Assembly: GCA_013822345.1 (NCBI GenBank)
Contig: PNKH01000018.1
Coordinates: 1-64,000 of the forward strand
Direction: 5' to 3'
Origin: Isosphaera sp.
GTDB taxonomy: Bacteria; Planctomycetota; Planctomycetia; Gemmatales; Gemmataceae
DNA: 64,000 nucleotides
The number at the start of each line of letters is the position of its first letter. Position 1 is the stretch's first letter. The position numbers and the translations under genes were made by a program. This document shows positions 1 through 64,000 of this stretch, piece by piece. The notes under the pieces are model-generated. The model was not told where the DNA came from, did not search any database, and saw only the letters and a list, made by a program, of their open reading frames with translations.

Positions 1-400
1 CACACGCCCGAGTATCCTCCTCCCACAGCCCGCAACTGCGTAACTCCTAACCGGGTTGCGTTGGTCGCCATCTGTGGCCGGGGTCTGTGACCCCGGTGCT
101 CTCCGCGGAGCGTCGCAGCGGGGCCACAGACCCCAACCACGAATGGGGGAGCCGGCTCCGCCGGCCGCTCCCAGGAGGGATCAACGCAACCCGATAATGA
201 ACCAGCGGTACCATGTGCCTTCTTCGCAATCCGGTTTGCGGACCAGAGCGCCTGATGTCCGACATCATCGGCGCCACCGCCCACGCGGCATGAGACGCCG
301 TCGGGCTGGGCGAGGGACGGGAGCGAGCGGGCGAAGAGGTTGCCCAGGTGCTGCCCGCGACGTGAACCTCGGCCGGGCGTGGCGGACGCCCGCCACCGTC
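1..400. other. Gene-free stretch before the TIGR02996-type remnant
   Basis: No convincing coding region is visible here. The frames that stay open are rich in Arg and Pro and show no domain. The stretch contains two nested inverted repeats, described separately, and its last part may be the eroded upstream portion of the gene remnant that follows. Confidence 0.4.
52..193. repeat. Nested inverted repeats, possible small MITE-like element
   Basis: The outer arms are CGGGTTGCGTTG (52-63) and its exact complement at 182-193. Inside lies a second inverted repeat at about 80-134, in which GGGGTCTGTG pairs with CACAGACCCC. The layout resembles a small non-coding element with terminal inverted repeats. 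No target-site duplication was identified, so mobility is only a guess. Confidence 0.35.
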
Positions 401-568
401 AGGCCGGCGCAGGCGATGTACGACGAGCGGGCGTTCGACCGCCTGCCGATCCTCCCGGCCGCGCCGCAGGACGCCGGGTGCGACGGCGACGACGTGCCGG
501 GCCACCGCCGCGGGCCGGGGCCGCACGTCCGCGGGTGCTGGGTCGTGGACCTGGTGCTCGGGAAGTAG
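401..568 (+). pseudogene. C-terminal remnant of a Gemmata TIGR02996-type protein
   Basis: The plus-strand frame ending at 568 reads AQAMYDERAFDRLPILPAAP, then a DAGC motif, then RGPGPHVRGCWVVDLVLGK and a stop. I recognise this as the usual C-terminal tail of the large paralogous Gemmata family often annotated as TIGR02996 domain-containing proteins. In intact members the middle reads more like LADALEDAGC followed by a short helix and HCRGPGPHVRGCW. Here PAAP replaces the expected LADAL, and no family sequence can be followed upstream of about 400. There is no credible start codon or N-terminal domain, so this looks like a decayed copy. The stop codon TAG lies in the first bases of the palindrome at 565-661. 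The family match is from memory and was not checked by a search. Confidence 0.55.
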
Positions 569-661
569 GGTGGGCCGAAGCCGGCGCTTCGCCGGCGAGT
601 CCCACCGGACGTAGGCGGTGGTGGGACTCGGCCGTCAGAGCCCGGCCTCGGCCCACCCTAC
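565..661. terminator. Palindrome at a convergent junction, probable bidirectional terminator
   Basis: The outer arms GTAGGGTGGGCCGA and TCGGCCCACCCTAC are perfect complements. Two smaller hairpins lie inside: GCCGGC-GCTTC-GCCGGC, and GTCCCACC paired with GGTGGGAC. It sits between the remnant reading right and the SCO gene reading left. The left end supplies the remnant's TAG stop codon. Termination in both directions is inferred from structure and position. Confidence 0.55.
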
Positions 662-672
662 TACAACACCCG

Positions 673-1299
673 TCAGCGCAGCAGCTCCGCCACCCGGGCC
701 TTCAGCCGACCGAGGTTCGCCTCGAACGCGGCGTCCGCCTCGGCCGGCGGCAGACGCTCGTTCCGCAAGCCGTCGTACACACCGCGGACCACCCCGTCCC
801 GGTCCACCACGCTCAGCCGCGGCGTGTGCAGGAACTCGTCGCCGGGCTGCACGCCCGGCCCGGTGTTGTGCCCGACCGCCTGCTTGAACCGGTCCCGGTG
901 AAGGGCGTGGATCGTCTCCTCGTCCCCGGTCAGGAACCACCACCGGTCCGGGTCCGCCCCGCGGGTGTTGGCGTAGGTGTTCAGCGCCGCCAGGTCGTCC
1001 CGCTTCGGGTCGACGGTGAACGTCACGAACTTCACCCGCGGCTCGCCCTTGAACTCGGCCTGCAGCCGGGCCACGGTCGCGGCGACCGCCGGGCACGGGC
1101 CGGTGCAGCGGGTGAACACGAACGACGCCACCCACACCGACCCCTTCAGGTCCTTCTCGGTCACCGCCTTCCCGCTCCGCTCGGTGAGCGAGAAGGCGCC
1201 GACGGGGTAGTCGAGCAGCGGGTCCGGCGGGTCGGGGCGGGCGCCGGCGCCGCAGCCGGCGAGAAGCGCCACGATCGGCAGTAGCAGGAGCGGACGCAT
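673..1299 (-). CDS. SCO1/SenC-family copper chaperone lipoprotein
   Basis: This 208-residue protein begins with a short signal ending in LLAGC, so Cys16 is a probable lipidation site. The thioredoxin-like SCO fold carries the copper-binding pair in TRCTGPCP (Cys65 and Cys69) and the third ligand in FLHTPRL (His158). SCO proteins deliver copper to the CuA centre of cytochrome oxidase subunit II, outside the cytoplasmic membrane. It is the last gene of the respiratory unit, and its ATG overlaps the ctaB stop codon by one base. It is one of two SCO proteins here; the other, at 8893-9834, has a cleavable-type signal and a C-terminal membrane helix instead of a lipobox. Function is confident; the division of labour between the two is unknown. 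Confidence 0.9.
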   Translation of the reverse strand: MRPLLLLPIVALLAGCGAGARPDPPDPLLDYPVGAFSLTERSGKAVTEKDLKGSVWVASFVFTRCTGPCPAVAATVARLQAEFKGEPRVKFVTFTVDPKRDDLAALNTYANTRGADPDRWWFLTGDEETIHALHRDRFKQAVGHNTGPGVQPGDEFLHTPRLSVVDRDGVVRGVYDGLRNERLPPAEADAAFEANLGRLKARVAELLR

Positions 1300-2252
1300 C
1301 ACTTCCCCAGAAGGGCGTCGATCAGCAGCAGGGCGAACGCGCCGGGCAGGTACAGCAGCGACGCCCGCAGCACCCGCTTGGCCTGGCGGTCGGTCCGCTC
1401 CCGGGCGAACCCGACCGCCTTCCGCGTGAACATCGCCCCGAGCAGCGTCGCCCCGACCACGAACACCCACCCGGCCAGCCCGGTCGGCAACGCCAGGAAC
1501 GCGACCGGGATCAGCGCCGCGGCGGTCAGCACCATCGCGGCGGCGGTCCGGCCGCCGGCCGGGTCGCCGCCGGGGAGCATCCTCAGCCCGGCCCGGGCGT
1601 AGTCGGCCCGGTACATCCACGCGATCGCCAGGAAGTGCGGCAGTTGCCACACGAACAGGATCAGAAACAGCACCGCCGCCCCGCCGGCCCCGTCCCACCC
1701 GCGGGCGGCGCACCACCCGATCACCGGCGGCAGCGCCCCCGGCACCGCCCCGACCACCGTGTTCCACGCCGTCACCGTCTTCAGCGGGGTGTACACGAGG
1801 ACGTACGACACCAGCGTGACCGCGGCGACGACCGTGGCCGGGACCGACACCGCCGCCAGCAGGTACGCCAGCCCGACCCCGCTCAGCACCGCACCGAACA
1901 CCGCCACCTGTTCCGGCGTCATCCGGCCGGCGGGGAGCGGGCGGGTCGCGGTCCGCCGCATCCGGGCGTCGGTCCGCCGCTCGATCAGTTGGTTCAGGGC
2001 GCTGCCGCCGGCGGCGACCAGGCCGGCCCCGAGCAGCGTGTGGAACAGGACCGCCGCCGACCCCGCCCCGCCGGCCGCCATCAGGTATCCGCCGGCGACG
2101 GTGACCAGCGCCATCACCGCGATCCGCGGCTTGGTCAGCTCCAGGCCGTCGGCGAGCCGCGACCGGGCGGCCGCCCGCGCCGGGGCGGGCGCCGACGCCC
2201 GCACCAGCGGGTCGAGGGCGTGGGTCTCGGCCGCGAGCGTCGCCTTCATCAT
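1299..2252 (-). CDS. ctaB: Protoheme IX farnesyltransferase (heme O synthase)
   Basis: This 317-residue polytopic protein adds a farnesyl chain to protoheme to make heme O, the first step towards heme A. The UbiA-superfamily signature is present as ALNQLIERRTDARMRRTATR, followed by the family's RPLP. A second conserved cytoplasmic loop reads YRADYARAGLRMLPGGD. Several hydrophobic stretches fit the expected eight or nine membrane helices, and the length is normal. The ATG at 2252 overlaps the TGA of ctaA in an ATGA arrangement; a second Met follows directly. The position between ctaA and a SCO gene fits the heme A supply branch of the oxidase cluster. Confidence 0.93.
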   Translation of the reverse strand: MMKATLAAETHALDPLVRASAPAPARAAARSRLADGLELTKPRIAVMALVTVAGGYLMAAGGAGSAAVLFHTLLGAGLVAAGGSALNQLIERRTDARMRRTATRPLPAGRMTPEQVAVFGAVLSGVGLAYLLAAVSVPATVVAAVTLVSYVLVYTPLKTVTAWNTVVGAVPGALPPVIGWCAARGWDGAGGAAVLFLILFVWQLPHFLAIAWMYRADYARAGLRMLPGGDPAGGRTAAAMVLTAAALIPVAFLALPTGLAGWVFVVGATLLGAMFTRKAVGFARERTDRQAKRVLRASLLYLPGAFALLLIDALLGK

Positions 2253-3460
2253 GTCGCGCCCCCCCGGACCGCGGCCAACTCGCGGCCGGCCCGTTCCCCG
2301 TGATCCGACCACCCGCCCGCGTCCCGCGCCTCCGCCCCGACCCGCTGCCCGAGCCGCACCGCCAGCCCCACGGCCGTCGCCAGCAGGGCACTCCCGACCA
2401 GCGCGTGCAGCGTCCGAATCGTCGCGTTCGTCCGAGTGACCGGCACCAGTTCGGGGAGCGTGTACGCCCCGAACTTCTCCATCCACGCCTCCACCCCGAG
2501 GACCAGCTGCAGGGCCAGCAGCCCGCCGAGCAGCCACCCGCCGCGCCGCACCCGGGACCGGGCCGCCCCGTCCGCCGGGACCGCGGCCATCACCCACACC
2601 GCCACCCCGGTAGCGGCGAACGCGAACAGGAGGTGGAGCCGCTGGGCGAGCGGGTTCGGGTCGTGCCGGACGATCGCGCCCCACACCACCTGCACGAACA
2701 GCAGCGCCGCGAGTAGGACCGCCCCGCGCGCCACCCGCCGCGCCGGCCGGGCGGGGGAGGGCGGGGGCGCGGTCAGCACGGCGACGGTCACGAGCAGCCC
2801 GAACACCACCTGCGCGAACACCCCGTGGACCGCCGCCAGGTCCGTCCCGACCAGCTCGTTCAGCTTCACCCGGAACCCGCCGAGCAGCCCCTGGACCATC
2901 ACCGCGACCAGGGCCGTCACCCCGAGCAGACGCACCACGGCCCCGCGGGCCCCGGCGGCGACCCCCAGCCCGGCGGCCGCGAAGGCGACGGCCAGCCCGG
3001 CCGCGGTCACCAGGGTCGCCGCCGCCGGCCACGCCATCTCGGCCGTCGGCCGGCCCCGCTGGGAACCCATCTCGGCGTGGAACAGGAGGAACCCGCCGAG
3101 GAGGACCACCAGGCCGGCCAGCCCGACCCCCCGCGCCCGCGACGCCGGCTGCGCCCGCCACAGGCCCAGCCCCAGGACGGCGACGACGAGGCCGATCGCC
3201 CACGCCAGGATCCGGTGCCCGTGCTCGATCAGGTACCCGAAGTCGAGCCGGTAGTTCGAGAACAGATACCACGGCTCGGTCGGCCAGACCGGGTCGGCCA
3301 TCCCGGCCCGGAAGCTGGTCACCATCTGGCCGAGGGCCAGGAGCGCGAAGGTGGCGGCGACGGCGAGCACGGCCCAGGCGTGCAGCCAGCGGGGGACCGG
3401 GCGCTCGGGGTCGGTGGGGTCGGTCATCGGCGGGTCGGCGGGACGGTCGGACCGGGTCAT
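2249..3460 (-). CDS. ctaA: Heme A synthase, COX15/CtaA family
   Basis: This 403-residue membrane protein oxidises the C8 methyl of heme O to a formyl group, giving heme A for the aa3-type oxidase. Heme-ligand histidines expected for the family are visible in IEHGHRILAW, LAAVHGVFAQ, AQRLHLLFAF and IRTLHALVGSAL. About eight hydrophobic helices are present, arranged as two similar halves. The start at 3460 lies one base from the stop of the upstream cytochrome gene; an alternative ATG eleven codons later is possible, because the extra N-terminus is polar. The protein ends with a charged tail unlike the rest. It overlaps ctaB by four bases. Confidence 0.93.
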   Translation of the reverse strand: MTRSDRPADPPMTDPTDPERPVPRWLHAWAVLAVAATFALLALGQMVTSFRAGMADPVWPTEPWYLFSNYRLDFGYLIEHGHRILAWAIGLVVAVLGLGLWRAQPASRARGVGLAGLVVLLGGFLLFHAEMGSQRGRPTAEMAWPAAATLVTAAGLAVAFAAAGLGVAAGARGAVVRLLGVTALVAVMVQGLLGGFRVKLNELVGTDLAAVHGVFAQVVFGLLVTVAVLTAPPPSPARPARRVARGAVLLAALLFVQVVWGAIVRHDPNPLAQRLHLLFAFAATGVAVWVMAAVPADGAARSRVRRGGWLLGGLLALQLVLGVEAWMEKFGAYTLPELVPVTRTNATIRTLHALVGSALLATAVGLAVRLGQRVGAEARDAGGWSDHGERAGRELAAVRGGAT

Positions 3461-3461
3461 G

Positions 3462-4694
3462 TTACGGGTTCGGGTGCACGGCGGCCCGCACGTCCGGCGG
3501 GAGTTCGGCGGGGAAGGGGAGCGACTTCACGAACCGGACCAGGTCCCACACCTGCCGGGCGTCCAGCTCCGGCCGGGCCGGCATCCCGACCGCCGGGATG
3601 CCGCCGCGGATGCGGGCGAACACGTCCTCCGGCCGCGACCCGCCCTTGAGCAGGTTCGCGAGCAGGTTCGCCGGCTTAACCGCCGTCCCCCACGCGTCGT
3701 AACGCGGCGCGGCCTTCGCCCCGAACCCGTCGTGGCACGACACGCACGAGTTGTCGGCCTTCGCGGTGAACAGCGCGTACCCGCGGCGGACGGCGTCGGC
3801 GTGGGCCGGGCTGCCGGGGTCGCCGTCGTCCGGTTGCGGATCGACGCCGGCGGGCGGCGGTGCGTCCGCCGCGTCCTGCCACTCCTTCAGCACCGCCTTC
3901 AGCCGCCCGGCCGCGAACGCCGGCGGGTCCACGTTCACGTTCAGCTCCGCCGCCGCGGCCAGTGTCTCGAACTCGACCTGGCCGCGGGCCGACAGGTAGA
4001 CGACGTACCGGGCTAGCAGCTCGCGCTCGCCCTCGGGAAGCAGCCCGAACGGCGGCATCGTCGTACCCTTCAGCCCGTCGGCGAGGGTGCGGAGGAGGTC
4101 GGCGTGCCGCGGCTTCGGGGTGCCGGTCGTCGTGAACTTGAACACCCCGCGGCGGTAGTCCCGGGGGTACGGGGTCGACCCGTACCCGGACGGCCCGCGG
4201 CCGTCGCCGGCCAGGTTGTGGCACTGGAGGCAGTGCCGGCGGAACAGCTTCCCGCCCTCGGCGAGCTTGCCCGCCGACAGCCCGAGCCGCCCGGCCGCGT
4301 CCGGCTCGGTAGCGATCGTCGGGGCGGACGGGGTGCCGAACACGTCCTTCAGGTGCTTGTCCAGGGCGGTGCGGGTCGCGGCGGGGACGACCCCGGGGTC
4401 GACCGTGGTGCCGCCGGCGGCGTCGAGGGCGGCGAGTTCGGCGTCGAGCTTGCCGGGCTCGTTCGGCCCGGGCGGCGGGGCGGTGGGCGTCTTTCGAACG
4501 AGCCGGTCGGCCCGGGCGGGGAAGGCCAGGGTCGACGGGTAGTCGGGCGGCCCGCCGCACCCGGCGACGACCACCCCCCCGACGACCACCGCGGCGAGCG
4601 CGGCCGCGACCGCCGTCCCGGCCGCCCGGCGCCACCACCGGCCCCGCGGTCCCGCCGCGGCCGGCATGTCGGGCGGCCCGTCGCGGGGGGTCAT
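3462..4694 (-). CDS. Membrane-attached diheme cytochrome c
   Basis: This 410-residue protein has a basic N-terminus, a hydrophobic segment at about residues 22-47 ending in VVAGCGG (possible lipobox), and an extracytoplasmic part with two heme c sites, CLQCH and CVSCH. It begins at an ATG that overlaps the ctaF stop in an ATGA arrangement. A Met following the first heme (GTTMPPFG) and one following the second (AVGMPARPE) are candidate axial ligands. Within an ACIII-caa3 cluster it may be an electron carrier between ACIII and the oxidase or an extra oxidase-bound cytochrome; the sequence does not decide which. The linker between the two domains is rich in Pro and Asp. Confidence 0.8.
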   Translation of the reverse strand: MTPRDGPPDMPAAAGPRGRWWRRAAGTAVAAALAAVVVGGVVVAGCGGPPDYPSTLAFPARADRLVRKTPTAPPPGPNEPGKLDAELAALDAAGGTTVDPGVVPAATRTALDKHLKDVFGTPSAPTIATEPDAAGRLGLSAGKLAEGGKLFRRHCLQCHNLAGDGRGPSGYGSTPYPRDYRRGVFKFTTTGTPKPRHADLLRTLADGLKGTTMPPFGLLPEGERELLARYVVYLSARGQVEFETLAAAAELNVNVDPPAFAAGRLKAVLKEWQDAADAPPPAGVDPQPDDGDPGSPAHADAVRRGYALFTAKADNSCVSCHDGFGAKAAPRYDAWGTAVKPANLLANLLKGGSRPEDVFARIRGGIPAVGMPARPELDARQVWDLVRFVKSLPFPAELPPDVRAAVHPNP

Positions 4695-5035
4695 CCGGTC
4701 ACCACCCGGTGCCGGGTCATGTAGTCCGACATGAACAGCACGAAGAGGATCAGCGTCCAGAACACGGACGCCAGGGCGGTCAGGGTGACGACCCGGTCGC
4801 CCTGCCGGAGGTGCATGAAGTAGTACGCCACCACCCCGGCCTGGACCGTGGCGATCGCGAGTTGCACGAACAGGGCGTACCTCCCCAGCACCCCGGAGCT
4901 CGACACGAAGAAGGTGGTCGCGAACAGGAGCAGCACGACCAGGTACACCGCGAACAGCCCGCCGGGCGTGTCGGCGTCCTTGGTCACGTCGTATGAGGTG
5001 CCGTGTGCGGGCGGGTGGCTGTGCGGGTCGGCCAT
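4691..5035 (-). CDS. ctaF: Cytochrome c oxidase subunit IV family protein
   Basis: This 114-residue protein has a His-rich cytoplasmic N-terminus followed by three hydrophobic helices, including AVYLVVLLLFATTFFVSSSG and FWTLILFVLFMSDYMTRHR. This matches the small subunit IV of bacterial heme-copper oxidases, which stabilises the complex and has no cofactor. The ATG at 5035 was chosen because GGAGA stands eight bases upstream; an earlier in-frame start would add a charged, non-conserved tail. It is separated from ctaE by 282 bases holding a large inverted repeat, a clear break in an otherwise overlapping operon. Confidence 0.85.
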   Translation of the reverse strand: MADPHSHPPAHGTSYDVTKDADTPGGLFAVYLVVLLLFATTFFVSSSGVLGRYALFVQLAIATVQAGVVAYYFMHLRQGDRVVTLTALASVFWTLILFVLFMSDYMTRHRVVTG

Positions 5036-5106
5036 CGTCGTCTCCGGTTGGTCGCGGTCCGGCGTCCGGTCCCGCAAGGGTGCCCGGGCGACTCCGTGGG
5101 TGGTCG

Positions 5107-5283
5107 CCCCTCACCCGGCCGCTCGCGGACTCGCGGCCGACCTCTCCCCGGCGGGGAGAGGTGGGGGCAGGTGCGGCCCCTCCCCACGCACCCGACCCGG
5201 GAACCTGTCGAGGCGGCCAACCGCCCCCACCTCGCCCCGCCGGGGAGAGGTCGCCGCCGCGCCCCGCGGCGGCGGGTGAGGGG
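5107..5283. repeat. Large inverted repeat inside the oxidase operon
   Basis: Arms of about 61 bases (5107-5167 and 5224-5283) start with CCCCTCACCCG and end with GTGGGGG, and pair over most of their length. Each arm contains its own hairpin, CTCTCCCCGGCGGGGAGAG in the left arm and a similar sequence in the right. The element fills the only large gap between the oxidase genes (ctaE and ctaF). It could be a transposed palindromic element or could attenuate or process the transcript. It has no coding potential that I can support. Confidence 0.7.
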
Positions 5284-5317
5284 TGCCACCTGCCGAGACC
5301 CCCCGCCGCCGGGCGGG

Positions 5318-6013
5318 TCAATGACCGTAATGCACCGCGCCGCGGGCCAGGTACAGGAGCGGCATCAGGAACAGCCAGATCGCGTCCACCAGGTGCCAGT
5401 ACAGGCTGGCGCACTCCACCGTCGAGTAGTTCTCCGGCGGGATCGCCCCGATGTACGTCTGCCCCACCAGCCACAGGATCACGCCCAGCCCGACCAGGAT
5501 GTGGATCCCGTGGATCCCGGTCATCACGTAGTAGAAGCAGAGGAACAGCCGCACCTTCCCGGCGTCCAGCCCGTGCTTGGCGGTGTCCGCCGCGATCTCC
5601 CCGCCGAACGACGCCCCCGGGACGATGTGCTCGTGCAGGTCCTCGGCGTACTCGAACCCCTTGATCACCATGAACGCCGCGCCGAGCGCGAACGTCAGCA
5701 AGAGGTTCCGGTACAGCCCGGCCCGGTCCCCGAGCTTGGCCGCCCGGATCGCCAGCGTCATCGTCAGGCTGCTGGTGATCAGCAGCACCGTGTTGATCCC
5801 GGCGAACGTCTTGTTCAGGTGCGAGCTCGCCAGCTCGAACTCGGCCGGATACCACAGCCGGTAGCAGGTGTACGCCCCGAACACGCCGCCGAAGAACAAC
5901 ACCTCGGTGGCCAGGAACATCCACATCCCCAGCCGCTCGGACGCGTGCTGCTGCCCGAGGTCGTTGAAGTGGTGCTTCAGCACCGGGGAGTGGGCGTGGG
6001 TGCTAGCCGACAA
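5318..6013 (-). CDS. ctaE: Cytochrome c oxidase subunit III
   Basis: This 231-residue protein is the heme-free subunit III of the heme-copper oxidase. Recognisable parts are [20 protein letters not shown] near the N-terminus, with the conserved Glu in the first or second helix, [18 protein letters not shown], and the C-terminal [18 protein letters not shown]. About seven helices are expected and visible. The start is TTG at 6013, with AAGGAG eight bases upstream inside the end of ctaD; no ATG or GTG in this frame gives a complete protein. The gene overlaps ctaD by 11 bases. Confidence 0.95.
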
Positions 6014-7784
6014 CTTCGGTCTCCTTCTGCATGGGGCCGGCCGGCCCGGTCACCCCGGCCCTCCCGGCCGGGCCTTCCGCCCCACCCGGCCCGGGCGGCT
6101 CCGGCAGCCCGCGGCCCAACTGGTCGATCCCCAGGGCGTACTCGTACGGCCCGCACACCACCACCGGCATCCGCTCCTCGTCGAAGTTGAACACCGGCGG
6201 CGGGCTCGGGCTCGCCCACTCCAGCCCGGTCGCGCTCCACGGGTTGGCCCCCGCCTTCTCCCCGTAGAAGAGCGACAGCGGCAGGTACAACGCCGGGATC
6301 AGGTACCCCAGCCCGAGGATGCTCGCCCCGGCCGTCGACAGCACGTGGTAGATCTGGAACTCCGGCGGGTAGTTCGGATACCGCCGCGGGATCCCGTGGT
6401 AGCCGATGTAGAACTGCGGCACGAACGTCAGGAAGAACCCGACGATGATGATCGCCGCCGACACCCGGCTCCACCAGTCCGAGTACATTCGCCCGGTCAT
6501 CTTCGGCCACCAGAAGTGGAGGCCGGCCATGTACCCGAGCACCATCCCGCCGACCATCACGAAGTGGAAGTGGGCGACCACGAAGTACGTGTCGTGCAGG
6601 TGGATGTCCGTCCCCAGCGTCGCCAGGAACAGCCCGGTCACCCCGCCGACCGTGAACAAGATGATGAACCCGATCACGAACAGCATCGGCGCCTGGAACG
6701 TGATCGACCCCCGGTACAAGGTCGCCGTCCAGTTGAACACCTTGATCGCCGACGGCACCGCCACCAGCATCGACAGGAAGCTGAACAGCAGGGCCGAGTA
6801 GTAGCTGATCCCGGCGACGAACATGTGGTGGGCCCACAACAGGAACCCGACCACCGCGATCCCCATGCTCGACCAGGCGACCGCGTGATACCCGAAGATG
6901 TTCTTCCGGCTGAAGCAGGTGATGACCTCGCTCACCACCCCGAACCCGGGCAGGATCATGATGTACACGGCCGGGTGGCTGTAGAACCAGAACAGGTGCT
7001 GGAACAGCACCGGGTCGCCGCCGATCGCCGGGTCGAAGATCCCCTCCCCGGTCACCCGCTCGACCCCGAGCAGGATCAGGGTGATCGCCACCACCGGGGT
7101 GCCGAGCAGCTGGATCAGGCTGGTCGCGTACAGCGACCAGACGAACAGCGGCAGCCGGCCCCACGTCATCCCGGGGGCCCGCATCTTGTGGACCGTGACC
7201 AGGATGTTCAGCCCGGTCATGATCGACGAGAACCCGGACACGAACACCCCGACCACCCCGGGGACCACGCTCGACTGACTCCCCCGGGTGCTGTACGGCG
7301 GGTACAGCGTCCACCCGGTGTCGATCCCGCCGTTCAGGATCGCCCACGCCCCGAACACGAGGCCGACCAGGAACACGTACCAACTCGCCAGGTTCAGCTT
7401 CGGGAACGCCAGGTCCTTCGCCCCGATCATCATCGGGATCAGGAAGTTCCCGAGGACCGCCGGCACCGCCGGGATCAGGAAGAAGAACAGCATCAGGACG
7501 CCGTGGGCGGTGAACGCCCGGTTGTACGCGTCCTCGCTCAGGATGCCGCTGTTGTACGTGACGAGGTTCAGCCGCACGAGCCCGGCGGCCACCCCGCCGA
7601 GGACGAACACGGCCGAGATCGTCAGCAGGTACAGGATGCCGATCCGCTTGTGGTCGACGGTGGACAGCCACGACCACAGGCTGGTGCCGTTCTCCAGGTA
7701 GTTCGGAGAGGCCGGCGGCGGCTCCGGCGGCGGCGGGGTCAGCCCCGGGACGCCCTGGACTCGGGGGTTCGCGGTGGGGGTCAT
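6003..7784 (-). CDS. ctaD: Cytochrome c oxidase subunit I (A2-type heme-copper oxidase)
   Basis: This 593-residue protein is the catalytic subunit, reducing oxygen at the heme a3-CuB centre and pumping protons. It begins near [14 protein letters not shown] and carries the CuB histidines in [16 protein letters not shown] and [11 protein letters not shown], and the heme ligands further on in [14 protein letters not shown]. The YSHPAVY form, without the Glu of the XGHPEV form, is the known hallmark of the A2 subfamily. The ATG at 7784 overlaps the ctaC stop by four bases. The C-terminus after the last helix is a Pro/Gly-rich tail that also encodes the ribosome binding site of ctaE. Confidence 0.96.
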
Positions 7785-8896
7785 TTCTTCTCCGGCGACG
7801 ACGGCGGGGCCTGCGGGGAGCGCTCGGCCGGGGCCCCGACCGGGGCCGGCATCCGGTCCGTCCGGTCCGGGGTCGTCCCCCGCCGCAGGCTCTTGATGTA
7901 TCGGACCACCTTCTCCAGGTCGTCCTCGGCCAACTGGCCCTCGTAGGACGGCATGACCGGCTCCCAGCCCTCGACCACCTTGGCCCGCGGCTTCAGGATC
8001 GACTGCCGGATGTAGTCCTCGTCGGCGATCTCGGCCCCGCCGCCCTTCAGCGGCACCCGGCTCCCGTACAGCCCCTCCAGGACCGGGGCCCGGGCCTCGG
8101 CGTTGGCCGAGTGGCACTTGATGCACTGCAGCTTCAGGAACAGGTTCCGCCCCTCCTGGGCGTCCGACCCGTCCACCGGGTGCTCCGTCCCCTGGGCGGT
8201 GCTCAGCCCGGCCAGCCACCGGTCGAACTCGTCCTGCGGCACCACCGCCACCTTCCCGACCATCAGCGAGTGCCACGTCCCGCAGTACTGGTCGCAGAAG
8301 ATGTGGTACTCCCCGACCTTCGTCGGCTCGTACCAGGCCGTCGTGTACCGGCCCGGCAGGGCGTCCATCTTCGACCGGAACGCCGGGATCCCGAAGTCGT
8401 GGATCACGTCCTCGGAGGTCAGGGTGATCCGGACCGGCCGGCGGCTGTCCTTGGTGCTCACCGGCAGGACCAGCTTGCCGATCTTCTCCCGCTCCTGCGG
8501 GAGCATGTTCCGCGGGTTCCCGCCGATGATCACCCGCTGCCCGTTCGGGTACTGGGCCTTCCACATCCACTGCTTGCCGAAGACGAAGACCTCCATCGCG
8601 TCCTCGGGCGGCCGCATCGCCCGGCTGTACACCACCGCCCCGACCGCGAAGAACGAGAAGAAGATCACCGTCGGGATCAGGGTCCAGGCCAGCTCCAGCC
8701 GGACCGACCCGAGGATCCGCGGGGTCGAGCCGGTCCCCTCCGCCCCGCGGCGGTGGGCGACGCAGAAGTACAGCAGGGCCCCGAACACCGCCAGCGACCC
8801 GACGGTGACGGCGGCGGTGATGTACCAGAACGCGTACTCGAAGTCGACCGCGTGGGTGGACGCGGCGACGGGGACGGCGGGCGGCAGGTCGTTCAT
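7781..8896 (-). CDS. ctaC: Cytochrome c oxidase subunit II fused to cytochrome c
   Basis: This 371-residue protein has two N-terminal membrane helices ([20 protein letters not shown] and [20 protein letters not shown]), a cupredoxin domain and a C-terminal cytochrome c domain. The CuA ligands are in [13 protein letters not shown] at about residues 200-212, with an upstream His in SEDVIHDFG. The heme site CIKCH lies near residue 260, and a Met in PVMPSYEG is the likely sixth ligand. The fused cytochrome makes this a caa3-type oxidase, so electrons can be taken from ACIII directly. The start overlaps the upstream SCO stop in ATGA. Confidence 0.96.
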
Positions 8897-9834
8897 GGGG
8901 TCCCCCCGGTCGGCGGGCTGGTCTGGGCGGCGAGCCCGGCCGCGGCGGCCGCCCGCCGCTCCCGGCGGAGGGCGACGAATACCCCGGTCCCGAGCGCCAG
9001 CAGGGTCAGGACGGCGGCCGCCTGCATCGCCCGGCGGATGTTCAGCGAGTACCCCTGGCCGTCGAACCGGTAGCAGGTCAGGGTGATCTGGTCGGCCAGC
9101 GACCCGATCTTCCCGTCCGACGCCTCGACCAGCGCCAGCCGGAGCGTCTGGTACGTTGGGGCCTTCACCGGCCGGCCGGCCGGGTCGAGCGGGCGGTTGG
9201 GGTCCGGGTCGTCGTCGTCGTACCCGATCCCGAGGAAGTACCGCGACACCTTCCCCTCCGGGGTCAGGATGACGATCCCGCTCGGGTGGTTGTACTCCTT
9301 GAACGCCTTGTCGAACTCGTACCGATACCCGACCGAGGCGAGCAGCTCGCCGATCGCCTCCTTCTTCCCGGTCAGGAACCGCCACCCGGCGTCCGCCCCG
9401 GGTCGGCCGTACTCCGCCACGTAGGCCGCCTTCTTCTTCGCCCCGAGGTCGGCGTGCTCCTTCGGGTCCATGCTCACCGTCACCACGTTGAACGTGGCCC
9501 CGACGTCGAACCCGGCCGGGAACGCCCGCATCCCGTCGAGCAGCCCGTTCAGCACCTTGGTGCAGAGCATCGGGCAGCGGAAGTAGACCGGGACCAGGAT
9601 CGTCACCCTCCCGCCCATCGCCTGGCGGAGGGTGACCGGCTGCTCCGACTCGTCCCGGAACACCAGGTCGAGGTTCAGTTGGGTGCCGCGCTTCGACTGG
9701 TCGATCCCGACGTTCAGGTCGGCCGGCATGTCGGTCATGGCCGACCCGCCGGCCGGGAGTCCGGTCGGGTTGGCACCGGCCGGCCCGGCCAGGCAGGCGA
9801 GGGCGACGACGGCGGCGAGCAAGCGGGTCGTCAC
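8893..9834 (-). CDS. SCO1/SenC-family protein with C-terminal membrane helix
   Basis: This 313-residue protein has a signal peptide (residues 1-21, ending AGPAGA), a SCO/thioredoxin-like domain with copper-site cysteines in [10 protein letters not shown] (Cys87 and Cys91) and a His in [15 protein letters not shown] single C-terminal helix, [20 protein letters not shown], suggests anchoring with the domain outside the membrane. The start is GTG at 9834, overlapping the upstream TGA (GTGA). Its place directly before ctaC suggests copper delivery to CuA. An acidic DDDDPDPN stretch before a proline-rich loop is an unusual insertion compared with short SCO proteins. Confidence 0.9.
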
Positions 9835-10616
9835 TTCTTGCCCTCCTCCTTCTTGGGCGGGACCGGGCCGTCCTTCTTCTCCTCCTTCTTCGGATCGTCC
9901 TTCTTCGGCGGGGGCGGGCCCTTCGGGGCCGCGCCGGCCGGCAGTTGCGGGACGATCACCACCGCGTCGTGCGCCCCGCGGCCGGCGTTCGCGGCCAGCG
10001 GGGTGGTCGCCCACGTCGGCGGGGGCGACTGCCCGTCCTTCGCCGCCGCCGGGAACCACTTCGGGTCCGCCGCCGCCATCACCCGGTCGATCGGGACGCG
10101 GCCGTCCCCGGTGCGGTACAGCTCCGGGGTGCGGGCCGGGTCGGCGTGGATGTCCTCCGGGTGGAGGTACGCCGGGTTGGTCCCCGGCACCTCCGGGCGG
10201 GTGATCGCCCGGGCGTCCCCGTCCCGGACGCGGAGGCCGTCGTTCCGCGGCCGGTCCACCTCGCTGCCGTGCTGGATCCGCTGCATCCGCTCCGCCAGCG
10301 GGGCCCGGTTCCGCTCGGCCGCCTGCGGGTTGGCGGTCGGGTTGGCCGGCCCGCTGGTGAAGTACGCGAACAGGGCGGTGGTGGTGCCGAAGGCGATCAC
10401 GAACACCGCCACCACGATCACCGGGACGCTCACCACGCTCCGGGTGTCGTACCCGTCCGGCTCGTACCCGGCCTTCAGCGCCTCGGCGGTCGGCCCGCCG
10501 ATCCCGTCGTGGTCGTCCGGCTTCGACCCGTCGGCGATCCCCTCCGTCCCGCCGACGTGCGGGATCTCGCGGGGCTGGCTCGGGCCCGGGCCGTACGGCG
10601 GGTCAGTGGTGGCCAT
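9831..10616 (-). CDS. Single-helix protein of unknown function in the ACIII cluster
   Basis: I do not recognise this 261-residue protein. A Pro/Gly-rich N-terminus of about 58 residues precedes one hydrophobic helix, VVSVPVIVVAVFVIAFGTTT. The following portion has Arg-rich stretches and a segment (residues about 150-200) with EDIHADPARTPELYRTGDGR and VPIDRVMAAADPKWF, and the last 40 residues are a Lys/Pro/Glu tail (PPPPKKDDPKKEEKK). Its position between actF and the SCO gene, overlapping actF by 14 bases, suggests a role in assembling or joining ACIII and the oxidase. No cofactor motif is visible. The segment resembles proteins seen between act and cta genes in other planctomycetes, but that is from memory only. 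Confidence 0.7.
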   Translation of the reverse strand: MATTDPPYGPGPSQPREIPHVGGTEGIADGSKPDDHDGIGGPTAEALKAGYEPDGYDTRSVVSVPVIVVAVFVIAFGTTTALFAYFTSGPANPTANPQAAERNRAPLAERMQRIQHGSEVDRPRNDGLRVRDGDARAITRPEVPGTNPAYLHPEDIHADPARTPELYRTGDGRVPIDRVMAAADPKWFPAAAKDGQSPPPTWATTPLAANAGRGAHDAVVIVPQLPAGAAPKGPPPPKKDDPKKEEKKDGPVPPKKEEGKK

Positions 10617-11997
10617 GGTCGTGCCCCTCCGGCAGGAGGTACGTCTCGTCCGTCGGCAGGATCGGACGCTGCCGCAGTTGGTGGAAGAAGAACAGCCCCC
10701 ACACCCCGCCGACCGCCAGGATCGCCCCGACGTCCATCAGCCAGGGCGGGACCGACCCGGAGAACGGCGCGAACGGGGCCAGCCACCACACCACGTCGAT
10801 CGCGCAGATCACCAGCAAATAGGTCGCCACCCCACGGAGCCGGTTCGGCTTCGACTTGATGTCCCGGAACAGGAGCAGCAGGAACGGTACGGCGAAGTGG
10901 AACACGCACAGCGCCGCCGACACGTACCACCACCCGCCGGCCGACCGCTTCAGGTAGAACGGGATCTCCTCCGGCAGGTTCCCGATCCAGATCAGCATGT
11001 ACTGGGAGAACGAGGTGTACGACCAGAACATGGTGAACGCCAGGAGCAGCGTCCCCATGTCGAGCAGGAACTTCTGCCGGACCACGGTGCTGACCGGCGG
11101 CTTCCACACGACCAGCAGGAACAGGGCCAGGCACAGGGCGTAGCAGGTGAGGAACTGGTTCACCGCGAAGATCACGGGGAACATGGTCGAGGACCACGCC
11201 GGCTCGACCGACATCACCCACTGGGTCGACCCGACGGTGATGGTCAGCGCGAAGACGATCAGCCCGGGGCCGCCGAGCTTGTTCAGCTTGTCCAGGTACC
11301 GGTCGACGGTCGCCCGGTCGCCCTGGGCCTGCCGGGCCCACCCGTTCAGCACCGTGATCATCGTCCCCCAGATGGCGAACAGGACGACCCCGACCCCGAC
11401 GAACGCCTTCGGCGAGAGGAACGACAGCGTCCCCCGCTCGCGGGCCTCCCGCTCGTGGTGGACCGCCTTCTCGACCATCACCCGGCTGCCGGCCAGCGCC
11501 TGCCCGTGCTTGTCCGCGGCGGCCACCCCGGCGTTCGGGTTGGCGTCGGCCGGGGCGGTGTGGACGGCGTACGGGTCGGTCCACCAGTACGGGGAGAAGT
11601 CCTTGCTGAAGGTGGACGCGGCGAGCGGGACGAACAGCAGGGCGAGGAGCACCCACGTCCGGCTGGCGGCCTCCAGGAACCGGCGCAGCAGCCGGGCCCA
11701 GGAGGTCTTGGCCAGGTAGCCGATGAGGAGCAGGGCCATCGCCCCGATCGGCAGGCTGAGCCAGTACGTGTACCCGGTCAGGTAGGCGGACGCGAACCGC
11801 TGCTTGGCCGCGTGCGCCTCGGCCTCGTCGTGGGCCGCCGACAGGTTCGCCAGCCCGACCCCGAGGTACAGGGCGGCGCCGGCGGCGGCGGCGACGAGGG
11901 CGGCGAACCGCGGCCCGGACCAGTCGATCCGGTTCGGGTCCGGGGGCGGGCCGTCGGGCCCGCCGGCCGGCGGGGGGGCGGTCGGGTCGGTGCTCAC
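10603..11997 (-). CDS. actF: Alternative complex III membrane subunit ActF
   Basis: This 464-residue polytopic protein is one of the two large quinol-side membrane subunits of ACIII, related to NrfD-type proteins and to ActC. About ten hydrophobic helices are visible, for example FVGVGVVLFAIWGTMITVLN and LLLAFTMFWSYTSFSQYML. The latter, with IWIGNLPEEIPFYLKR after it, is strongly conserved in ActF. The start is GTG at 11997, overlapping the actE TGA by four bases (GTGA). The C-terminus ends in a His-rich EGHDHGHH. Confidence 0.92.
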   Translation of the reverse strand: MSTDPTAPPPAGGPDGPPPDPNRIDWSGPRFAALVAAAAGAALYLGVGLANLSAAHDEAEAHAAKQRFASAYLTGYTYWLSLPIGAMALLLIGYLAKTSWARLLRRFLEAASRTWVLLALLFVPLAASTFSKDFSPYWWTDPYAVHTAPADANPNAGVAAADKHGQALAGSRVMVEKAVHHEREARERGTLSFLSPKAFVGVGVVLFAIWGTMITVLNGWARQAQGDRATVDRYLDKLNKLGGPGLIVFALTITVGSTQWVMSVEPAWSSTMFPVIFAVNQFLTCYALCLALFLLVVWKPPVSTVVRQKFLLDMGTLLLAFTMFWSYTSFSQYMLIWIGNLPEEIPFYLKRSAGGWWYVSAALCVFHFAVPFLLLLFRDIKSKPNRLRGVATYLLVICAIDVVWWLAPFAPFSGSVPPWLMDVGAILAVGGVWGLFFFHQLRQRPILPTDETYLLPEGHDHGHH

Positions 11998-12776
11998 GGC
12001 TTCCCTCCCGCCGCCGCGGCGGCGGGCTCGTGTTGGCTGTACTGGAGGGCCCGGACGTAGGCGACGATCCGCCACCGGTCGGCCGGGCCGATCTGGGCCG
12101 AGTAGTTCGGCATCCCGCCGTACCCCTTGGCGATCACCTCGTAGATGTACCCGACCGGCACCTCCCGCATCGGGACCGAGATCCCCCACAGGGCGTACCC
12201 GCGGGAGTACCCGAGCGGCGACGCCGGGGCGTTCCGCTTGCTCTCGTCCAGCTCCTTGTCGCCGACCCGGGCGGTGTGGAACGAGGTCGGCAGCAGGTAC
12301 CCGCGCTCCCAGATCTTCCCCTGCCCGTTGCCGAGCGGGCCGTGGCAGACGGCGCAGTAGATGGTGTACCGGTCCCGCCCGCGGTCGAGGTCGTCCGGGG
12401 TGACCGGGAACGGGTACGTCTCGGCGAACACCTTCGGGTTCCCGGCGACCCGCTGGTCGAACCGGGGGACGCCGAACGTGGCGTCGCGGTTCTCGACCGG
12501 GGTCGGGGCGGCCAGGTCGACGACCGGGTTCGCCCGCCGGGCGTAGATCCGGCCCCACTCCTCGCGGGTCAGCCCGGTGGCCAGCGGGTCGGACTCCAGG
12601 TGCTGGGCCCGGTGGATCACCCCGCGCTCCAGCGGCCGGGCCGACCGCCCGTCGGCGAAGAACTCGCTCGGCTCGTACGGCCGGTAGTACGGCTGGTCGG
12701 CCATCTGCTGCCGGCAGCCGGTGGCGGCGGCCAGGCCGAGGGCGACGGCGGCCAGTGTGCGTCGTCGGTCACTCAT
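11994..12776 (-). CDS. actE: Alternative complex III monoheme cytochrome c ActE
   Basis: This 260-residue protein has a lipoprotein-type signal ending AAATGC, so it is probably anchored by lipid outside the membrane. A single heme c site, CAVCH, lies near residue 142, followed by GPLGNGQGK. The motif GYGGMPNYSAQI contains the probable axial Met. In ACIII the ActE heme takes electrons from ActA and passes them to the oxidase. The ATG at 12776 overlaps actD by eight bases. Confidence 0.92.
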   Translation of the reverse strand: MSDRRRTLAAVALGLAAATGCRQQMADQPYYRPYEPSEFFADGRSARPLERGVIHRAQHLESDPLATGLTREEWGRIYARRANPVVDLAAPTPVENRDATFGVPRFDQRVAGNPKVFAETYPFPVTPDDLDRGRDRYTIYCAVCHGPLGNGQGKIWERGYLLPTSFHTARVGDKELDESKRNAPASPLGYSRGYALWGISVPMREVPVGYIYEVIAKGYGGMPNYSAQIGPADRWRIVAYVRALQYSQHEPAAAAAGGKP

Positions 12777-13326
12777 CGAGCACCTCCTCGACCGACGCCG
12801 GGTTGAGGCCGTTCAGGAAGGCGCGGGTGGCGGCCGGGTCGTAGTTCGGGTCGTCGGCCTCGATGCAGACGAAGAACCGGTCCCGGGTCGCCCGGTCGAA
12901 CGCCTTGGAGTTGAACAGCGGGTGGTGGTACCGCGGCAGCCCGCAGATGGCGATCAGGGCGAACAGCCCGGTCAGGGCGGTGGTCAGGACCATCATCTCG
13001 AACGTGATCGGGACGAACGACGGCCAGCTCAGGTACGGCCGCCCGCCGACGTTCAGCGAGTACCCGTAGGCGTTCAGGTAGTACTGCATGAAGAACCCGG
13101 CGCAGGCCCCGGTCAGCCCGCCCAGGAACATCACCGGCCCCATCTCCGACTTCGGGAAGTTCAGGGCGTCGGCCGCCTCCCCGACGGGGTAGGGGCTGTA
13201 CGCGTCCAGCCGGGTGTACCCGGCCTCCCGGGCCTTGTACGTGGCGGCCACCATCGCGTCGGCCGTCTCGAACTCGGCGAGCAGGCCGTACGGCCGCGGG
13301 CCGGCCGGGGCGTCGGGGGTGCTCAT
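12769..13326 (-). CDS. actD: Alternative complex III subunit ActD (DUF3341)
   Basis: This 185-residue protein matches ActD. The N-terminal cytoplasmic part starts with YGLLAEFETADAMVAATYKA and continues with a conserved DAYSPYPV. Two membrane helices follow, GPVMFLGGLTGACAGFFMQY and MMVLTTALTGLFALIAICGL. ActD has no cofactor and helps hold ActC and ActF together. The ATG at 13326 overlaps the actC stop by four bases. Confidence 0.93.
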   Translation of the reverse strand: MSTPDAPAGPRPYGLLAEFETADAMVAATYKAREAGYTRLDAYSPYPVGEAADALNFPKSEMGPVMFLGGLTGACAGFFMQYYLNAYGYSLNVGGRPYLSWPSFVPITFEMMVLTTALTGLFALIAICGLPRYHHPLFNSKAFDRATRDRFFVCIEADDPNYDPAATRAFLNGLNPASVEEVLDE

Positions 13327-14747
13327 GGGGCGTTCTCCATGATCGAGTGCCCGCCGCCGCCGCCCTGCTTCTTCGGCAGGAGTTCGCGCATCTCGGTGAT
13401 CGAGATCATCGGCAGGTAGCGGATGAACAGGAAGAACAGGGTGAGGAACAGGCCCATGGACCCGATCATGGTCGCGTAGTCCCACACCGTCGGGGCGTAC
13501 CGGCCCCAGCTGCTCGGCACGTAGTCGCGGCTCAGGGTGATCACGATCACGTACCGCTCGAACCACATCCCGATCAGCACCGAGATGCAGATCAGCTCGA
13601 GCCAGAACGCGCTGCGGCGGATCCGCTTCGACCACAGGAAGGTGAGCGGGAACACGCAGTTGGTGAAGATCAGGATCCAGTACGACCAGGCGTAGGGCCC
13701 GAACATCCGCTGGAGGGTCGTCCCCCACTCGTAGAGCGAGTGCCCGTACCACGCCATCCAGAACTCGCTCACGTACCCGTAGGTGACGAGGAACCCGGTC
13801 GCCAGCATCACCTTCGCCATCACGTCGATGTGGTGGTCGGTGAGGATGTGCTCGAGCTTGTACCACCGGCGGATCGGGATCGCCAGCGCCACCACCATCG
13901 CGAACCCGGAGTAGATCGCCCCGGCCACGAAGAACGGCGGGAAGATCGTCGCGTGCCACAGCGGCACGATCGACACCGCGAAGTCGAACGACACGACGGT
14001 GTGGACCGACAGCACCAGCGGCGTCGAGATGCCGCCGAGGATCAGGTACACCTTCTCGTACCGCCGCCAGTGGATCGCCGACCCGCGCCACCCGAGGGCC
14101 AGGATGCCGTAGAAGATCCGCTGCCACCGCTTCTGGGCCGCGTCCCGCAGGGCCGCGAGGTCCGGCACCAGGCCGAGATACCAGAACACCAGCGAGACGG
14201 TGAAGTACGTGGTGACCGCGAACACGTCCCAGGTGAGCGGGCTGCGGAACTGCGGCCACATCCCGGCGACGTTCGGGAACGGGTACAGCCAGTAGAAGAA
14301 GTACGGCCGGCCCATGTGCAGGAGCGGGAACAGCCCGGCGCACATGACGGCGAAGATCGTCATCGCCTCCGAGAAGCGGTTGATCGAGGTCCGCCACTTC
14401 TGGTGCATCAGCAGGAGGATCGCGGAGATCAGGGTGCCGGCGTGGCCGATCCCGATCCACCACACGAAGTTGATGATCGCGAAGCCCCAGGCGACGGGCA
14501 TGTCGATGCCCCAGATCCCGACGCCCATGTACAGCAGCCAGATCACGGCGACGCCGAGGATCTGGAGCATCGCGAACCCGGCCAGGAACCCGATCCACCA
14601 CCCGCGCGGGTGCTTCCCGGCCAGGACGACCCCGCCGATCGCGTCGCCGATCGAGACGAGCGTGTGCTTGTTCTCGACCAGCGGGATCATCTCCGGCTCG
14701 AGCGGCCGGTCGTCCGCGTGGGTCGTCGGGAGGTCCGCGGTCGCCAC
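13323..14747 (-). CDS. actC: Alternative complex III quinol-binding subunit ActC (NrfD family)
   Basis: This 474-residue polytopic protein is the NrfD-like subunit thought to bind and oxidise quinol next to the ActB iron-sulfur domain. Conserved stretches include WWIGFLAGFAMLQILGVAVI, WWIGIGHAGTLISAILLLMH and PLLHMGRPYFFYWLYPFPN. The start is GTG at 14747, one base after the actB stop; no ATG gives the full conserved N-terminus. The C-terminus is glycine-rich (KKQGGGGGHS). Confidence 0.94.
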   Translation of the reverse strand: MATADLPTTHADDRPLEPEMIPLVENKHTLVSIGDAIGGVVLAGKHPRGWWIGFLAGFAMLQILGVAVIWLLYMGVGIWGIDMPVAWGFAIINFVWWIGIGHAGTLISAILLLMHQKWRTSINRFSEAMTIFAVMCAGLFPLLHMGRPYFFYWLYPFPNVAGMWPQFRSPLTWDVFAVTTYFTVSLVFWYLGLVPDLAALRDAAQKRWQRIFYGILALGWRGSAIHWRRYEKVYLILGGISTPLVLSVHTVVSFDFAVSIVPLWHATIFPPFFVAGAIYSGFAMVVALAIPIRRWYKLEHILTDHHIDVMAKVMLATGFLVTYGYVSEFWMAWYGHSLYEWGTTLQRMFGPYAWSYWILIFTNCVFPLTFLWSKRIRRSAFWLELICISVLIGMWFERYVIVITLSRDYVPSSWGRYAPTVWDYATMIGSMGLFLTLFFLFIRYLPMISITEMRELLPKKQGGGGGHSIMENAP

Positions 14748-14748
14748 G

Positions 14749-17700
14749 TCAGGCCCCCTTCGGCATGGCGGGGTTCGGGTTCCGGACGACCGCCAGGTGG
14801 GTCAGCCGGGGCATCGTGTTCAGCTCGGCCAGCAGGCCGTAGTTGTGCGGCTCGCGCTTCCACTCCGCGACCGCGCTCTCCGGGTCGCCGATGTCCCCGA
14901 AGACGATCGCCCCGGACGGGCAGGCCGACTGGCAGGCGGTCAGCACCTCGCCGTCCCGGACCCGGCGGAACTCCCGCTCGGCCACGATCTCGGCCCCGCG
15001 GAGCCGCTGGACGCAGAACGTACACTTCTCCATCACCCCGCGGCTGCGGACCGTCACGTCCGGGTTCCGGCCGAGGTTCAGGGTGCTGAACGAGAAGTCC
15101 TGGTACTGGAGGAAGTTGAACCGGCGGACCTTGTACGGGCAGTTGTTCGAGCAGTACCGGGTGCCGACGCACCGGTTGTACACCATGTCGTTGAGGCCGT
15201 CGTAGGAGTGGACCGTCGCCCCGACCGGGCAGACGACCTCGCACGGCGCCTTCTCGCAGTGGACGCACGCCAGCGGCTGGAACAGCGTCTTCAGGGACGC
15301 CGCGTCGTCCGGGCTCCCCTCGTAGTACCGGTCGACCCGGATCCAGTGCATCGCCCGGCCCTTGGTCACCTGGTCCTTGCCGACCACCGGGATGTTGTTC
15401 TCCCCCTGGCAGGCGACGACGCACGCCGAGCACCCGGTGCAGGCGCTCAGGTCGATCGCCATGCCCCACCGCCGGGCCTGGCCGTTCTTGACCAGCTTGT
15501 CCCACCCCGGGACGAGGGCCTCGTTGTCCTTGTACATGGTCAGCGGGTGGAGCCGACCGTCGTGCCCCTCGTGCCCGTCGTGCTTGCCGTTCTTCTCGTG
15601 CTTCCCGTTCTTCTCGTCCTTGCCGTGGGAGTGGCCGTGGCTGTGGCCGCCCTTCGGGCCGGGGACGTTCTCGTTGATCAGGTCGGTCTCGCCGGCCGCC
15701 GTCGGCGGGATCTTGGCGAACGACGGGTTGTTCTTGTACAGGGCGATGTCGCCGTACCGGACCGGCTTGCGGTCCCACTCGTGCCCGGTCACCACGTCCT
15801 TCTGCCGCATCGACCACTGGCCCTGGGTGCAGGCCAGGAAGTAGGTGTCCTTGGTCGACGTGGCGGCCAGGCCGGCGGCGAACCACGGGGCGTCGGAGGT
15901 CCGCAGGGCGTAGGCGTTGAACCCGCGGACCGGGTCCCCGGCGGCGTTCGGCTCGGCCGGGGTGGTGCTCACGTTCCCGGCCCGCGGCCGGCCGTACCCG
16001 AGGTGGACGGTCACCACCCCGTCCGGGTGGCCGGGTAGGACCCACGCCGGGGCCCGCACCGCCCGCCCGTTGAGCTTCAGCTCCAGGACCGTCACCTCGG
16101 CCCGGCCGTGCTCCCCGCCGGTCCACCGGAACGTCTTGTCGACCGACAGCCTGGCGGCCGTCTTCGGGCTGACGAACGCGGCGTTGTCCCAGGTCAGCTT
16201 GGTGACCGGCTTCGGCACCTCCTGGAGCCAGCCGTTGTTCGCGTACCGGCCGTCGTACAGGGTCGGGTCGGGGCGGAAGGCGATCTCGTAGGCGTCGCCG
16301 GACGCCGGGGCGGCGGGGGCCGGGAGCCCTTCGGCCCAGTTCGGGGCGAGGTCCGGGGCCTTGCCGGAGACGGGGCGGGTGCCGTCGACGAACCCGGACC
16401 GCACCGCCTGCTGCCAGAACACCTCGAACGTCTCCGGGGCGGTGAACCCGGGGAACGTCTTCCTCACCTCGTCGGTCTTCTCCCAGTACGCCCGGACGAT
16501 GTCGTGCCCCTCGCGCGGCCGGCGGGCGACCGGGCCGCCGGGCGGGGCGGTGTCGGCTGCCCCGAGGACGGCGGACAGGAACTCGATCGCCGACACGCCC
16601 TGGAACAGCGGGGCGATGAGCGGCTGCTGGACGGTGGCGGTGCCGTCGTGCCCGCGGACATCGCCCCACGCCTCCAGGTAGTGGGCCTCGTTCAGGTGCC
16701 AGTGGCAGAGCACCCCGGTCTCGTCGACGTGGGTGCCGAGGTGGAGGGTGAACGGGACCCGCTTGACCGCGTCGGCGAACAGCACGTCGGCCGGGGCGGT
16801 GTACGCCGGGTTCGACCCGAACACGAGGAGCAGGTCGACCTGGCCGGCGGCCATCTCCTCGGTCAGCTTCTTCAGGTCGACGACCTTGTCGTCCGGCCGG
16901 GCGGCGACAGGGGCGGAGTAGAAGACCGTCTGCCCGGCGTTCCCCAGGGCGGCGTTGACCGCGGCGACGAGGGCGTGGACCGAGGCCGGCTGGTGGTCGC
17001 CGGCGACCACCACCGACTTGCCCTTGTGCTCGGCGAGGTCGTCGGCGAGCGGGGCGAGCCACGGGTGGTTGTCGAACTCCGCCCCGCCGGCCGGGGCGCC
17101 GGCGACGCCGAGCTTCCGGGCCAGCGCCCGGGCGAACGCCTCGACCTGGCTGCTCGGCAGGGCGAGCCGGTGCTCGGCGACCGACCCGGTCGGGGTCGGC
17201 ATCCCCTCGACGACGTAGAGACGGTTCAGCCGGTCGGCGGTGACGTACTTGGCCTTATCGTCTGCGTCGAGGTGCTTGATGAAGTCCTCAGTGCGGAGCC
17301 GACGACGGGTGGCGAAGTCGCGGCTGTACCGGGTGGAGCCCGGCCCGCAGGTGAGGAAGTCGGCGTCGAGGGACAGGACCACGTCGGCCTTGGCGAAGTC
17401 GTAGGTGACGGTCCGCGGCGAGCCGAACGCCTTGCGGGTCCCCTCGCGGACCCCGTCACCGGCGGCCGGCTCGTGCTGCGCCCACCGGGCCTGCGGGAAC
17501 GCGGCGAGCAGCTCGCCGAGGAGGGCGGCGAGCGTCGGCGAGGTGACCGTCCCGGTCAGGAAGCGGAGCCGGACGTTCGCCTTCGGCCGGCCCTGGGAGT
17601 CGAACAGGAGCTTGCGGACGGCGGCGACGGCCTCCTCGACCGGGGCCGGCTGGCCGCGGTGGGTGACCTGGCGGGACCGGTCCGGGTCGTACAGGTCGAG

Positions 17701-18132
17701 GACGGACGCGAGGGCGAGGAGGCCGGCCCCGCCGCGGCTCGACGGGTGGTCCGGGTTCCCCTCGACCTTGACCGGCCGGCCCTCGTGGCTGCGGACGAGG
17801 ACGCCCTCGCCGTACCCGCCGACCGGGCAGGCCGAGGCGAAGAACAGCGGGACCCCGGGCTGGACCTGGTCGGGCTGGACGGTGTACGGCAGGATCTGCC
17901 GCTGGGCGGCCGGGCGGAGGTTGCACCCGGCCCCGGTGGACAGGGCGATCGACGCCCCCATCAGCCCGAGGAACCGGCGGCGGCTGACCGGGTCGGCGAA
18001 CTCGGCCGCGTCCTCCGGGAACTCGTTGGCGACGGCGGCGAGGAACTCGGGGCTGCCGAGGTACTCGTCCATCCCCTGCCACTGGGCGGGCGGGGTGTGG
18101 GCGGTCGCGGCGTCCGTGGTGTCGAACTTCAT
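14749..18132 (-). CDS. actB: Alternative complex III subunit ActB, molybdopterin-oxidoreductase-like and Fe-S fusion
   Basis: This 1127-residue protein carries a Tat motif, SRRRFLGLMGA, at residues 50-60. Residues about 90-780 form the molybdopterin-oxidoreductase-like region, which in characterised ACIII holds no molybdenum. The C-terminal domain has four cysteine groups for iron-sulfur clusters: CTGCSACVVAC, CVHCEKAPCEVVCP, CVGTRYCSNNCP, and CTFC with CQSACP. These would carry electrons from quinol at ActC to the ActA hemes. I chose ATG 18132 because GAGG stands six bases upstream; a GTG at 18159 would only add ten residues. An unusual His/Lys/Gly-rich insert (residues about 824-857, including GGHSHGHSHGKDEKNGKHE) lies just before the Fe-S domain. 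Confidence 0.95.
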   Translation of the reverse strand: MKFDTTDAATAHTPPAQWQGMDEYLGSPEFLAAVANEFPEDAAEFADPVSRRRFLGLMGASIALSTGAGCNLRPAAQRQILPYTVQPDQVQPGVPLFFASACPVGGYGEGVLVRSHEGRPVKVEGNPDHPSSRGGAGLLALASVLDLYDPDRSRQVTHRGQPAPVEEAVAAVRKLLFDSQGRPKANVRLRFLTGTVTSPTLAALLGELLAAFPQARWAQHEPAAGDGVREGTRKAFGSPRTVTYDFAKADVVLSLDADFLTCGPGSTRYSRDFATRRRLRTEDFIKHLDADDKAKYVTADRLNRLYVVEGMPTPTGSVAEHRLALPSSQVEAFARALARKLGVAGAPAGGAEFDNHPWLAPLADDLAEHKGKSVVVAGDHQPASVHALVAAVNAALGNAGQTVFYSAPVAARPDDKVVDLKKLTEEMAAGQVDLLLVFGSNPAYTAPADVLFADAVKRVPFTLHLGTHVDETGVLCHWHLNEAHYLEAWGDVRGHDGTATVQQPLIAPLFQGVSAIEFLSAVLGAADTAPPGGPVARRPREGHDIVRAYWEKTDEVRKTFPGFTAPETFEVFWQQAVRSGFVDGTRPVSGKAPDLAPNWAEGLPAPAAPASGDAYEIAFRPDPTLYDGRYANNGWLQEVPKPVTKLTWDNAAFVSPKTAARLSVDKTFRWTGGEHGRAEVTVLELKLNGRAVRAPAWVLPGHPDGVVTVHLGYGRPRAGNVSTTPAEPNAAGDPVRGFNAYALRTSDAPWFAAGLAATSTKDTYFLACTQGQWSMRQKDVVTGHEWDRKPVRYGDIALYKNNPSFAKIPPTAAGETDLINENVPGPKGGHSHGHSHGKDEKNGKHEKNGKHDGHEGHDGRLHPLTMYKDNEALVPGWDKLVKNGQARRWGMAIDLSACTGCSACVVACQGENNIPVVGKDQVTKGRAMHWIRVDRYYEGSPDDAASLKTLFQPLACVHCEKAPCEVVCPVGATVHSYDGLNDMVYNRCVGTRYCSNNCPYKVRRFNFLQYQDFSFSTLNLGRNPDVTVRSRGVMEKCTFCVQRLRGAEIVAEREFRRVRDGEVLTACQSACPSGAIVFGDIGDPESAVAEWKREPHNYGLLAELNTMPRLTHLAVVRNPNPAMPKGA

Positions 18133-18150
18133 CGCAACCTCAGGTCGCAC

Positions 18151-18204
18151 GTGGGGCACGCACCGTCTGCCGACTCCCGACCCGGCACGCCGCGCGTGCC
18201 CTCC
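18151..18204. repeat. Imperfect inverted repeat in the actA-actB spacer
   Basis: GTGGGGCACGCACCGTCTGC at the left pairs imperfectly with sequence ending in CGCGCGTGCCCTCC at the right, around a ten-base loop. Its sequence resembles the perfect palindrome at 27183-27240, which also has GGGCACGCACCG. It fills one of the few gaps in the operon and may modulate transcription past actA or be an eroded repeat copy. Confidence 0.45.
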
Positions 18205-18210
18205 GGCCCG

Positions 18211-18990
18211 CTACCGGTGGCACATCGAGCAGTTCGTCAGGACCACGGCGTTGCGGACCCGGTACTCCTCCTTGAGGAGGGCGCCCATTTCCGCCTGGGT
18301 GTCCGGCCGCTCGGTGCCGAGGAGCGGGTTGTCGGTCACCCGGCCCTTGTCGTCGACCAGCCGCCCGCGGTTCGGCAGGTCGTCGCGGGTGAACCGCTTC
18401 CGGTTCCCGTCCGGCCCCTTCTGGTCGGGGGTGTAGGTCATGCTGGTGACCTCGGTCCGCGGGCGGAGGTGCTTCTCCGGCTCGCGGTGGCACGCCAGGC
18501 ACCACTCCATCAGCAGGGTCTGGGTCTGGACGGTCAGGTTCATCTGGTCCATCCGGCCGTGGCAGGAGACGCACCCGACCCCCTTGGCGACGTGGATGGA
18601 GTGGTTGAAGTAGGCGTAGTGGGGGACGTTGTGGACCCGCTCCCACGGGATCGCGGTCCCCTCCTTGTAGCTCTTCCGGACCGGGTCGAGCATGTCCGCC
18701 CCCTGCCAGATCTGCTGGTGGCAGTTCATGCACGTCTTGGTCGGCGGGACGTTGGCGAAGTGGGAGTACTCGACGGTGGTGTGGCAGTACCGGCAGTCGA
18801 TCCCGAGCTGGCCGGAGTGGTGGGCGTGGCTGAACGCGACCGGCTGCGGCCGGATCTCCCCGATCCCGGTTGCGTACCCGGACCGGTAGAACGCGGCCAG
18901 CCCGACCCCGGTGCTCCCGGCGATCACCGGCAGCCCGAGGATGACGGCCCGGGCGATCGGGTTCATGGCCTTCGGGAAGATCTGCGGCAT
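18211..18990 (-). CDS. actA: Alternative complex III pentaheme cytochrome c ActA
   Basis: This 259-residue protein has an N-terminal membrane helix (IARAVILGLPVIAGSTGVGL) and five heme c sites: CRYCH (66-70), CMNCH (87-91), CVSCH, CLACH and a final CSMCH at the C-terminus. This is the normal heme number for ActA, which receives electrons from ActB and passes them to ActE. The start at 18990 was chosen because GAGG stands eight bases upstream; a GTG three codons earlier overlaps that GAGG. It is the second gene of the unit, 58 bases after the small membrane protein. Confidence 0.95.
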   Translation of the reverse strand: MPQIFPKAMNPIARAVILGLPVIAGSTGVGLAAFYRSGYATGIGEIRPQPVAFSHAHHSGQLGIDCRYCHTTVEYSHFANVPPTKTCMNCHQQIWQGADMLDPVRKSYKEGTAIPWERVHNVPHYAYFNHSIHVAKGVGCVSCHGRMDQMNLTVQTQTLLMEWCLACHREPEKHLRPRTEVTSMTYTPDQKGPDGNRKRFTRDDLPNRGRLVDDKGRVTDNPLLGTERPDTQAEMGALLKEEYRVRNAVVLTNCSMCHR

Positions 18991-19048
18991 GGCGGCCACC
19001 TCGGCTCGGGCAGACGGACCACCGACCCTCGACCCACTCGACCCCGCG

Positions 19049-19390
19049 TCAGAACCAGGTGAGCGTGTCCCACTGGATGTACCGGAGCACGTGGTTCAGC
19101 GTGAACGTGATCCCGACGCTGGTCCCGCAGATCAGCACCCCGGTGAGGGCGAAGTTCTCGCCCCGCGGGCCGCGGACCCCCCGGGCCAGGGTGAACAGCC
19201 CGAGGGACAGGCCGACGACGGCGAGGATCGTGCTGAACGGGTTCCACCAGAACACGACCATGCTGAAGAACCCCATCCCGATCGACGCCGCGGCCATCCC
19301 CCCGATCACCGGGGCGACGACCGGCCGCTCGCCCGGGGTGCGGGCGACGCTCGCCGTGCCGTGCGGGGTCGCGTGATCCGGGTGCGCCAT
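19049..19390 (-). CDS. Small membrane protein at the head of the respiratory operon
   Basis: I do not recognise a named family with certainty in this 113-residue protein. It has a polar, His/Pro-containing N-terminus, then hydrophobic segments VVAPVIGGMAAASIGMGFFS, TILAVVGLSLGLFTLARGVR and NFALTGVLICGTSVGITFTL, so probably three or four helices. The spacing resembles DUF4190-type proteins. GGAGGG precedes the ATG by seven bases. As the first gene of the unit it could be an assembly or accessory protein of ACIII. Confidence 0.7.
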   Translation of the reverse strand: MAHPDHATPHGTASVARTPGERPVVAPVIGGMAAASIGMGFFSMVVFWWNPFSTILAVVGLSLGLFTLARGVRGPRGENFALTGVLICGTSVGITFTLNHVLRYIQWDTLTWF

Positions 19391-19779
19391 GCCCAACCCT
19401 CCGGCCGGCGGGGTGCGGGGTCGGCGGGCGGCGACACGCACCCCGCCGGGGGACGCAACCGGCCGCCCCTCGTCGCCTCTCGCCCGCTGGTTGTCAGTCG
19501 TTCCTGCGAGTGGCGGGGGCCGTCCGACAGGTGCGGGGACGGGCTTCGTCCGACTGTAACCGCCGACTTTTCCGTGCGATAACGGGTGCCCGCCGACTTT
19601 GCCGCCCACTTCACAAGGACGAAATGTACCCACCGACGCGGCGGCGGCAAGAAGAAAAAACGGCCGAACCCGAAGACATCAACGCCCGGGGAGTTGTGAC
19701 CGTCTCGATGGACGCGCGCGTAGACCAGGTGCGGGCCGGATCGGGTATCCTGACCGCGTCACCAGGGGGAGGCCGACCG
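19391..19779. other. Divergent intergenic region between the respiratory unit and the helicase gene
   Basis: This stretch must hold the promoters for both the leftward respiratory unit and the rightward helicase gene. No clear -35/-10 pair stands out. A -10-like TATCCT lies at 19746-19751, 29 bases before the helicase ATG, without a good -35. Several AT-richer patches occur around 19555-19700 (for example AAGAAGAAAAAACGG), which contrast with the surrounding GC-rich sequence. No coding region is supported here. Confidence 0.45.
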
Positions 19780-22700
19780 ATGCCGTTCGACCCGGACGCC
19801 CGCCTCGCCGGGTGGCGGAAGAGCCTGCTCGACACGAGCAAGCGGAACCGGCTGATCCGGTTCGCCGTCGGCCGCGGCGGCGGGCTGCACCTGCTCCACC
19901 CGACCGCGGCCGAGCTGTGGGCGAGCCTGGTCCGCGACGGGGCGGCGCTGACCTTCCCGCGGAAGCGCGACCTCCTCGGACTGCCGCCGGAGGTGCCCGA
20001 CCCGGACACCCTGGCGTCCGACGCCGAGGACATCCCCGACCTCGACCGCGAGCTGACCGACCTCTGCCGGCGGTCGCCGCACCTCCGGCCCGACCACCTC
20101 CTGACCGACGTCGGCGACCGCCCGCTCGCCGCCCGCCTCGCCCGCCTGGCACTGACCGCCCGCGAGGCCGAGACCGACCACGGGGTGACCACGCTGTTCG
20201 CGGCGTTCGGCTTCCTCCGCTGGTCGGAGTCGGCGGACGACGAGGAGTCGCTGGCGCCGCTGCTGCTCGTCCCGGTCCGGCTGGGGCGCGAGACGGTCGA
20301 GTCGCCGTTCACCCTACGGGCCGAGGACGACGACATCTTGCCGAACCACTCGCTCGCCGAGTTGCTCGCGTCGCAGTTCCGGGTGAGGCTGCCGGCCGCC
20401 GCCGACTGCCCGCTCGACCCGGACGACCCCGAGTGCCTGACCCGGTACCTGGCGGCGGTCCGCGAGCGGGTGGGCCCGTTCCCGCGGTGGGCGGTGACGG
20501 ACGCGGCGGCGGTCGGGGTGTTCCACTTCCAGAAGCTGGCGATGTGGGAGGACCTGGGCCGGAACGCGGCCCGGGTGACCGCCCACCCGCTCGTCCGGGC
20601 GGTCGCCGGTGACACCGCGGTGTCACTCGCCGCCCCGGCGGGGCTGCCGGCGGCCGCCGACCTGGACCGGGAGGTGGTGCCGGCCGCGGCGGTCCACATC
20701 CTCGACGCCGACAGCAGCCAGCACGAGGCGATCGAGGCGGTGGCCCGCGGGGCGCACCTGGTGATGGACGGCCCGCCGGGAACGGGGAAGAGCCAGACGA
20801 TCGCGAACATGATCGCGGGGGCGCTGGCGGCCGGGAAGACGGTGCTGTTCGTGAGCGAGAAGACGGCCGCCCTGGAGGTGGTGAAGCGGCGGCTCGACGC
20901 CCGCGGCGTCGGCGTCTTCTGCCTGGAGTTGCACAGCCACAAGGCCCGGAAAAAAGAGGTGGTGGAGCAACTGCGGGAGAGCCTGGAACTGAAGCCCGAG
21001 GGGGTGCCGGACGCGGCCGCGGCGCTGTCCGAACTCGCCCACGTGCGGGCGAGGCTGAACGGGTACGTCGCCGAACTCCACGCCGCGCGGCCGCCGCTCG
21101 GGTGGAGCGCGTTCCGGGTCCACGGCGAACTCGCCCGCCTGGTCGGGGTGCCGGGTCGGTCGCGGCTCGATATCCCGGACGTGCACGCCAAGGACGCCGA
21201 GTACCTGCGCCGCGGGACGGAGATCCTGGCCGGGCTGGCGGATTGCCGGTCGGTGATCGAGGAGCCCGGCGGCCACCCGTGGCGCGGGTGCAAAGTGACG
21301 GCATACTCGCACGCCGCGGCCGACGAAGCCCGGTTCCACCTGACCCGCCTCGCCGCCGCGGTCCCGGCCGCGGAAGCCGCCGGCCGGGCGCTCGCGGCGA
21401 CCGGCGTTGTCGCAGGAGCGCTGACCGCCCGGACGTGGCCGCTGGCCGAGGCGAACGCCCGGGCCGTGGTGGACGCGCCGCTGTTCCCGCCGGAGTGGTT
21501 CGCCGACGACCCGCGCCGGGCCGCGACCGGGGCGGTCGAGCGGCACCGGCTGCTCGCCGAGATCGCCGACCTCACCGCCAAATTGCCCGAGTTCGACGCC
21601 GCCGCGGTCGAGCGGTTCGACGCCACCGCACCGGATCGTGAGCGCCTCCGCACTACACCGCCGACGGCGTGCGACCGCCTCGCCGCGCTCGGCCGCGCCG
21701 ACGCCGCCCTCCGCGAACTCGTCACCGCGACCGGCAACCTGGCGATGTCTGCGGCGGGGTTGGGTCGGCTGCTCGGGATTGGCGTTCCCGCGACCGATCA
21801 GTGCCCGAAGGTGGCGGCCGCGGCCGGGTGGTTCGGGCGACCGGGGCCGGTGCCCGGGTCGTGGTGGAACCCGGGTCGGCGTGCGGAACTGTCGGCTGCG
21901 GCGACCCGGGCGCGCGACGACGAGACGGCGGCTCAGGCCGGTCGGATCGATCTGGTGAAGCGGTGGTCGCCGGCCGCGCTCGCGCCGGAGGCGACACGCC
22001 TGGTGCGGGACGCGGCGCACGCCGGGCGGTCGTTCCTGACGCGGCTGCTCCCGCGGTGGCGGTCGCTCCGGCAGCAGGTCGCGGCGTGGCACGTCGGCCA
22101 GCTCCCCGCCGGCGCGGCGTTCCGCACCGAACTCGCGGCGCTCGCCGAGTACCACCGTAAGGCGGACGCGGTCCGGCAGGTGGCCGCCGCGTATTCCGGC
22201 GAGTGGTTCGACGTGGGCGGCGCCGTGGACTGGACAGCGACCGTCGAAGGGTTGAACGCCGCAGGCGTTCTGGCCGCCGCGGGGGCGCGCGACGGGTCGT
22301 TCGACCGCACCGCGGTGGCGGCGGCCGCGGCGGATTTGACCCGCGCCGACGCGGCGTTCCGCGACCGGTGGGCCGCGGCCGCGCGCGAGGTGGTGCTCCC
22401 CTCCGAAGTCGGCGTCCGGCCGGCCGACCTCGCCGCGCGACTGGAGGAGGAGCGGGCGGCGGTCGGGCGCGAGTCGGCCGCGCTCGGGGTGCTGGTGTCG
22501 CTCCTGAAGCCCGGTGCAGACGTGCCGGCCGCGAACATCCGCGAGCGCGGCGAGACGTTGTCGAAGCTCGCCGCGGCGCGTCGACGGCTGTCGGCGTGTC
22601 GGGTGCCGTCGAGGTCTGCGGAGCAGACCGACGACGCACCGGCGGCGGGTGGTGCGTCGTCGGTCTGCTCCGCAGACCTCGACGGCACCCGACAAGGCCC

Positions 22701-25020
22701 GCCCTTGGACGAGCCGACCGCCCGCGCCCACGCCGACCTCGCGGCGCAGCTCCTCCCGCTGCTCGATCGGATGCCGGTGTCGCCGGCCCTCGCCGCGACG
22801 CTCAGTGAGTCCGCCGCCCGCGACCGGCTGCGAACCGCCCTCGCGGCGAGCCACACCGCCCGGCCGGACTTCGAAAAGGCGTGGGGCCGCGTCACCGCCG
22901 ACCTGTTCGACCCCGACGCGCCGGCTTCGACCAACCTCGTCCTCCGCGACACCCCGCTCTCCGACCTTGCGGCGTGGGCGACGGCCCGTGCCGCCGACGC
23001 GGACCGCCTCGCCGAGTGGGCAAGGTTCGCGCAGGTCAAGGCTGATGCCACCGCCTTCGGCCTCGCCCCGATCTTGGACGAGGTGTCGGCCGGGGAGTTT
23101 CCGCCGGCCGCGGCCGCCGACGCCTTCCGGGCCCGCTTCCTCCGGCTGTGGCTCGACGCCGTCCACCAGGAATCACCCGTCCTCGCCGGGTTCGCGACCG
23201 AGTCCCACGAGCGGCTCATCGCCCGGTTCGCACAACTCGACCGGCTGAGCATCACCGCGACCCCGCAGCGGGTGCGCGGGCGACTGCTCGCCGACCCGAT
23301 CCGCCCGCGCGTCCGCGACGACGCCCCGGACGGGTCGGAACTCGGCATCCTCCAGCGCGAGGTGAACAAGAAGCGGCGGCACCTGCCGCTCCGCGACCTG
23401 TTCCGGCAGATCCCGACCGTCCTCCGGCGGCTGAAGCCGTGCCTGATGACGAGCCCGCTCGCCGTCAGCACCTACCTCGACGCCCCGGACCTCATCTTCG
23501 ACCTCGTCATCTTCGACGAGGCGTCGCAGGTCCGGCCGCACGACGCGGTCTGTGCGATCTACCGCGGCCGGCAACTGGTCGTCGGCGGCGACCCGAAGCA
23601 GCTGCCGCCGACCGACTTCTTCGCCCGCGCCGCCGGCGACGACGAGGAGGAACCGGCCGGCACCGCCGGGTTCGAGAGCCTCCTCGACGTGTGCCTCGCG
23701 CTTGGCTTGCCGCGGGCCCGGCTCCGGTGGCACTACCGCAGCCGCCGCGAGGGGCTGATCGCGTTCTCGAACCGGCACTTCTACGACGGCCGGCTCGTCA
23801 CTTTCCCGAGCGCCGACGAGGCGACCGCCCGCGCCGTGACCTTCGTCCGGGTCGCGGACGGGCGGTTCCTCGACGGGGTGAACCCGGTCGAGGCAGGGCG
23901 CGTCGCCGACCTGGTCATGGAGCACGCCCGGACGCAGTCGGACCGGAGCCTCGGGGTGATCGCGTTCAGCCAGCGGCAGCAGGACCGGATCCTCGCCGAG
24001 ATCGAGGTGCGGCGCCGCGAGTCGCCCGACACCGAAGGGTTCTTCGACGACGGCCGGCCGGACCCGTTCTTCGTGAAAAACCTGGAGAACGTGCAGGGCG
24101 ACGAGCGGGACGTGATCCTGCTCGGGGTCGGGTACGGGCCGGACGAGAGCGGGACGGTGGCGATGCGGTTCGGGCCGCTGAACCGCGCCGGCGGCGAGCG
24201 GCGGCTGAACGTCGCGGTCACCCGCGCCCGGTGGGCGATGACCGTCGTCTCGTCGATGACCGCGGCCGACATCGACCTGTCGCGGACCGGGTCGGAGGGG
24301 GCGAAGTTGCTGAAGGCGTTCCTCGACTACGCCGAGCGCGGGCCGGTCGCGCTGGCCGAATCGGGGGGCGAACCCGCCCGCGGCGGGTCGCCGTTCGAGG
24401 ACGAGGTGGGCGACGAGTTGGCGCGGCGCGGGTTGACCGTCCACCGGCGGGTCGGGTGCGGCGGCTACCGGATCGACTTGGCCGTCAGCGACCCGGGGCA
24501 GGGGGGGCGGTACCTGCTCGGGGTCGAGTGCGACGGCGAGACGTACCGGTCCGCGGCGACGGCGCGGGACCGCGACCGGCTACGGCGCGAGGTGCTGGAA
24601 GGGCTCGGGTGGCGGCTCGTCCGGGTGTGGTCCGCCGACTGGGCGCGCGACCGCGAGAGGCAGGTCGGCCGCGTCCTCGCGGCACTGGACGCGGCGAAGC
24701 GGCCGCCCATCCCGGTCGCCCCGGACCTGCCGTTGACCCTGCTGCCGGCGGCGAAGCGTAAACCGGATGCCGAGGGCCCGGAGTATGCCGCGATCGACGA
24801 CGTGCCGGCGGCCGCGGTCGCCGAGGCCGTGACCGGGGCGCTGGCCGCGTTCGGGTCGATGCCGGCGGACGAGCTGATCGCGGCCGTGGCCAGGCGGCTC
24901 GGGTTCAAGCGGACCGGGGCGCGCATCCGGGAGCGGGTGGCCGAGGCGATGAACGTCCTCGCGGCCGCCGGGAGGCTGGCGGTCGCCGACGACGGCCGGG
25001 TTCAGGGGATGAGCCCATGA
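19780..25020 (+). CDS. DUF4011 / superfamily 1 helicase / Vsr-like nuclease / DUF3320 protein, Hhe-like
   Basis: This 1746-residue protein starts with a DUF4011-like domain (RLAGWRKSLLDTSKRNRLIR near residue 8). Superfamily 1 helicase motifs follow: Walker A GPPGTGKSQT (about 331), Walker B FDEASQVRP (about 1245), GDPKQLPPTDFF (about 1270) and RRLNVAVTRARW (about 1475). Between Walker A and B lies a long Ala/Arg-rich region of about 800 residues. The C-terminal part has a Vsr/DUF559-type nuclease (FEDEVGDELARRG, YRIDLAV, GVECDGETY) and then a DUF3320-like domain. GGGGGAGG precedes the ATG by eight bases. This order matches the single-protein anti-phage system described as Hhe; function here is inferred. 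A 96-bp palindrome lies in frame at residues 940-971. Confidence 0.85.
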   Translation: MPFDPDARLAGWRKSLLDTSKRNRLIRFAVGRGGGLHLLHPTAAELWASLVRDGAALTFPRKRDLLGLPPEVPDPDTLASDAEDIPDLDRELTDLCRRSPHLRPDHLLTDVGDRPLAARLARLALTAREAETDHGVTTLFAAFGFLRWSESADDEESLAPLLLVPVRLGRETVESPFTLRAEDDDILPNHSLAELLASQFRVRLPAAADCPLDPDDPECLTRYLAAVRERVGPFPRWAVTDAAAVGVFHFQKLAMWEDLGRNAARVTAHPLVRAVAGDTAVSLAAPAGLPAAADLDREVVPAAAVHILDADSSQHEAIEAVARGAHLVMDGPPGTGKSQTIANMIAGALAAGKTVLFVSEKTAALEVVKRRLDARGVGVFCLELHSHKARKKEVVEQLRESLELKPEGVPDAAAALSELAHVRARLNGYVAELHAARPPLGWSAFRVHGELARLVGVPGRSRLDIPDVHAKDAEYLRRGTEILAGLADCRSVIEEPGGHPWRGCKVTAYSHAAADEARFHLTRLAAAVPAAEAAGRALAATGVVAGALTARTWPLAEANARAVVDAPLFPPEWFADDPRRAATGAVERHRLLAEIADLTAKLPEFDAAAVERFDATAPDRERLRTTPPTACDRLAALGRADAALRELVTATGNLAMSAAGLGRLLGIGVPATDQCPKVAAAAGWFGRPGPVPGSWWNPGRRAELSAAATRARDDETAAQAGRIDLVKRWSPAALAPEATRLVRDAAHAGRSFLTRLLPRWRSLRQQVAAWHVGQLPAGAAFRTELAALAEYHRKADAVRQVAAAYSGEWFDVGGAVDWTATVEGLNAAGVLAAAGARDGSFDRTAVAAAAADLTRADAAFRDRWAAAAREVVLPSEVGVRPADLAARLEEERAAVGRESAALGVLVSLLKPGADVPAANIRERGETLSKLAAARRRLSACRVPSRSAEQTDDAPAAGGASSVCSADLDGTRQGPPLDEPTARAHADLAAQLLPLLDRMPVSPALAATLSESAARDRLRTALAASHTARPDFEKAWGRVTADLFDPDAPASTNLVLRDTPLSDLAAWATARAADADRLAEWARFAQVKADATAFGLAPILDEVSAGEFPPAAAADAFRARFLRLWLDAVHQESPVLAGFATESHERLIARFAQLDRLSITATPQRVRGRLLADPIRPRVRDDAPDGSELGILQREVNKKRRHLPLRDLFRQIPTVLRRLKPCLMTSPLAVSTYLDAPDLIFDLVIFDEASQVRPHDAVCAIYRGRQLVVGGDPKQLPPTDFFARAAGDDEEEPAGTAGFESLLDVCLALGLPRARLRWHYRSRREGLIAFSNRHFYDGRLVTFPSADEATARAVTFVRVADGRFLDGVNPVEAGRVADLVMEHARTQSDRSLGVIAFSQRQQDRILAEIEVRRRESPDTEGFFDDGRPDPFFVKNLENVQGDERDVILLGVGYGPDESGTVAMRFGPLNRAGGERRLNVAVTRARWAMTVVSSMTAADIDLSRTGSEGAKLLKAFLDYAERGPVALAESGGEPARGGSPFEDEVGDELARRGLTVHRRVGCGGYRIDLAVSDPGQGGRYLLGVECDGETYRSAATARDRDRLRREVLEGLGWRLVRVWSADWARDRERQVGRVLAALDAAKRPPIPVAPDLPLTLLPAAKRKPDAEGPEYAAIDDVPAAAVAEAVTGALAAFGSMPADELIAAVARRLGFKRTGARIRERVAEAMNVLAAAGRLAVADDGRVQGMSP
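22598..22693. repeat. Perfect 43-bp-arm palindrome in frame inside the helicase gene
   Basis: Arms 22598-22640 and 22651-22693 are exact complements around a ten-base loop. Each arm contains the outer stem GGGTGCCGTCGAG, a small hairpin (GTCTGCGGAGCAGAC) and the inner stem GACGACGCACC. The outer and inner stems are shared with the intergenic copies at 39108-39219 and 57622-57729. The total length is 96 bases, exactly 32 codons, so the reading frame is kept. The encoded peptide begins CRVPSRSAEQTDDAP. Confidence 0.9.
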
Positions 25021-25745
25021 CGACCCACGCCGAGCCGCTGCCGCCGCGGTGCCCGGTCGTGTACCTCCCCGGGGTCGACGGGACCGGCCGGCTGCTGCAC
25101 CGCCAGGCCGGGCTGCACGACCGGTTCGCCCCGCGGTGCGTCGGCTACCCGCAGGACGACCGCCACACCTATGCCGACCTCGTCGCCCTCGCCGTCCGGC
25201 ACCTCGACGAGACTGGCCCGGCGGTCGTCCTGGCCGAGTCGTTCGGCGGGGCGGTCGCGCTGATGACTGCGCTGGCCCGCCCGGACCTGGTCCGCCGGCT
25301 GGTGCTGGTGAACACCTTCGCCCGCTACCCGCGGCGGCTGTTCATCGAGCTGCTCGCCCTGGTCGGGCCGTGGCTCCCGAACCGCCCGAGCCACCCGGCG
25401 ACGCGGCCGGTCCGGGCCCGGTTCTTCTTCCCGCGCGCCACCCCGCGGGCGGACCAGGACGCGTGGTGGGAGTTGACCAAGGACGTGCCGATGCGGGTGT
25501 ACGGCCACCGCCTCCGGCTGCTGCGCGACCTCGACCTCCGGCCGCGGCTCGCCGAGATCGACATCCCGGCGCTGGTGTTCGCGTCCCCGAACGACTGGAC
25601 GGTGCCGGTCGCGGCGGGGCGGGTGTTGGCCCGGCGGCTGCCGCGGGCGCGGCTGGTCGAGCTGCCGGCCGGGCACGCGGCGATGATCGACCCGCGGGTG
25701 GACGTGGCCGCCTGGCTGGACGACCCGCGGCACTGGCCGGGGTGA
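25017..25745 (+). CDS. Alpha/beta hydrolase
   Basis: This 242-residue protein has the alpha/beta hydrolase fold: VVYLPGVDGTGR at the oxyanion end, the nucleophile elbow LAESFGGAVAL (Ser as nucleophile), an acid in SPNDWTVP and the catalytic His in LPAGHAAMID. The substrate cannot be told; the family includes esterases and lipases. Its ATG overlaps the helicase stop in ATGA, so the two are probably translated together. Whether this reflects a shared role or only tight packing is not known. Confidence 0.85.
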   Translation: MTTHAEPLPPRCPVVYLPGVDGTGRLLHRQAGLHDRFAPRCVGYPQDDRHTYADLVALAVRHLDETGPAVVLAESFGGAVALMTALARPDLVRRLVLVNTFARYPRRLFIELLALVGPWLPNRPSHPATRPVRARFFFPRATPRADQDAWWELTKDVPMRVYGHRLRLLRDLDLRPRLAEIDIPALVFASPNDWTVPVAAGRVLARRLPRARLVELPAGHAAMIDPRVDVAAWLDDPRHWPG

Positions 25746-25804
25746 GTGTGGCTTGCCAACTGCCGCGGCGGCCGGCACAATCCGACCACCCGGCGAGGTG
25801 CGTC

Positions 25805-26587
25805 ATGAAGACGAAGGCGGAGATCGTGCGGGACTGGCTCCCGCGGTACACCGGCCGCCCGCTCGACGGGTTCGGCCGGTACGTCCTGCTCACCAACTTC
25901 ACCCACTACGTCGAGCTGTTCGCGGAACGGTTCGGGGTCGAGATCCTCGGCCGGGACCGGCCGATGCAGTCGGCCACCGCCGAGGACATCACCGTCCTGA
26001 ACTTCGGCATGGGCAGCGCGATGGCCGCGACGGTCATGGACCTCCTGTCGGCGGTCGGGCCGAAGGCGGTGCTGTTCCTCGGGAAGTGCGGCGGGCTGAA
26101 GAAGACCACGGTCGGCGACTTCATCCTGCCGATCGCGGCGATCCGCGGGGAGGGGACGAGCAACGACTACCTGCCGCCGGAGATCCCGGCCCTGCCGTCG
26201 TTCCGGATGCAGGCGGCGCTGTCGGCGGCGATCGCCCGGCACAACCTCGACTACTGGACCGGGACGGTGTACACGACGAACCGGCGGGTGTGGGAGCACG
26301 ACGAGACGTTCAAGGACTACCTCCGCACCATCCGGGCCAGCGCGATCGACATGGAGACGGCGACGGTGTTCGTGGTCGGGTTCGTGAACCACATCCCGAA
26401 GGGGGCGCTGCTGCTCGTGTCCGACAACCCCATGACCCCGGAGGGGGTGAAGACCTCGCGCTCGGACGCGGCCGTGACCGAGCGGTTCGTGCGCGCGCAC
26501 CTGGAGGTCGGGATCGACGCGCTGGCCGAGCTGCGGGACAAGGGCGAGGCGGTCCGGCACCTGCGGTTCGAGGAGCGGCCGGGGTGA
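25805..26587 (+). CDS. amn: AMP nucleosidase
   Basis: This 260-residue protein belongs to the nucleoside phosphorylase superfamily and matches AMP nucleosidases, which split AMP into adenine and ribose 5-phosphate. Visible motifs are LNFGMGSAMAATVMD, FLGKCGGLKKTT, EGTSNDYLPPEIPALPSF, the substrate-site AIDMETATVFVVGF and LLVSDNPMTPEGVKT. It is shorter than the E. coli enzyme (484 residues) and lacks the N-terminal regulatory domain, as in other short homologues. GAGGTG precedes the ATG. It lies 59 bases after the hydrolase on the same strand. Confidence 0.88.
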   Translation: MKTKAEIVRDWLPRYTGRPLDGFGRYVLLTNFTHYVELFAERFGVEILGRDRPMQSATAEDITVLNFGMGSAMAATVMDLLSAVGPKAVLFLGKCGGLKKTTVGDFILPIAAIRGEGTSNDYLPPEIPALPSFRMQAALSAAIARHNLDYWTGTVYTTNRRVWEHDETFKDYLRTIRASAIDMETATVFVVGFVNHIPKGALLLVSDNPMTPEGVKTSRSDAAVTERFVRAHLEVGIDALAELRDKGEAVRHLRFEERPG

Positions 26588-26593
26588 CCCACC

Positions 26594-26656
26594 GTCCGAG
26601 CCGGAAGCGTGAGCGACGGAAAGCCAAAAACCCGCCGCTCACGCTTCCGGCTCGGA
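26594..26656. terminator. Palindrome at a convergent junction, probable bidirectional terminator
   Basis: The arms share GTCCGAGCCGGAAGCGTGAG and its complement, about 22 paired bases, around a loop containing an A-rich AAAGCCAAAAA. It lies between the AMP nucleosidase stop and the DinB stop on the other strand. The arm sequence is closely related to the palindrome at 41928-41986. Confidence 0.65.
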
Positions 26657-26666
26657 CCAACCACGG

Positions 26667-27152
26667 TCACTGCGGGCCGGCGAACCGGTAACCATCGCCG
26701 AGGATCGTCCGCGTCAGGTGGATGATCTCCTGGGTGTGGCCGCGGAAGTGGGCGACGCTCCGCACCACCGCCTGCAGCCCGGTGAAGTCGAACTTGGTCA
26801 CCGGGATCGGCCCGCACAGCGCCTCGTCGCCCGCCGCCGACACCTCCTCCTTCGCCCGCTTCACCGCCAGCACCAACCGGCCGAGCAACTCGTCGCCCGA
26901 CACCGCCCCGCGCGCCGCGAACTCGGCCGGCCGGTCGCGGTCGTCCGGCCGCCCGCCGACCCCGCTGCCGATCAACTGGTTCAGGTTGCCGACGAGGTGC
27001 AGCACCAGGTTGCCGACCGCGTTCAGGTCCGGCCGCGGCCGCCACCACACCTGCTCGTCGGTGAGTTGCGCCAGGCAGTGGCCGACCCGGCCGAGGGCGG
27101 CGTCCAGTTCGTCGTGGACGGCGTGAGTCAGGGCGGCTCGCAGGTCGGGCAC
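26667..27152 (-). CDS. DinB-like four-helix metal-binding protein
   Basis: This 161-residue protein fits the DinB/YfiT-like fold (DUF1572-type). Metal-ligand histidines are suggested by LVLHLVGNLNQLIG in one helix and AHFRGHTQEIIHLTR in the last. Such proteins often act as thiol-dependent transferases or hydrolases, but this one's substrate is unknown. The start is GTG at 27152, supported by AGGAGG six bases upstream. A second DinB-type protein lies at 52425-52928 with different sequence. Confidence 0.8.
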   Translation of the reverse strand: MPDLRAALTHAVHDELDAALGRVGHCLAQLTDEQVWWRPRPDLNAVGNLVLHLVGNLNQLIGSGVGGRPDDRDRPAEFAARGAVSGDELLGRLVLAVKRAKEEVSAAGDEALCGPIPVTKFDFTGLQAVVRSVAHFRGHTQEIIHLTRTILGDGYRFAGPQ

Positions 27153-27182
27153 CGGTCACCTCCTCACGCGGCGAACGGCTTC

Positions 27183-27240
27183 CGTAGGGCACGCACCGCG
27201 TGCCGGCTTCGCAGCGCCGGCACGCGGTGCGTGCCCTACG
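27183..27240. repeat. Perfect 25-bp palindrome that supplies a stop codon
   Basis: Arms 27183-27207 and 27216-27240 (CGTAGGGCACGCACCGCGTG and its continuation GCCGGC) are exact complements around the loop TTCGCAGC. The right end contains the TAG stop codon of the sugar isomerase gene at 27236-27238. It may act as a terminator for that gene, and it lies upstream of DinB in the same direction. Confidence 0.75.
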
Positions 27241-28159
27241 AAGCGAACGCCTTCCGCAGCAGGGCCAGGCTCTTCGGCACCGCCGTCTTCGGGTTCTCCT
27301 TCCCCTCGAACTCGAGCGACACGAACCCGGTGAACCGGTGCTTGCGGAGCATCCTCGCGATGCGGTCGTAGTCGAGGTCCAGGGTGTACCACAGCCCGCC
27401 GCCGTAGTACGTCTTCGCCTGCACCAGCACCGTCTTCGGGGCCAGCTTCTCCAGCCGGTCGTAGGGGTCCTCCAGGAAGTTGCCGGTGTCCATCGTCACT
27501 CGCAGCCACGGCGAGTCGATCGCGTCGACGACCTTCAGCACGCCCTCCGGCGTCCGGCCGAGGCCCCAGTGGTTCTCCAGCGCCAGCGTCACCCCGCACT
27601 TCTCCGCCGCCTTCAGGCACGCCGTCAGCCCGTCGATCACCCACTTGTACCCCTCCTCCTCGGTGTGCCCCGGGAGGACCGGCTCGACCCCGCGGTTCTT
27701 CATCAGCTCGTCGAAGCTCTTGCTCGTCCGCCAGGTCCCGGTGTTCACCCGCATCGTCGGCACGCCGAGGGCGTAGGCGAGTTCGATGCACTTGACCGTG
27801 TGGTCGACGTTCTTCTGCCGTTCTTCCCTGGCCGGGAACAGGAACCCCTGGTGGGTGCTGAACCCGTTCAGGCTCATCCCGTTCACGAACGCCCGCCGCT
27901 TCAGCCGCTGCAGGTGGCCGGGGGACTCGTCCTTCATCTGCCGGTGCAGGATCTCGACCGCGTCGAACCCCATCTCGCCGGCCAGGTCGATGCACGCCTC
28001 CGGGTCCCGGAGGTCCTCGTTCTTGAACTGCCAGAACGAGTACGTCGAGACGCCGATCCGGGTGGGCCGGGTCGGCTTCGGGTCGTCGGCCGCGGGTGCG
28101 GTGCCGACGGCGGCGAGGGCGGCGCCGGCGGCCAGGAAGCGGCGGCGGTCGGGCGGCAT
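27236..28159 (-). CDS. Tat-exported sugar phosphate isomerase/epimerase-like TIM barrel protein
   Basis: This 307-residue protein starts with a Tat-type signal (DRRRFLAAGAALAAVGTAPA) and continues with an AP-endonuclease-2-type TIM barrel. Barrel segments include IGVSTYSFWQFK, MGFDAVEILHRQM, TLALENHWGLGR, LRVTMDTGNFLEDPY and FVSLEFEG; His, Asp and Glu residues at strand ends are probable metal ligands. Planctomycetes encode many such exported sugar isomerase-like proteins. I chose ATG 28159 because GGAGA stands close upstream; an ATG at 28189 overlaps the stop of the preceding gene in ATGA and is an equal rival. The stop codon lies in the palindrome at 27183-27240. Confidence 0.85.
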   Translation of the reverse strand: MPPDRRRFLAAGAALAAVGTAPAADDPKPTRPTRIGVSTYSFWQFKNEDLRDPEACIDLAGEMGFDAVEILHRQMKDESPGHLQRLKRRAFVNGMSLNGFSTHQGFLFPAREERQKNVDHTVKCIELAYALGVPTMRVNTGTWRTSKSFDELMKNRGVEPVLPGHTEEEGYKWVIDGLTACLKAAEKCGVTLALENHWGLGRTPEGVLKVVDAIDSPWLRVTMDTGNFLEDPYDRLEKLAPKTVLVQAKTYYGGGLWYTLDLDYDRIARMLRKHRFTGFVSLEFEGKENPKTAVPKSLALLRKAFAS

Positions 28160-28185
28160 GGCGGGTCTCCGCGGGTTGCCGGTCA

Positions 28186-28818
28186 TCATCCGTGAACCGC
28201 CCAGATCGTCCAGAGGGTGAGGCCGAACGCGAGCCGCAGCCCGGTCTGGGCGATCACCCACCAGAGCGACGACGACAGGGTGGTGTTCATCTCGGCCAGG
28301 CTCTTCCGCACCTCGTCGTCGACGATCCGCTTCGGGTTGACGATCCCGAGCGTCAGCACCCGGACCACCGGCCCCTTCCACCCGAGCCAGCCCTCGGCCT
28401 GGTCCAGGTACTTCACCGTCTCGCCGTGGTCGAACCGCCCGACCCGGACGACGAAGTAGATGTCGACCGCCAGCATCGGGACCATCGGCAGGAGGATGAT
28501 CGGGACCAGCCACCACTCCTGCCGGAGCTGGTCGCCGGTGAGGACGGCGTACGGGAAGACGCCCCGGGACGCGACCAGTTGGAGGACGGTCACGACCAGG
28601 GCGAGGATCGCCGGGCGGAAGAACGACCAGTTCAAGAGCAGGCTCTTGTGCTCGGCCAGCCGGCCGATCAGCTTCGGCCACCGCCCGCGGACGGCGACCA
28701 GCAGGCGGATCGCGTTCCAGTACACGTCGTACCGGCGGAGGAAGCTGATGAGGAACATCACGGTGACGTAGAAGTCGAAGACGCGGATCAGGTTCGCCGG
28801 CGGCGGGTCGGGCGGCAT
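28186..28818 (-). CDS. Membrane protein with about four helices, unknown function
   Basis: This 210-residue protein has hydrophobic segments [59 protein letters not shown] and [13 protein letters not shown]. Between the third and fourth is a soluble loop with [21 protein letters not shown] do not recognise the family, and no catalytic motif is visible. Its stop codon overlaps the possible upstream start of the sugar isomerase gene, so the two are likely co-transcribed. Confidence 0.75.
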
Positions 28819-28916
28819 CGGGTCGGGCCCCGGGGGGTGGTGGCATGGTATCGGTTCCGGCCGGGGTGAGGCGGGACGGGAGATTCCCGGTCGGGGGAGC
28901 GGTGGCGGGAATCCGG

Positions 28917-28944
28917 TTGACACCACCGTTTCGTCGGGTACGTT
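28917..28944 (+). promoter_or_regulatory. Possible sigma-70 promoter
   Basis: A consensus -35 TTGACA (28917-28922) is followed after 16 bases by TACGTT as a -10-like hexamer. It lies about 100 bases before the start of the small protein at 29045, in a divergent intergenic region. The -10 match is only partial. Confidence 0.4.
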
Positions 28945-29044
28945 ATCCCTGCCCCGTCCATCCCGTCGGCCCGACGCGCCGCGCGGCCACGGTTGGTTGC
29001 GCCCTGGCTCCAGCCAACCCCCCGGCTGCGAGGCACCGCCACTG

Positions 29045-29449
29045 ATGACGAACCCCGACCCGACCCCGCCCCCGGCGGGCACGCCCACTCCCACCCCGAG
29101 CGGCGCGGCGGCCGGCGCGGACCGGCGGAAGCGGAACATCCCGGTCGCCCTGGACCGGCGGCGGGCCGAGAACGCGGCGGCGAAGCGGAAGACGAGCGAG
29201 CGCCGCCGGCTCATCGACCCGACCACCTGCGAGCGGGACTACAACGACACCGAGACCGAGTTCATGAAGGCGATGGACCGGTACAAGCGGGAGAACCGCC
29301 GGCCGTTCCCGACCTGGAGCGAGGTGCTCGAGGTGCTCCACTCGCTCGGGTACCGGCGGGTCGCGGAGGCGACCGAGTTGCCCGGCGGGAAGCGGAACTC
29401 GGGGGCCACCCCGCCGCCGGCCGCCCGCCCCGAGCCCGCGAAGACCTGA
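29045..29449 (+). CDS. Small conserved-looking protein of unknown function
   Basis: This 134-residue protein has a Pro/Thr-rich disordered N-terminus, a strongly basic stretch ([20 protein letters not shown]) and a compact C-terminal part with [20 protein letters not shown] and [20 protein letters not shown]. The last segment looks like a small helical module that I have seen in other planctomycete hypothetical proteins. The start at 29045 is the only ATG; its Shine-Dalgarno sequence is weak. The stop codon is immediately followed by the palindromic element before lpxB. Confidence 0.65.
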
Positions 29450-29560
29450 CCTGGACCGTGGTCGTCCCGGCCGCTGCGACCCCGGTCGGAATGCGATACG
29501 TTCGTCCCGGAAGCGACCCGGGTCGGATCGGTGGAGCGGCCGGGACGGCCGCGGTCCAGG
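29450..29560. repeat. CCTGGACCG palindromic element, copy A, upstream of lpxB
   Basis: Arms 29450-29475 and 29535-29560 pair at 24 of 26 positions (GTCCCGGCCGCT in the left arm, AGCGGCCGGGAC in the right). The loop of about 59 bases contains a -10-like TACGTT (29497-29502). The element starts directly after the stop of the preceding gene and ends 22 bases before the lpxB start. Three more copies lie at 52350, 56037 and 63204. Confidence 0.8.
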
Positions 29561-29582
29561 AAACCTCGGCAAGGACGCCGTC

Positions 29583-30722
29583 ATGAACCTGTTCGTCAGC
29601 GCCGGGGAGCCGAGCGGCGACCTGCACGCCTCCAACCTCGTCCGGGCGCTGCTGGCCCGCGACCCGTCCACCCGCGTCACCGGGTTCGGCGGCCCGAAGA
29701 CGGCCGCCGCCGGGGCCGACCTGCTGTACCCCCTGACCGACCTCGCGGTCATGGGGGTGCGGAACGTCGTCCGCCACCTCCCGACCTTCTTCCGCCTCGG
29801 CGACCTGGCCCGGCGGCACTTCCGCACCGCCCGCCCGGACGCGGTCGTCCTGGTCGACTACCCCGGGTTCAACTTCGCCCTCGCCGGCCGGGCGCACGCC
29901 GCCGGCATCCCGGTCTACTACTTCGTCCCGCCGCAGCTGTGGGCGTGGCGGCGCGGCCGGGTGCGGGCGGTCCGGCGGTGGTGCAGCGGGGTGCTGTCGG
30001 CGCTGCCGTTCGAGGACGCTTGGTACCGGTCCCGCGGGGTGCGGACGCACTACGTCGGCCACCCGTACTTCGACGAACTCGCGGCCCAGCGACCGGACCC
30101 GGAGTTCGTGGCGGAGGAGCGGGCGACGGGCCGGCCGGTGGTGGCGCTGCTGCCGGGGTCGCGGAACCAGGAGGTGGCGGCGAACTTCGGGATGATGCTG
30201 GCGGCGGCGGGGAAGGTGCGGGCGGTCCGGCCGGACGCCCGGTTCCTGGTGGCGGCGTTCAACGAGCGTCAGGCGGCGGCGGTGCGGGCGATGGTGTCGG
30301 CGGGCGGGCTGCCGGTGCGGGTGTACGTCGGGCGGACGCCGGAGGTGATCGAGGCGGCGGACGCGTGCGTGGCGGTGTCCGGGTCGGTGAGCCTGGAGCT
30401 GATGTACCGGGCGAAGCCGACGGTGATCGTGTACCGGATGGGGGTGGCGTCGCAGTGGCTGGCCCGCCGGCTGGTGAAGCTGTCGTCGATCACGCTCGTG
30501 AACATGCTGGCGGGTGAGGTCCTGTTCCCCGAGATCCTCACGTCGCGGGACGAGTCGGACTGGATCGCCGGGCACGTCCTGGGGTGGCTGAACGACGCGG
30601 CCGCCAGGCAGGCGGCGGTCGGTCGGATCGCGGCGCTGCGCGACCGGGTGGCGGTGCCCGGGGCGTGCGACCGGGCCGCGGACTTTCTGCTGAGCGCACT
30701 TCAGAGCCGCCGCGCGGCGTGA
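29583..30722 (+). CDS. lpxB: Lipid-A-disaccharide synthase
   Basis: This 379-residue GT19 glycosyltransferase joins UDP-2,3-diacylglucosamine and lipid X in lipid A synthesis, at the inner face of the membrane. Motifs are SAGEPSGDLHASNLV at the N-terminus, VLVDYPGFNFALA, FVPPQLWAWRRGR, THYVGHPYFDEL and LLPGSRNQEV, followed by the donor-site SGSVSLELMYRAKPTVIVYR. The length is normal. AAGGA stands seven bases before the ATG. No other lpx gene is in the window. Its presence supports a Gram-negative-type outer membrane. Confidence 0.95.
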   Translation: MNLFVSAGEPSGDLHASNLVRALLARDPSTRVTGFGGPKTAAAGADLLYPLTDLAVMGVRNVVRHLPTFFRLGDLARRHFRTARPDAVVLVDYPGFNFALAGRAHAAGIPVYYFVPPQLWAWRRGRVRAVRRWCSGVLSALPFEDAWYRSRGVRTHYVGHPYFDELAAQRPDPEFVAEERATGRPVVALLPGSRNQEVAANFGMMLAAAGKVRAVRPDARFLVAAFNERQAAAVRAMVSAGGLPVRVYVGRTPEVIEAADACVAVSGSVSLELMYRAKPTVIVYRMGVASQWLARRLVKLSSITLVNMLAGEVLFPEILTSRDESDWIAGHVLGWLNDAAARQAAVGRIAALRDRVAVPGACDRAADFLLSALQSRRAA

Positions 30723-30978
30723 GCCGGGCCAGCGGGCGTGGGGGGGTCGGCCTGACGCGCCGCCGGTAGGTCTTCCTGCCCTTCGACGGGTTGGGAGCAG
30801 TTGGGGCACAGAAACTCGCGCCACGCCGTCGGGTCGGGTAGCCTGTGCCCGTTAGCCTGACCGGTGGATCAAGCCTGAGCGTGAGGCGTCTCACGGGCAG
30901 CGCCTGCCGAGCTCACGACAAGTTCGGCCACCGGAGGCCGTCGGTCACATCCCCTCCCATGAGGCACGTCTGGCACCG

Positions 30979-31395
30979 CTGAGATGGCTGTTCATTCTCG
31001 GGGTCGGGTGCGCGGTCACCGCGGGCCTCGCCGCGGACGACAAGGCCGACGAGGCGAAGAAGCTGGAAGGGACGTGGGTGGTCGCGTCCGCGACCCTCGA
31101 CGGGAAGGCGCTGGACGACATGAAGGACGGGCAGGTCGTCATCGCTGGCGGCAAGCTCACCCTGAAGCCGAAGGACGGGAAGGAGCAGAAGTTCATCTTC
31201 AAGGTGGACGGGTCCAGGAAGCCGAAGACGATGGACCTGGCCTTCGTGGAGCAGGTGCCGAACGCCGCCCCGCCGCGAGTCATCTACGACCTGGACGGGG
31301 ACGTCCTGAAGCTGGTGCTCGGGCCGCCGGACAGGCGGCCCACGGAGTTCACGGACAAGGGGCAACCGCTCGTCACGCTCAAGCGGAAGAAGTAG
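30979..31395 (+). CDS. TIGR03067-type exported protein with an abnormal start codon
   Basis: The frame to 31395 gives a typical planctomycete TIGR03067 protein: a hydrophobic N-terminus (LRWLFILGVGCAVTAGLAAD), then KKLEGTWVVASATLDGKALD, VVIAGGKLTLKPKDGKEQKF and a C-terminal PLVTLKRKK. No ATG, GTG or TTG stands in frame before the signal peptide. The codon where family members would have ATG-AGA-TGG reads CTG-AGA-TGG at 30979. It is either a CTG start, a start lost by one base change, or translation from the GTG at 31078 without a signal. The function of the family is unknown. I annotate from 30979 because the signal peptide is intact. Confidence 0.6.
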   Translation: MRWLFILGVGCAVTAGLAADDKADEAKKLEGTWVVASATLDGKALDDMKDGQVVIAGGKLTLKPKDGKEQKFIFKVDGSRKPKTMDLAFVEQVPNAAPPRVIYDLDGDVLKLVLGPPDRRPTEFTDKGQPLVTLKRKK

Positions 31396-31538
31396 CCGGT
31401 CGGTCGTCACGACAGGCCGGGCCGGCGCCGCACCCGACCCGGCCACGCGGTCTGTTTCTCGTACCCCCGGCACGTCTCCGTCGGTGATGGGTGTGCCGGC
31501 CGGGCTGCGGTGCGGGGTCGTCCGGCGCCGCCGGGGGG

Positions 31539-34070
31539 TCACCCGGCGGCCCGGGCCGGGGTCCCGGCCAGCGCCCCCTGGACCGCCGCCAAGAGCTCGT
31601 GCGGGCGGTACGGCTTGCCCAGCAGCCCGAGCGCCCCGTTCAGCTCCGCGATCTCGTCCGCCGAGTACCCGGTCGAGAACAGCACCCGCGCCCCCGGGTC
31701 GATCTCCACCAGTCGCCGGAACGCGTCCCGCCCGGACAGCCGCGGCATCGTCACGTCCAGCACCACCAGGTCGATCCCGGCGTGCGCCCGCTCGAACACC
31801 TCCACCGCCTCCACCCCGTCCGCCGCCGTCAGCACCCCGTACCCGGCCGGCTCCAGCACCGCCCGGGCCACGTCCAGGATCATCTCCTCGTCGTCCACCA
31901 CCAGCACCGTCCGCCGCCCGGCGGCGGGCTCGGGGACCTGCGGGCCCGGGAGCGGGATCGGGAACGGGGTCCGCGACCCCTCCGGCGGCGGGGGCGGCGC
32001 CGCCGGCCGGAACACCGACCGGCGGGCCGGGGCCGGGTCCGCCGGCGGCAGGTACAGGTCGAGCCGGGTGCCGGCCCCGGGGGCCGACTCGCACGTCACC
32101 CACCCGCGGTGCTGCTTCACGATCCCGTGGGCCATCGGCAGCCCCAGCCCGGTCCCCTTGCCCACCCCCTTGGTGGTGAAGAACGGCTCGAAGATCCGTG
32201 CCCGCACCTCGTCCGTCATCCCGCACCCGGTGTCCGCCACCCGGAGCCGGACGAACCGCCCCGCCCGCGCCTCCCCCGGCAACCCGGCCGCCTCCTCCTC
32301 CGTCACCTCGACCGCGTCCGCCGCCAGGGTCAGGGTGCCGCCGTCCGGCATCGCGTCCCGGGCGTTCAGGCACAGGTTCAGCAGCACCTGCGACAGGAGC
32401 GTCGGGTCGGCCCGGACCGGGCCGCAGTCGTCGGCCACCCGCACGTCCACCCGGACCCGCGGGCCCAGCGCGTGGCCGATCAGCCCGACCGCCTCGGCGA
32501 ACGCGTCCCCCGGGTGGACCGGGGCCGACACGAGCTGGTTCTTCCGGGCGTACCCGAGGAGCTTCCCGGTCAGGTCGGCGGCCCGGGCGGCGGCCTGCTC
32601 GACCGCCGCCAGGTGCGGCCGGTTCGGGTCGCCCGCCGGCAGGTCGATCAGGGCGAGCTTGCCCAGGATCGCGGTCAGGATGTTGTTGAAGTCGTGGGCC
32701 ACGCCCCCGGCCATCTGCCCGACCGCCTCCAGCTTGTGCGACTGGAGCAGGTGCTCCTCCAGCCGCTTCCGGTCGGTCACGTCGACCGACACCCCGAGCC
32801 CGTACTCGTACTCCCCGCCCGGCCCGCGGACGGCGGCGTACGACAGCTCCACCCACACCACCGACCCGTCCGGCCGGAAATACCGCTTGTGGATCCGGTG
32901 GCGGTCCCGGATGCCGGCCCGGGCCTCGTCGTACAGCGGCTCCTGGACCGCCCAGTCGTCCGGGTGGGTGAGGTCGGCCGGGGTGAGGGTCAGGACCTCG
33001 TCGATCGACCGCCCGACCAGGGCGGCGAACGCCGGGTTGCAGGCGACGAACCGGCCGGACGGGTCGGTCAGGGTGACCCCGGCCGAGGTCCCCTCGAAGA
33101 TCCCGCGGAACAGGGCCTCGCTCCGCCGCAGGGCGTCCTGGGCGGCCTTCAGGGCGCTCACGTCGGACGACACGCAGACCACCCCGGCCGCCCCGGTCTC
33201 CGGCCCGAGCGGGGCCTTGGTGGTGACCAGCGGGCGGCCACCCGGCCCCGGCGGGTACACCTCCTCGAACTGGACCGCCCTCCCGGCCGCCAGCACCTCC
33301 CGGTCCCGGGCCTCGGCCGCCTCCGCGTACCCCGGCCCGAGGAAGTCCGCCGGGGTCTTCCCGACCGCCTCCTCCGGCGGCACCCCGAGCAGGTCCGCCT
33401 GGAACCGGTTCATCACCAGGTACCGGCCGGCCGCGTCCTTGGCGTTGATGATCCCGGGGAACGCGTCGATGATCGACCGGAGCAGCTGGTTGGCCGACCG
33501 GACGGCCGCCTCGGCCGCCTTCCGGTCGGTCACGTCCCGCTGGATGATGGCCCAGTACGACGGCCCGCCGGCCGGGTCCGGGATCGGGACCAGGTTCAGG
33601 TCGACCCAGAACTCGGTCCCGTCCTTCCGGTAGTTCCGCAGCTCGACCCGCAGCGACCGCTGCTCGTCCAGGGCGGCCCGGATCGCATCGAGTGTCTGCG
33701 GGTCCGACTCCGGGCCGCGGAGGAAGTGGAGGGACCGGCCGAGGACCTCGTCCCGTGAGTACCCGGTGAGCCGGCAGAACGCCTCGTTCGCGTACACCAC
33801 CGCCCGCCCGCGGCCGGGCCGCGGGTGCGGCTCCAAGATGACAAGGGCGTCCCGGGCGTGGACGACGGCCGACTCGAGCAGCCGCAGCGGGGTGGGGGCG
33901 GGGGCCGGCGGGCGGGGGCGGAAGACGGCGACCGCGACCGCGGCCAGCAGACCCGCCCCGGCCAGGTACAGGGCGGCCCCGGGGAGCACCGCCTGCAGCC
34001 CCACCCCGGCCAGGACGGCCGCGGCCGCGAGCGCCGCCGGGGAGGTCAGACGGGGGGGCGGGGTGGGCAT
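31539..34070 (-). CDS. Hybrid sensor histidine kinase with three PAS domains and a receiver domain
   Basis: This 843-residue protein has one or two N-terminal membrane helices (residues about 8-50), then three PAS domains (about 60-180, 190-305 and 315-440). The histidine kinase region carries GGVAHDFNNILTAILGKLAL, with the phosphorylated His near residue 457, and an ATPase domain with NLCLNARDAM, VADTGCGM and KGTGLGLPMAHGIV. A Pro-rich linker leads to a receiver domain (VLVVDDEEMIL, phosphoacceptor Asp in DLVVLDVTMPRL near 768, and LLGKPYRPHELLAAV). The HDFNN form is typical of orphan-type kinases with a fused receiver. No partner regulator is adjacent. The signal sensed is unknown. Confidence 0.92.
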   Translation of the reverse strand: MPTPPPRLTSPAALAAAAVLAGVGLQAVLPGAALYLAGAGLLAAVAVAVFRPRPPAPAPTPLRLLESAVVHARDALVILEPHPRPGRGRAVVYANEAFCRLTGYSRDEVLGRSLHFLRGPESDPQTLDAIRAALDEQRSLRVELRNYRKDGTEFWVDLNLVPIPDPAGGPSYWAIIQRDVTDRKAAEAAVRSANQLLRSIIDAFPGIINAKDAAGRYLVMNRFQADLLGVPPEEAVGKTPADFLGPGYAEAAEARDREVLAAGRAVQFEEVYPPGPGGRPLVTTKAPLGPETGAAGVVCVSSDVSALKAAQDALRRSEALFRGIFEGTSAGVTLTDPSGRFVACNPAFAALVGRSIDEVLTLTPADLTHPDDWAVQEPLYDEARAGIRDRHRIHKRYFRPDGSVVWVELSYAAVRGPGGEYEYGLGVSVDVTDRKRLEEHLLQSHKLEAVGQMAGGVAHDFNNILTAILGKLALIDLPAGDPNRPHLAAVEQAAARAADLTGKLLGYARKNQLVSAPVHPGDAFAEAVGLIGHALGPRVRVDVRVADDCGPVRADPTLLSQVLLNLCLNARDAMPDGGTLTLAADAVEVTEEEAAGLPGEARAGRFVRLRVADTGCGMTDEVRARIFEPFFTTKGVGKGTGLGLPMAHGIVKQHRGWVTCESAPGAGTRLDLYLPPADPAPARRSVFRPAAPPPPPEGSRTPFPIPLPGPQVPEPAAGRRTVLVVDDEEMILDVARAVLEPAGYGVLTAADGVEAVEVFERAHAGIDLVVLDVTMPRLSGRDAFRRLVEIDPGARVLFSTGYSADEIAELNGALGLLGKPYRPHELLAAVQGALAGTPARAAG

Positions 34071-34295
34071 GGGCCGGAGCGGTCGGGTGACCCCGCGCGG
34101 GGCGCGGGCGGGGCACGGGTCCCCGTCCAGCTTAGGCCCGAAACGGCCCGTTCCTAACCACGTCCGGGAAAAACGGGACAGCCCCGACGGACCGGTGTAC
34201 AAACTCTCGCCGGGGGCGGAATCGGCTCAGCCCGGGCCACGATTTTCTACCCCGACCGGCCGGTTGGGCGGTCGCCCTTCTCGCGGTTCACACGC

Positions 34296-36149
34296 ATGGG
34301 ACACCGGAACCTCACCGAGTGCGTCGCCGACCTCGACCGGGCGGGTCACCTCCGCCGCGTGCCCGGCGAGATCGACCCGCACCTGGAGGCGGCCGAGGTG
34401 CAGCGGCGGGTGTACCGGGCCGGCGGGCCGGCGGTGCTGTTCGAACGGGTCAGGGGCACGCCCTTCCCGATGGTCTCGAACCTGTTCGGCACCCGCGACC
34501 GGACGCACTTCCTGTTCCGGGACGCGCTCGCCGGGGTGCGCAAGTTGGTCGAGCTGAAGACCGACCCCGGGAACCTCGCCCGCCGGCCGTGGCGGTACTG
34601 GGACGTGCCGCTATTGGCCTGGCGGCTCCGCCCGAAGTGGGTCCGCCGGGCGCCGGTCCTCGCCCATCCGACGACGCTGTCGCGGCTCCCGCAACTGGTG
34701 TGTTGGCCGCGCGACGGCGGGGCGTTCGTCACCCTGCCGCAGGTGTACACCGAGCACCCGGACCGGCCGGGTTGGCTGAAGTCGAACCTCGGCATGTACC
34801 GGGTGCAGTTGTCGGGGAACGGGTACGAGCCGGACCGCGAGTGCGGGCTGCACTACCAGATCCACCGCGGGATCGGGGTGCACCACGCGGCCGCCCGGCG
34901 GCGCGGCGAGGTGTTGCCGGTGAACGTGGTCGTCGGCGGGCCGCCGGCGCTGGCGGTGGCGGCGGTGATGCCGCTGCCGGAGGGGCTGCCGGAACTCGCG
35001 TTCGCCGGGGCGCTCGGCGGCAGAAGGTTACGCCTGTGCGCCGCGGGGCCGCTGCCGGTGCCGGCGGACGCCGACTTCGTCATCTCCGGCCACATCGACC
35101 CGACCCGCACGAAGCCGGAGGGGCCGTTCGGCGACCACCTCGGGTACTACAGCCTGGCCCACGACTTCCCGGTGATGACGGTGACCCGCGTCACCCACCG
35201 GGCGGGGGCGATCTGGCCGTTCACCGTGGTCGGCCGGCCGCCGCAGGAGGACACGTCGTTCGGGGAGTTGATCCACGAGCTGACCGGGCCGGTCATCCCG
35301 ACGGTGATCCCCGGGCTGCACGCGGTCCACGCCGTGGACGCCGCCGGGGTCCACCCGCTCTTGCTGGCGCTGGGCAGCGAGCGGTACGTCCCGTACGCCG
35401 CGACCCGCCGGCCGCAGGAGCTGCTGACGCTGGCCAACGCGGTCCTCGGGCAGGGCCAGTTGTCGCTCGCCAAGTACCTGTTCGTGGCCGCGAAGGAGGA
35501 CGCCCCGGACCTGGACATCCACGACATCCCGGCGTTCTTCCGGCACGTCCTGGAGCGGTTCGACCCGGAGGCCGACCTGCACTTCCAGACGCGGACGACG
35601 GTCGACACCCTCGACTACTCGGCCGGGATGGGGCTGAACGCCGGGAGCAAGGTGGTGGTGGCGGCGGCCGGGCCGAAGCGGCGCGACCTCGGGACGGAGG
35701 TGCCGGTGGGGCTGCGGCTGCCGGACGGCTTCGCCGACCCGCGGGTGGTGATGCCCGGCGTGTTGTCAGTCGCCGGTCGCCCGTTGCCTGTCGAGTGGCG
35801 GTCGGGTGGGGACTGCCCGCGAGACATCGAGAAGCTTCTTGAACAACTGGCAACTGGCAACGGGCGACCGGCAGGCTTCCCGCTGATCACCGTCGTGGAC
35901 GACAGCGAGTTCGCGGCCCGGAGCCTGGCGAACTGGCTGTGGGTGACGTTCACCCGGAGCGACCCGGCGAACGACGTGCACGGGGTCGGGGCGGGGGTGG
36001 TGCGGAAGCACTGGGGCTGCACCGGGCCGGTGGTGGTCGACGCCCGGCTGAAGCCGCACATGCCGCCGCCGCTGGAGGAGGACCCGGTGGTGACCCGGCG
36101 GGTCGACGCGCTGTTCGCCCGCGGCGGGCCGCTATACGGGGTGGAATGA
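34296..36149 (+). CDS. UbiD-family prenylated-FMN decarboxylase
   Basis: This 617-residue protein matches the UbiD family of non-oxidative decarboxylases that use prenylated FMN. Visible conserved parts include LHYQIHRGIGVHH, the active-site segment TRTKPEGPFGDHLGYYSLAH, PHLLL-like strand residues and DVHGVGAGVVRKHWGCTGP near the C-terminus. It is somewhat longer than classic UbiD (about 490 residues). The substrate cannot be inferred; no UbiX gene is nearby. A 16-bp inverted repeat lies inside the coding sequence at 35773-35871, in a linker after DPRVVMPGVLSVAG. The Shine-Dalgarno sequence is weak. Confidence 0.88.
   Translation: MGHRNLTECVADLDRAGHLRRVPGEIDPHLEAAEVQRRVYRAGGPAVLFERVRGTPFPMVSNLFGTRDRTHFLFRDALAGVRKLVELKTDPGNLARRPWRYWDVPLLAWRLRPKWVRRAPVLAHPTTLSRLPQLVCWPRDGGAFVTLPQVYTEHPDRPGWLKSNLGMYRVQLSGNGYEPDRECGLHYQIHRGIGVHHAAARRRGEVLPVNVVVGGPPALAVAAVMPLPEGLPELAFAGALGGRRLRLCAAGPLPVPADADFVISGHIDPTRTKPEGPFGDHLGYYSLAHDFPVMTVTRVTHRAGAIWPFTVVGRPPQEDTSFGELIHELTGPVIPTVIPGLHAVHAVDAAGVHPLLLALGSERYVPYAATRRPQELLTLANAVLGQGQLSLAKYLFVAAKEDAPDLDIHDIPAFFRHVLERFDPEADLHFQTRTTVDTLDYSAGMGLNAGSKVVVAAAGPKRRDLGTEVPVGLRLPDGFADPRVVMPGVLSVAGRPLPVEWRSGGDCPRDIEKLLEQLATGNGRPAGFPLITVVDDSEFAARSLANWLWVTFTRSDPANDVHGVGAGVVRKHWGCTGPVVVDARLKPHMPPPLEEDPVVTRRVDALFARGGPLYGVE
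35773..35871. repeat. Inverted repeat inside the UbiD coding sequence
   Basis: CCGGTCGCCCGTTGCC (35773-35788) and its exact complement GGCAACGGGCGACCGG (35856-35871) flank 67 bases. The right arm is preceded by a tandem AACTGGCAACTGGCAAC. It encodes a variable-looking linker including EWRSGGDCPRD and ATGNGRPAG. The base composition is more AT-rich than the flanks. It may be an inserted palindromic element that kept the frame. Confidence 0.55.
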
Positions 36150-36157
36150 CGCGGCGC

Positions 36158-36229
36158 GGATCGTCCGAGCCCGGGCGCCAGCGAGGTTTCGGGCACGGGC
36201 CCTCGCTGGCGCCCGGGCTCGGACGATCC
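36158..36229. terminator. Perfect 29-bp palindrome between convergent genes
   Basis: Arms 36158-36186 and 36201-36229 are exact complements, beginning GGATCGTCCGAGCCCGGGCG. They fill the whole gap between the UbiD stop (36149) and the stop of the esterase-like gene on the other strand (36232). This is a strong candidate for a bidirectional terminator. Confidence 0.75.
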
Positions 36230-36231
36230 GT

Positions 36232-36933
36232 TTACCCGCCGAACGGCGGGTCCGCGTCCGGGTCGGGGCTGACCGCGTCCATCACCCACCGGTTCACGTC
36301 CCGGAGCATGTCGTCGTGCAGCCCCGCGGCCGGGTACGCCCGGAACCGCACGTCGGCGCCGGCCGCCGCCAGGCCGCGGGCCGCCGTCCGGGCGGCGCCC
36401 GCCGGGACCACCGGGTTGTGCGCCCCGTGGCCGACGAACACCCGCACGCCCGCGGCGGGGCGGCGGACGGCCGGCGGGCCGTTCAGCACCGCAACCCCGG
36501 CCGCGGCGGTCACTGCTGCGAGGCGGTGGGCGACGACCGCCCCGGCCCCGACGCCGACCAGGTACACCCGCCCGGGGTGGACGTGGTACGCCTGCCGGGC
36601 GTGGGCGACGAGGGCCGACACGTACCGGGCCTCGGCCGCCGGGTCGGCCCAGCCGTACCCGCGGCGGCCGGCCGCCGCCGGCGGGAGCGGGACCGACCCG
36701 CGCGGGCAGACGGCGACGTAGTTCCGCCGGCTCAGCCGCGGGGCGAGGCGGGCGGCCGACTCCTCGTCGGCCCCGGCGTCGTGGAGCACGACGACCAGCG
36801 GGTAGGCGTACTTCGACTGGTAGTCGGACGGGACGAACAGGCGGGCCGGGCGGCCCGGGTGGGCCGGGAGGCGGGCGGTGGTGAACCCCTCCGTGGGGCG
36901 ACTCGGGCGTCGCTCGGTGGTGGAGTCCGGCAT
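36232..36933 (-). CDS. Esterase/phospholipase-fold protein lacking the catalytic serine
   Basis: This 233-residue protein follows the alpha/beta hydrolase pattern of the dienelactone hydrolase and phospholipase/carboxylesterase group: YPLVVVLHDAGADEES, NYVAVCPRGS and VYLVGVGAGAVVAHRLA. The nucleophile elbow should read GxSxG but is GVGAG, so the serine is absent. The acid position reads HGAHNPVVP with Asn where Asp is usual, while a C-terminal His (GLHDDML) remains. This suggests a non-catalytic family member, perhaps a binding protein. The start at 36933 gives the normal N-terminus; an earlier in-frame start exists. Confidence 0.75.
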   Translation of the reverse strand: MPDSTTERRPSRPTEGFTTARLPAHPGRPARLFVPSDYQSKYAYPLVVVLHDAGADEESAARLAPRLSRRNYVAVCPRGSVPLPPAAAGRRGYGWADPAAEARYVSALVAHARQAYHVHPGRVYLVGVGAGAVVAHRLAAVTAAAGVAVLNGPPAVRRPAAGVRVFVGHGAHNPVVPAGAARTAARGLAAAGADVRFRAYPAAGLHDDMLRDVNRWVMDAVSPDPDADPPFGG

Positions 36934-37228
36934 GGGGGGTCCGTGATCCGGTGTGTCCCGGCGCGGGTGGCGGCCGGTTCGCGACAACTGTACGTTGGCC
37001 TTCCGGGACATTCAAGAACACCCGCCGCCGGACTTGAGCGGAAAACGTCGGATTCCGTCGGCCGGCGCGCGGTCGCTCCGTCTGGGTCACTTGCAGTGGA
37101 CTGGCGAACTTGGGGACCGTCAACAGGCGGCGGGGGATCGGGAAGCGGTTCGGCCGCCGGGAGCCGTCACAACCGCGCCGCGGCCACCAACCGGCGTACC
37201 CGCGCCGACCCGCACAACCGGTCGGGTC

Positions 37229-37288
37229 GGGAGGGCGAGGCTCCCGCCGAACCGTGTGTCGCCGGCTCGGCGGGAGCCTCGCCCTCCC
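37229..37288. terminator. Perfect 22-bp palindrome downstream of cysC
   Basis: Arms 37229-37250 and 37267-37288 (GGGAGGGCGAGGCTCCCGCC and its complement) are exact, around a 16-base loop. It lies seven bases beyond the cysC stop codon, as expected of an intrinsic terminator, though no T-tract is present. Confidence 0.65.
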
Positions 37289-37295
37289 AGAAGAA

Positions 37296-37976
37296 TCACC
37301 CGATCAACTTCTTCGCCGCCAGGTAGTCGAGCACCAGGCCGACGCCCTGCTCGACACTCTGGGCGGTGGCGTCGAACGTCAGCTCTGGGTTGAGCGGCGG
37401 CTCGTACGGATCGTCCACCCCGGTGAACCCCATCCCCTTGCCGGCCGCGACCGCCTCCCGCGCCTGCTTGTACAGCCCCTTCGGGTCGCGCTGCTCGCAC
37501 GTCCCGATCGGGGTGCTCACGTACACCTCCACGAACGGGATCGCCCCCCCCTTGTTCCCCTCGTGGATCTTCCGGGCCGCGTCCCTGTCCTTCCGGTACG
37601 GGCTGATGAAGCTGGTCAGGGTGACCAGCCCGGCGTCGGCGAACAGCCGGGCCACCTCGCCGATCCGGCGGATGTTCTCCTCCCGGTCGGCGGCGCTGAA
37701 CCCGAGCCCGAACCGCTTCGCCTGGTCCTCCGGGTAGCCCCGCGTCTCCGCCAGGATCTTCGGCCCGGCGTTCAGCCCGAACCGGATGTTGTCCCCGTCC
37801 AGGACGTAGGCGGCGTGCCCCTTGCGGATCAGCGCCTGCTCGACGGCCACCGCCAGCGTGCTCTTCCCGGACCCCGAAAGCCCGGTGAACCAGAGCGTCG
37901 CCCCGGCCTGCTTCAGGACCGCCTTCCGGTCGTCCCGGGTGACCGCCCCGGCGTGGTAGAAGACCTTGTCGGACAT
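37296..37976 (-). CDS. cysC: Adenylylsulfate kinase
   Basis: This 226-residue protein phosphorylates adenylyl sulfate to PAPS in sulfate assimilation. The P-loop is FTGLSGSGKSTLA, followed by YVLDGDNIRFGLN, the active-site stretch LVTLTSFISPYRKDRDAAR, and DDPYEPPLNPELTFDA near the C-terminus. The N-terminus VFYHAGAVTRDDRKA is typical. The length is normal. It follows the upstream lipoprotein gene by 34 bases on the same strand; no other sulfur gene is adjacent. Confidence 0.94.
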   Translation of the reverse strand: MSDKVFYHAGAVTRDDRKAVLKQAGATLWFTGLSGSGKSTLAVAVEQALIRKGHAAYVLDGDNIRFGLNAGPKILAETRGYPEDQAKRFGLGFSAADREENIRRIGEVARLFADAGLVTLTSFISPYRKDRDAARKIHEGNKGGAIPFVEVYVSTPIGTCEQRDPKGLYKQAREAVAAGKGMGFTGVDDPYEPPLNPELTFDATAQSVEQGVGLVLDYLAAKKLIG

Positions 37977-38010
37977 GCCAACCTCGGTGCGGAGTGCCGA
38001 AAAGGGAATC

Positions 38011-39006
38011 CTACGGACCGGCTACGCGGAATTCGACCGGCGGCGTCTGGGCGACCCGGCGGCCGTCCGGGTCGGCGACCTCGACGGTCACGGTGTAGAC
38101 GCCGGGGGCGGGCGGGACCGGGAAGGCGTACAGGACGTGGACATCGCGGACCGGGCCGCGGGTGTACAGTTTCTTGTCGAACCGCACCTCCCCGAGCGGG
38201 CGGCGGCGGTCGGCGGGGTCCGGCACCGGGACCACCGTGCCCTTGGCGTCGAGCACCCGGGCGGCCACCCGGGCGTGGGTCAGGTGCGTCTCCCCGGCCG
38301 GCCCCTTGACCGGCAGCGGGGCGAGGTTCTGCACCTCCAGGTACAACTGGGCGTGGTCCCCCGGGCGGTACGGCTGCCCGGCCGGCCACGGGTCGTACCG
38401 GCCGAACCCGGCCACCCGCCGGCACAGGGTGACGTTCCCGACCCGCAGCGGGGCCCGGGCCTCGAGCCGGGCGGCGACGGCGTCGACCTCGGCGGCGAGG
38501 GCGGCGGCGGCGGCCGGGTCGGCGAGGTCGGCGGTCGCCCCGCGGGTCAGGACCGGGACAAGTTCCAGGACGAGTTCCTGGTTCGCCGGGTCGAGGGCCC
38601 GGAGGATCTCGATCGCCCGGTCCGGCTTCCCCTCCGCGAACGCCCGGACGGCGGCCAACAGCGGCGGCTCGGGCGGCGGGGGCGCGGCGGCCGGTGTGGG
38701 CGGGAACGGGCCGGGCGGGTCGCCGACGACCTTGATCCCGCCCGGCGGTGCGGGCGGGACGGGCTCGATCGGCTTGCGGGCGGACGCGTCCTTCGGCGGC
38801 GGGGCGACGGCCCGCTTCGGGGTGGTCTCGCCGGGCCGGGACGGGAGTTCGGCGAACTGGTCCTTCTTGGCGAGCTCGACCGCCTTCTCGGCCGGCCGGT
38901 CGCGGAGGACCGGCGGGGCGAGGGTGGCCTCGAAGCTGAGGCAGGCCGGGAGCGTGAGGGCGGCGGCGGCGACGGGGAGGCCGAGTAGCCGGCGGGGGAC
39001 GGTCAT
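38011..39006 (-). CDS. Proline-rich lipoprotein of unknown function
   Basis: This 331-residue protein has a lipoprotein signal ending ALTLPAC. A disordered Pro/Ala/Lys segment runs to about residue 105, followed by a helical portion (AAVRAFAEGKPDRAIEILRA, suggestive of a TPR-like helix pair). A C-terminal beta-sandwich-like domain contains AQLYLEVQNLAP and GVYTVTVEVADPDGR. I do not recognise a named family. GAGGG precedes the ATG. It is likely co-transcribed with cysC, but the sequence gives no functional link. Confidence 0.75.
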   Translation of the reverse strand: MTVPRRLLGLPVAAAALTLPACLSFEATLAPPVLRDRPAEKAVELAKKDQFAELPSRPGETTPKRAVAPPPKDASARKPIEPVPPAPPGGIKVVGDPPGPFPPTPAAAPPPPEPPLLAAVRAFAEGKPDRAIEILRALDPANQELVLELVPVLTRGATADLADPAAAAALAAEVDAVAARLEARAPLRVGNVTLCRRVAGFGRYDPWPAGQPYRPGDHAQLYLEVQNLAPLPVKGPAGETHLTHARVAARVLDAKGTVVPVPDPADRRRPLGEVRFDKKLYTRGPVRDVHVLYAFPVPPAPGVYTVTVEVADPDGRRVAQTPPVEFRVAGP

Positions 39007-39107
39007 CCGTGACCCTCGGGCGGGGGCGACCCGCGCGTGGGGCGCGGGCCGCGGCTCATACCCCGCGGGGAGGGCCGCGCCAAGACGCACCGGCGGGGTT
39101 TCCTCCA

Positions 39108-39219
39108 GTAGGGTGCCGTCGAGGGTCGCGCTTCGCGACCCGACGACGCACCGGGTCACCTCCCGAGGCCGGTGGTGCGTCGGCGCCCGGCGAAGCGCCG
39201 GGCTCGACCGCACCCTACG
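39108..39219. repeat. GTAGGGTGC palindromic element, intergenic copy
   Basis: Outer arms GTAGGGTGCCGTCGAG and CTCGACCGCACCCTAC pair with one mismatch. Each side holds a small hairpin (GGTCGCGCTTCGCGACC on the left, GCCCGGCGAAGCGCCGGGC on the right), and an inner stem (GACGACGCACC, GGTGCGTCG) lies between them, so the single strand would fold as a cross-like structure. The left 45 bases differ from the copy at 57622 by one base. The same stems occur inside the helicase gene at 22598. Confidence 0.85.
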
Positions 39220-39240
39220 AGTGCCGGATCTCGGCAGGCG

Positions 39241-40230
39241 TCACTTCCCGGCCGGCGGGCCGAGGAAGTACAGCCCGAACGCGGTCGCCAGGACCGGGGT
39301 GCCGTCGATCAACCTCCCGAACGCCCACGACCCGTCCTCCTTCTGCTCCTTCACCAACTTCTCCACCCCCTCCCGATACCACGCCCGCGCCTTGGCTCCG
39401 GACTTGAACTCGGTCACCCCGAGCAGCCGGCCGAGTTCCGCCACGACCATCAGGTGGTGCGCGGTGCTCTTCGGTGCCTCGAACTGGAACATCGCCAGGT
39501 ACGCTGCCATCCCCTTGTCGAACGCCGGGTCCGGCTTCCCCGTCTTCTCGTTCCTCGCGGCAAGGGTCAGCCCGACCAGCGCCGCCCCGGTCATGCTCAC
39601 GCTCACCGGCATCCCTTCGCCGGCCCCGCCGCCGTAATACCTCCAGGTGCCCTCACGGATTTGGGTGCGGGAGTACAACTCGCGGACCTGCGCCCACACC
39701 TTCCCGTCGACCTTCGCCCCGGCCTGTGCGGCGGCGTGCAGCCCGAGAACCGCGAAGTGGGTGTTCGACCCGTCCGCGATGTCGTTCTGCGGGTAGCTCC
39801 ACCCGCGGAGCTTCCCGTCCGGACTCCCGTCGTCACCCACGCGCCACCCGATGCCGTTCTTGACTAGCCAGTCGGCGTTCGCCTGGAGCTGGTTGGCGTG
39901 AGCCTTCGCGTCGACCCGGGCCAGCACCCGCGTCTGCAGGCTCACGACGTAGGTCTTCTTCGGCTCCAGCTTCACCAGGTACTCGACCGCCTTGGCGACG
40001 GCCGGGTCCTTCGGCGGGACGCCCGCTTCGAGCAGGGCGAGGGCGACCAGGCCGGTCGTCCCGCCCTCCAGGTCGGCCAGGGTGGCGATGACGACCCCCT
40101 CCCAGGTGCCGTCCGCCTTCTGCTGCTTCTTCAGGAAGTCGATCGCCTTGTCGCGGGCCGGTGCGGCCTTCTTCTCGAGTTCGACCACCGGGCTGGCGAC
40201 CAGCGCCACGGACAGGACGAGTGGAGTCAT
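39241..40230 (-). CDS. Alpha-toroid (prenyltransferase/squalene oxidase repeat) protein
   Basis: This 329-residue protein has a signal-like N-terminus (MTPLVLSVALVASPV) and several alpha-toroid repeats with Q-W-like turns, such as DFLKKQQKADGTWEG, NQLQANADWLVKNGIGW, TQIREGTWRYYGGG and KLVKEQKEDGSWAFG. Such repeats occur in terpene cyclases and in many exported planctomycete proteins of unknown role. The catalytic DxDD of hopene cyclase is not seen, so cyclase activity is doubtful. GGAGGAG stands six bases before the ATG. Confidence 0.8.
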   Translation of the reverse strand: MTPLVLSVALVASPVVELEKKAAPARDKAIDFLKKQQKADGTWEGVVIATLADLEGGTTGLVALALLEAGVPPKDPAVAKAVEYLVKLEPKKTYVVSLQTRVLARVDAKAHANQLQANADWLVKNGIGWRVGDDGSPDGKLRGWSYPQNDIADGSNTHFAVLGLHAAAQAGAKVDGKVWAQVRELYSRTQIREGTWRYYGGGAGEGMPVSVSMTGAALVGLTLAARNEKTGKPDPAFDKGMAAYLAMFQFEAPKSTAHHLMVVAELGRLLGVTEFKSGAKARAWYREGVEKLVKEQKEDGSWAFGRLIDGTPVLATAFGLYFLGPPAGK

Positions 40231-40388
40231 GGCCTCTCCTCCGGGGGACGGGCGATTCATTCTGACCGTTCGCCGGGCGGGGGGGAAGATTGGCCGTTTC
40301 TGAAAACTCGCCCCCGGCCCGTTGTGGCCCGACCCCGGCCGCGGCAGAATGGGTGATCCTCTCGGAACCTTCACGGAGCCAACCCCCG

Positions 40389-41918
40389 ATGTCGCTGCCC
40401 CTCGCGGCCGCCCGGCCGGCGCTGTTCGCCGCCGCCCTGTTCGTCCTCGTCCCGGCCCCGGCCGCGGACGTCGCCCCCGCCCCCCGGGTCGCCCCCGCCG
40501 ACCTCGACCGCCTGGCCGTCGCCGAGGTCAAGGCCCGGTCCGAGCTGATGAAGAACCTGCAGTACCTGTCGGACGTGATCGGCGGCCGGCTGACCGGGTC
40601 GAAGAACCTGGAGCGGGCGAACAACTGGACGGCCGACAAGATGAAGGCGTACGGGCTGGAGAACGTCCGGCTGGAGCCGTGGGAGATCCCGGTCGGGTGG
40701 GAGCGCGGGCGGGCGAGCATGCGGGTGGTCGAGCCGCAGACGAAGACCGAGCTCTTGATCGCCGCCGCCGGGTGGACGCCCGGGACCAAGGGGAAGGTGA
40801 CCGGGGACGTGGTCGTCCTCAAGGCCCGGACCAAGGCCGAGCTGCAGCAGTACAAGGGGAAGCTGAAGAACGCCGTGGTCCTGGTGTCCCCGCCGGCCAA
40901 CGTGAAGCCGATCACCGACCTGAGCTACGGCCCGCCGACGGGGCCGCCGAAGAAGGAGGAGCCGAAGAAGGACGAGCCGAAGAAGATCGACGAGCAGCTG
41001 GTGCGGGCGGAGCTGCAGCCCGGCGGGATGGGGGCGGACCTGACCGAGTTCCTGAAGGCCGAGGGGGCGGCGTGCCTGTGCTCGGACGCCGGCAAGCCGC
41101 ACGGGCTGCTGGTCACCACCGGCGGGTGGCCGGCCGACCGGGCGGCCGCCGAGGCCCGGATGCCGCGGGTGTACATGGCCCACGAGCACTACGCCATGCT
41201 GTACCGCCTCGCCGGCCGGGCGGACCAGGCCACCCGGGTCGAGGTCGAGATCGAGAACACGTTCGTCCCCGGTCCGATCACCGTCTTTAACACCGTCGGC
41301 GAGGTGGTCGGGGCGGAGAAGCCGGACGAGTTCGTGGTGGTCGGGGCGCACCTCGACTCGTGGGAGCTGGCCAGCGGCACCACCGACAACGGGACCGGCT
41401 CCTGCATCGTGCTGGAGACGGCCCGGGCGGTCGCCGCCCTGGCGAAGGCCGGCCACCGCCCGAAGCGGACGATCCGGTTCGCCCTGTACAGCGGCGAGGA
41501 GCAGGGGCTGCACGGGTCGCGGAAGTACGTCGAGCGGCACAAGGACGAGCTGCCGCGGCACTCGGCGGCGCTGGTCCACGACACCGGGACCGGCAAGGTG
41601 ACCGGGTTCGGGGTGCTCGGGCGGGAGAGCTGCAAGAAGATCCTCGACGTGGAGCTGGCCGGGCTGAAGGCGGTGGAGGGTTGGCAGGGGCTGACCCTGG
41701 GCGGGATCCGCGGCGGGACGGACCACTGGTCGTACCACACCGCCGGGGTGCCCGGGTTCGCGTGCAACCAGGAGATCGACGAGTACCGGCTGACGCACCA
41801 CACCCAGAGCGACACGTTCGACAAGGCGAAGGAGCCGAACCTGGTGCAGGGGGCGCAGGTGATGACGGTGACCGCCCTGCGGATCGCCAACCTGCCGGAG
41901 TTGCTCCCGCGGCGGTGA
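40389..41918 (+). CDS. M28-family metallopeptidase
   Basis: This 509-residue exported protein has a signal peptide (residues 1-26), a PA-like insert and an M28 zinc aminopeptidase domain. Zinc-site residues are in VVGAHLDSWELASGTTDNGTG (His and bridging Asp), LYSGEEQGLHGSRKY (catalytic and ligand Glu) and GGTDHWSYHTAGVPGF. A Lys/Pro/Glu-rich stretch (PPKKEEPKKDEPKK) interrupts the PA region. The protein probably digests peptides outside the cytoplasm. The gene is divergent from the alpha-toroid gene and stands before a strong palindrome. Confidence 0.9.
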   Translation: MSLPLAAARPALFAAALFVLVPAPAADVAPAPRVAPADLDRLAVAEVKARSELMKNLQYLSDVIGGRLTGSKNLERANNWTADKMKAYGLENVRLEPWEIPVGWERGRASMRVVEPQTKTELLIAAAGWTPGTKGKVTGDVVVLKARTKAELQQYKGKLKNAVVLVSPPANVKPITDLSYGPPTGPPKKEEPKKDEPKKIDEQLVRAELQPGGMGADLTEFLKAEGAACLCSDAGKPHGLLVTTGGWPADRAAAEARMPRVYMAHEHYAMLYRLAGRADQATRVEVEIENTFVPGPITVFNTVGEVVGAEKPDEFVVVGAHLDSWELASGTTDNGTGSCIVLETARAVAALAKAGHRPKRTIRFALYSGEEQGLHGSRKYVERHKDELPRHSAALVHDTGTGKVTGFGVLGRESCKKILDVELAGLKAVEGWQGLTLGGIRGGTDHWSYHTAGVPGFACNQEIDEYRLTHHTQSDTFDKAKEPNLVQGAQVMTVTALRIANLPELLPRR

Positions 41919-41927
41919 CCGGACCGT

Positions 41928-41986
41928 CCGAGCCGGACGCGTGAGCGACGGTCTTGCTTCTTCCGTCGCTCACGCGTCCGGCTCGG
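41928..41986. terminator. Perfect 24-bp palindrome after the M28 peptidase gene
   Basis: Arms 41928-41951 and 41963-41986 are exact complements (CCGAGCCGGACGCGTGAGCG and on) around the loop TCTTGCTTCTT. It starts ten bases after the peptidase stop. The arm sequence is a close relative of the palindrome at 26594-26656. Confidence 0.75.
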
Positions 41987-42102
41987 GCGGCACTGGCCCG
42001 CCCCGGGTTCGTGGCTTACGCTTGGTGCGGAACGGGGAACCGCCGCAGCGGCGGCGGCGTCCAATTCCTGCCCGCCCACAGAAATCCCCAGCGGAGTCGC
42101 CC

Positions 42103-42822
42103 ATGTTGTCGCGGTTCATCGCCCTCACCGGGCTGACGGTCGGCATCTTCTCGGTCATGGGGGCGGCGCTCGTCCCCGTGAAGGCCAGGCCGGACGACAA
42201 GAAGCCGGCGGACCCGGCGGCGGAGAAGAAGGCGCTGGCCGAGGTGCAGGACTTCATCGGGCTGTGGAAGTTGGAGGGGACGCAGAAGTCCGGGGCGGTG
42301 ACCAAGGCGTGGAAGGAGGACGTGAGCTGGGGGTGGAGGTTCAAGGACGGGGCCGCCTGGGTGGTGGCCGACTTCGGCGGCGGGAAGGGGAAGCACTTCG
42401 GGGCCGGGGAGCTGCGGTACGACGCGGCGAAGAAGAAGTACCGGCTCACCCTGGCGGCCCCGGACAAGACCGAGCAGGTGTTCGAGGGCGACCTGGCCAA
42501 GGGCGGTGGGCTGAAGCTGGAGCGGACGGACGCGAAGACGAAGGACGTGTACCGGCTGACGCTGAACACCCTGGCCGAGGGCGACCGGTTCCAGGTGAAG
42601 CTGGAGAAGCAGGACGGCGGGAAGGGGCTGTTCGACACCCAGTTCGCGATGAACGGGAACCGGGACGGGACGTCGTTCGCCGGCGGGGCGAAGAAGCCGG
42701 AGTGCGTGGTCAGCGGCGGGGCCGCGACCATCGCCGTGAACTTCGGCGGGAAGACGTACTACGTCTGCTGCTCCGGCTGCCGGGACGAGTTCAACGCCAG
42801 CCCGCAGAAGTACGCGAAGTGA
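42103..42822 (+). CDS. Exported protein with a C-terminal YHS-like metal-binding motif
   Basis: This 239-residue protein has a hydrophobic N-terminus (MLSRFIALTGLTVGIFSVMG), a lipocalin-like or TIGR03067-like beta-rich middle (DFIGLWKLEGTQKSG, YRLTLAAPDKTEQVFEGDL) and a C-terminal part with KKPECVVSGGAAT and YYVCCSGCRDEFNASPQKYA. The latter resembles a YHS/TRASH domain, whose cysteines bind metals such as copper. The two parts suggest an exported metal-handling protein; this is an inference from motif only. The gene stands alone after a terminator. Confidence 0.75.
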   Translation: MLSRFIALTGLTVGIFSVMGAALVPVKARPDDKKPADPAAEKKALAEVQDFIGLWKLEGTQKSGAVTKAWKEDVSWGWRFKDGAAWVVADFGGGKGKHFGAGELRYDAAKKKYRLTLAAPDKTEQVFEGDLAKGGGLKLERTDAKTKDVYRLTLNTLAEGDRFQVKLEKQDGGKGLFDTQFAMNGNRDGTSFAGGAKKPECVVSGGAATIAVNFGGKTYYVCCSGCRDEFNASPQKYAK

Positions 42823-43164
42823 CGGCCGGGGCGGCCGGGCGGCCGGGGGCGTGCCGTGCTCGCGGGGCCCGGGCCGCTCAACCGATCCGGCCCGGGCCGT
42901 ACACCTGGCCACCCCTTCGTACTCCCGCGTCGCCGTCACCGCCCAGGCGTCCGGCCACCGGCGGTTTCCCCATCCGGCGTGTGGCTTGTACCCCTTCCCA
43001 AGCGGCCCGCGCCGCTGTTCGGGTGTCCGCCCGCAAGATATTCCGGCGCGTCCGCTCCACCACCCCGCCCGGGGTACGTGTGCAACCGGTCGGACGCACC
43101 GGGGTCGTGTAGTCACCCCCGCGGAATCGGGTATGTTGTTGTCGTCGGAACCCCGAGAGGTACC
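42823..43164. other. Gene-free stretch between the YHS-like gene and the small ORF
   Basis: Two copies of GGCCCGGGCC (42866-42875 and 42889-42898) can pair as a hairpin and may terminate the upstream gene. A -10-like TATGTT lies at 43132-43137, about 30 bases before the small ORF. Short frames are open here, as everywhere in this GC-rich sequence, but none has a Shine-Dalgarno sequence or recognisable domain. Confidence 0.45.
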
Positions 43165-43365
43165 ATGACCGCCGCCGGACCCGAGCCGACGGTCGACCGG
43201 GTCCGCCGGTTCCGGACCCAACTGGCCCTCCCCCGGCGGGTCGAGACGAACCCGGTGAACGACCGGCCGCCGACGGCCGGGTTCCTCGCCGAGACCGACC
43301 GGGTGCGACCGGAGGTCCGCGAGTGCCGGTCGCGGCTCCCGGCCGCACCCGCCCCCGCGGGTTGA
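43165..43365 (+). CDS. Possible small protein of 66 residues
   Basis: An ATG at 43165 with GAGAGG upstream opens a frame encoding a basic protein that starts TAAGPEPTVDRVRRFRTQLA and later reads FLAETDRVRPEVRECRSRLP. It resembles a small soluble helical protein. I do not recognise the family. It ends 40 bases before the next gene on the same strand. In sequence this rich in GC a spurious frame is possible, so the call rests on the Shine-Dalgarno sequence and position. Confidence 0.4.
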   Translation: MTAAGPEPTVDRVRRFRTQLALPRRVETNPVNDRPPTAGFLAETDRVRPEVRECRSRLPAAPAPAG

Positions 43366-43405
43366 GCGCGCCGCACGCCCCTCTCGCCACCGCACGAGAC
43401 GGCAC

Positions 43406-44686
43406 ATGGCCCCCGCCGACCCCGCCGCCGCCACGACCGTCGGCGTGCTCGCCGCCCTGACCGACGGCTACCCCGCGAACTTCGCCGCCCGGCTGTGGAA
43501 CGGCGGGACCTGGCAGCCGAGCACCGGGCCGACGCCGTTCACCGTCGTGCTCAAGCACCCCGGGGCGGTGCGGGCGATGTTCTGGCCGTTCGACCGGGTC
43601 GGCCTCGGCGAGGCGTACATCTTCGATGACTTCGACATCGACGGCGACATCTTCGCCTTCACCGGGTGGCTCCGGCACATCGTCCGCATGGCCGAGGGGC
43701 GGTCATTGTGGGCGAAGCTGCGGCTCCTCCGCGCCCTCCGCCGGCTGCCGAACCGGAAGAACCCGCGCGACGCCTCGAAGGCCGGCCGGCCGACCGAGGG
43801 CGACCACAGCACCGCCAAGGACCGCGAGGCGATCTCGTACACCTACGACCTCCCCGGCGAGTTCTACCGCCTGTTCCTCGACAAGAACCTGCAGTACACC
43901 TGCGGGTACTTCGCGTCCGCCGACGAGCACCAGGACATCGCCCAGGAGCGGAAGCTCGACTACGTCTGCCGGAAGCTGCGGCTGAAGCCCGGCGAGAAGT
44001 ACGTCGACTTCGGGTGCGGGTGGGGCGGGCTGGTGATCCACGCGGCGAAGCACTACGGCGTCCACGCGACCGGGGTGACGCTGGCGGGCGAGCAGGCGAA
44101 GTGGTGCGAGCGGGCGGTGGACGAGGCGGGCGTCCGCGACCGGGTCAAGATCGTGTACGCCGACTACCGCGACTTCCGCGCACCCGGCGAGTACGACAAG
44201 GCGTCGAGCGTCGGGATGGGCGAGCACATCGGGGTGAAGAACCTGCCGGTGTTCTTCGCCAAGGTGTTCGAGTGCCTCCGGCCGGGCGGGGCGTACCTGC
44301 ACCACAGCATCACCCTCCGGCCGCTCACCCCGTACCCGCGGTGGACCGCGTTCGCCCGGAAGTACGTGTTCCCGAACGGCGAGCTGCAGACGGTCCTGCG
44401 GGTGCAGGAGAGCGCCGCCCTCGCCGGGTTCGAGATCCGCGATGTCGAGAACCTGCGCGAGCACTACGTGCTGACGCTGGAGAACTGGGTGCGGAAGCTG
44501 GAGGCGAACCGGGAGGCGGTGCTAAAGGTGGTCGGCGAGGTGACGTACCGGATCTTCCGCATCTACATGGCCGGGGCGACGCTCGGGTTCAGGTACGGGA
44601 CGTACGGGCTGAACCAGGTGCTGGCGTCGAAGCCGGCCGACGGGGCCGCGGGGATGCCGCTGACGCGGGCGGACTGGTACAACTGA
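43406..44686 (+). CDS. Cyclopropane-fatty-acyl-phospholipid synthase-like methyltransferase
   Basis: This 426-residue protein belongs to the CFA synthase/mycolic acid methyltransferase family, which transfers a methylene or methyl group from S-adenosylmethionine to unsaturated phospholipid chains. The N-terminal domain precedes SYTYDLPGEFYRLFLDKNLQ and YTCGYF; the SAM site is VDFGCGWGGLVIHAAKHYG; SSVGMGEHIGVKN and LREHYVLTLENWVRKLE follow. E. coli Cfa has 382 residues, so this one is slightly longer. It may act with the desaturase at 47248. Confidence 0.88.
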   Translation: MAPADPAAATTVGVLAALTDGYPANFAARLWNGGTWQPSTGPTPFTVVLKHPGAVRAMFWPFDRVGLGEAYIFDDFDIDGDIFAFTGWLRHIVRMAEGRSLWAKLRLLRALRRLPNRKNPRDASKAGRPTEGDHSTAKDREAISYTYDLPGEFYRLFLDKNLQYTCGYFASADEHQDIAQERKLDYVCRKLRLKPGEKYVDFGCGWGGLVIHAAKHYGVHATGVTLAGEQAKWCERAVDEAGVRDRVKIVYADYRDFRAPGEYDKASSVGMGEHIGVKNLPVFFAKVFECLRPGGAYLHHSITLRPLTPYPRWTAFARKYVFPNGELQTVLRVQESAALAGFEIRDVENLREHYVLTLENWVRKLEANREAVLKVVGEVTYRIFRIYMAGATLGFRYGTYGLNQVLASKPADGAAGMPLTRADWYN

Positions 44687-44753
44687 CCCCCGACCCGCGG
44701 CGCCGGAGCGGGCCCCCGTCTACAATGGGGTTCGTACCGACGCGGGGGACCCG

Positions 44754-46463
44754 ATGAGCGAGCAGGAACGTGAGACGCCCGGCGGCCTCGTCCACACCTA
44801 CCAGAAGTACGACCCGGTGAACTTCCCCAGCCCGACGGCCCCGCCGCCGGACCTGGTGTCCCCGATGATGGACCACCTTCTCGAGTACGGCGACACCGAC
44901 GACTTCACCGAGGAGCAGCTGCGGAACGCCATCCGCCTCGACGCGTCCCAGATCGCCGGCCTCGGGCCGAGCCTGAACGCGATCAAGGAGATGCTCCTGG
45001 AGCGGAAGCGGAAGATCCTCGCCACGTACGAGACCAGGCACGTCACGAAGCTCGCCGCCGACGCCTTCCGGAACGCCGCGAAGAAGGCGGCCCCGCCGGC
45101 CAAGCTCGCCGGGCCGTACCAGAAGGCGGTCAAGGACGAGCAGCTCGCCGACCTGGAGAACCTGTACTTCCGCGTCGGCAAGGACACCGACCCGTTCGCC
45201 CGCGACCTGGTCCTGGTCGCCGGACTGCTCGGCGAGAAGTACCAGGTGGACGAGCTGGCCGCCAAGTACGAGTTCACCGGCCGGGAGAAGATGGATGTCC
45301 CGAAGGCGCTGGAGGTGAAGGAGGAGTTGGAGGAGATCGACAAGCTCCTCAAGCAGATCGAGCAGGCGAAGAAGACGGCCCAGCTCGCGATCATCGACCT
45401 GGAGGAGCTGTCGAAGTATGCCGAGCCGGGGGACATGGACCGGCTCGCGGCGCTCCAGCAGCAGATCGAGGACTACATGCGGGAGCAGGCCGAGCGGCAG
45501 GGGTTGGAGGACGACGGCCGGGGCAAGTTCCGGCTCACCCCGAAGGCGCTGCGGCTGTTCCAGTCGAAGGTGCTGACCAAGATCTTCGCCGACCTGCAGG
45601 CGTCGCGCACCGGCCGGCACCCGGACGCGGTCATGGGCGAGGGGGCGGTCGAGTCGCCGAAGACGAAGCCGTACGAGTTCGGCGACAGCGTGTCGCAGAT
45701 GGACATCCCGGCGAGCATGACGAACGCGCTGCTGCGGGCCGGGCCGGGGCTGCCGGTGCGGATGACCCCGGACGACATCGTCATCCACCGCACCCGGGTG
45801 ACGCCGAAGGCGGCGACCTGCGTCCTGCTCGACATGAGCGGGTCGATGCGGCACGGGCTGTACGTGAACGTGAAGAAGATGGGGCTGGCGCTCGACGGGC
45901 TGATCCGGACCGAGTACCCGGGCGACTACCTGCAGTTCGTCGAGATGTACACGTTCGCCAAGCCGCGGCACGTGTCCGAGGTTGCCGGGCTGATGCCGAA
46001 GCCGGTCAGCATCTTCGACAGCGTGGTCCGGCTGCGGGCGGACATGAGCAACCCGGACGTGAGCGAGCTCCGCGTCCCGCACCACTTCACGAACATCCAG
46101 CACGCCCTGCAGACGGCCCGCCGGCTGCTGGCGAACCAGGACACCCCGAACAAGCAGGCGGTGCTCATTACCGACGGGCTGCCGACCGCCCACTTCGAGG
46201 GGAGCATGCTGTACATGCTCTACCCGCCGGACCCGCGGACGGAAGAGGCGACGCTCCGCGAGGCGATGCTCTGCGCCCGGGAGGGGATCACGATCAACAT
46301 CTTCCTCCTGTCGAACTGGAACCAGTCGGAGGAGGACGTGCGGTTCGCGTACAAGATCGCCGAGCAGACCAAGGGGCGGGTGGTGTTCACCGCCGGCCGG
46401 GACCTCGACCGGTACGTGATCTGGGACTACATCAAGCGGCGCAAGCAGATCGTCTCCGGATAA
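44754..46463 (+). CDS. VWA domain protein with a MIDAS site
   Basis: This 569-residue protein has a long charged helical N-terminal part (for example LEVKEELEEIDKLLKQIEQA, a likely coiled coil) and a C-terminal von Willebrand A domain. The metal-binding MIDAS motif is VLLDMSGSMRHG, with ITDGLPTAHF further on. No signal peptide is present, so it is cytoplasmic. VWA proteins of this shape often work beside an AAA ATPase of the MoxR or Mg-chelatase kind; none is visible here. A -10-like TACAAT lies at 44721-44726, about 30 bases before the ATG, without a clear -35. Confidence 0.85.
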   Translation: MSEQERETPGGLVHTYQKYDPVNFPSPTAPPPDLVSPMMDHLLEYGDTDDFTEEQLRNAIRLDASQIAGLGPSLNAIKEMLLERKRKILATYETRHVTKLAADAFRNAAKKAAPPAKLAGPYQKAVKDEQLADLENLYFRVGKDTDPFARDLVLVAGLLGEKYQVDELAAKYEFTGREKMDVPKALEVKEELEEIDKLLKQIEQAKKTAQLAIIDLEELSKYAEPGDMDRLAALQQQIEDYMREQAERQGLEDDGRGKFRLTPKALRLFQSKVLTKIFADLQASRTGRHPDAVMGEGAVESPKTKPYEFGDSVSQMDIPASMTNALLRAGPGLPVRMTPDDIVIHRTRVTPKAATCVLLDMSGSMRHGLYVNVKKMGLALDGLIRTEYPGDYLQFVEMYTFAKPRHVSEVAGLMPKPVSIFDSVVRLRADMSNPDVSELRVPHHFTNIQHALQTARRLLANQDTPNKQAVLITDGLPTAHFEGSMLYMLYPPDPRTEEATLREAMLCAREGITINIFLLSNWNQSEEDVRFAYKIAEQTKGRVVFTAGRDLDRYVIWDYIKRRKQIVSG

Positions 46464-46572
46464 CCGCCCCGACCGGCCCCGGCGGGCCGCGCCCCCGGTC
46501 GCCGGCCGCCCTCGCGGTGAAGGGGGCGCCCGGCCGTGCCGATACCTGTCGGGGTGCGCCGGAGGAGCGGTG

Positions 46573-47241
46573 ATGAAGCGGATCGCGGCCGTGCTGGCCC
46601 TCGCGGCCGTCGCCCCTGCCGGGGCGCGGGCGGACGACTACTTCGTGACCGTGTTCTCGGCCCAGTCGGTCCCGTTCCGGGGGGAGAACACCCACGCGTT
46701 CGTCGCCGCGGTCCGGGTCCCGGCCGACGGCCCGGCCGAGGTGGTGTCGATCAGCTGGATCTCGACCACCCTCGTCGTCCGGTTCACCCTCCGCCCCGAA
46801 GATGGGGTTAACTTGCCGCTCCGGGCGACCGCCGACCTGATGCGGGCGAACCGGTGGCGGGTGTCGGCCTGGGGGCCATACCGGACGACCGAGGACCTGT
46901 TCCTCCGGATCAAGGGGCAGGCCGCCCGGCTCGACGCCGGGCTGGTCCGGTACAAGTCCACCGACAGCCTGTTCAACGCCGACCGGGTGATCAACTGCTA
47001 CCACGTGCTGTGGCAGCCCGTCTCCCCGCGCGCGGCCCGCGGGTTCGCCGGGGCGTTCACCCCGGGGGACCATGCCGGCGGACGGACGGTCGAGCTGTAC
47101 GTCCCGTACCTCGTCGACCCGTGCCGGACGCACGACGCGGTCCTCGACCTGCTCGACCTCGGCGGCGTGCCGCTGTGCCGGCGGGCGTTCGACGACCGCC
47201 CGTCCCGGCTCGACGCCGTCCGCTCCTACCTGGACCGGTAG
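46573..47241 (+). CDS. Exported protein of unknown function
   Basis: This 222-residue protein has a signal peptide (MKRIAAVLALAAVAPAGARA) and a mature part starting DDYFVTVFSAQSVPFRGENT. It continues with THAFVAAVRVP, an ISWISTTLVV strand, INCYHVLWQPVSP and a C-terminal VPYLVDPCRTHDAVLDLLDL. I do not recognise a family. GGAGGAG stands five bases before the ATG at 46573, which decides against the GTG one codon earlier. Its stop is six bases from the stop of the converging desaturase gene. Confidence 0.7.
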   Translation: MKRIAAVLALAAVAPAGARADDYFVTVFSAQSVPFRGENTHAFVAAVRVPADGPAEVVSISWISTTLVVRFTLRPEDGVNLPLRATADLMRANRWRVSAWGPYRTTEDLFLRIKGQAARLDAGLVRYKSTDSLFNADRVINCYHVLWQPVSPRAARGFAGAFTPGDHAGGRTVELYVPYLVDPCRTHDAVLDLLDLGGVPLCRRAFDDRPSRLDAVRSYLDR

Positions 47242-47247
47242 TCCAAC

Positions 47248-48603
47248 TCACCGGGCGGCTGCGGCGGCCCGCGACGCCTCGCCCTCCGCCTCGATCGCCT
47301 CCCGGTCGCGGAACACCCCGTCCGCCATCACCTCGTTGTCGATGTGCACGTCCCCGCCGGCCGGCGCGTACCCCGGGCCGACCACGTCCGCCACGGTCGG
47401 GTGGACCTGCGGCCGCTCCGGCGACGCGAAGTACCCGACCACCACGACCGCCTCGTCCCGGTACTCCGGGTACCCCATCAGCAGGTCGTGCAGCTCCCGC
47501 AGCCGGTAATGCGGGACGGTGCAGAACAGGTGGTGCGGGAGGTGGTAGTCCTGGCCGAGCGGGAAGACGGCGAACCGGACGGCCGGGGCGACCAGGAACG
47601 TCCGAGTGTTGTTCACCCGCCCGCGGCCGCCATTCCCGTGCTGCACCAGTTGCCGGAGGATCATGAAGAACGCGAACGACGTGAACAGCGGGACCACCCA
47701 CAGCAGGAGGAAGTACCCGACGTAGGGGCTGCCCGTCGCCCGGGTGGCCGCCGCCGCGCCCGCCAGCACCGCCGTGATGAACCCCACCCGCAGCATCGAC
47801 GTGTACCGCGGGTGGACCACCGGGTTCAGCCGGCTGCGGTGGAACCGGTCGTCCGGCAGCCGGAGGAACGCGACGCACACCGCAGCCCACAAGCCGAGCG
47901 GCACCGCCAGCAGCGGCCACCACTCGTCGGTAATGTAGAACAGGGCGGCGAGGGCCGCGGCCGTCGCCAGCAGGTACGCGACGCCGACCCGCACCGCCCC
48001 CTTCGACGGCTTCTGCCCGGCGGCGAGGTACGGGGTGCGGTCGGTCCCGGTCGCGTTGTACCGCGCCCGGACGCGCATGAACCGGACCAGGCGCGGCGGC
48101 CAGAGCTGCCGGACGAGGGCGGCCGCGAACGCCCGCCGCGGGAGCGGGAACCCGAGCCAGTGGCCGCTGGCCCGGAGCTGGGACACGTCCGGGTCGCGGT
48201 CCGGGTCGTTGACGAACTGGTGGTGGGCGAGGTGCTGGAGGCGGTAGTGGTAGACGCTGGCGAACAGCGGGAACATGCACAGCAGGTCAGACGCCAGGTC
48301 GTTCAGCAGGCGGGTGCGGAACAGGACGTAGTGCGACCCCTCGTGCGCCAGCCCGCTGAGCTGGTGCTGCCCGGCCCCGACCAAGACGACGGCGGCCAAC
48401 GCCACCGGCAGGTTCCACCACCACGACAGGCCCCACCCGGCGCGCGCCTCGAAGAACCACACCGCCCCGCCGAGGACGAGGGCGAGGTACAGGTAGGTCC
48501 GGGCGACGTAGTACCAGTTGGTGAGGTTGTCGGTCCGGCGGAGGTCCCGGAGGCGGGCCTTGAACGCGGCGTCGGCCAGGGACGGGGCGGGGTCACCGGC
48601 CAT
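47248..48603 (-). CDS. Membrane fatty acid desaturase
   Basis: This 451-residue protein has the three His boxes of the membrane desaturase family: LAHEGSHYVLF, YRLQHLAHHQFVNDPD and GQDYHLPHHLFCTVPHY, with several hydrophobic helices between them. It uses a diiron site to introduce double bonds or hydroxyl groups into acyl chains. The start at 48603 overlaps the upstream dehydrogenase gene by 11 bases, so the two are co-translated. The C-terminus after the last box is an extended soluble tail (VVGPGYAPAGGDVHIDNEVM). Confidence 0.88.
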   Translation of the reverse strand: MAGDPAPSLADAAFKARLRDLRRTDNLTNWYYVARTYLYLALVLGGAVWFFEARAGWGLSWWWNLPVALAAVVLVGAGQHQLSGLAHEGSHYVLFRTRLLNDLASDLLCMFPLFASVYHYRLQHLAHHQFVNDPDRDPDVSQLRASGHWLGFPLPRRAFAAALVRQLWPPRLVRFMRVRARYNATGTDRTPYLAAGQKPSKGAVRVGVAYLLATAAALAALFYITDEWWPLLAVPLGLWAAVCVAFLRLPDDRFHRSRLNPVVHPRYTSMLRVGFITAVLAGAAAATRATGSPYVGYFLLLWVVPLFTSFAFFMILRQLVQHGNGGRGRVNNTRTFLVAPAVRFAVFPLGQDYHLPHHLFCTVPHYRLRELHDLLMGYPEYRDEAVVVVGYFASPERPQVHPTVADVVGPGYAPAGGDVHIDNEVMADGVFRDREAIEAEGEASRAAAAAR

Positions 48604-49393
48604 AAAGTTTCCTCACCTTTCGCGCGATCAGCCAGTTCGTGAGCCGGGGGAAGAAGCGGTTGAACCGCAGGAGCCGCTTCGCCTCCCGGCCGAGCACCAC
48701 CTCGCGGCGGTTCGACTTCAGGGCAGCGACGATCCCGGCCGCGACGTCCGCCGGCGTCATCCCGTCCTCGAACTTCAGGTCGGCCTTCCCCTCGGCCCGC
48801 AGCCAGTTCTCGCGGAACCCGCTGTCGGTCATGCCGGGGACGACGGTGACCACATCCACGTCGAACCGGGCGAACTCGCCCCGCCACGCCTCGGCCATCC
48901 CGACCAGCGCGAACTTGCTGGCCGAGTACTCGGGCCACGCCGGCATCCCCTTCCGCCCGCACATCGAGGTGACGTTCACCACCGCCGGCTCGTTCCCCCG
49001 CGTCAGGTGCGGCATGGCGACGCGGGTCAGCTCGACCGGGCCGAAGAAGTTCACCTCCATCACCCGCCGCAGGATCTCGGGCGTCGAGGTGGAGAAGTGG
49101 CCCCAGCTCCCGACCCCGGCGTTGTTCACCAGCACGTCCAGCCCGCCGAACCGGTCCGCGGCCGTCTCGACCAGCCGCAGCCTGTCGGCGGGGTTCGTCA
49201 CGTCGGTGGGGACAACGAGCACGTCCCCGCCCGCTGCCCGGAGGGTGTCGGCGAGCGCGTTCAGGGCTTCGGCGTTCCGCGACGCGAGCGCGAGCCGCGC
49301 GCCGGCCTTCACGAGGGCTTCGGCGGTCGCCCGACCGATGCCGCCGCTCGCCCCGGTCAGGATCGCCCGCTTGCCGGTCAGGTCGCGACTCAT
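48593..49393 (-). CDS. Short-chain dehydrogenase/reductase
   Basis: This 266-residue classical SDR has the cofactor site LTGASGGIGRATAEAL, VLVNNAGVGSWG, the catalytic Ser in VVNVTSMCGRKG and the YSASKFAL motif (Tyr and Lys), then VVPGMTDSGF. The Arg after the first strand (ASRN) suggests NADP preference. The basic C-terminus (WLIARKVRKLYGR) may contact the membrane. It overlaps the desaturase by 11 bases, so it probably acts on the same lipid or fatty aldehyde substrates. Confidence 0.88.
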   Translation of the reverse strand: MSRDLTGKRAILTGASGGIGRATAEALVKAGARLALASRNAEALNALADTLRAAGGDVLVVPTDVTNPADRLRLVETAADRFGGLDVLVNNAGVGSWGHFSTSTPEILRRVMEVNFFGPVELTRVAMPHLTRGNEPAVVNVTSMCGRKGMPAWPEYSASKFALVGMAEAWRGEFARFDVDVVTVVPGMTDSGFRENWLRAEGKADLKFEDGMTPADVAAGIVAALKSNRREVVLGREAKRLLRFNRFFPRLTNWLIARKVRKLYGR

Positions 49394-49632
49394 GGTGACG
49401 CTCCCGACGCCTCTCCGAAGCGTCGCTAACCGCGGGTGGTTGTGAGTGCTTATGGTAACCGCGCGGGGCGCCGCCGCGGCAGGGTTCACGGCCCCGGAGG
49501 CAGCCCCGGCGGCGGCTCCGCCCGCCCATCTTGCGCAGCCGGCACGACCGGACCCGGATTGGCCTTCCGGCCCGGCCGGGCGACCGGTTAGCATGTCGCC
49601 CCGACCACCCACACACCACGGACGGTGCCGCG

Positions 49633-50907
49633 ATGCGGTGGCTCCTGATCGGCTACATGTTCCTGTTCGTCCACCGCCCGTTCGAGGTCTGGCCGTGGCT
49701 CGGCGACCTCCGCGTCGAGCGGGTGTACATGCTGTTCACGCTCGCCGTGTGGGCTGTGTATCCCGGGAAGCGGTGGCTGCCGAACGCCCAGCACGGGGCG
49801 TACGCGGCGTTCGCCCTCGCCGTGCTCATGTGCTGGGCGATGAGCCCGTGGGCCGACAAGGGCCAGCCGGTCGTCGAGGACTGGTTCAAGATCGTCGTCT
49901 TCTACGTCCTGCTCGTCACCACCGTCCACGACGAGAAGGGGTTGCGGGACGTCGCCGTCGGGTTCCTGGCGGTGATGGCGCTGTACCTGCTCCACTCGTT
50001 CCGCGAGTACACGAACGGCCGGCACACGTTCCGGATGGGGATCGCCCGGATGATCGGGGTGGACGACACCCTCGGCGACCCGAACAGCTTCGGGGCGAGC
50101 ATCGTGTTCGCACTGCCGATCGTCATCGCCGTGTGGCGGGCCGGCCTCGGCGGGCGGTACGGGCGGTTGGCGCTGCTCGGGTACGTCGGCCTGTCCGGGC
50201 TGTGCATCCTGCTCACCGGGTCGCGGTCGTCGCTGCTCGGGCTGCTGGTGTGGTGCGCGGTCGTTGTCTGGGGGACGCGGTACCGGAAGACGGCGTTCGT
50301 CGGGTTCGCGTGCCTGGCCCCGGTCGCGTTCGTCGCCCTGCCGGAGTCGCTGCAGACGCGGTTCGAGACGATCGTCAACCCGGAGGTCGGGCCGGAGAAC
50401 GCCCGGCAGTCCGGGGACGGGCGGCTCGAAGGGTTGACGCGCGGGTTCCAGTTGTGGGCGGCCAGCCCGGTGAGCGGGGTCGGGCCCGGGGCGTGGCGGC
50501 CGGCGACCCGGAGCAAGATCGAGTCGCACAACCTGTACGGCCAACTGGTCGGCGAACTCGGGACGCTCGGGCTGCTGTCGTTCGGGGCGGTGCTGGTGTG
50601 CTTCTGGGTGAACCTGCGGGCGGTGAAGCGGCTCCGGGACGGCTACCCCGAGTGGCGGAACGACCTGCTGTTCACGCTGCCGTCGGCGGTCGGGCTGGCG
50701 GTGTTCCTGCTCCTGTTCATGGGGAACTTCGGCCACAACCTGTTCCGGTTCACCTGGCTGTGGTACGGCGGGTTCCTGGTGATCGCCCGACACTGCTGCG
50801 AGGTGCGGGCGGCGAACTGGGAGCCGGAACCCGAGCCGGAGGCGGACGCGGAGACGGAGGAGTGGGAGTTGCCGCCGGGGTGGGTGCTGCACCCGCCGCA
50901 CGGGTGA
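49633..50907 (+). CDS. O-antigen ligase/polymerase family membrane protein
   Basis: This 424-residue polytopic protein fits the Wzy_C/O-antigen ligase family, which joins or polymerises surface polysaccharides at the outer face of the inner membrane. About ten helices are visible. The conserved periplasmic loop includes ILLTGSRSSLLGLLVW, then GVGPGAWRPATRS with SHNLYGQLVGELGTLGLLSF. The C-terminus is a cytoplasmic-like acidic tail (EPEPEPEADAETEEWE). Other polysaccharide genes are not adjacent. Confidence 0.82.
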   Translation: MRWLLIGYMFLFVHRPFEVWPWLGDLRVERVYMLFTLAVWAVYPGKRWLPNAQHGAYAAFALAVLMCWAMSPWADKGQPVVEDWFKIVVFYVLLVTTVHDEKGLRDVAVGFLAVMALYLLHSFREYTNGRHTFRMGIARMIGVDDTLGDPNSFGASIVFALPIVIAVWRAGLGGRYGRLALLGYVGLSGLCILLTGSRSSLLGLLVWCAVVVWGTRYRKTAFVGFACLAPVAFVALPESLQTRFETIVNPEVGPENARQSGDGRLEGLTRGFQLWAASPVSGVGPGAWRPATRSKIESHNLYGQLVGELGTLGLLSFGAVLVCFWVNLRAVKRLRDGYPEWRNDLLFTLPSAVGLAVFLLLFMGNFGHNLFRFTWLWYGGFLVIARHCCEVRAANWEPEPEPEADAETEEWELPPGWVLHPPHG

Positions 50908-50914
50908 CAAAGAC

Positions 50915-51036
50915 GAAGCGATCGCACACGGATGAAGAGGATTTAAGACGGGATGCAGAGGATTTGAGAAGAACTGGGTTACGTCCGATCCTCTTGATCC
51001 TGCCTGTAATCTTCTTGATCCGTGTGCGATCGCTTC
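50915..51036. repeat. AT-richer inverted repeat with internal direct repeats
   Basis: Arms GAAGCGATCGCACACGGAT (50915-50933) and its exact complement (51018-51036) flank 84 bases containing near-direct repeats (GATGAAGAGGATTT and GATGCAGAGGATTT) and their approximate complements on the other side. It fills the junction of two convergent genes. Its base composition is far more AT-rich than the flanks, which suggests an inserted element of different origin. It may also terminate transcription from both sides. Confidence 0.75.
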
Positions 51037-51043
51037 TGACCAC

Positions 51044-52342
51044 CTACCCCTTCCGGGCCGCGATCACGTCCTTCCCGACCCACGGCCGCAGTGCCTCGGG
51101 AATGTTCACACTCCCGTCGGCCCGCTGGCCGTTCTCCAGGATCGCCACCAGCGCCCGGGTGCAGGCGACCGCCGTCCCGTTTAGGGTGTGGACGAACCGC
51201 GTCCCCTTGAACCCCTTGCCCTTGTACCGCACCCCGAGCCGGCGGGCCTGGAAGTCGGTGCAGTTCGACGTGCTCGTGATCTCGCCGTAGTCCCCGCCAT
51301 TCCCGCGGCCCGGCATCCACGCCTCGAGGTCGTACTTCCGGTACGCCGGCCCGCCGAGGTCGCCGGTGGCCGTGTCGATGACGTGGAAGCACAGCCCGAG
51401 GCCGGCGAAGATCTCCTCCTCGATCGCCCGGATCTCCTGGTGGATCGCCTCGCTCTGCTCCGGGGTGCAGAACGCGAACATCTCGACCTTGGTGAACTGG
51501 TGGACGCGGTACAGCCCGCGGGTGTCCCGCCCGGCGGCCCCGGCCTCCGTCCGGAAGCAGTGCGACAGCCCGACGTACCGCCGCGGCAGCTCCGCCTCGT
51601 CGAAGATGTGGTCCCGGTGCATCCCGCCGAGGGTGATCTCGGCGGTCGCGATCAGGCACAGGTCGGTGTCGGCGACGGTGTACACCTGGCGGGTGTCCGG
51701 GTTCGGGTCGCGCGGCATGAACCCGATCCCCTCCAGCACGTCCACCTTCGCCAGGTCCGGGGTGATGACCGGGGTGAACCCCTTCGCCACCACCTTCTGC
51801 ATCGCGTACTGGACGAGGGCGATCTCGAGCAGCGCCGCCTCGTTCTTCAGGAAGTAGAACTTCTGGCCGGACACCTTCGTCCCGGCCTCGAAGTCGGCGA
51901 GGTCGAGGGCCTCGCACAGGGCGACGTGGTCCTTCGGGGCGAAGTCGAACGCCGGCTTCTGCCCGAACTGTGCCACCACCTTGTTCGCCCCTGCGTCCGC
52001 CCCGACCGGGGCGTCGGGGTGGGTCATGTTCGGGATCTGGAGCTGATCCGCGAGCAGGTCGGCCTCGACCCGCTTGATCTCGACGTCGAGCGCGGCGACC
52101 TCCTTGTCCAGCGCGGCCGCCTGCTCGCGGACGGCCTGCTTCTCGGCGTCCGTCTTCGCGTTCTTGAAGCCGGCGGAAGCCTGGTTCTTCTTGGCCGCCG
52201 TGTCGCTCCGCCGCTGGACCAACTCCCTCCGCCGGGCGTCGGCCGCCACCACCCGTTCGACCGGCGCCTCGGACACCCCGCGGTTCCGGCAGTTCAGTTT
52301 CACCGCGTCGGCGTTCTCGCGGATGAAGTCGGCGGCGAGCAT
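51044..52342 (-). CDS. serS: Seryl-tRNA synthetase
   Basis: This 432-residue class II synthetase charges tRNA-Ser. It has the N-terminal coiled-coil tRNA-binding arm (residues about 25-105), motif 2 CFRTEAGAAGRDTRGLYRVH and motif 3 in NGTAVACTRALVAILENGQ. The length is normal. The ATG at 52342 is preceded by AGGAA, which belongs to the end of the palindromic element at 52350-52420. The gene is the last of a minus-strand set with a DinB gene and citrate synthase. Confidence 0.96.
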   Translation of the reverse strand: MLAADFIRENADAVKLNCRNRGVSEAPVERVVAADARRRELVQRRSDTAAKKNQASAGFKNAKTDAEKQAVREQAAALDKEVAALDVEIKRVEADLLADQLQIPNMTHPDAPVGADAGANKVVAQFGQKPAFDFAPKDHVALCEALDLADFEAGTKVSGQKFYFLKNEAALLEIALVQYAMQKVVAKGFTPVITPDLAKVDVLEGIGFMPRDPNPDTRQVYTVADTDLCLIATAEITLGGMHRDHIFDEAELPRRYVGLSHCFRTEAGAAGRDTRGLYRVHQFTKVEMFAFCTPEQSEAIHQEIRAIEEEIFAGLGLCFHVIDTATGDLGGPAYRKYDLEAWMPGRGNGGDYGEITSTSNCTDFQARRLGVRYKGKGFKGTRFVHTLNGTAVACTRALVAILENGQRADGSVNIPEALRPWVGKDVIAARKG

Positions 52343-52349
52343 GGGGCTT

Positions 52350-52420
52350 TCCTGGAGCGCGGCCGTCTCGGCCGCTGGTATGCGCGTCGGTGGAGCGGCC
52401 GAGACGGCCGCGGTCCAGGA
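52350..52420. repeat. CCTGGACCG palindromic element, copy B, upstream of serS
   Basis: Arms 52350-52376 and 52394-52420 pair at 26 of 27 positions around a 17-base loop (GGTATGCGCGTCGGTGG). It fits between the DinB stop and the serS start. Read on the minus strand, the arm end CCAGGAAAG forms the serS Shine-Dalgarno sequence. The loop is much shorter than in the other three copies. Confidence 0.85.
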
Positions 52421-52424
52421 AGAC

Positions 52425-52928
52425 TCACCAGATCGGGTTCCGCCCGAGCATCCGGCGGAGCAGGCCGATCTGCCCGCAGTGGATCATCTCGTGCAGCGGG
52501 GCGTACCGCAGCCCGCCGAGCCGCGTCGAGAACCACGGGTGCGACATCCCGAGCGGGGGCAGGTCGAGGTCGGCGTCCGGGTAGGTGGGCAGCTCGTCCA
52601 TCACCCGCTCGTGGACGCGGTCGAACACCGCCCGGATCTGGCCCGCGTCGAACCCCGCCCCCGCGACGGACTCCGGGGTCGAGTCCCGCCCGAACGCCTT
52701 GATGAACCCGCCCGGGATCAGCGCCTCGTCGGCCGGGGTGCGGGGGCGGAGCCGCTCCAGGCACAGCCGGTACTCGGCGAACGCGACGTGCCCGACCTGC
52801 CAGGCGACGTGGGACACGCCACCCGGCGGGGTGACGAACCACTCGGCGGCAGGGACGGAGTCGACCCGCTCCCGGTTGTACCGCCGGGCCATGTCGATCT
52901 GGTCGAGGGCGTCGCGGAGGCGGGACAT
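52425..52928 (-). CDS. DinB-family protein
   Basis: This 167-residue protein shows the DinB four-helix pattern, with metal-ligand histidines suggested by SHVAWQVGHVAFAEY and APLHEMIHCGQIGLLRRML. A WFSTRLGGL segment connects the helices. The substrate is unknown; related proteins act as thiol transferases. The ATG at 52928 has no clear Shine-Dalgarno sequence, and a GTG four codons earlier is an alternative. It lies 14 bases after the citrate synthase stop. Confidence 0.8.
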   Translation of the reverse strand: MSRLRDALDQIDMARRYNRERVDSVPAAEWFVTPPGGVSHVAWQVGHVAFAEYRLCLERLRPRTPADEALIPGGFIKAFGRDSTPESVAGAGFDAGQIRAVFDRVHERVMDELPTYPDADLDLPPLGMSHPWFSTRLGGLRYAPLHEMIHCGQIGLLRRMLGRNPIW

Positions 52929-52942
52929 CGGGGGCGTCACCG

Positions 52943-54091
52943 TCAGGGGCGCTCGGCGAGCGGGACGTACCTCACGTCGGTCGTGCCGGTGAACACCTGC
53001 TCGGGGCGGAAGATCCGGTTCCCGACCAGCTGCTCGTGCCAGTGGGCCAGCCACCCGGCGGTGCGGGCGATGGCGAAGATCGGGGTGAACACGTCCGTCG
53101 GGATGCCGATCGCCGAGTACACCACGCCGGAGTAGAAGTCGACGTTCGGGTAAATCCCCTTCGGGCCGTAGATGCCGGCGCAGACCCGCTCCAGTTCCAG
53201 CGCCGTCTCGTACGCCTTCGGCCGGCTCGACTCGGCGAACATGTGCTCGGCGATCTCCTGCAGGACCGTCGCCCGGGCGTCCTTCACCTTGTACACCCGG
53301 TGCCCGATCCCCATCACCTTGTACTTCGGGTCGGCGGTACGCTTGGCGTCGAGCCACGGCTTCACGTTCCCCGGGCCGCCGATCTCGTCGAACTGCCGCA
53401 GGGCCTCCTCGTTCGCCCCGCCGTGCAGCGGGCCGGACAGCGCCCCCACCGCCGACGCGATCGTCTGGTACGGGGTGGCGAGGGTCGACCCGGTGACCCG
53501 GGCGGCAAAGGTGCTGGCGTTCATCGTGTGCTCGGCGTGCAGGATCAGGCACGCGTCGAGCACCCGCCGGACGGCCGGGGTCGGCTCCTTCCCGAACAGC
53601 AGGTAGTAGAAGTTCCCGGCGTGGTCGAGGTCGGCCCGCGGCTCCGGGATCTCCTCCCCGCGGCGGGACCGGGCGAACGCCGCCACCACCGTCGGCAGGG
53701 CGGCGAGGAGCCGGCAGGTGGCGTCCCAGTTCTTCGCCGGGTCGGCGACGGTCGGGCACGGGTAGAACATGCCGAGGGCGGCGACGGACGCGTGGAGGGC
53801 GTCCATCGGGTGGCCGTCGGCCGGCATGCACCGGATCAGGTCCTTGAGCCGGTAGTGGATCGCCCGCCGCTGCCGCAGCTCGGCGTCGAAGTCGGCCAGC
53901 TCCTTCTGCGTCGGCAGGCTCCCCTTGATGAGCAGCCAGGACACCTCTTCGAAGCTGCTCTCCCGGGCGAGTACCTCGACCGGGATGCCGCGGTACTCGA
54001 GGACGGCCTTCTTGCCGTCGAGAAAGCTGACGGCGGATTTGGCGGCCGGCACGTCCTCCAGGCCCGGCTTGTAGTCGGCGTCGGCGGTCAT
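52943..54091 (-). CDS. gltA: Citrate synthase
   Basis: This 382-residue enzyme condenses acetyl-CoA and oxaloacetate. Conserved catalytic stretches are present: HAEHTMNASTFAARV, GPLHGGANEEAL with the first active-site His, MGIGHRVYKVKDARA with the second, and the catalytic Asp in NVDFYSGVVYSAIGIP. The length is that of the short Gram-positive/archaeal-type citrate synthases and not of the E. coli allosteric enzyme. It leads the DinB-serS set on the minus strand. Confidence 0.95.
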   Translation of the reverse strand: MTADADYKPGLEDVPAAKSAVSFLDGKKAVLEYRGIPVEVLARESSFEEVSWLLIKGSLPTQKELADFDAELRQRRAIHYRLKDLIRCMPADGHPMDALHASVAALGMFYPCPTVADPAKNWDATCRLLAALPTVVAAFARSRRGEEIPEPRADLDHAGNFYYLLFGKEPTPAVRRVLDACLILHAEHTMNASTFAARVTGSTLATPYQTIASAVGALSGPLHGGANEEALRQFDEIGGPGNVKPWLDAKRTADPKYKVMGIGHRVYKVKDARATVLQEIAEHMFAESSRPKAYETALELERVCAGIYGPKGIYPNVDFYSGVVYSAIGIPTDVFTPIFAIARTAGWLAHWHEQLVGNRIFRPEQVFTGTTDVRYVPLAERP

Positions 54092-54197
54092 GGGGGGAGC
54101 GGCTCCGGGCGGCGTGCGTGAGGGCGGGCCTAACGGAAATGTAGGTCGGGCGGCGGGCGGTGGGCAGTGGGCAGTCGGAAGACGCCGCCCGGCCCGG

Positions 54198-54902
54198 CTA
54201 CTTCTTCACCTCGACCGGCAGGACCTTGATGTTCCGGAACGCGACCGGGCCGTGGTCCCCCTGGAACATGAGCGGGCCGGTCGGGGCCTCCTTCCCGGTC
54301 AGCCCGCCGGGCGTCGGCCCCTTCATCTCGACATCCTTGTGCAGCTCCACGCCGTTCAGGGACACGCTGAGGAACCGGGCGTTCGCGGTCTTCTTCCCGC
54401 CGTCGAACCTCGGGGCCTGGAAGATGATCTGGAACGTCTGCCACTCGCCCGGCTTCTTCGACGCGTTCTTCTTCGGGGCGGCCGCCGAGTACAGCGCCCC
54501 GAGGTCGCCCTGCCCGAGTTTGTCGTCCGGCTTGCCGAAGCTGTCGAGGATCTGCACCTCGTACTCGCCCATTACGTAGATGCCCGAGTTCGACCCCTTC
54601 GGCACCATGAACTCCAGGTCCAAGATCATGTCACCGAACTTCTGCTCGGTGGAGATGTCGGTGCCGCCGCCGGTCAGGTTCGTCAGGTACGCCTTGCCGG
54701 TCGTCAGCGGGGCCTCCTGCAGTTCCTTGTCCTTGTCCGGGTTCATCACCGCCCCGCACGCCTTCCACTTGCTCTTCTTCTCGTCCTTCAGCTTCCAGCC
54801 GGAGAGGTCCTTGCCGTTGAACGGCTGGACCGGGGTGGGGTCGGCGGCGGGGGCGAGCGAGACGGCGAGGGCGAACGCGGCGGGCAGAACCAGGCGGCGC
54901 AT
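54198..54902 (-). CDS. DUF1080 (3-keto-disaccharide hydrolase-like) exported protein
   Basis: This 234-residue protein has a signal peptide (MRRLVLPAAFALAVSLAPAA) and a single DUF1080 beta-sandwich: VQPFNGKDLSGWKLKDEKKS, FGDMILDLEFMVPKGSNSGIY, VMGEYEVQILDS, EWQTFQIIFQAPRF and a terminal PVAFRNIKVLPVE. The family is abundant in planctomycetes and related to concanavalin-like lectin/glycosidase folds; some members hydrolyse 3-keto-disaccharides. GAGG precedes the ATG. It sits between citrate synthase and a reductase without an obvious shared role. Confidence 0.88.
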   Translation of the reverse strand: MRRLVLPAAFALAVSLAPAADPTPVQPFNGKDLSGWKLKDEKKSKWKACGAVMNPDKDKELQEAPLTTGKAYLTNLTGGGTDISTEQKFGDMILDLEFMVPKGSNSGIYVMGEYEVQILDSFGKPDDKLGQGDLGALYSAAAPKKNASKKPGEWQTFQIIFQAPRFDGGKKTANARFLSVSLNGVELHKDVEMKGPTPGGLTGKEAPTGPLMFQGDHGPVAFRNIKVLPVEVKK

Positions 54903-54972
54903 GGCGGAGCCTCGGCGGGGAAGGGACGACGGGAGATGGTAGCACGGCCGTCGGCCGGCGGCGAGCACCAAC

Positions 54973-55968
54973 TCACCGCACGCCGATCCGCAGCAGCACC
55001 TTCCCGCCCTTGCCCGCGGCCGCGGCGTGCTCGACCGCCTTCCGCACCTCTTCGAGCGGGTACGTCGCGGAGAAGTCGGACCGCAGCACGCCCTCCCGCA
55101 TCAGCCCCAGCACCCGGCGGAACAGCCGCAGCATCGCCAGCGGCCGCTGCCGCCGGGCCCAGGTCGCCAGCCAGTACCCCTCCACCCGCACCCCGTTCCC
55201 GATCGCGTGCCGCGGGTGGAACGACACCGGCTCGTCCGTCAGCGACCCGTACAAGAGGCACCGCCCGCCCGGGGCCAGCGCCGCGATCACCTCGGTCCCG
55301 GTCCTCCCGCCGACCGGGTCGAGCGCGTACCGCACCCCCGCCGGCACCGCCTTCCCCACCTGCTCGGGCAGCGGGCCGTCGCCCTCGACCAGCACGGCGT
55401 CGGCCCCGAGCTGCTTCAGCTCGTCGACCTGCTCGCGGCGGCGGACGACGTTCGCCGTCCGGAACCCGAACTTCCTCCCGAGGCGGATCACCATCTTCCC
55501 GAGTTCGCCGCCGGCCGCGGACTGCAACAGCCACTGCCCGGACGGCACCGCCAGCACGTCGCGGGTCATGATGTACGCGGTCGCCGGGTTGACGAAGAAC
55601 GTCGCGGCCTGGTCGTCCGGGAGGTCGTCCGGGACCGGCACGACCTGGCGGGCCTTCGCGACCGTGTACTCGGCCCAGTTCCCGTGCCGGTCGTTCAGGA
55701 CCGCGACCCGCTTCCCCTTCCGCAGCCACCCGAGCAGCCCGCCGCCGCTCGCCTCGACCACCCCGACGCCCTCGAACCCGGGCGTCGCCGGGAGCCGCGG
55801 GGCCAGCCCGTACCGGCCGGCGACGTACATCAAGTCGGACGGGTTGATCGGGCTGGCGAGCATCCGCACCAGCACCTCGCCGCGGCCGGGCTGCGGGGCC
55901 GGGACGTCGTCCTCGACCCGCAGGACCTCGGCCGGCGGCCCGACCCGGTCGAACACGGCGCGCTTCAC
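54973..55968 (-). CDS. Zinc-free alcohol dehydrogenase/quinone reductase-like enzyme
   Basis: This 331-residue MDR-superfamily protein has ASPINPSDLMYVAGRYG and GFEGVGVVEASGGG near the N-terminus, a cofactor-binding region (LLQSAAGGELGKMVIRLGRK, then VRRREQVDELKQLGADAVL) and a C-terminal KAVEHAAAAGKGGKVLL. The structural-zinc cysteines of classic alcohol dehydrogenases are absent, so it is closer to quinone reductases and mitochondrial-type enoyl reductases. The start is GTG at 55968 with GAGG upstream. It diverges from the cardiolipin synthase gene, with a palindromic element between them. Confidence 0.85.
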   Translation of the reverse strand: MKRAVFDRVGPPAEVLRVEDDVPAPQPGRGEVLVRMLASPINPSDLMYVAGRYGLAPRLPATPGFEGVGVVEASGGGLLGWLRKGKRVAVLNDRHGNWAEYTVAKARQVVPVPDDLPDDQAATFFVNPATAYIMTRDVLAVPSGQWLLQSAAGGELGKMVIRLGRKFGFRTANVVRRREQVDELKQLGADAVLVEGDGPLPEQVGKAVPAGVRYALDPVGGRTGTEVIAALAPGGRCLLYGSLTDEPVSFHPRHAIGNGVRVEGYWLATWARRQRPLAMLRLFRRVLGLMREGVLRSDFSATYPLEEVRKAVEHAAAAGKGGKVLLRIGVR

Positions 55969-56036
55969 GGGGGAACCTCGGCGGGGCGGTTGCGTTCGGG
56001 GGCGCGGGGGTTGATTATGGGAACGGGCGGAGGCTG

Positions 56037-56150
56037 TCCTGGACCGCGGCCGTCCCGGCCGCTCCCGCTCCGGAGCGCGGGCGCGTCGTCCGTCCGACAG
56101 GATACGCCTCCGACCCGCGAAGCAGCGGCCGGGACGGCCGCGGTCCAGGA
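56037..56150. repeat. CCTGGACCG palindromic element, copy C, upstream of cardiolipin synthase
   Basis: Arms 56037-56063 and 56124-56150 are exact complements over 27 bases. The 60-base loop contains GGATACGCC and shares a GCGCGGGC-GCGTCG-CCGTC pattern with copy D. The right end CCAGGAGA forms the Shine-Dalgarno sequence of the synthase four bases before its ATG. The element lies between divergent genes. Confidence 0.9.
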
Positions 56151-56156
56151 GAACCC

Positions 56157-57605
56157 ATGCCCTTCGCCGACGCCGACGCCCGCTTGTGGACCCACCTCGC
56201 CGGGTGGCTCGTCCTGCTCGAGGTCGTGCTCGTCGTCGGCACCCTGTGCTGGGTGTTCCAGACGAAGCGGGACACCATGTCGGCCATCGCCTGGAGCCTG
56301 ACCGTCCTGTTCCTCCCGTTCCTCGGGGTGTTCCTGTTCTTCGTGTTCGGGGTCCAGTCGATCACCCGCCCGGTCACCCGGAAGCGGCGGCGGAACACCG
56401 CGTACAAGCGGCACGCCGACGCCCCGGGTGCCCCCCCGGCCGACATCCCGGCCCGGTGGGACACCCTCGTCCGGCTCGGCCACCACGAGAACGGGTTCCC
56501 GGTCACCGGCGGGAACGCCGTCACCCTGTACCACGACGGCGCCCCGGCGTTCGAGGCGATGCTGGCGGCGGTCGCGGCCGCCCGGCACCACGTCCACTTC
56601 CAGTTCTTCATCTTCCGCAACGACGCCACCGGCCGGCGGTTCGTCGACGCGCTCTGCGCCGCCGCCAAGCGGGGAGTCGAGGTGCGGTTCCTGTACGACT
56701 CGGTCGGGTGCTACAACCTGTCGCGGCGGCTGCTCCGGCAGCTGCGGGACGCCGGCGGGAGGGCGGCGTCGTTCCTGCCGATCTTCAACCCGCTGTACCG
56801 GCTGCGGGTGAACCTGCGGAACCACCGGAAGATCGTCGTCGCGGACGGGCGGGTGGCGTTCACCGGCGGGCTCAACGTCGGCGACGAGTACCTCGGGCTC
56901 GACCCGCGGTTCGGGCGGTGGCGCGACACCCACCTGCGGGTCGAGGGGCCGGCGGCCGGCGGGCTGCAGCGCGTCTTCCTGGAGGACTGGCACTTCGCCA
57001 CCGGGGAGGCGGTCCACGGCGCGGCGTACTTCCCGACGTTCCCCGACCCGCCGGGCACGTCGCTGGTGCAGGTCGTCCACTCCGGCCCGGACTCGGACTA
57101 CAAGGCGATCCGCGAGACGTACTTCGCCGGCATCCTGAACGCCCGGAAGCGGGCGTGGGTGGCGACCCCGTACTTCGTCCCGGACGCCGGCCTGCGCGAC
57201 GCCCTGTGCCTGGCGGCCCGGTCCGGGGTGGACGTGCGGCTGCTCGGGCTGTTCCGCCCGGACAAGTGGGTGCCGTACCTGGCCGGCCGGTTCTACTGGG
57301 CGGACGTGCTCGCCGCCGGGGTGAAGGTGTACCAGTACGCCGGCGGGATGATGCACGCGAAGTACGTGCTGGTGGACGGGGAGTGGGCGTCGGTCGGCAG
57401 CGCGAACGCCGACAACCGGAGCCTGCACCTGAACTTCGAGGCGAACTGCCAGTTGTTCGACCCGGTCCTCGTCGCCGAACTGGAGTGCGAGTACCTACGC
57501 GACCTGGAACTGTCCGTCCGGATCGACCCGGAGGTGTACGCCGCCCGCCCGTTGGTGTCGCGGCTGGCGGAGAACGCGGCCCGGTTGTTCTCGCCGATCT
57601 TGTGA
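56157..57605 (+). CDS. cls: Cardiolipin synthase
   Basis: This 482-residue phospholipase D-superfamily enzyme has two N-terminal membrane helices (LVLLEVVLVVGTLCWVFQTK and LTVLFLPFLGVFLFFVFGVQ) and two HKD motifs, NHRKIVVADGRVAFTGGLN and GGMMHAKYVLVDGEWASVGS. It condenses two phosphatidylglycerols into cardiolipin on the membrane. The length is normal. Its ribosome binding site belongs to the palindromic element just upstream. Confidence 0.93.
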   Translation: MPFADADARLWTHLAGWLVLLEVVLVVGTLCWVFQTKRDTMSAIAWSLTVLFLPFLGVFLFFVFGVQSITRPVTRKRRRNTAYKRHADAPGAPPADIPARWDTLVRLGHHENGFPVTGGNAVTLYHDGAPAFEAMLAAVAAARHHVHFQFFIFRNDATGRRFVDALCAAAKRGVEVRFLYDSVGCYNLSRRLLRQLRDAGGRAASFLPIFNPLYRLRVNLRNHRKIVVADGRVAFTGGLNVGDEYLGLDPRFGRWRDTHLRVEGPAAGGLQRVFLEDWHFATGEAVHGAAYFPTFPDPPGTSLVQVVHSGPDSDYKAIRETYFAGILNARKRAWVATPYFVPDAGLRDALCLAARSGVDVRLLGLFRPDKWVPYLAGRFYWADVLAAGVKVYQYAGGMMHAKYVLVDGEWASVGSANADNRSLHLNFEANCQLFDPVLVAELECEYLRDLELSVRIDPEVYAARPLVSRLAENAARLFSPIL

Positions 57606-57621
57606 GGCGACCGGGTCTTCC

Positions 57622-57729
57622 GTAGGGTGCGGTCGAGGGTCGCGCTTCGCGACCCGACGACGCACCGCCCTCACGTCCGCGCGACGGGTGGTGCGTCGTC
57701 GCTCGAAGACTCGCTCGACGGCACCCTAC
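57622..57729. repeat. GTAGGGTGC palindromic element between convergent genes
   Basis: Outer arms GTAGGGTGCGGTCGAG and CTCGACGGCACCCTAC pair with one mismatch. The inner stem GACGACGCACC / GGTGCGTCGTC and the left hairpin GGTCGCGCTTCGCGACC are those of the copy at 39108. It lies between the cls stop and the diguanylate cyclase stop, and the right end supplies the cyclase's TAG stop codon (57726-57728). A role as bidirectional terminator is likely. Confidence 0.85.
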
Positions 57730-58616
57730 GACACCACTCTGTTGCGGCCCGCCCGCTTCGCCTCGTACAGGTTCTCGTCGGCCGCCTTGAGGAGGGCGGC
57801 GGGGGTCATGGTCAGGTCGCCGGAGGTGGTGGCGACGCCGACGCTGATGGTCAGGTTCAGCGGGGTCGACTCGAACCGGAACTGGTGGTCGGCGACCGCC
57901 TCCCGCATCCGCTCGCCGACCCCGGCCGCCTCCACCCGCGGGGTCTCGACCAGCACCAGCGCGAACTCCTCCCCGCCGTACCGGGCGAACAGGTCCTCCT
58001 TCCGCACCCCGACCTTGACGGTGTCGGCCAGCTCGCGGAGGACGAAGTCCCCGCACAGGTGGCCGAACGTGTCGTTCACCGCCTTGAACCGGTCGATGTC
58101 GATCATGAGGACGGAGAGCGGGCGGTCGTGCCGCTGGGACCGCACCACCTCCCGGTCCAGGAACTCGGTCAGGTACCGCCGGTTGTGGACCAGGGTCAGG
58201 CCGTCCAGGATCGTCAGCCGGTAGATCTCCTCGTGGTACTCGGCCTCGACGTTCCCGCCGGCCAGGTACCGGTAGATGCAGTTCCCGACGCGCAGGTAGT
58301 CGCCGTCCTGCAGCAGCCACGCGGTGTCGAGCTGGCGGTCGTTGACGAACGTCCCGTTGGTGCTCTGCTGGTCGTGGACGTAGAACCCCTCGGGCGTCGG
58401 CTCGATCCGGGCGTGGCGGCGGGAGACGGAGTGGTCCTGGAGCCGGATGTGGCAGTCCTCGCCGCGGCCGAGGAGGAGCGACCGGTCGGCCAGCGGATAC
58501 CGGCAGCCCATCGTCGGGCCGGTCGGGTAGATGTGGACCAGGCACGCGTCCCGGACGACCGCGGGGAGCGGCCGCTTCGGCGAGGTGATCCAGGTCTCGG
58601 CGACTTTCTCGGACAT
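57726..58616 (-). CDS. FHA-domain diguanylate cyclase
   Basis: This 296-residue protein has an N-terminal FHA domain (LLLGRGEDCHIRLQDHSVSR, then RRHARI and STNGTFVNDRQL), which binds phosphothreonine peptides, and a C-terminal GGDEF domain. The active site is ARYGGEEFALVLVE, and RKED five residues before GGEEF matches the inhibitory c-di-GMP site. The cyclase also has DIDRFKAVNDTFGHLCGDF. It therefore looks active and feedback-inhibited, possibly controlled by a Ser/Thr kinase through the FHA domain. The ATG at 58616 was preferred over an upstream TTG. The stop codon lies inside the adjoining palindrome. Confidence 0.92.
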   Translation of the reverse strand: MSEKVAETWITSPKRPLPAVVRDACLVHIYPTGPTMGCRYPLADRSLLLGRGEDCHIRLQDHSVSRRHARIEPTPEGFYVHDQQSTNGTFVNDRQLDTAWLLQDGDYLRVGNCIYRYLAGGNVEAEYHEEIYRLTILDGLTLVHNRRYLTEFLDREVVRSQRHDRPLSVLMIDIDRFKAVNDTFGHLCGDFVLRELADTVKVGVRKEDLFARYGGEEFALVLVETPRVEAAGVGERMREAVADHQFRFESTPLNLTISVGVATTSGDLTMTPAALLKAADENLYEAKRAGRNRVVS

Positions 58617-58867
58617 GCCCAATCCGGCCGGGTGCGAGTGCGGGCCGACTCCGCAGTGTTACCCTACCCCAAAAATCCGGCACCCGGTATCAAGGCAGCG
58701 AAAGTCTCACAGGTTTCGCATTAAACCGACAACCTGCGACGGACGGTCGAAACGACGGTTCACGCCCGGGCGGTGAATTGCGGACCGGGCATCAACGGTA
58801 TCGTCTCGGCGGCACGGTTGGTCAAAGTCGGCCGTCGCTGACGCTTCCGGCTCGGACAGCCCCGGCG

Positions 58868-60460
58868 CTACGGCCGGGCCGCCCCGACCGGGGTGATGAT
58901 CCCGTTGATCTTCGCCCGCGGCTTCACCAGGTCGACCAGGATCGGGTCGCGGGTCACCACCTGCTGCTCGTTCCCGGCGGCGTCCCGGGCGGTCACCCGG
59001 AGGTAGACGCGCGGCGGCAGCCCGGCCGGCACCCGCCACGCGAATTGGCCGGTGTTCGGCAGCCGGCGGGCGACCGGCGGCGCCCCGGCCCCGGCCTGCA
59101 CCACGTCCCCGCCGACCGCCGCCGGCTGCCACGGGCCGGTCGGCCGGTCGGCCCACTCGACGGTGATCGGGTCGTCCCCGAAGTTCTTGTCGGTCGCCCG
59201 CCACTGGATCACGAGGGTGTCCGGGCTGGTCGGGTCGCCGGTCGGGGGGAACAGGTCGAGGGTCGGCCGGGTCACGTCGACCACCACCCGGAAGTCGGGG
59301 GCGTCGCCGCCGGCCGGCTCCCGGTCGCTCAGCCCGGCCCCGCTCACCGGCACCACCCGGAACCCGTACGGCCCCTCCGGCTGGGGGTTGCCGGGGACGT
59401 TCAGGTTCACCCGCACGGTCGCCGCCTTGCCGTCGTGCTGGCTCCACTTCAGCCACGTCCGGCCGTCGTCCCGGGTGACCCACAGGTCGAGCCGGCCGAA
59501 CCCGGACGTGCCGCGGGCCTCCACGTCGTACCCCATCTCGAACGCCAGGAAGTTGACCACCTGGGCCCGAGGCGCGTCCGGCGCCGCCGCGGCCGGTCCG
59601 GCCGTCGGGCTCCCGGTCCAGACCGGGACCGGCTGCCCGGCTCCGCCGGCGGCCGGCGGGCGCGGCTCGACCGTGGCGAGCGGCGGTGTGGCGGCGGGGG
59701 CCGGGGGCGGCGCGGCCGGGGGAGCGGTCGGCGGCGCGACCGGACCGAAGTCCGGGGCCGGCACCGGCGACCCGGTCCCGGCCGTCGTAGCCGGCGGTGG
59801 CGGCGGGGCGGGGGGCGCGGCCGGGGACATGCTGGTCGAGGCCTGGCCGGCGGCGGGGATCTCCCGCGGCGGCGTCTCCGTCTTGTTCCCGGCCACGTCG
59901 TAGGCGGTCACCCGGACGACCACCGCCCCGGGGGTGCCGGGGGCGAACCGGACCCCGTTCCGCGACCCGGCCGGGAGCGTCACCTGCTGCCACACCCCGT
60001 CCCCGGCGGCCGGGCGGAAGTGGACCTCGGTCTTGGCGTCGTCCGGGTTCTTGTCCTCGACCGCCCACTCGACCACCACCTCGTCCCCGGCCCGGCGGGC
60101 GGCGGTGAACTGGACCCGCGGCTGGACGGTGTCGAGGAGCACCTTCATGTCCGGCGGGGTGGTGGTCAGGTTGGCCGGGAGGCGCCGCCCCTGGAGGTCG
60201 ACCTCGACCATCGTGAACCAGTACAGCCCGTCGTCCTTGGCGTGGTAGGTGAAGGAGGTCTGGGTGGGCGGGGCGGACAGCTCCGGGGCCCACGTCGCCC
60301 CCTGGTCCCGGGACGCCCACAGCTCCACCTGGCGGATCGTCTTCGGGTCCTTGTCGTACCCGATCGGGAACTTGATCGCCCGGTCCTTGAACGGGTAGAA
60401 GTTCGGGGCCGCGGGCTGGCCGAGGGCGAGGCCGGCGAGGGCGACGGCGGCGAGGTTCAT
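58868..60460 (-). CDS. Exported multi-domain Ig-like protein of unknown function
   Basis: This 530-residue protein has a short signal (MNLAAVALAGLALGQPAAP) and several beta-sandwich-like repeats, each with a pattern like RQVELWASRDQGATWAPELS, RLDLWVTRDDGRTWLKWSQH and LRVTARDAAGNEQQVVTRD. The middle (residues about 210-290) is an Ala/Pro-rich linker (PAAPPAPPPPPATTAGTG). The repeats resemble Ig-like modules that recur in planctomycete surface or periplasmic proteins. I see no catalytic motif. It stands alone between the cyclase and larB. Confidence 0.75.
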   Translation of the reverse strand: MNLAAVALAGLALGQPAAPNFYPFKDRAIKFPIGYDKDPKTIRQVELWASRDQGATWAPELSAPPTQTSFTYHAKDDGLYWFTMVEVDLQGRRLPANLTTTPPDMKVLLDTVQPRVQFTAARRAGDEVVVEWAVEDKNPDDAKTEVHFRPAAGDGVWQQVTLPAGSRNGVRFAPGTPGAVVVRVTAYDVAGNKTETPPREIPAAGQASTSMSPAAPPAPPPPPATTAGTGSPVPAPDFGPVAPPTAPPAAPPPAPAATPPLATVEPRPPAAGGAGQPVPVWTGSPTAGPAAAAPDAPRAQVVNFLAFEMGYDVEARGTSGFGRLDLWVTRDDGRTWLKWSQHDGKAATVRVNLNVPGNPQPEGPYGFRVVPVSGAGLSDREPAGGDAPDFRVVVDVTRPTLDLFPPTGDPTSPDTLVIQWRATDKNFGDDPITVEWADRPTGPWQPAAVGGDVVQAGAGAPPVARRLPNTGQFAWRVPAGLPPRVYLRVTARDAAGNEQQVVTRDPILVDLVKPRAKINGIITPVGAARP

Positions 60461-60588
60461 ACCCGGTCTCCGAGGGGCGCGGCCTGTAACGGGTGTATCG
60501 GCCGCCGCGGCGGGTAAGATTCAGTCGGCCGGGTAAAATCGCTCAAGTCCGGGCGAGCCGGGAGCGTCAGCGACCGGAGGAGGGGCGG

Positions 60589-61356
60589 ATGACGGCGGAC
60601 GAGGTGCGGGCGCTGCTCGAGCGGGTGCGCGGCGGGGCGGTCACGGTCGACGCGGCGGCGGCGGCCCTCGGCGGGGTCGCGGACCTCGGGTTCGCCACCC
60701 TCGACCTCGACCGCAAGGCCCGGTGCGGGTTCCCGGAGGTGGTGCTCGCCGAGGGGAAGACGGCGGAGTGGGTCGAGGGGGCGGTGCGGCGGCTCGCGGC
60801 GGCCGGGCAGGACTGCTTCGCCACCCGGGTGAGCCCGGCCCAGGCTGAGCACCTGGCGAAGCACTTCCCCGCGGCCGAGCAGGACCGACTGGCCCGGACG
60901 TTCTGGCTCCCGACGCCCGGCGACCGGCCGGCGCCGGCGGGGCGGGTGTGTGTCGTGACCGCCGGGACCGGTGACCTCCCGGTCGCGCAGGAGGCGGTGG
61001 TGACGGCCCGGGTAATGGGGGCGAGCGCCGACCTGGTCGCCGACGTGGGGGTGGCCGGGATTCACCGCGTCCTGCGGCGGCGGGACGAGCTGGCGGCGGC
61101 GGACGTGGTCATCGTGGTCGCCGGGATGGACGGGGCGCTGCCGAGCGTGGTCGGCGGGCTGGTCGACGGGCCGGTGATCGCCGTCCCGACGAGCATCGGG
61201 TACGGGGCGGCGTTCGGCGGGGTGGCGGCCCTGTTGACGATGCTCAACAGCTGCTCGGCCGGGGTGACGGTGGTGAACATCGACGCCGGGTTCAAGGCCG
61301 GGTACGCGGCGGCCCTGATCGTCCGGCGGCTGGGACGGGCGAAGGCCCGGGGCTGA
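60589..61356 (+). CDS. larB: Nickel-pincer cofactor biosynthesis protein LarB
   Basis: This 255-residue protein carries the LarB/PurE-like carboxylase fold. The N-terminal part leads to LDLDRKARCGFPEVVLAEGK, followed by VVTAGTGDLPVAQEAVVTAR, DVGVAGIHRVL, VIVVAGMDGALPSVVGGLVD and PTSIGYGAAFGGVAALLTML. LarB carboxylates and hydrolyses nicotinic acid adenine dinucleotide, the first step to the nickel pincer cofactor of lactate racemase. GGAGGAGG stands close before the ATG. LarC, LarE and a racemase are not in the window. Confidence 0.93.
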   Translation: MTADEVRALLERVRGGAVTVDAAAAALGGVADLGFATLDLDRKARCGFPEVVLAEGKTAEWVEGAVRRLAAAGQDCFATRVSPAQAEHLAKHFPAAEQDRLARTFWLPTPGDRPAPAGRVCVVTAGTGDLPVAQEAVVTARVMGASADLVADVGVAGIHRVLRRRDELAAADVVIVVAGMDGALPSVVGGLVDGPVIAVPTSIGYGAAFGGVAALLTMLNSCSAGVTVVNIDAGFKAGYAAALIVRRLGRAKARG

Positions 61357-61366
61357 CCCCGGGCCT
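61343..61366. terminator. Terminator hairpin overlapping the larB stop codon
   Basis: AGGCCCGGGG and its exact complement CCCCGGGCCT flank a four-base CTGA loop, which contains most of the larB TGA stop codon. It fits in the 15-base gap between larB and the converging lipoprotein gene, so it may serve both. Confidence 0.6.
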
Positions 61367-61371
61367 CGTCG

Positions 61372-61974
61372 TCAACCGCCGGGACCGCCGAACAACCCGG
61401 GGCTGACACTCATCCCCGGCTTCGGCGGGGCGACCGGCATGGCCGGGGCGTCTGGCCGGGCCGGTGGGACGAAGCCGGGGTCGGTAAGCGGCGGCGGGGT
61501 GAACGTGTGCCCGGTCCCGCCGGCCGTCGTGTGGGGCGCCGCGTGTGGCCCGGACATGTTCGGCGGCGTCATCGGCCCGTACCCGCCGGTCAGGGCGCTG
61601 CTCTGGCCGCCCGGCCTGACATCCGGGATGAGCGTGCCGCCGGCCCCGGTCGCCGGCCCCGGCTGGTTGACCCGCCCGGCCGGCTGGCCGAACCCGCCCG
61701 ACGGCTGGACGCCGGTGATGAACCCGCCCGGCTGACTCGGCCCGCCGATCCCCGAGCCGGACGGGGCCCGGTTGATCTGCCCCACGCCCTGCGACCCGGG
61801 GAGGGTCGGGGTGCCGGGGAGGCCCGGCCCGACCTGCTTCCCGGTCTGCGGCCCGCCGAGCTTCGGCGGGGCGTCCTTGTCGACGGTGTTGCACCCGACC
61901 GCCCCGGCGCACAGCACCGCCCCCAGCCCGGCGCACGCGGCCCGCACCCACCCCCGTCGCGGTCCCTGCGACAT
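61372..61974 (-). CDS. Gly/Pro-rich lipoprotein
   Basis: This 200-residue protein has a signal peptide ending AGAVGC with the lipid-attachment Cys, then a low-complexity mature part rich in Gly, Pro, Gln and Ser (for example GGPQTGKQVGPGLPGTPTLP). No fold is expected beyond a flexible surface chain. GGAGGAAAG stands before the ATG. Together with the next small lipoprotein it probably forms a minus-strand pair. Confidence 0.7.
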   Translation of the reverse strand: MSQGPRRGWVRAACAGLGAVLCAGAVGCNTVDKDAPPKLGGPQTGKQVGPGLPGTPTLPGSQGVGQINRAPSGSGIGGPSQPGGFITGVQPSGGFGQPAGRVNQPGPATGAGGTLIPDVRPGGQSSALTGGYGPMTPPNMSGPHAAPHTTAGGTGHTFTPPPLTDPGFVPPARPDAPAMPVAPPKPGMSVSPGLFGGPGG

Positions 61975-62087
61975 GGCCTTTCCTCCCCCGTGTCCCCGCG
62001 GCAGCCGACCGGCGTCCGTGCCGGCCGGGTCTTTGTCGCTCCGGTCCCGGGGGCCATAACCCGCCCGCGGGGCGGAATCAACCCGGG

Positions 62088-62393
62088 TCAGCGGCCGCCC
62101 ATCCCCGGGCCGCCCGCGCCGCCCGGCCCCGCCGGGACCGGCGGGGCCGGGGCGACCGGGGCCGGGACGATCCCGCCGACCCCGCCGGCCCGGACCGCCG
62201 CCCCCTCGGGGTCCTCGAGGCTGGCCAGCTCCCGCGGCAGCGGGAAGTCGGGGTCGGGGGAGAAGTACTGCGGGTAGTGCCGGTCGAGGTACCGGCCGCT
62301 CGGCAGGGTGAGGCCGCCGAACCAGGTCTGGCACCCGGCCAGCCCGCAGGCGGCGAGGGCCGCCCCCGCCAGGAAGATCCGCTTCGTCCGCAT
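62088..62393 (-). CDS. Small lipoprotein
   Basis: This 101-residue protein has a lipoprotein signal (MRTKRIFLAGAALAACGLAGC) and a short mature part with WFGGLTLPSGRYLDRHYPQY and FSPDPDFPLPRELASL, ending in a Gly/Pro-rich tail. The YLDRHYPQYF segment looks conserved in planctomycete lipoproteins, from memory. The function is unknown. Confidence 0.65.
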   Translation of the reverse strand: MRTKRIFLAGAALAACGLAGCQTWFGGLTLPSGRYLDRHYPQYFSPDPDFPLPRELASLEDPEGAAVRAGGVGGIVPAPVAPAPPVPAGPGGAGGPGMGGR

Positions 62394-62507
62394 GTCGGGC
62401 CTCCGCGCCGGGTCGTGCCCCCGCGACGGCGGGCGGACGACGGTGCCGGACGTATCGGCCGGGCCGGGCGTGCGGCTTGAAGGGAATCCGCGGGTCGGGC
62501 GCGTCCC

Positions 62508-64000: not shown

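Follow-up and report, generated by a model that had tools for sequence, protein, structure and literature searches.

An in-frame GTAG-type REP dimer in a helicase-nuclease gene of the planctomycete Isosphaera sp.

Introduction

REPs carrying GTAG and CGTC tags have been described in more than 80 species, and GTAG REPs are found in planctomycetes too (Di Nocera et al. 2013, PMC3733652). The passages of that paper relevant here report 24 GTAG families and describe degenerate GTMG tags, head-to-head (HH) homo- and heterodimers, spacer classes, and GTAG tags serving as stop codons of genes. According to the same passages, more than half of the REPs located within genes are dimers or groups coding for 20-30 residues, in-gene REPs often lie within replication, repair and helicase genes, and the Rickettsia elements RPE-4/6 are assigned to the CGTC class.

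Two further systems are close to the case presented here. In REPIN/BIME elements associated with a RAYT transposase (the REPtron layout), the unit is formed by two inverted REPs, and a single RAYT gene is flanked by dimers. Rickettsia palindromic elements (RPE-1, RPE-4 and RPE-6) are palindromes located in frame within coding genes and presumably translated.

The locus in question lies in a 64,000-nt stretch of contig PNKH01000018.1 of Isosphaera sp., referred to below as the window. The genome holding it is a draft of 7.47 Mb in 226 contigs.

Results and Discussion

Structure of the palindrome

An inverted repeat with arms at 22597-22640 and 22651-22694 is present in the window, its arms being 44 nt long, 100% complementary and separated by 10 nt. 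The exact complementarity noted originally holds, the arm length being 44 nt instead of the 43 noted. Within it, the span 22598-22693 (plus strand), running from GTCG to CGAC, is a head-to-head REP homodimer (BIME/REPIN) of 96 bp, or 32 codons. The left REP (22598-22640, plus strand) is composed of a GTCG tag, the stem GGTGC(C)GTCG, the apical hairpin GGTCTGC-GGA-GCAGACC and the stem CGACGCACC, a hairpin structure supported on members of the repeat family. It is followed by a 10-nt spacer of the short-spacer class (GGCGGCGGGT, 22641-22650, plus strand), recurring unchanged in L013 and L040, and by the right REP (22651-22693, minus strand), an inverted copy with exactly the sequence of the left REP. 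As single-stranded DNA, the element has a folding energy of -73.2 kcal/mol, compared to -28.8 kcal/mol in shuffled sequences (z = -16). Both ends are GTCG and not GTAG, GTCG being a GTMG variant, and the element is a GTAG-type REP dimer headed by GTCG. No match to Rfam was found in the window.

The REP family in the genome

The exact inner stem is present in 57 copies in the genome, while a reversed-pattern control gave none. At least 57 dimers were found, and the 110 REP half-units (57 + 53) are paired nearly throughout. Each half-unit is built of GTAG, a stem, a variable apical hairpin and a second stem, and in a dimer two such units are arranged head to head, GTAG lying on the outside, at both ends in 38 of 48 dimers. 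Spacers fall into two classes, of 9-11 nt or 18-23 nt. Among 23 distinct 45-nt units, 99.7% of cells in the 17 pairs of the REP hairpin are paired, double-changed cells number 40 against 16 in shuffles, and covariation reaches 0.263 compared to 0.066 in shuffles, becoming much lower once the partner is slid. Where the two arms of a dimer differ, full complementarity is confined to the local hairpins; what is conserved is therefore the individual REP hairpin and not the long palindrome.

Two intergenic heterodimers of the same family lie in the window, at 39108-39218 (spacer 21 nt) and at 57622-57729 (spacer 23 nt), both of the long-spacer class; the gene to the right of the latter has its TAG stop in the CTAC end of the element. 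As had been noted, their stems are common with those of 22598-22693 and the apical hairpins differ; our comparison adds that the spacer (10 vs 21-23 nt) differs as well.

Using a codon model built on the verified helicase gene, 54 of the 55 dimers analysed with their flanks were found to be intergenic, and 22598-22693 was the sole one spanned by a coding segment. Given that coding sequence makes up about 88% of the sampled DNA, the repeats are strongly excluded from genes. Their contexts are convergent in 19 cases, unidirectional in 32 and divergent in 2, and, as in GTAG REPs, the copies are many, mostly intergenic and near gene 3′ ends. The TAG within an element's GTAG coincides exactly with the end of a neighbouring gene's frame in 29 cases (e.g., window position 57729, L008:1470 and L022:2444).

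The family shares with the GTAG REPs, as described in the relevant passages of PMC3733652, the GTAG tag beside a stem-loop, the GTMG variants, head-to-head homo- and heterodimers with GTAG outside, the spacer classes, the TAG stop for flanking genes, in-frame dimers, and hosts among repair and helicase genes. It differs in that 32 residues are coded here compared to 20-30 there, and in that the host is a DUF4011/MTES_1575 helicase-nuclease, which those passages do not name; the stem sequence was likewise not found in the text consulted. The likeness to coding palindromes of Rickettsia, drawn originally, holds for the mechanism, and the same link is made in the relevant part of PMC3733652, but a head-to-head GTAG-type REP dimer with a likely RAYT of its own is the closer identity: RPE-4/6 carry a CGTC tag instead of GTAG/GTCG ends and decorate many proteins, whereas here one gene is affected (one of 55 dimers).

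The host gene and the insertion

The host gene (19510-25020, plus strand), an open frame with the domain order DUF4011, AAA_11/AAA_12 helicase and MTES_1575 nuclease, has its longest start at 19510 and a likelier ATG at 19780. The element lies within this frame and lengthens it by CRVPSRSAEQTDDAPAAGGASSVCSADLDGTR, with no in-frame stop, as had been noted. In the protein numbered from nt 19690, the insert (residues 970-1002) is located between Walker A (GPPGTGKS, 361) and the Walker B motif (DEASQ, 1276), again as noted. The intact frame indicates that the 32 residues would be translated, and a tryptic peptide, SAEQTDDAPAAGGASSVCSADLDGTR, is predicted inside the insert.

Perfect inverted repeats are a recognised source of assembly errors, and in a draft of 226 contigs a misassembled contig might have joined a repeat copy into the gene. 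This is most improbable, as the host gene runs on in frame on either side, and the arms together with the spacer make a complete member of the family. Moreover, none of the other sampled dimers carries the REP sequence of 22598-22693, which was thus not taken from one of them; for the same reason, no donor copy could be identified.

The insert residues are absent from 12 orthologues of the genus (~53-68% identity) and from one orthologue of another genus of the family (39%). These orthologues, lacking the insert and showing a gap at its place, together with stems matching the genome-wide family, bear out the proposal that a repeat of an intergenic family was inserted into a coding gene. The gap comprises 23 residues (e.g., G005, G014 and G009) or 30 (e.g., G008, G010 and G013), so that the window protein has a net excess of 23 to 30 residues and no clean 32. 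The predicted addition of about 32 residues is thus correct in terms of codons in frame, while the net difference from orthologues is smaller; either the linker length varies or a few host codons may have been lost. As the region around the insert (the insert excluded) shares only ~39-55% identity with genus members, the empty site cannot be fixed at the base level, and the full-length orthologues found, none of them above ~62% protein identity, do not allow fixing it exactly. The match to the helicase orthologue in G014 (L050) was reported with one in-frame TGA.

The helicase gene is patchy, with any match found in 35 of 59 related genomes and weak matches alone in some genus members, which could mean that it is dispensable or decaying, and that the insertion is one step of its decay. 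We consider this unlikely, given that the frame is unbroken over 1776 codons, codon usage is normal and all domains are kept.

Regarding the structural setting, an AlphaFold2 model of host residues 660-1240, based on an alignment of 14 sequences, shows a helix at model residues 288-311, a low-confidence segment at 312-348 and a helix at 349-368, the insert occupying model residues 311-342. This indicates a disordered loop in the turn between two helices, but does not prove it, because confidence is expected to be low wherever the related sequences are gapped. That the insertion is in frame needs no special explanation, since ~29% of all combinations of dimer, phase and orientation would be open and a multiple of three in length.

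Symmetry of the arms

Identical arms were found in 13 of 30 short-spacer dimers, compared to ~1 expected by random pairing, and in none of 18 long-spacer dimers, where the arms are more unlike than random. In the wider set, a REP variant is private to one identical-arm dimer in four cases (L005, L013, L032 and window 22598), against 0.07 expected. This suggests that one arm was copied onto the other, or that the dimer was born of a single REP. A tentative extension is that the halves of homodimers are kept identical by arm-to-arm correction and that the symmetry of 22598-22693 could have been renewed in place, inside the gene, instead of being inherited from a donor, since both its arms share a REP variant absent elsewhere among the sampled dimers.

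The perfection of the palindrome might also be read as a sign of recruitment: the strong mRNA hairpin, or the loop gained by the protein, would then regulate the helicase or change its properties, and selection would maintain the insert. The element is indeed the only in-gene copy kept, and many in-gene REPs are reported in replication and repair genes in the relevant part of PMC3733652. However, only one copy in one genome is concerned, it occupies a tolerant loop predicted to be disordered, and of the other short-spacer dimers (29), 12 have identical arms as well, each of these 12 being intergenic, so that no protein-level selection is needed. Recruitment is accordingly very unlikely.

The RAYT locus and the distribution of the repeat

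The REP family was initially regarded as an orphan with no RAYT, an option dropped when lone REP units led to a RAYT gene at C14. This gene (G000:C14:52523-53070, L117:1624-2171), on a different contig from the window, is located between two dimers of the family, at L117:1494-1603 and 2180-2289. The profile NF047646 (REP-associated tyrosine transposase) is matched by the main part of the gene with 140 bits, at a cut-off of 80, and by its N-terminal part in another frame, so that in the assembly a frameshift interrupts the gene (near L117:1700-1720). The frameshift distinguishes it from described REPtrons. Relatives with ~60% identity are present in three genus members, and those of G015 and G016 have an uninterrupted frame. 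The RAYT at C14 was missed by Pfam and found by NCBIfam; five Y1 transposases were detected in the genome with the PF01797 profile, none of them near or flanked by the REP family of 22598-22693. The RAYT at C14 is likely the cognate transposase of the family in a REPtron layout, and this layout, combined with the literature, leads us to infer that it moved the dimer. Other Y1 transposase genes (L078, L079, L080 and L082) are flanked by unrelated inverted repeats (e.g., GTAGCCAGGGGT... and GGCAGGCAGGAATGCCTGCC), probably representing further REP families.

Among 18 other members of the genus, one has a single match to the inner stem and the rest have none. Half-unit matches were found in two Gemmataceae MAGs (7 and 32), and a Gemmataceae MAG from Lake Baikal contains a related dimer whose hairpin is shorter (GTAGGGTGTGTCAAGCGCCAGCGACGACGCACC, L090:2060-2130). 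In the MAGs with related repeats, neither a close copy of the C14 RAYT nor a full-length close helicase orthologue was found, and viral contigs gave no match to the repeat. Three actinobacterial pattern matches (L086, L088 and L094) were regarded as fortuitous, since they lack GTAG ends.

Origin and meaning of the insertion

Taken together, the element is very probably a GTAG-type REP homodimer (BIME/REPIN) of the non-autonomous, RAYT-mobilised kind, inserted once into the helicase-nuclease gene. In the mechanism we propose, the RAYT (HUH/Y1) would transfer the dimer, in the form of single-stranded DNA, to a GTMG-like target. Survival of the insert would be due to its length of 96 bp, that is, 32 whole codons, to the lack of a stop and to its position in an inter-helix loop, and the host protein would gain a flexible loop of 32 residues with little consequence. 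The perfect symmetry would stem from two identical REPs, probably held identical by arm-to-arm correction.

What this case adds to a described phenomenon is its particular stem family, the host protein and the concerted arms; it does not constitute a new kind. The locus presents a well-supported planctomycete example of a large enzyme extended by a mobile palindrome, accompanied by orthologues free of the insert, a likely cognate transposase locus and a putative structural reason for its tolerance.
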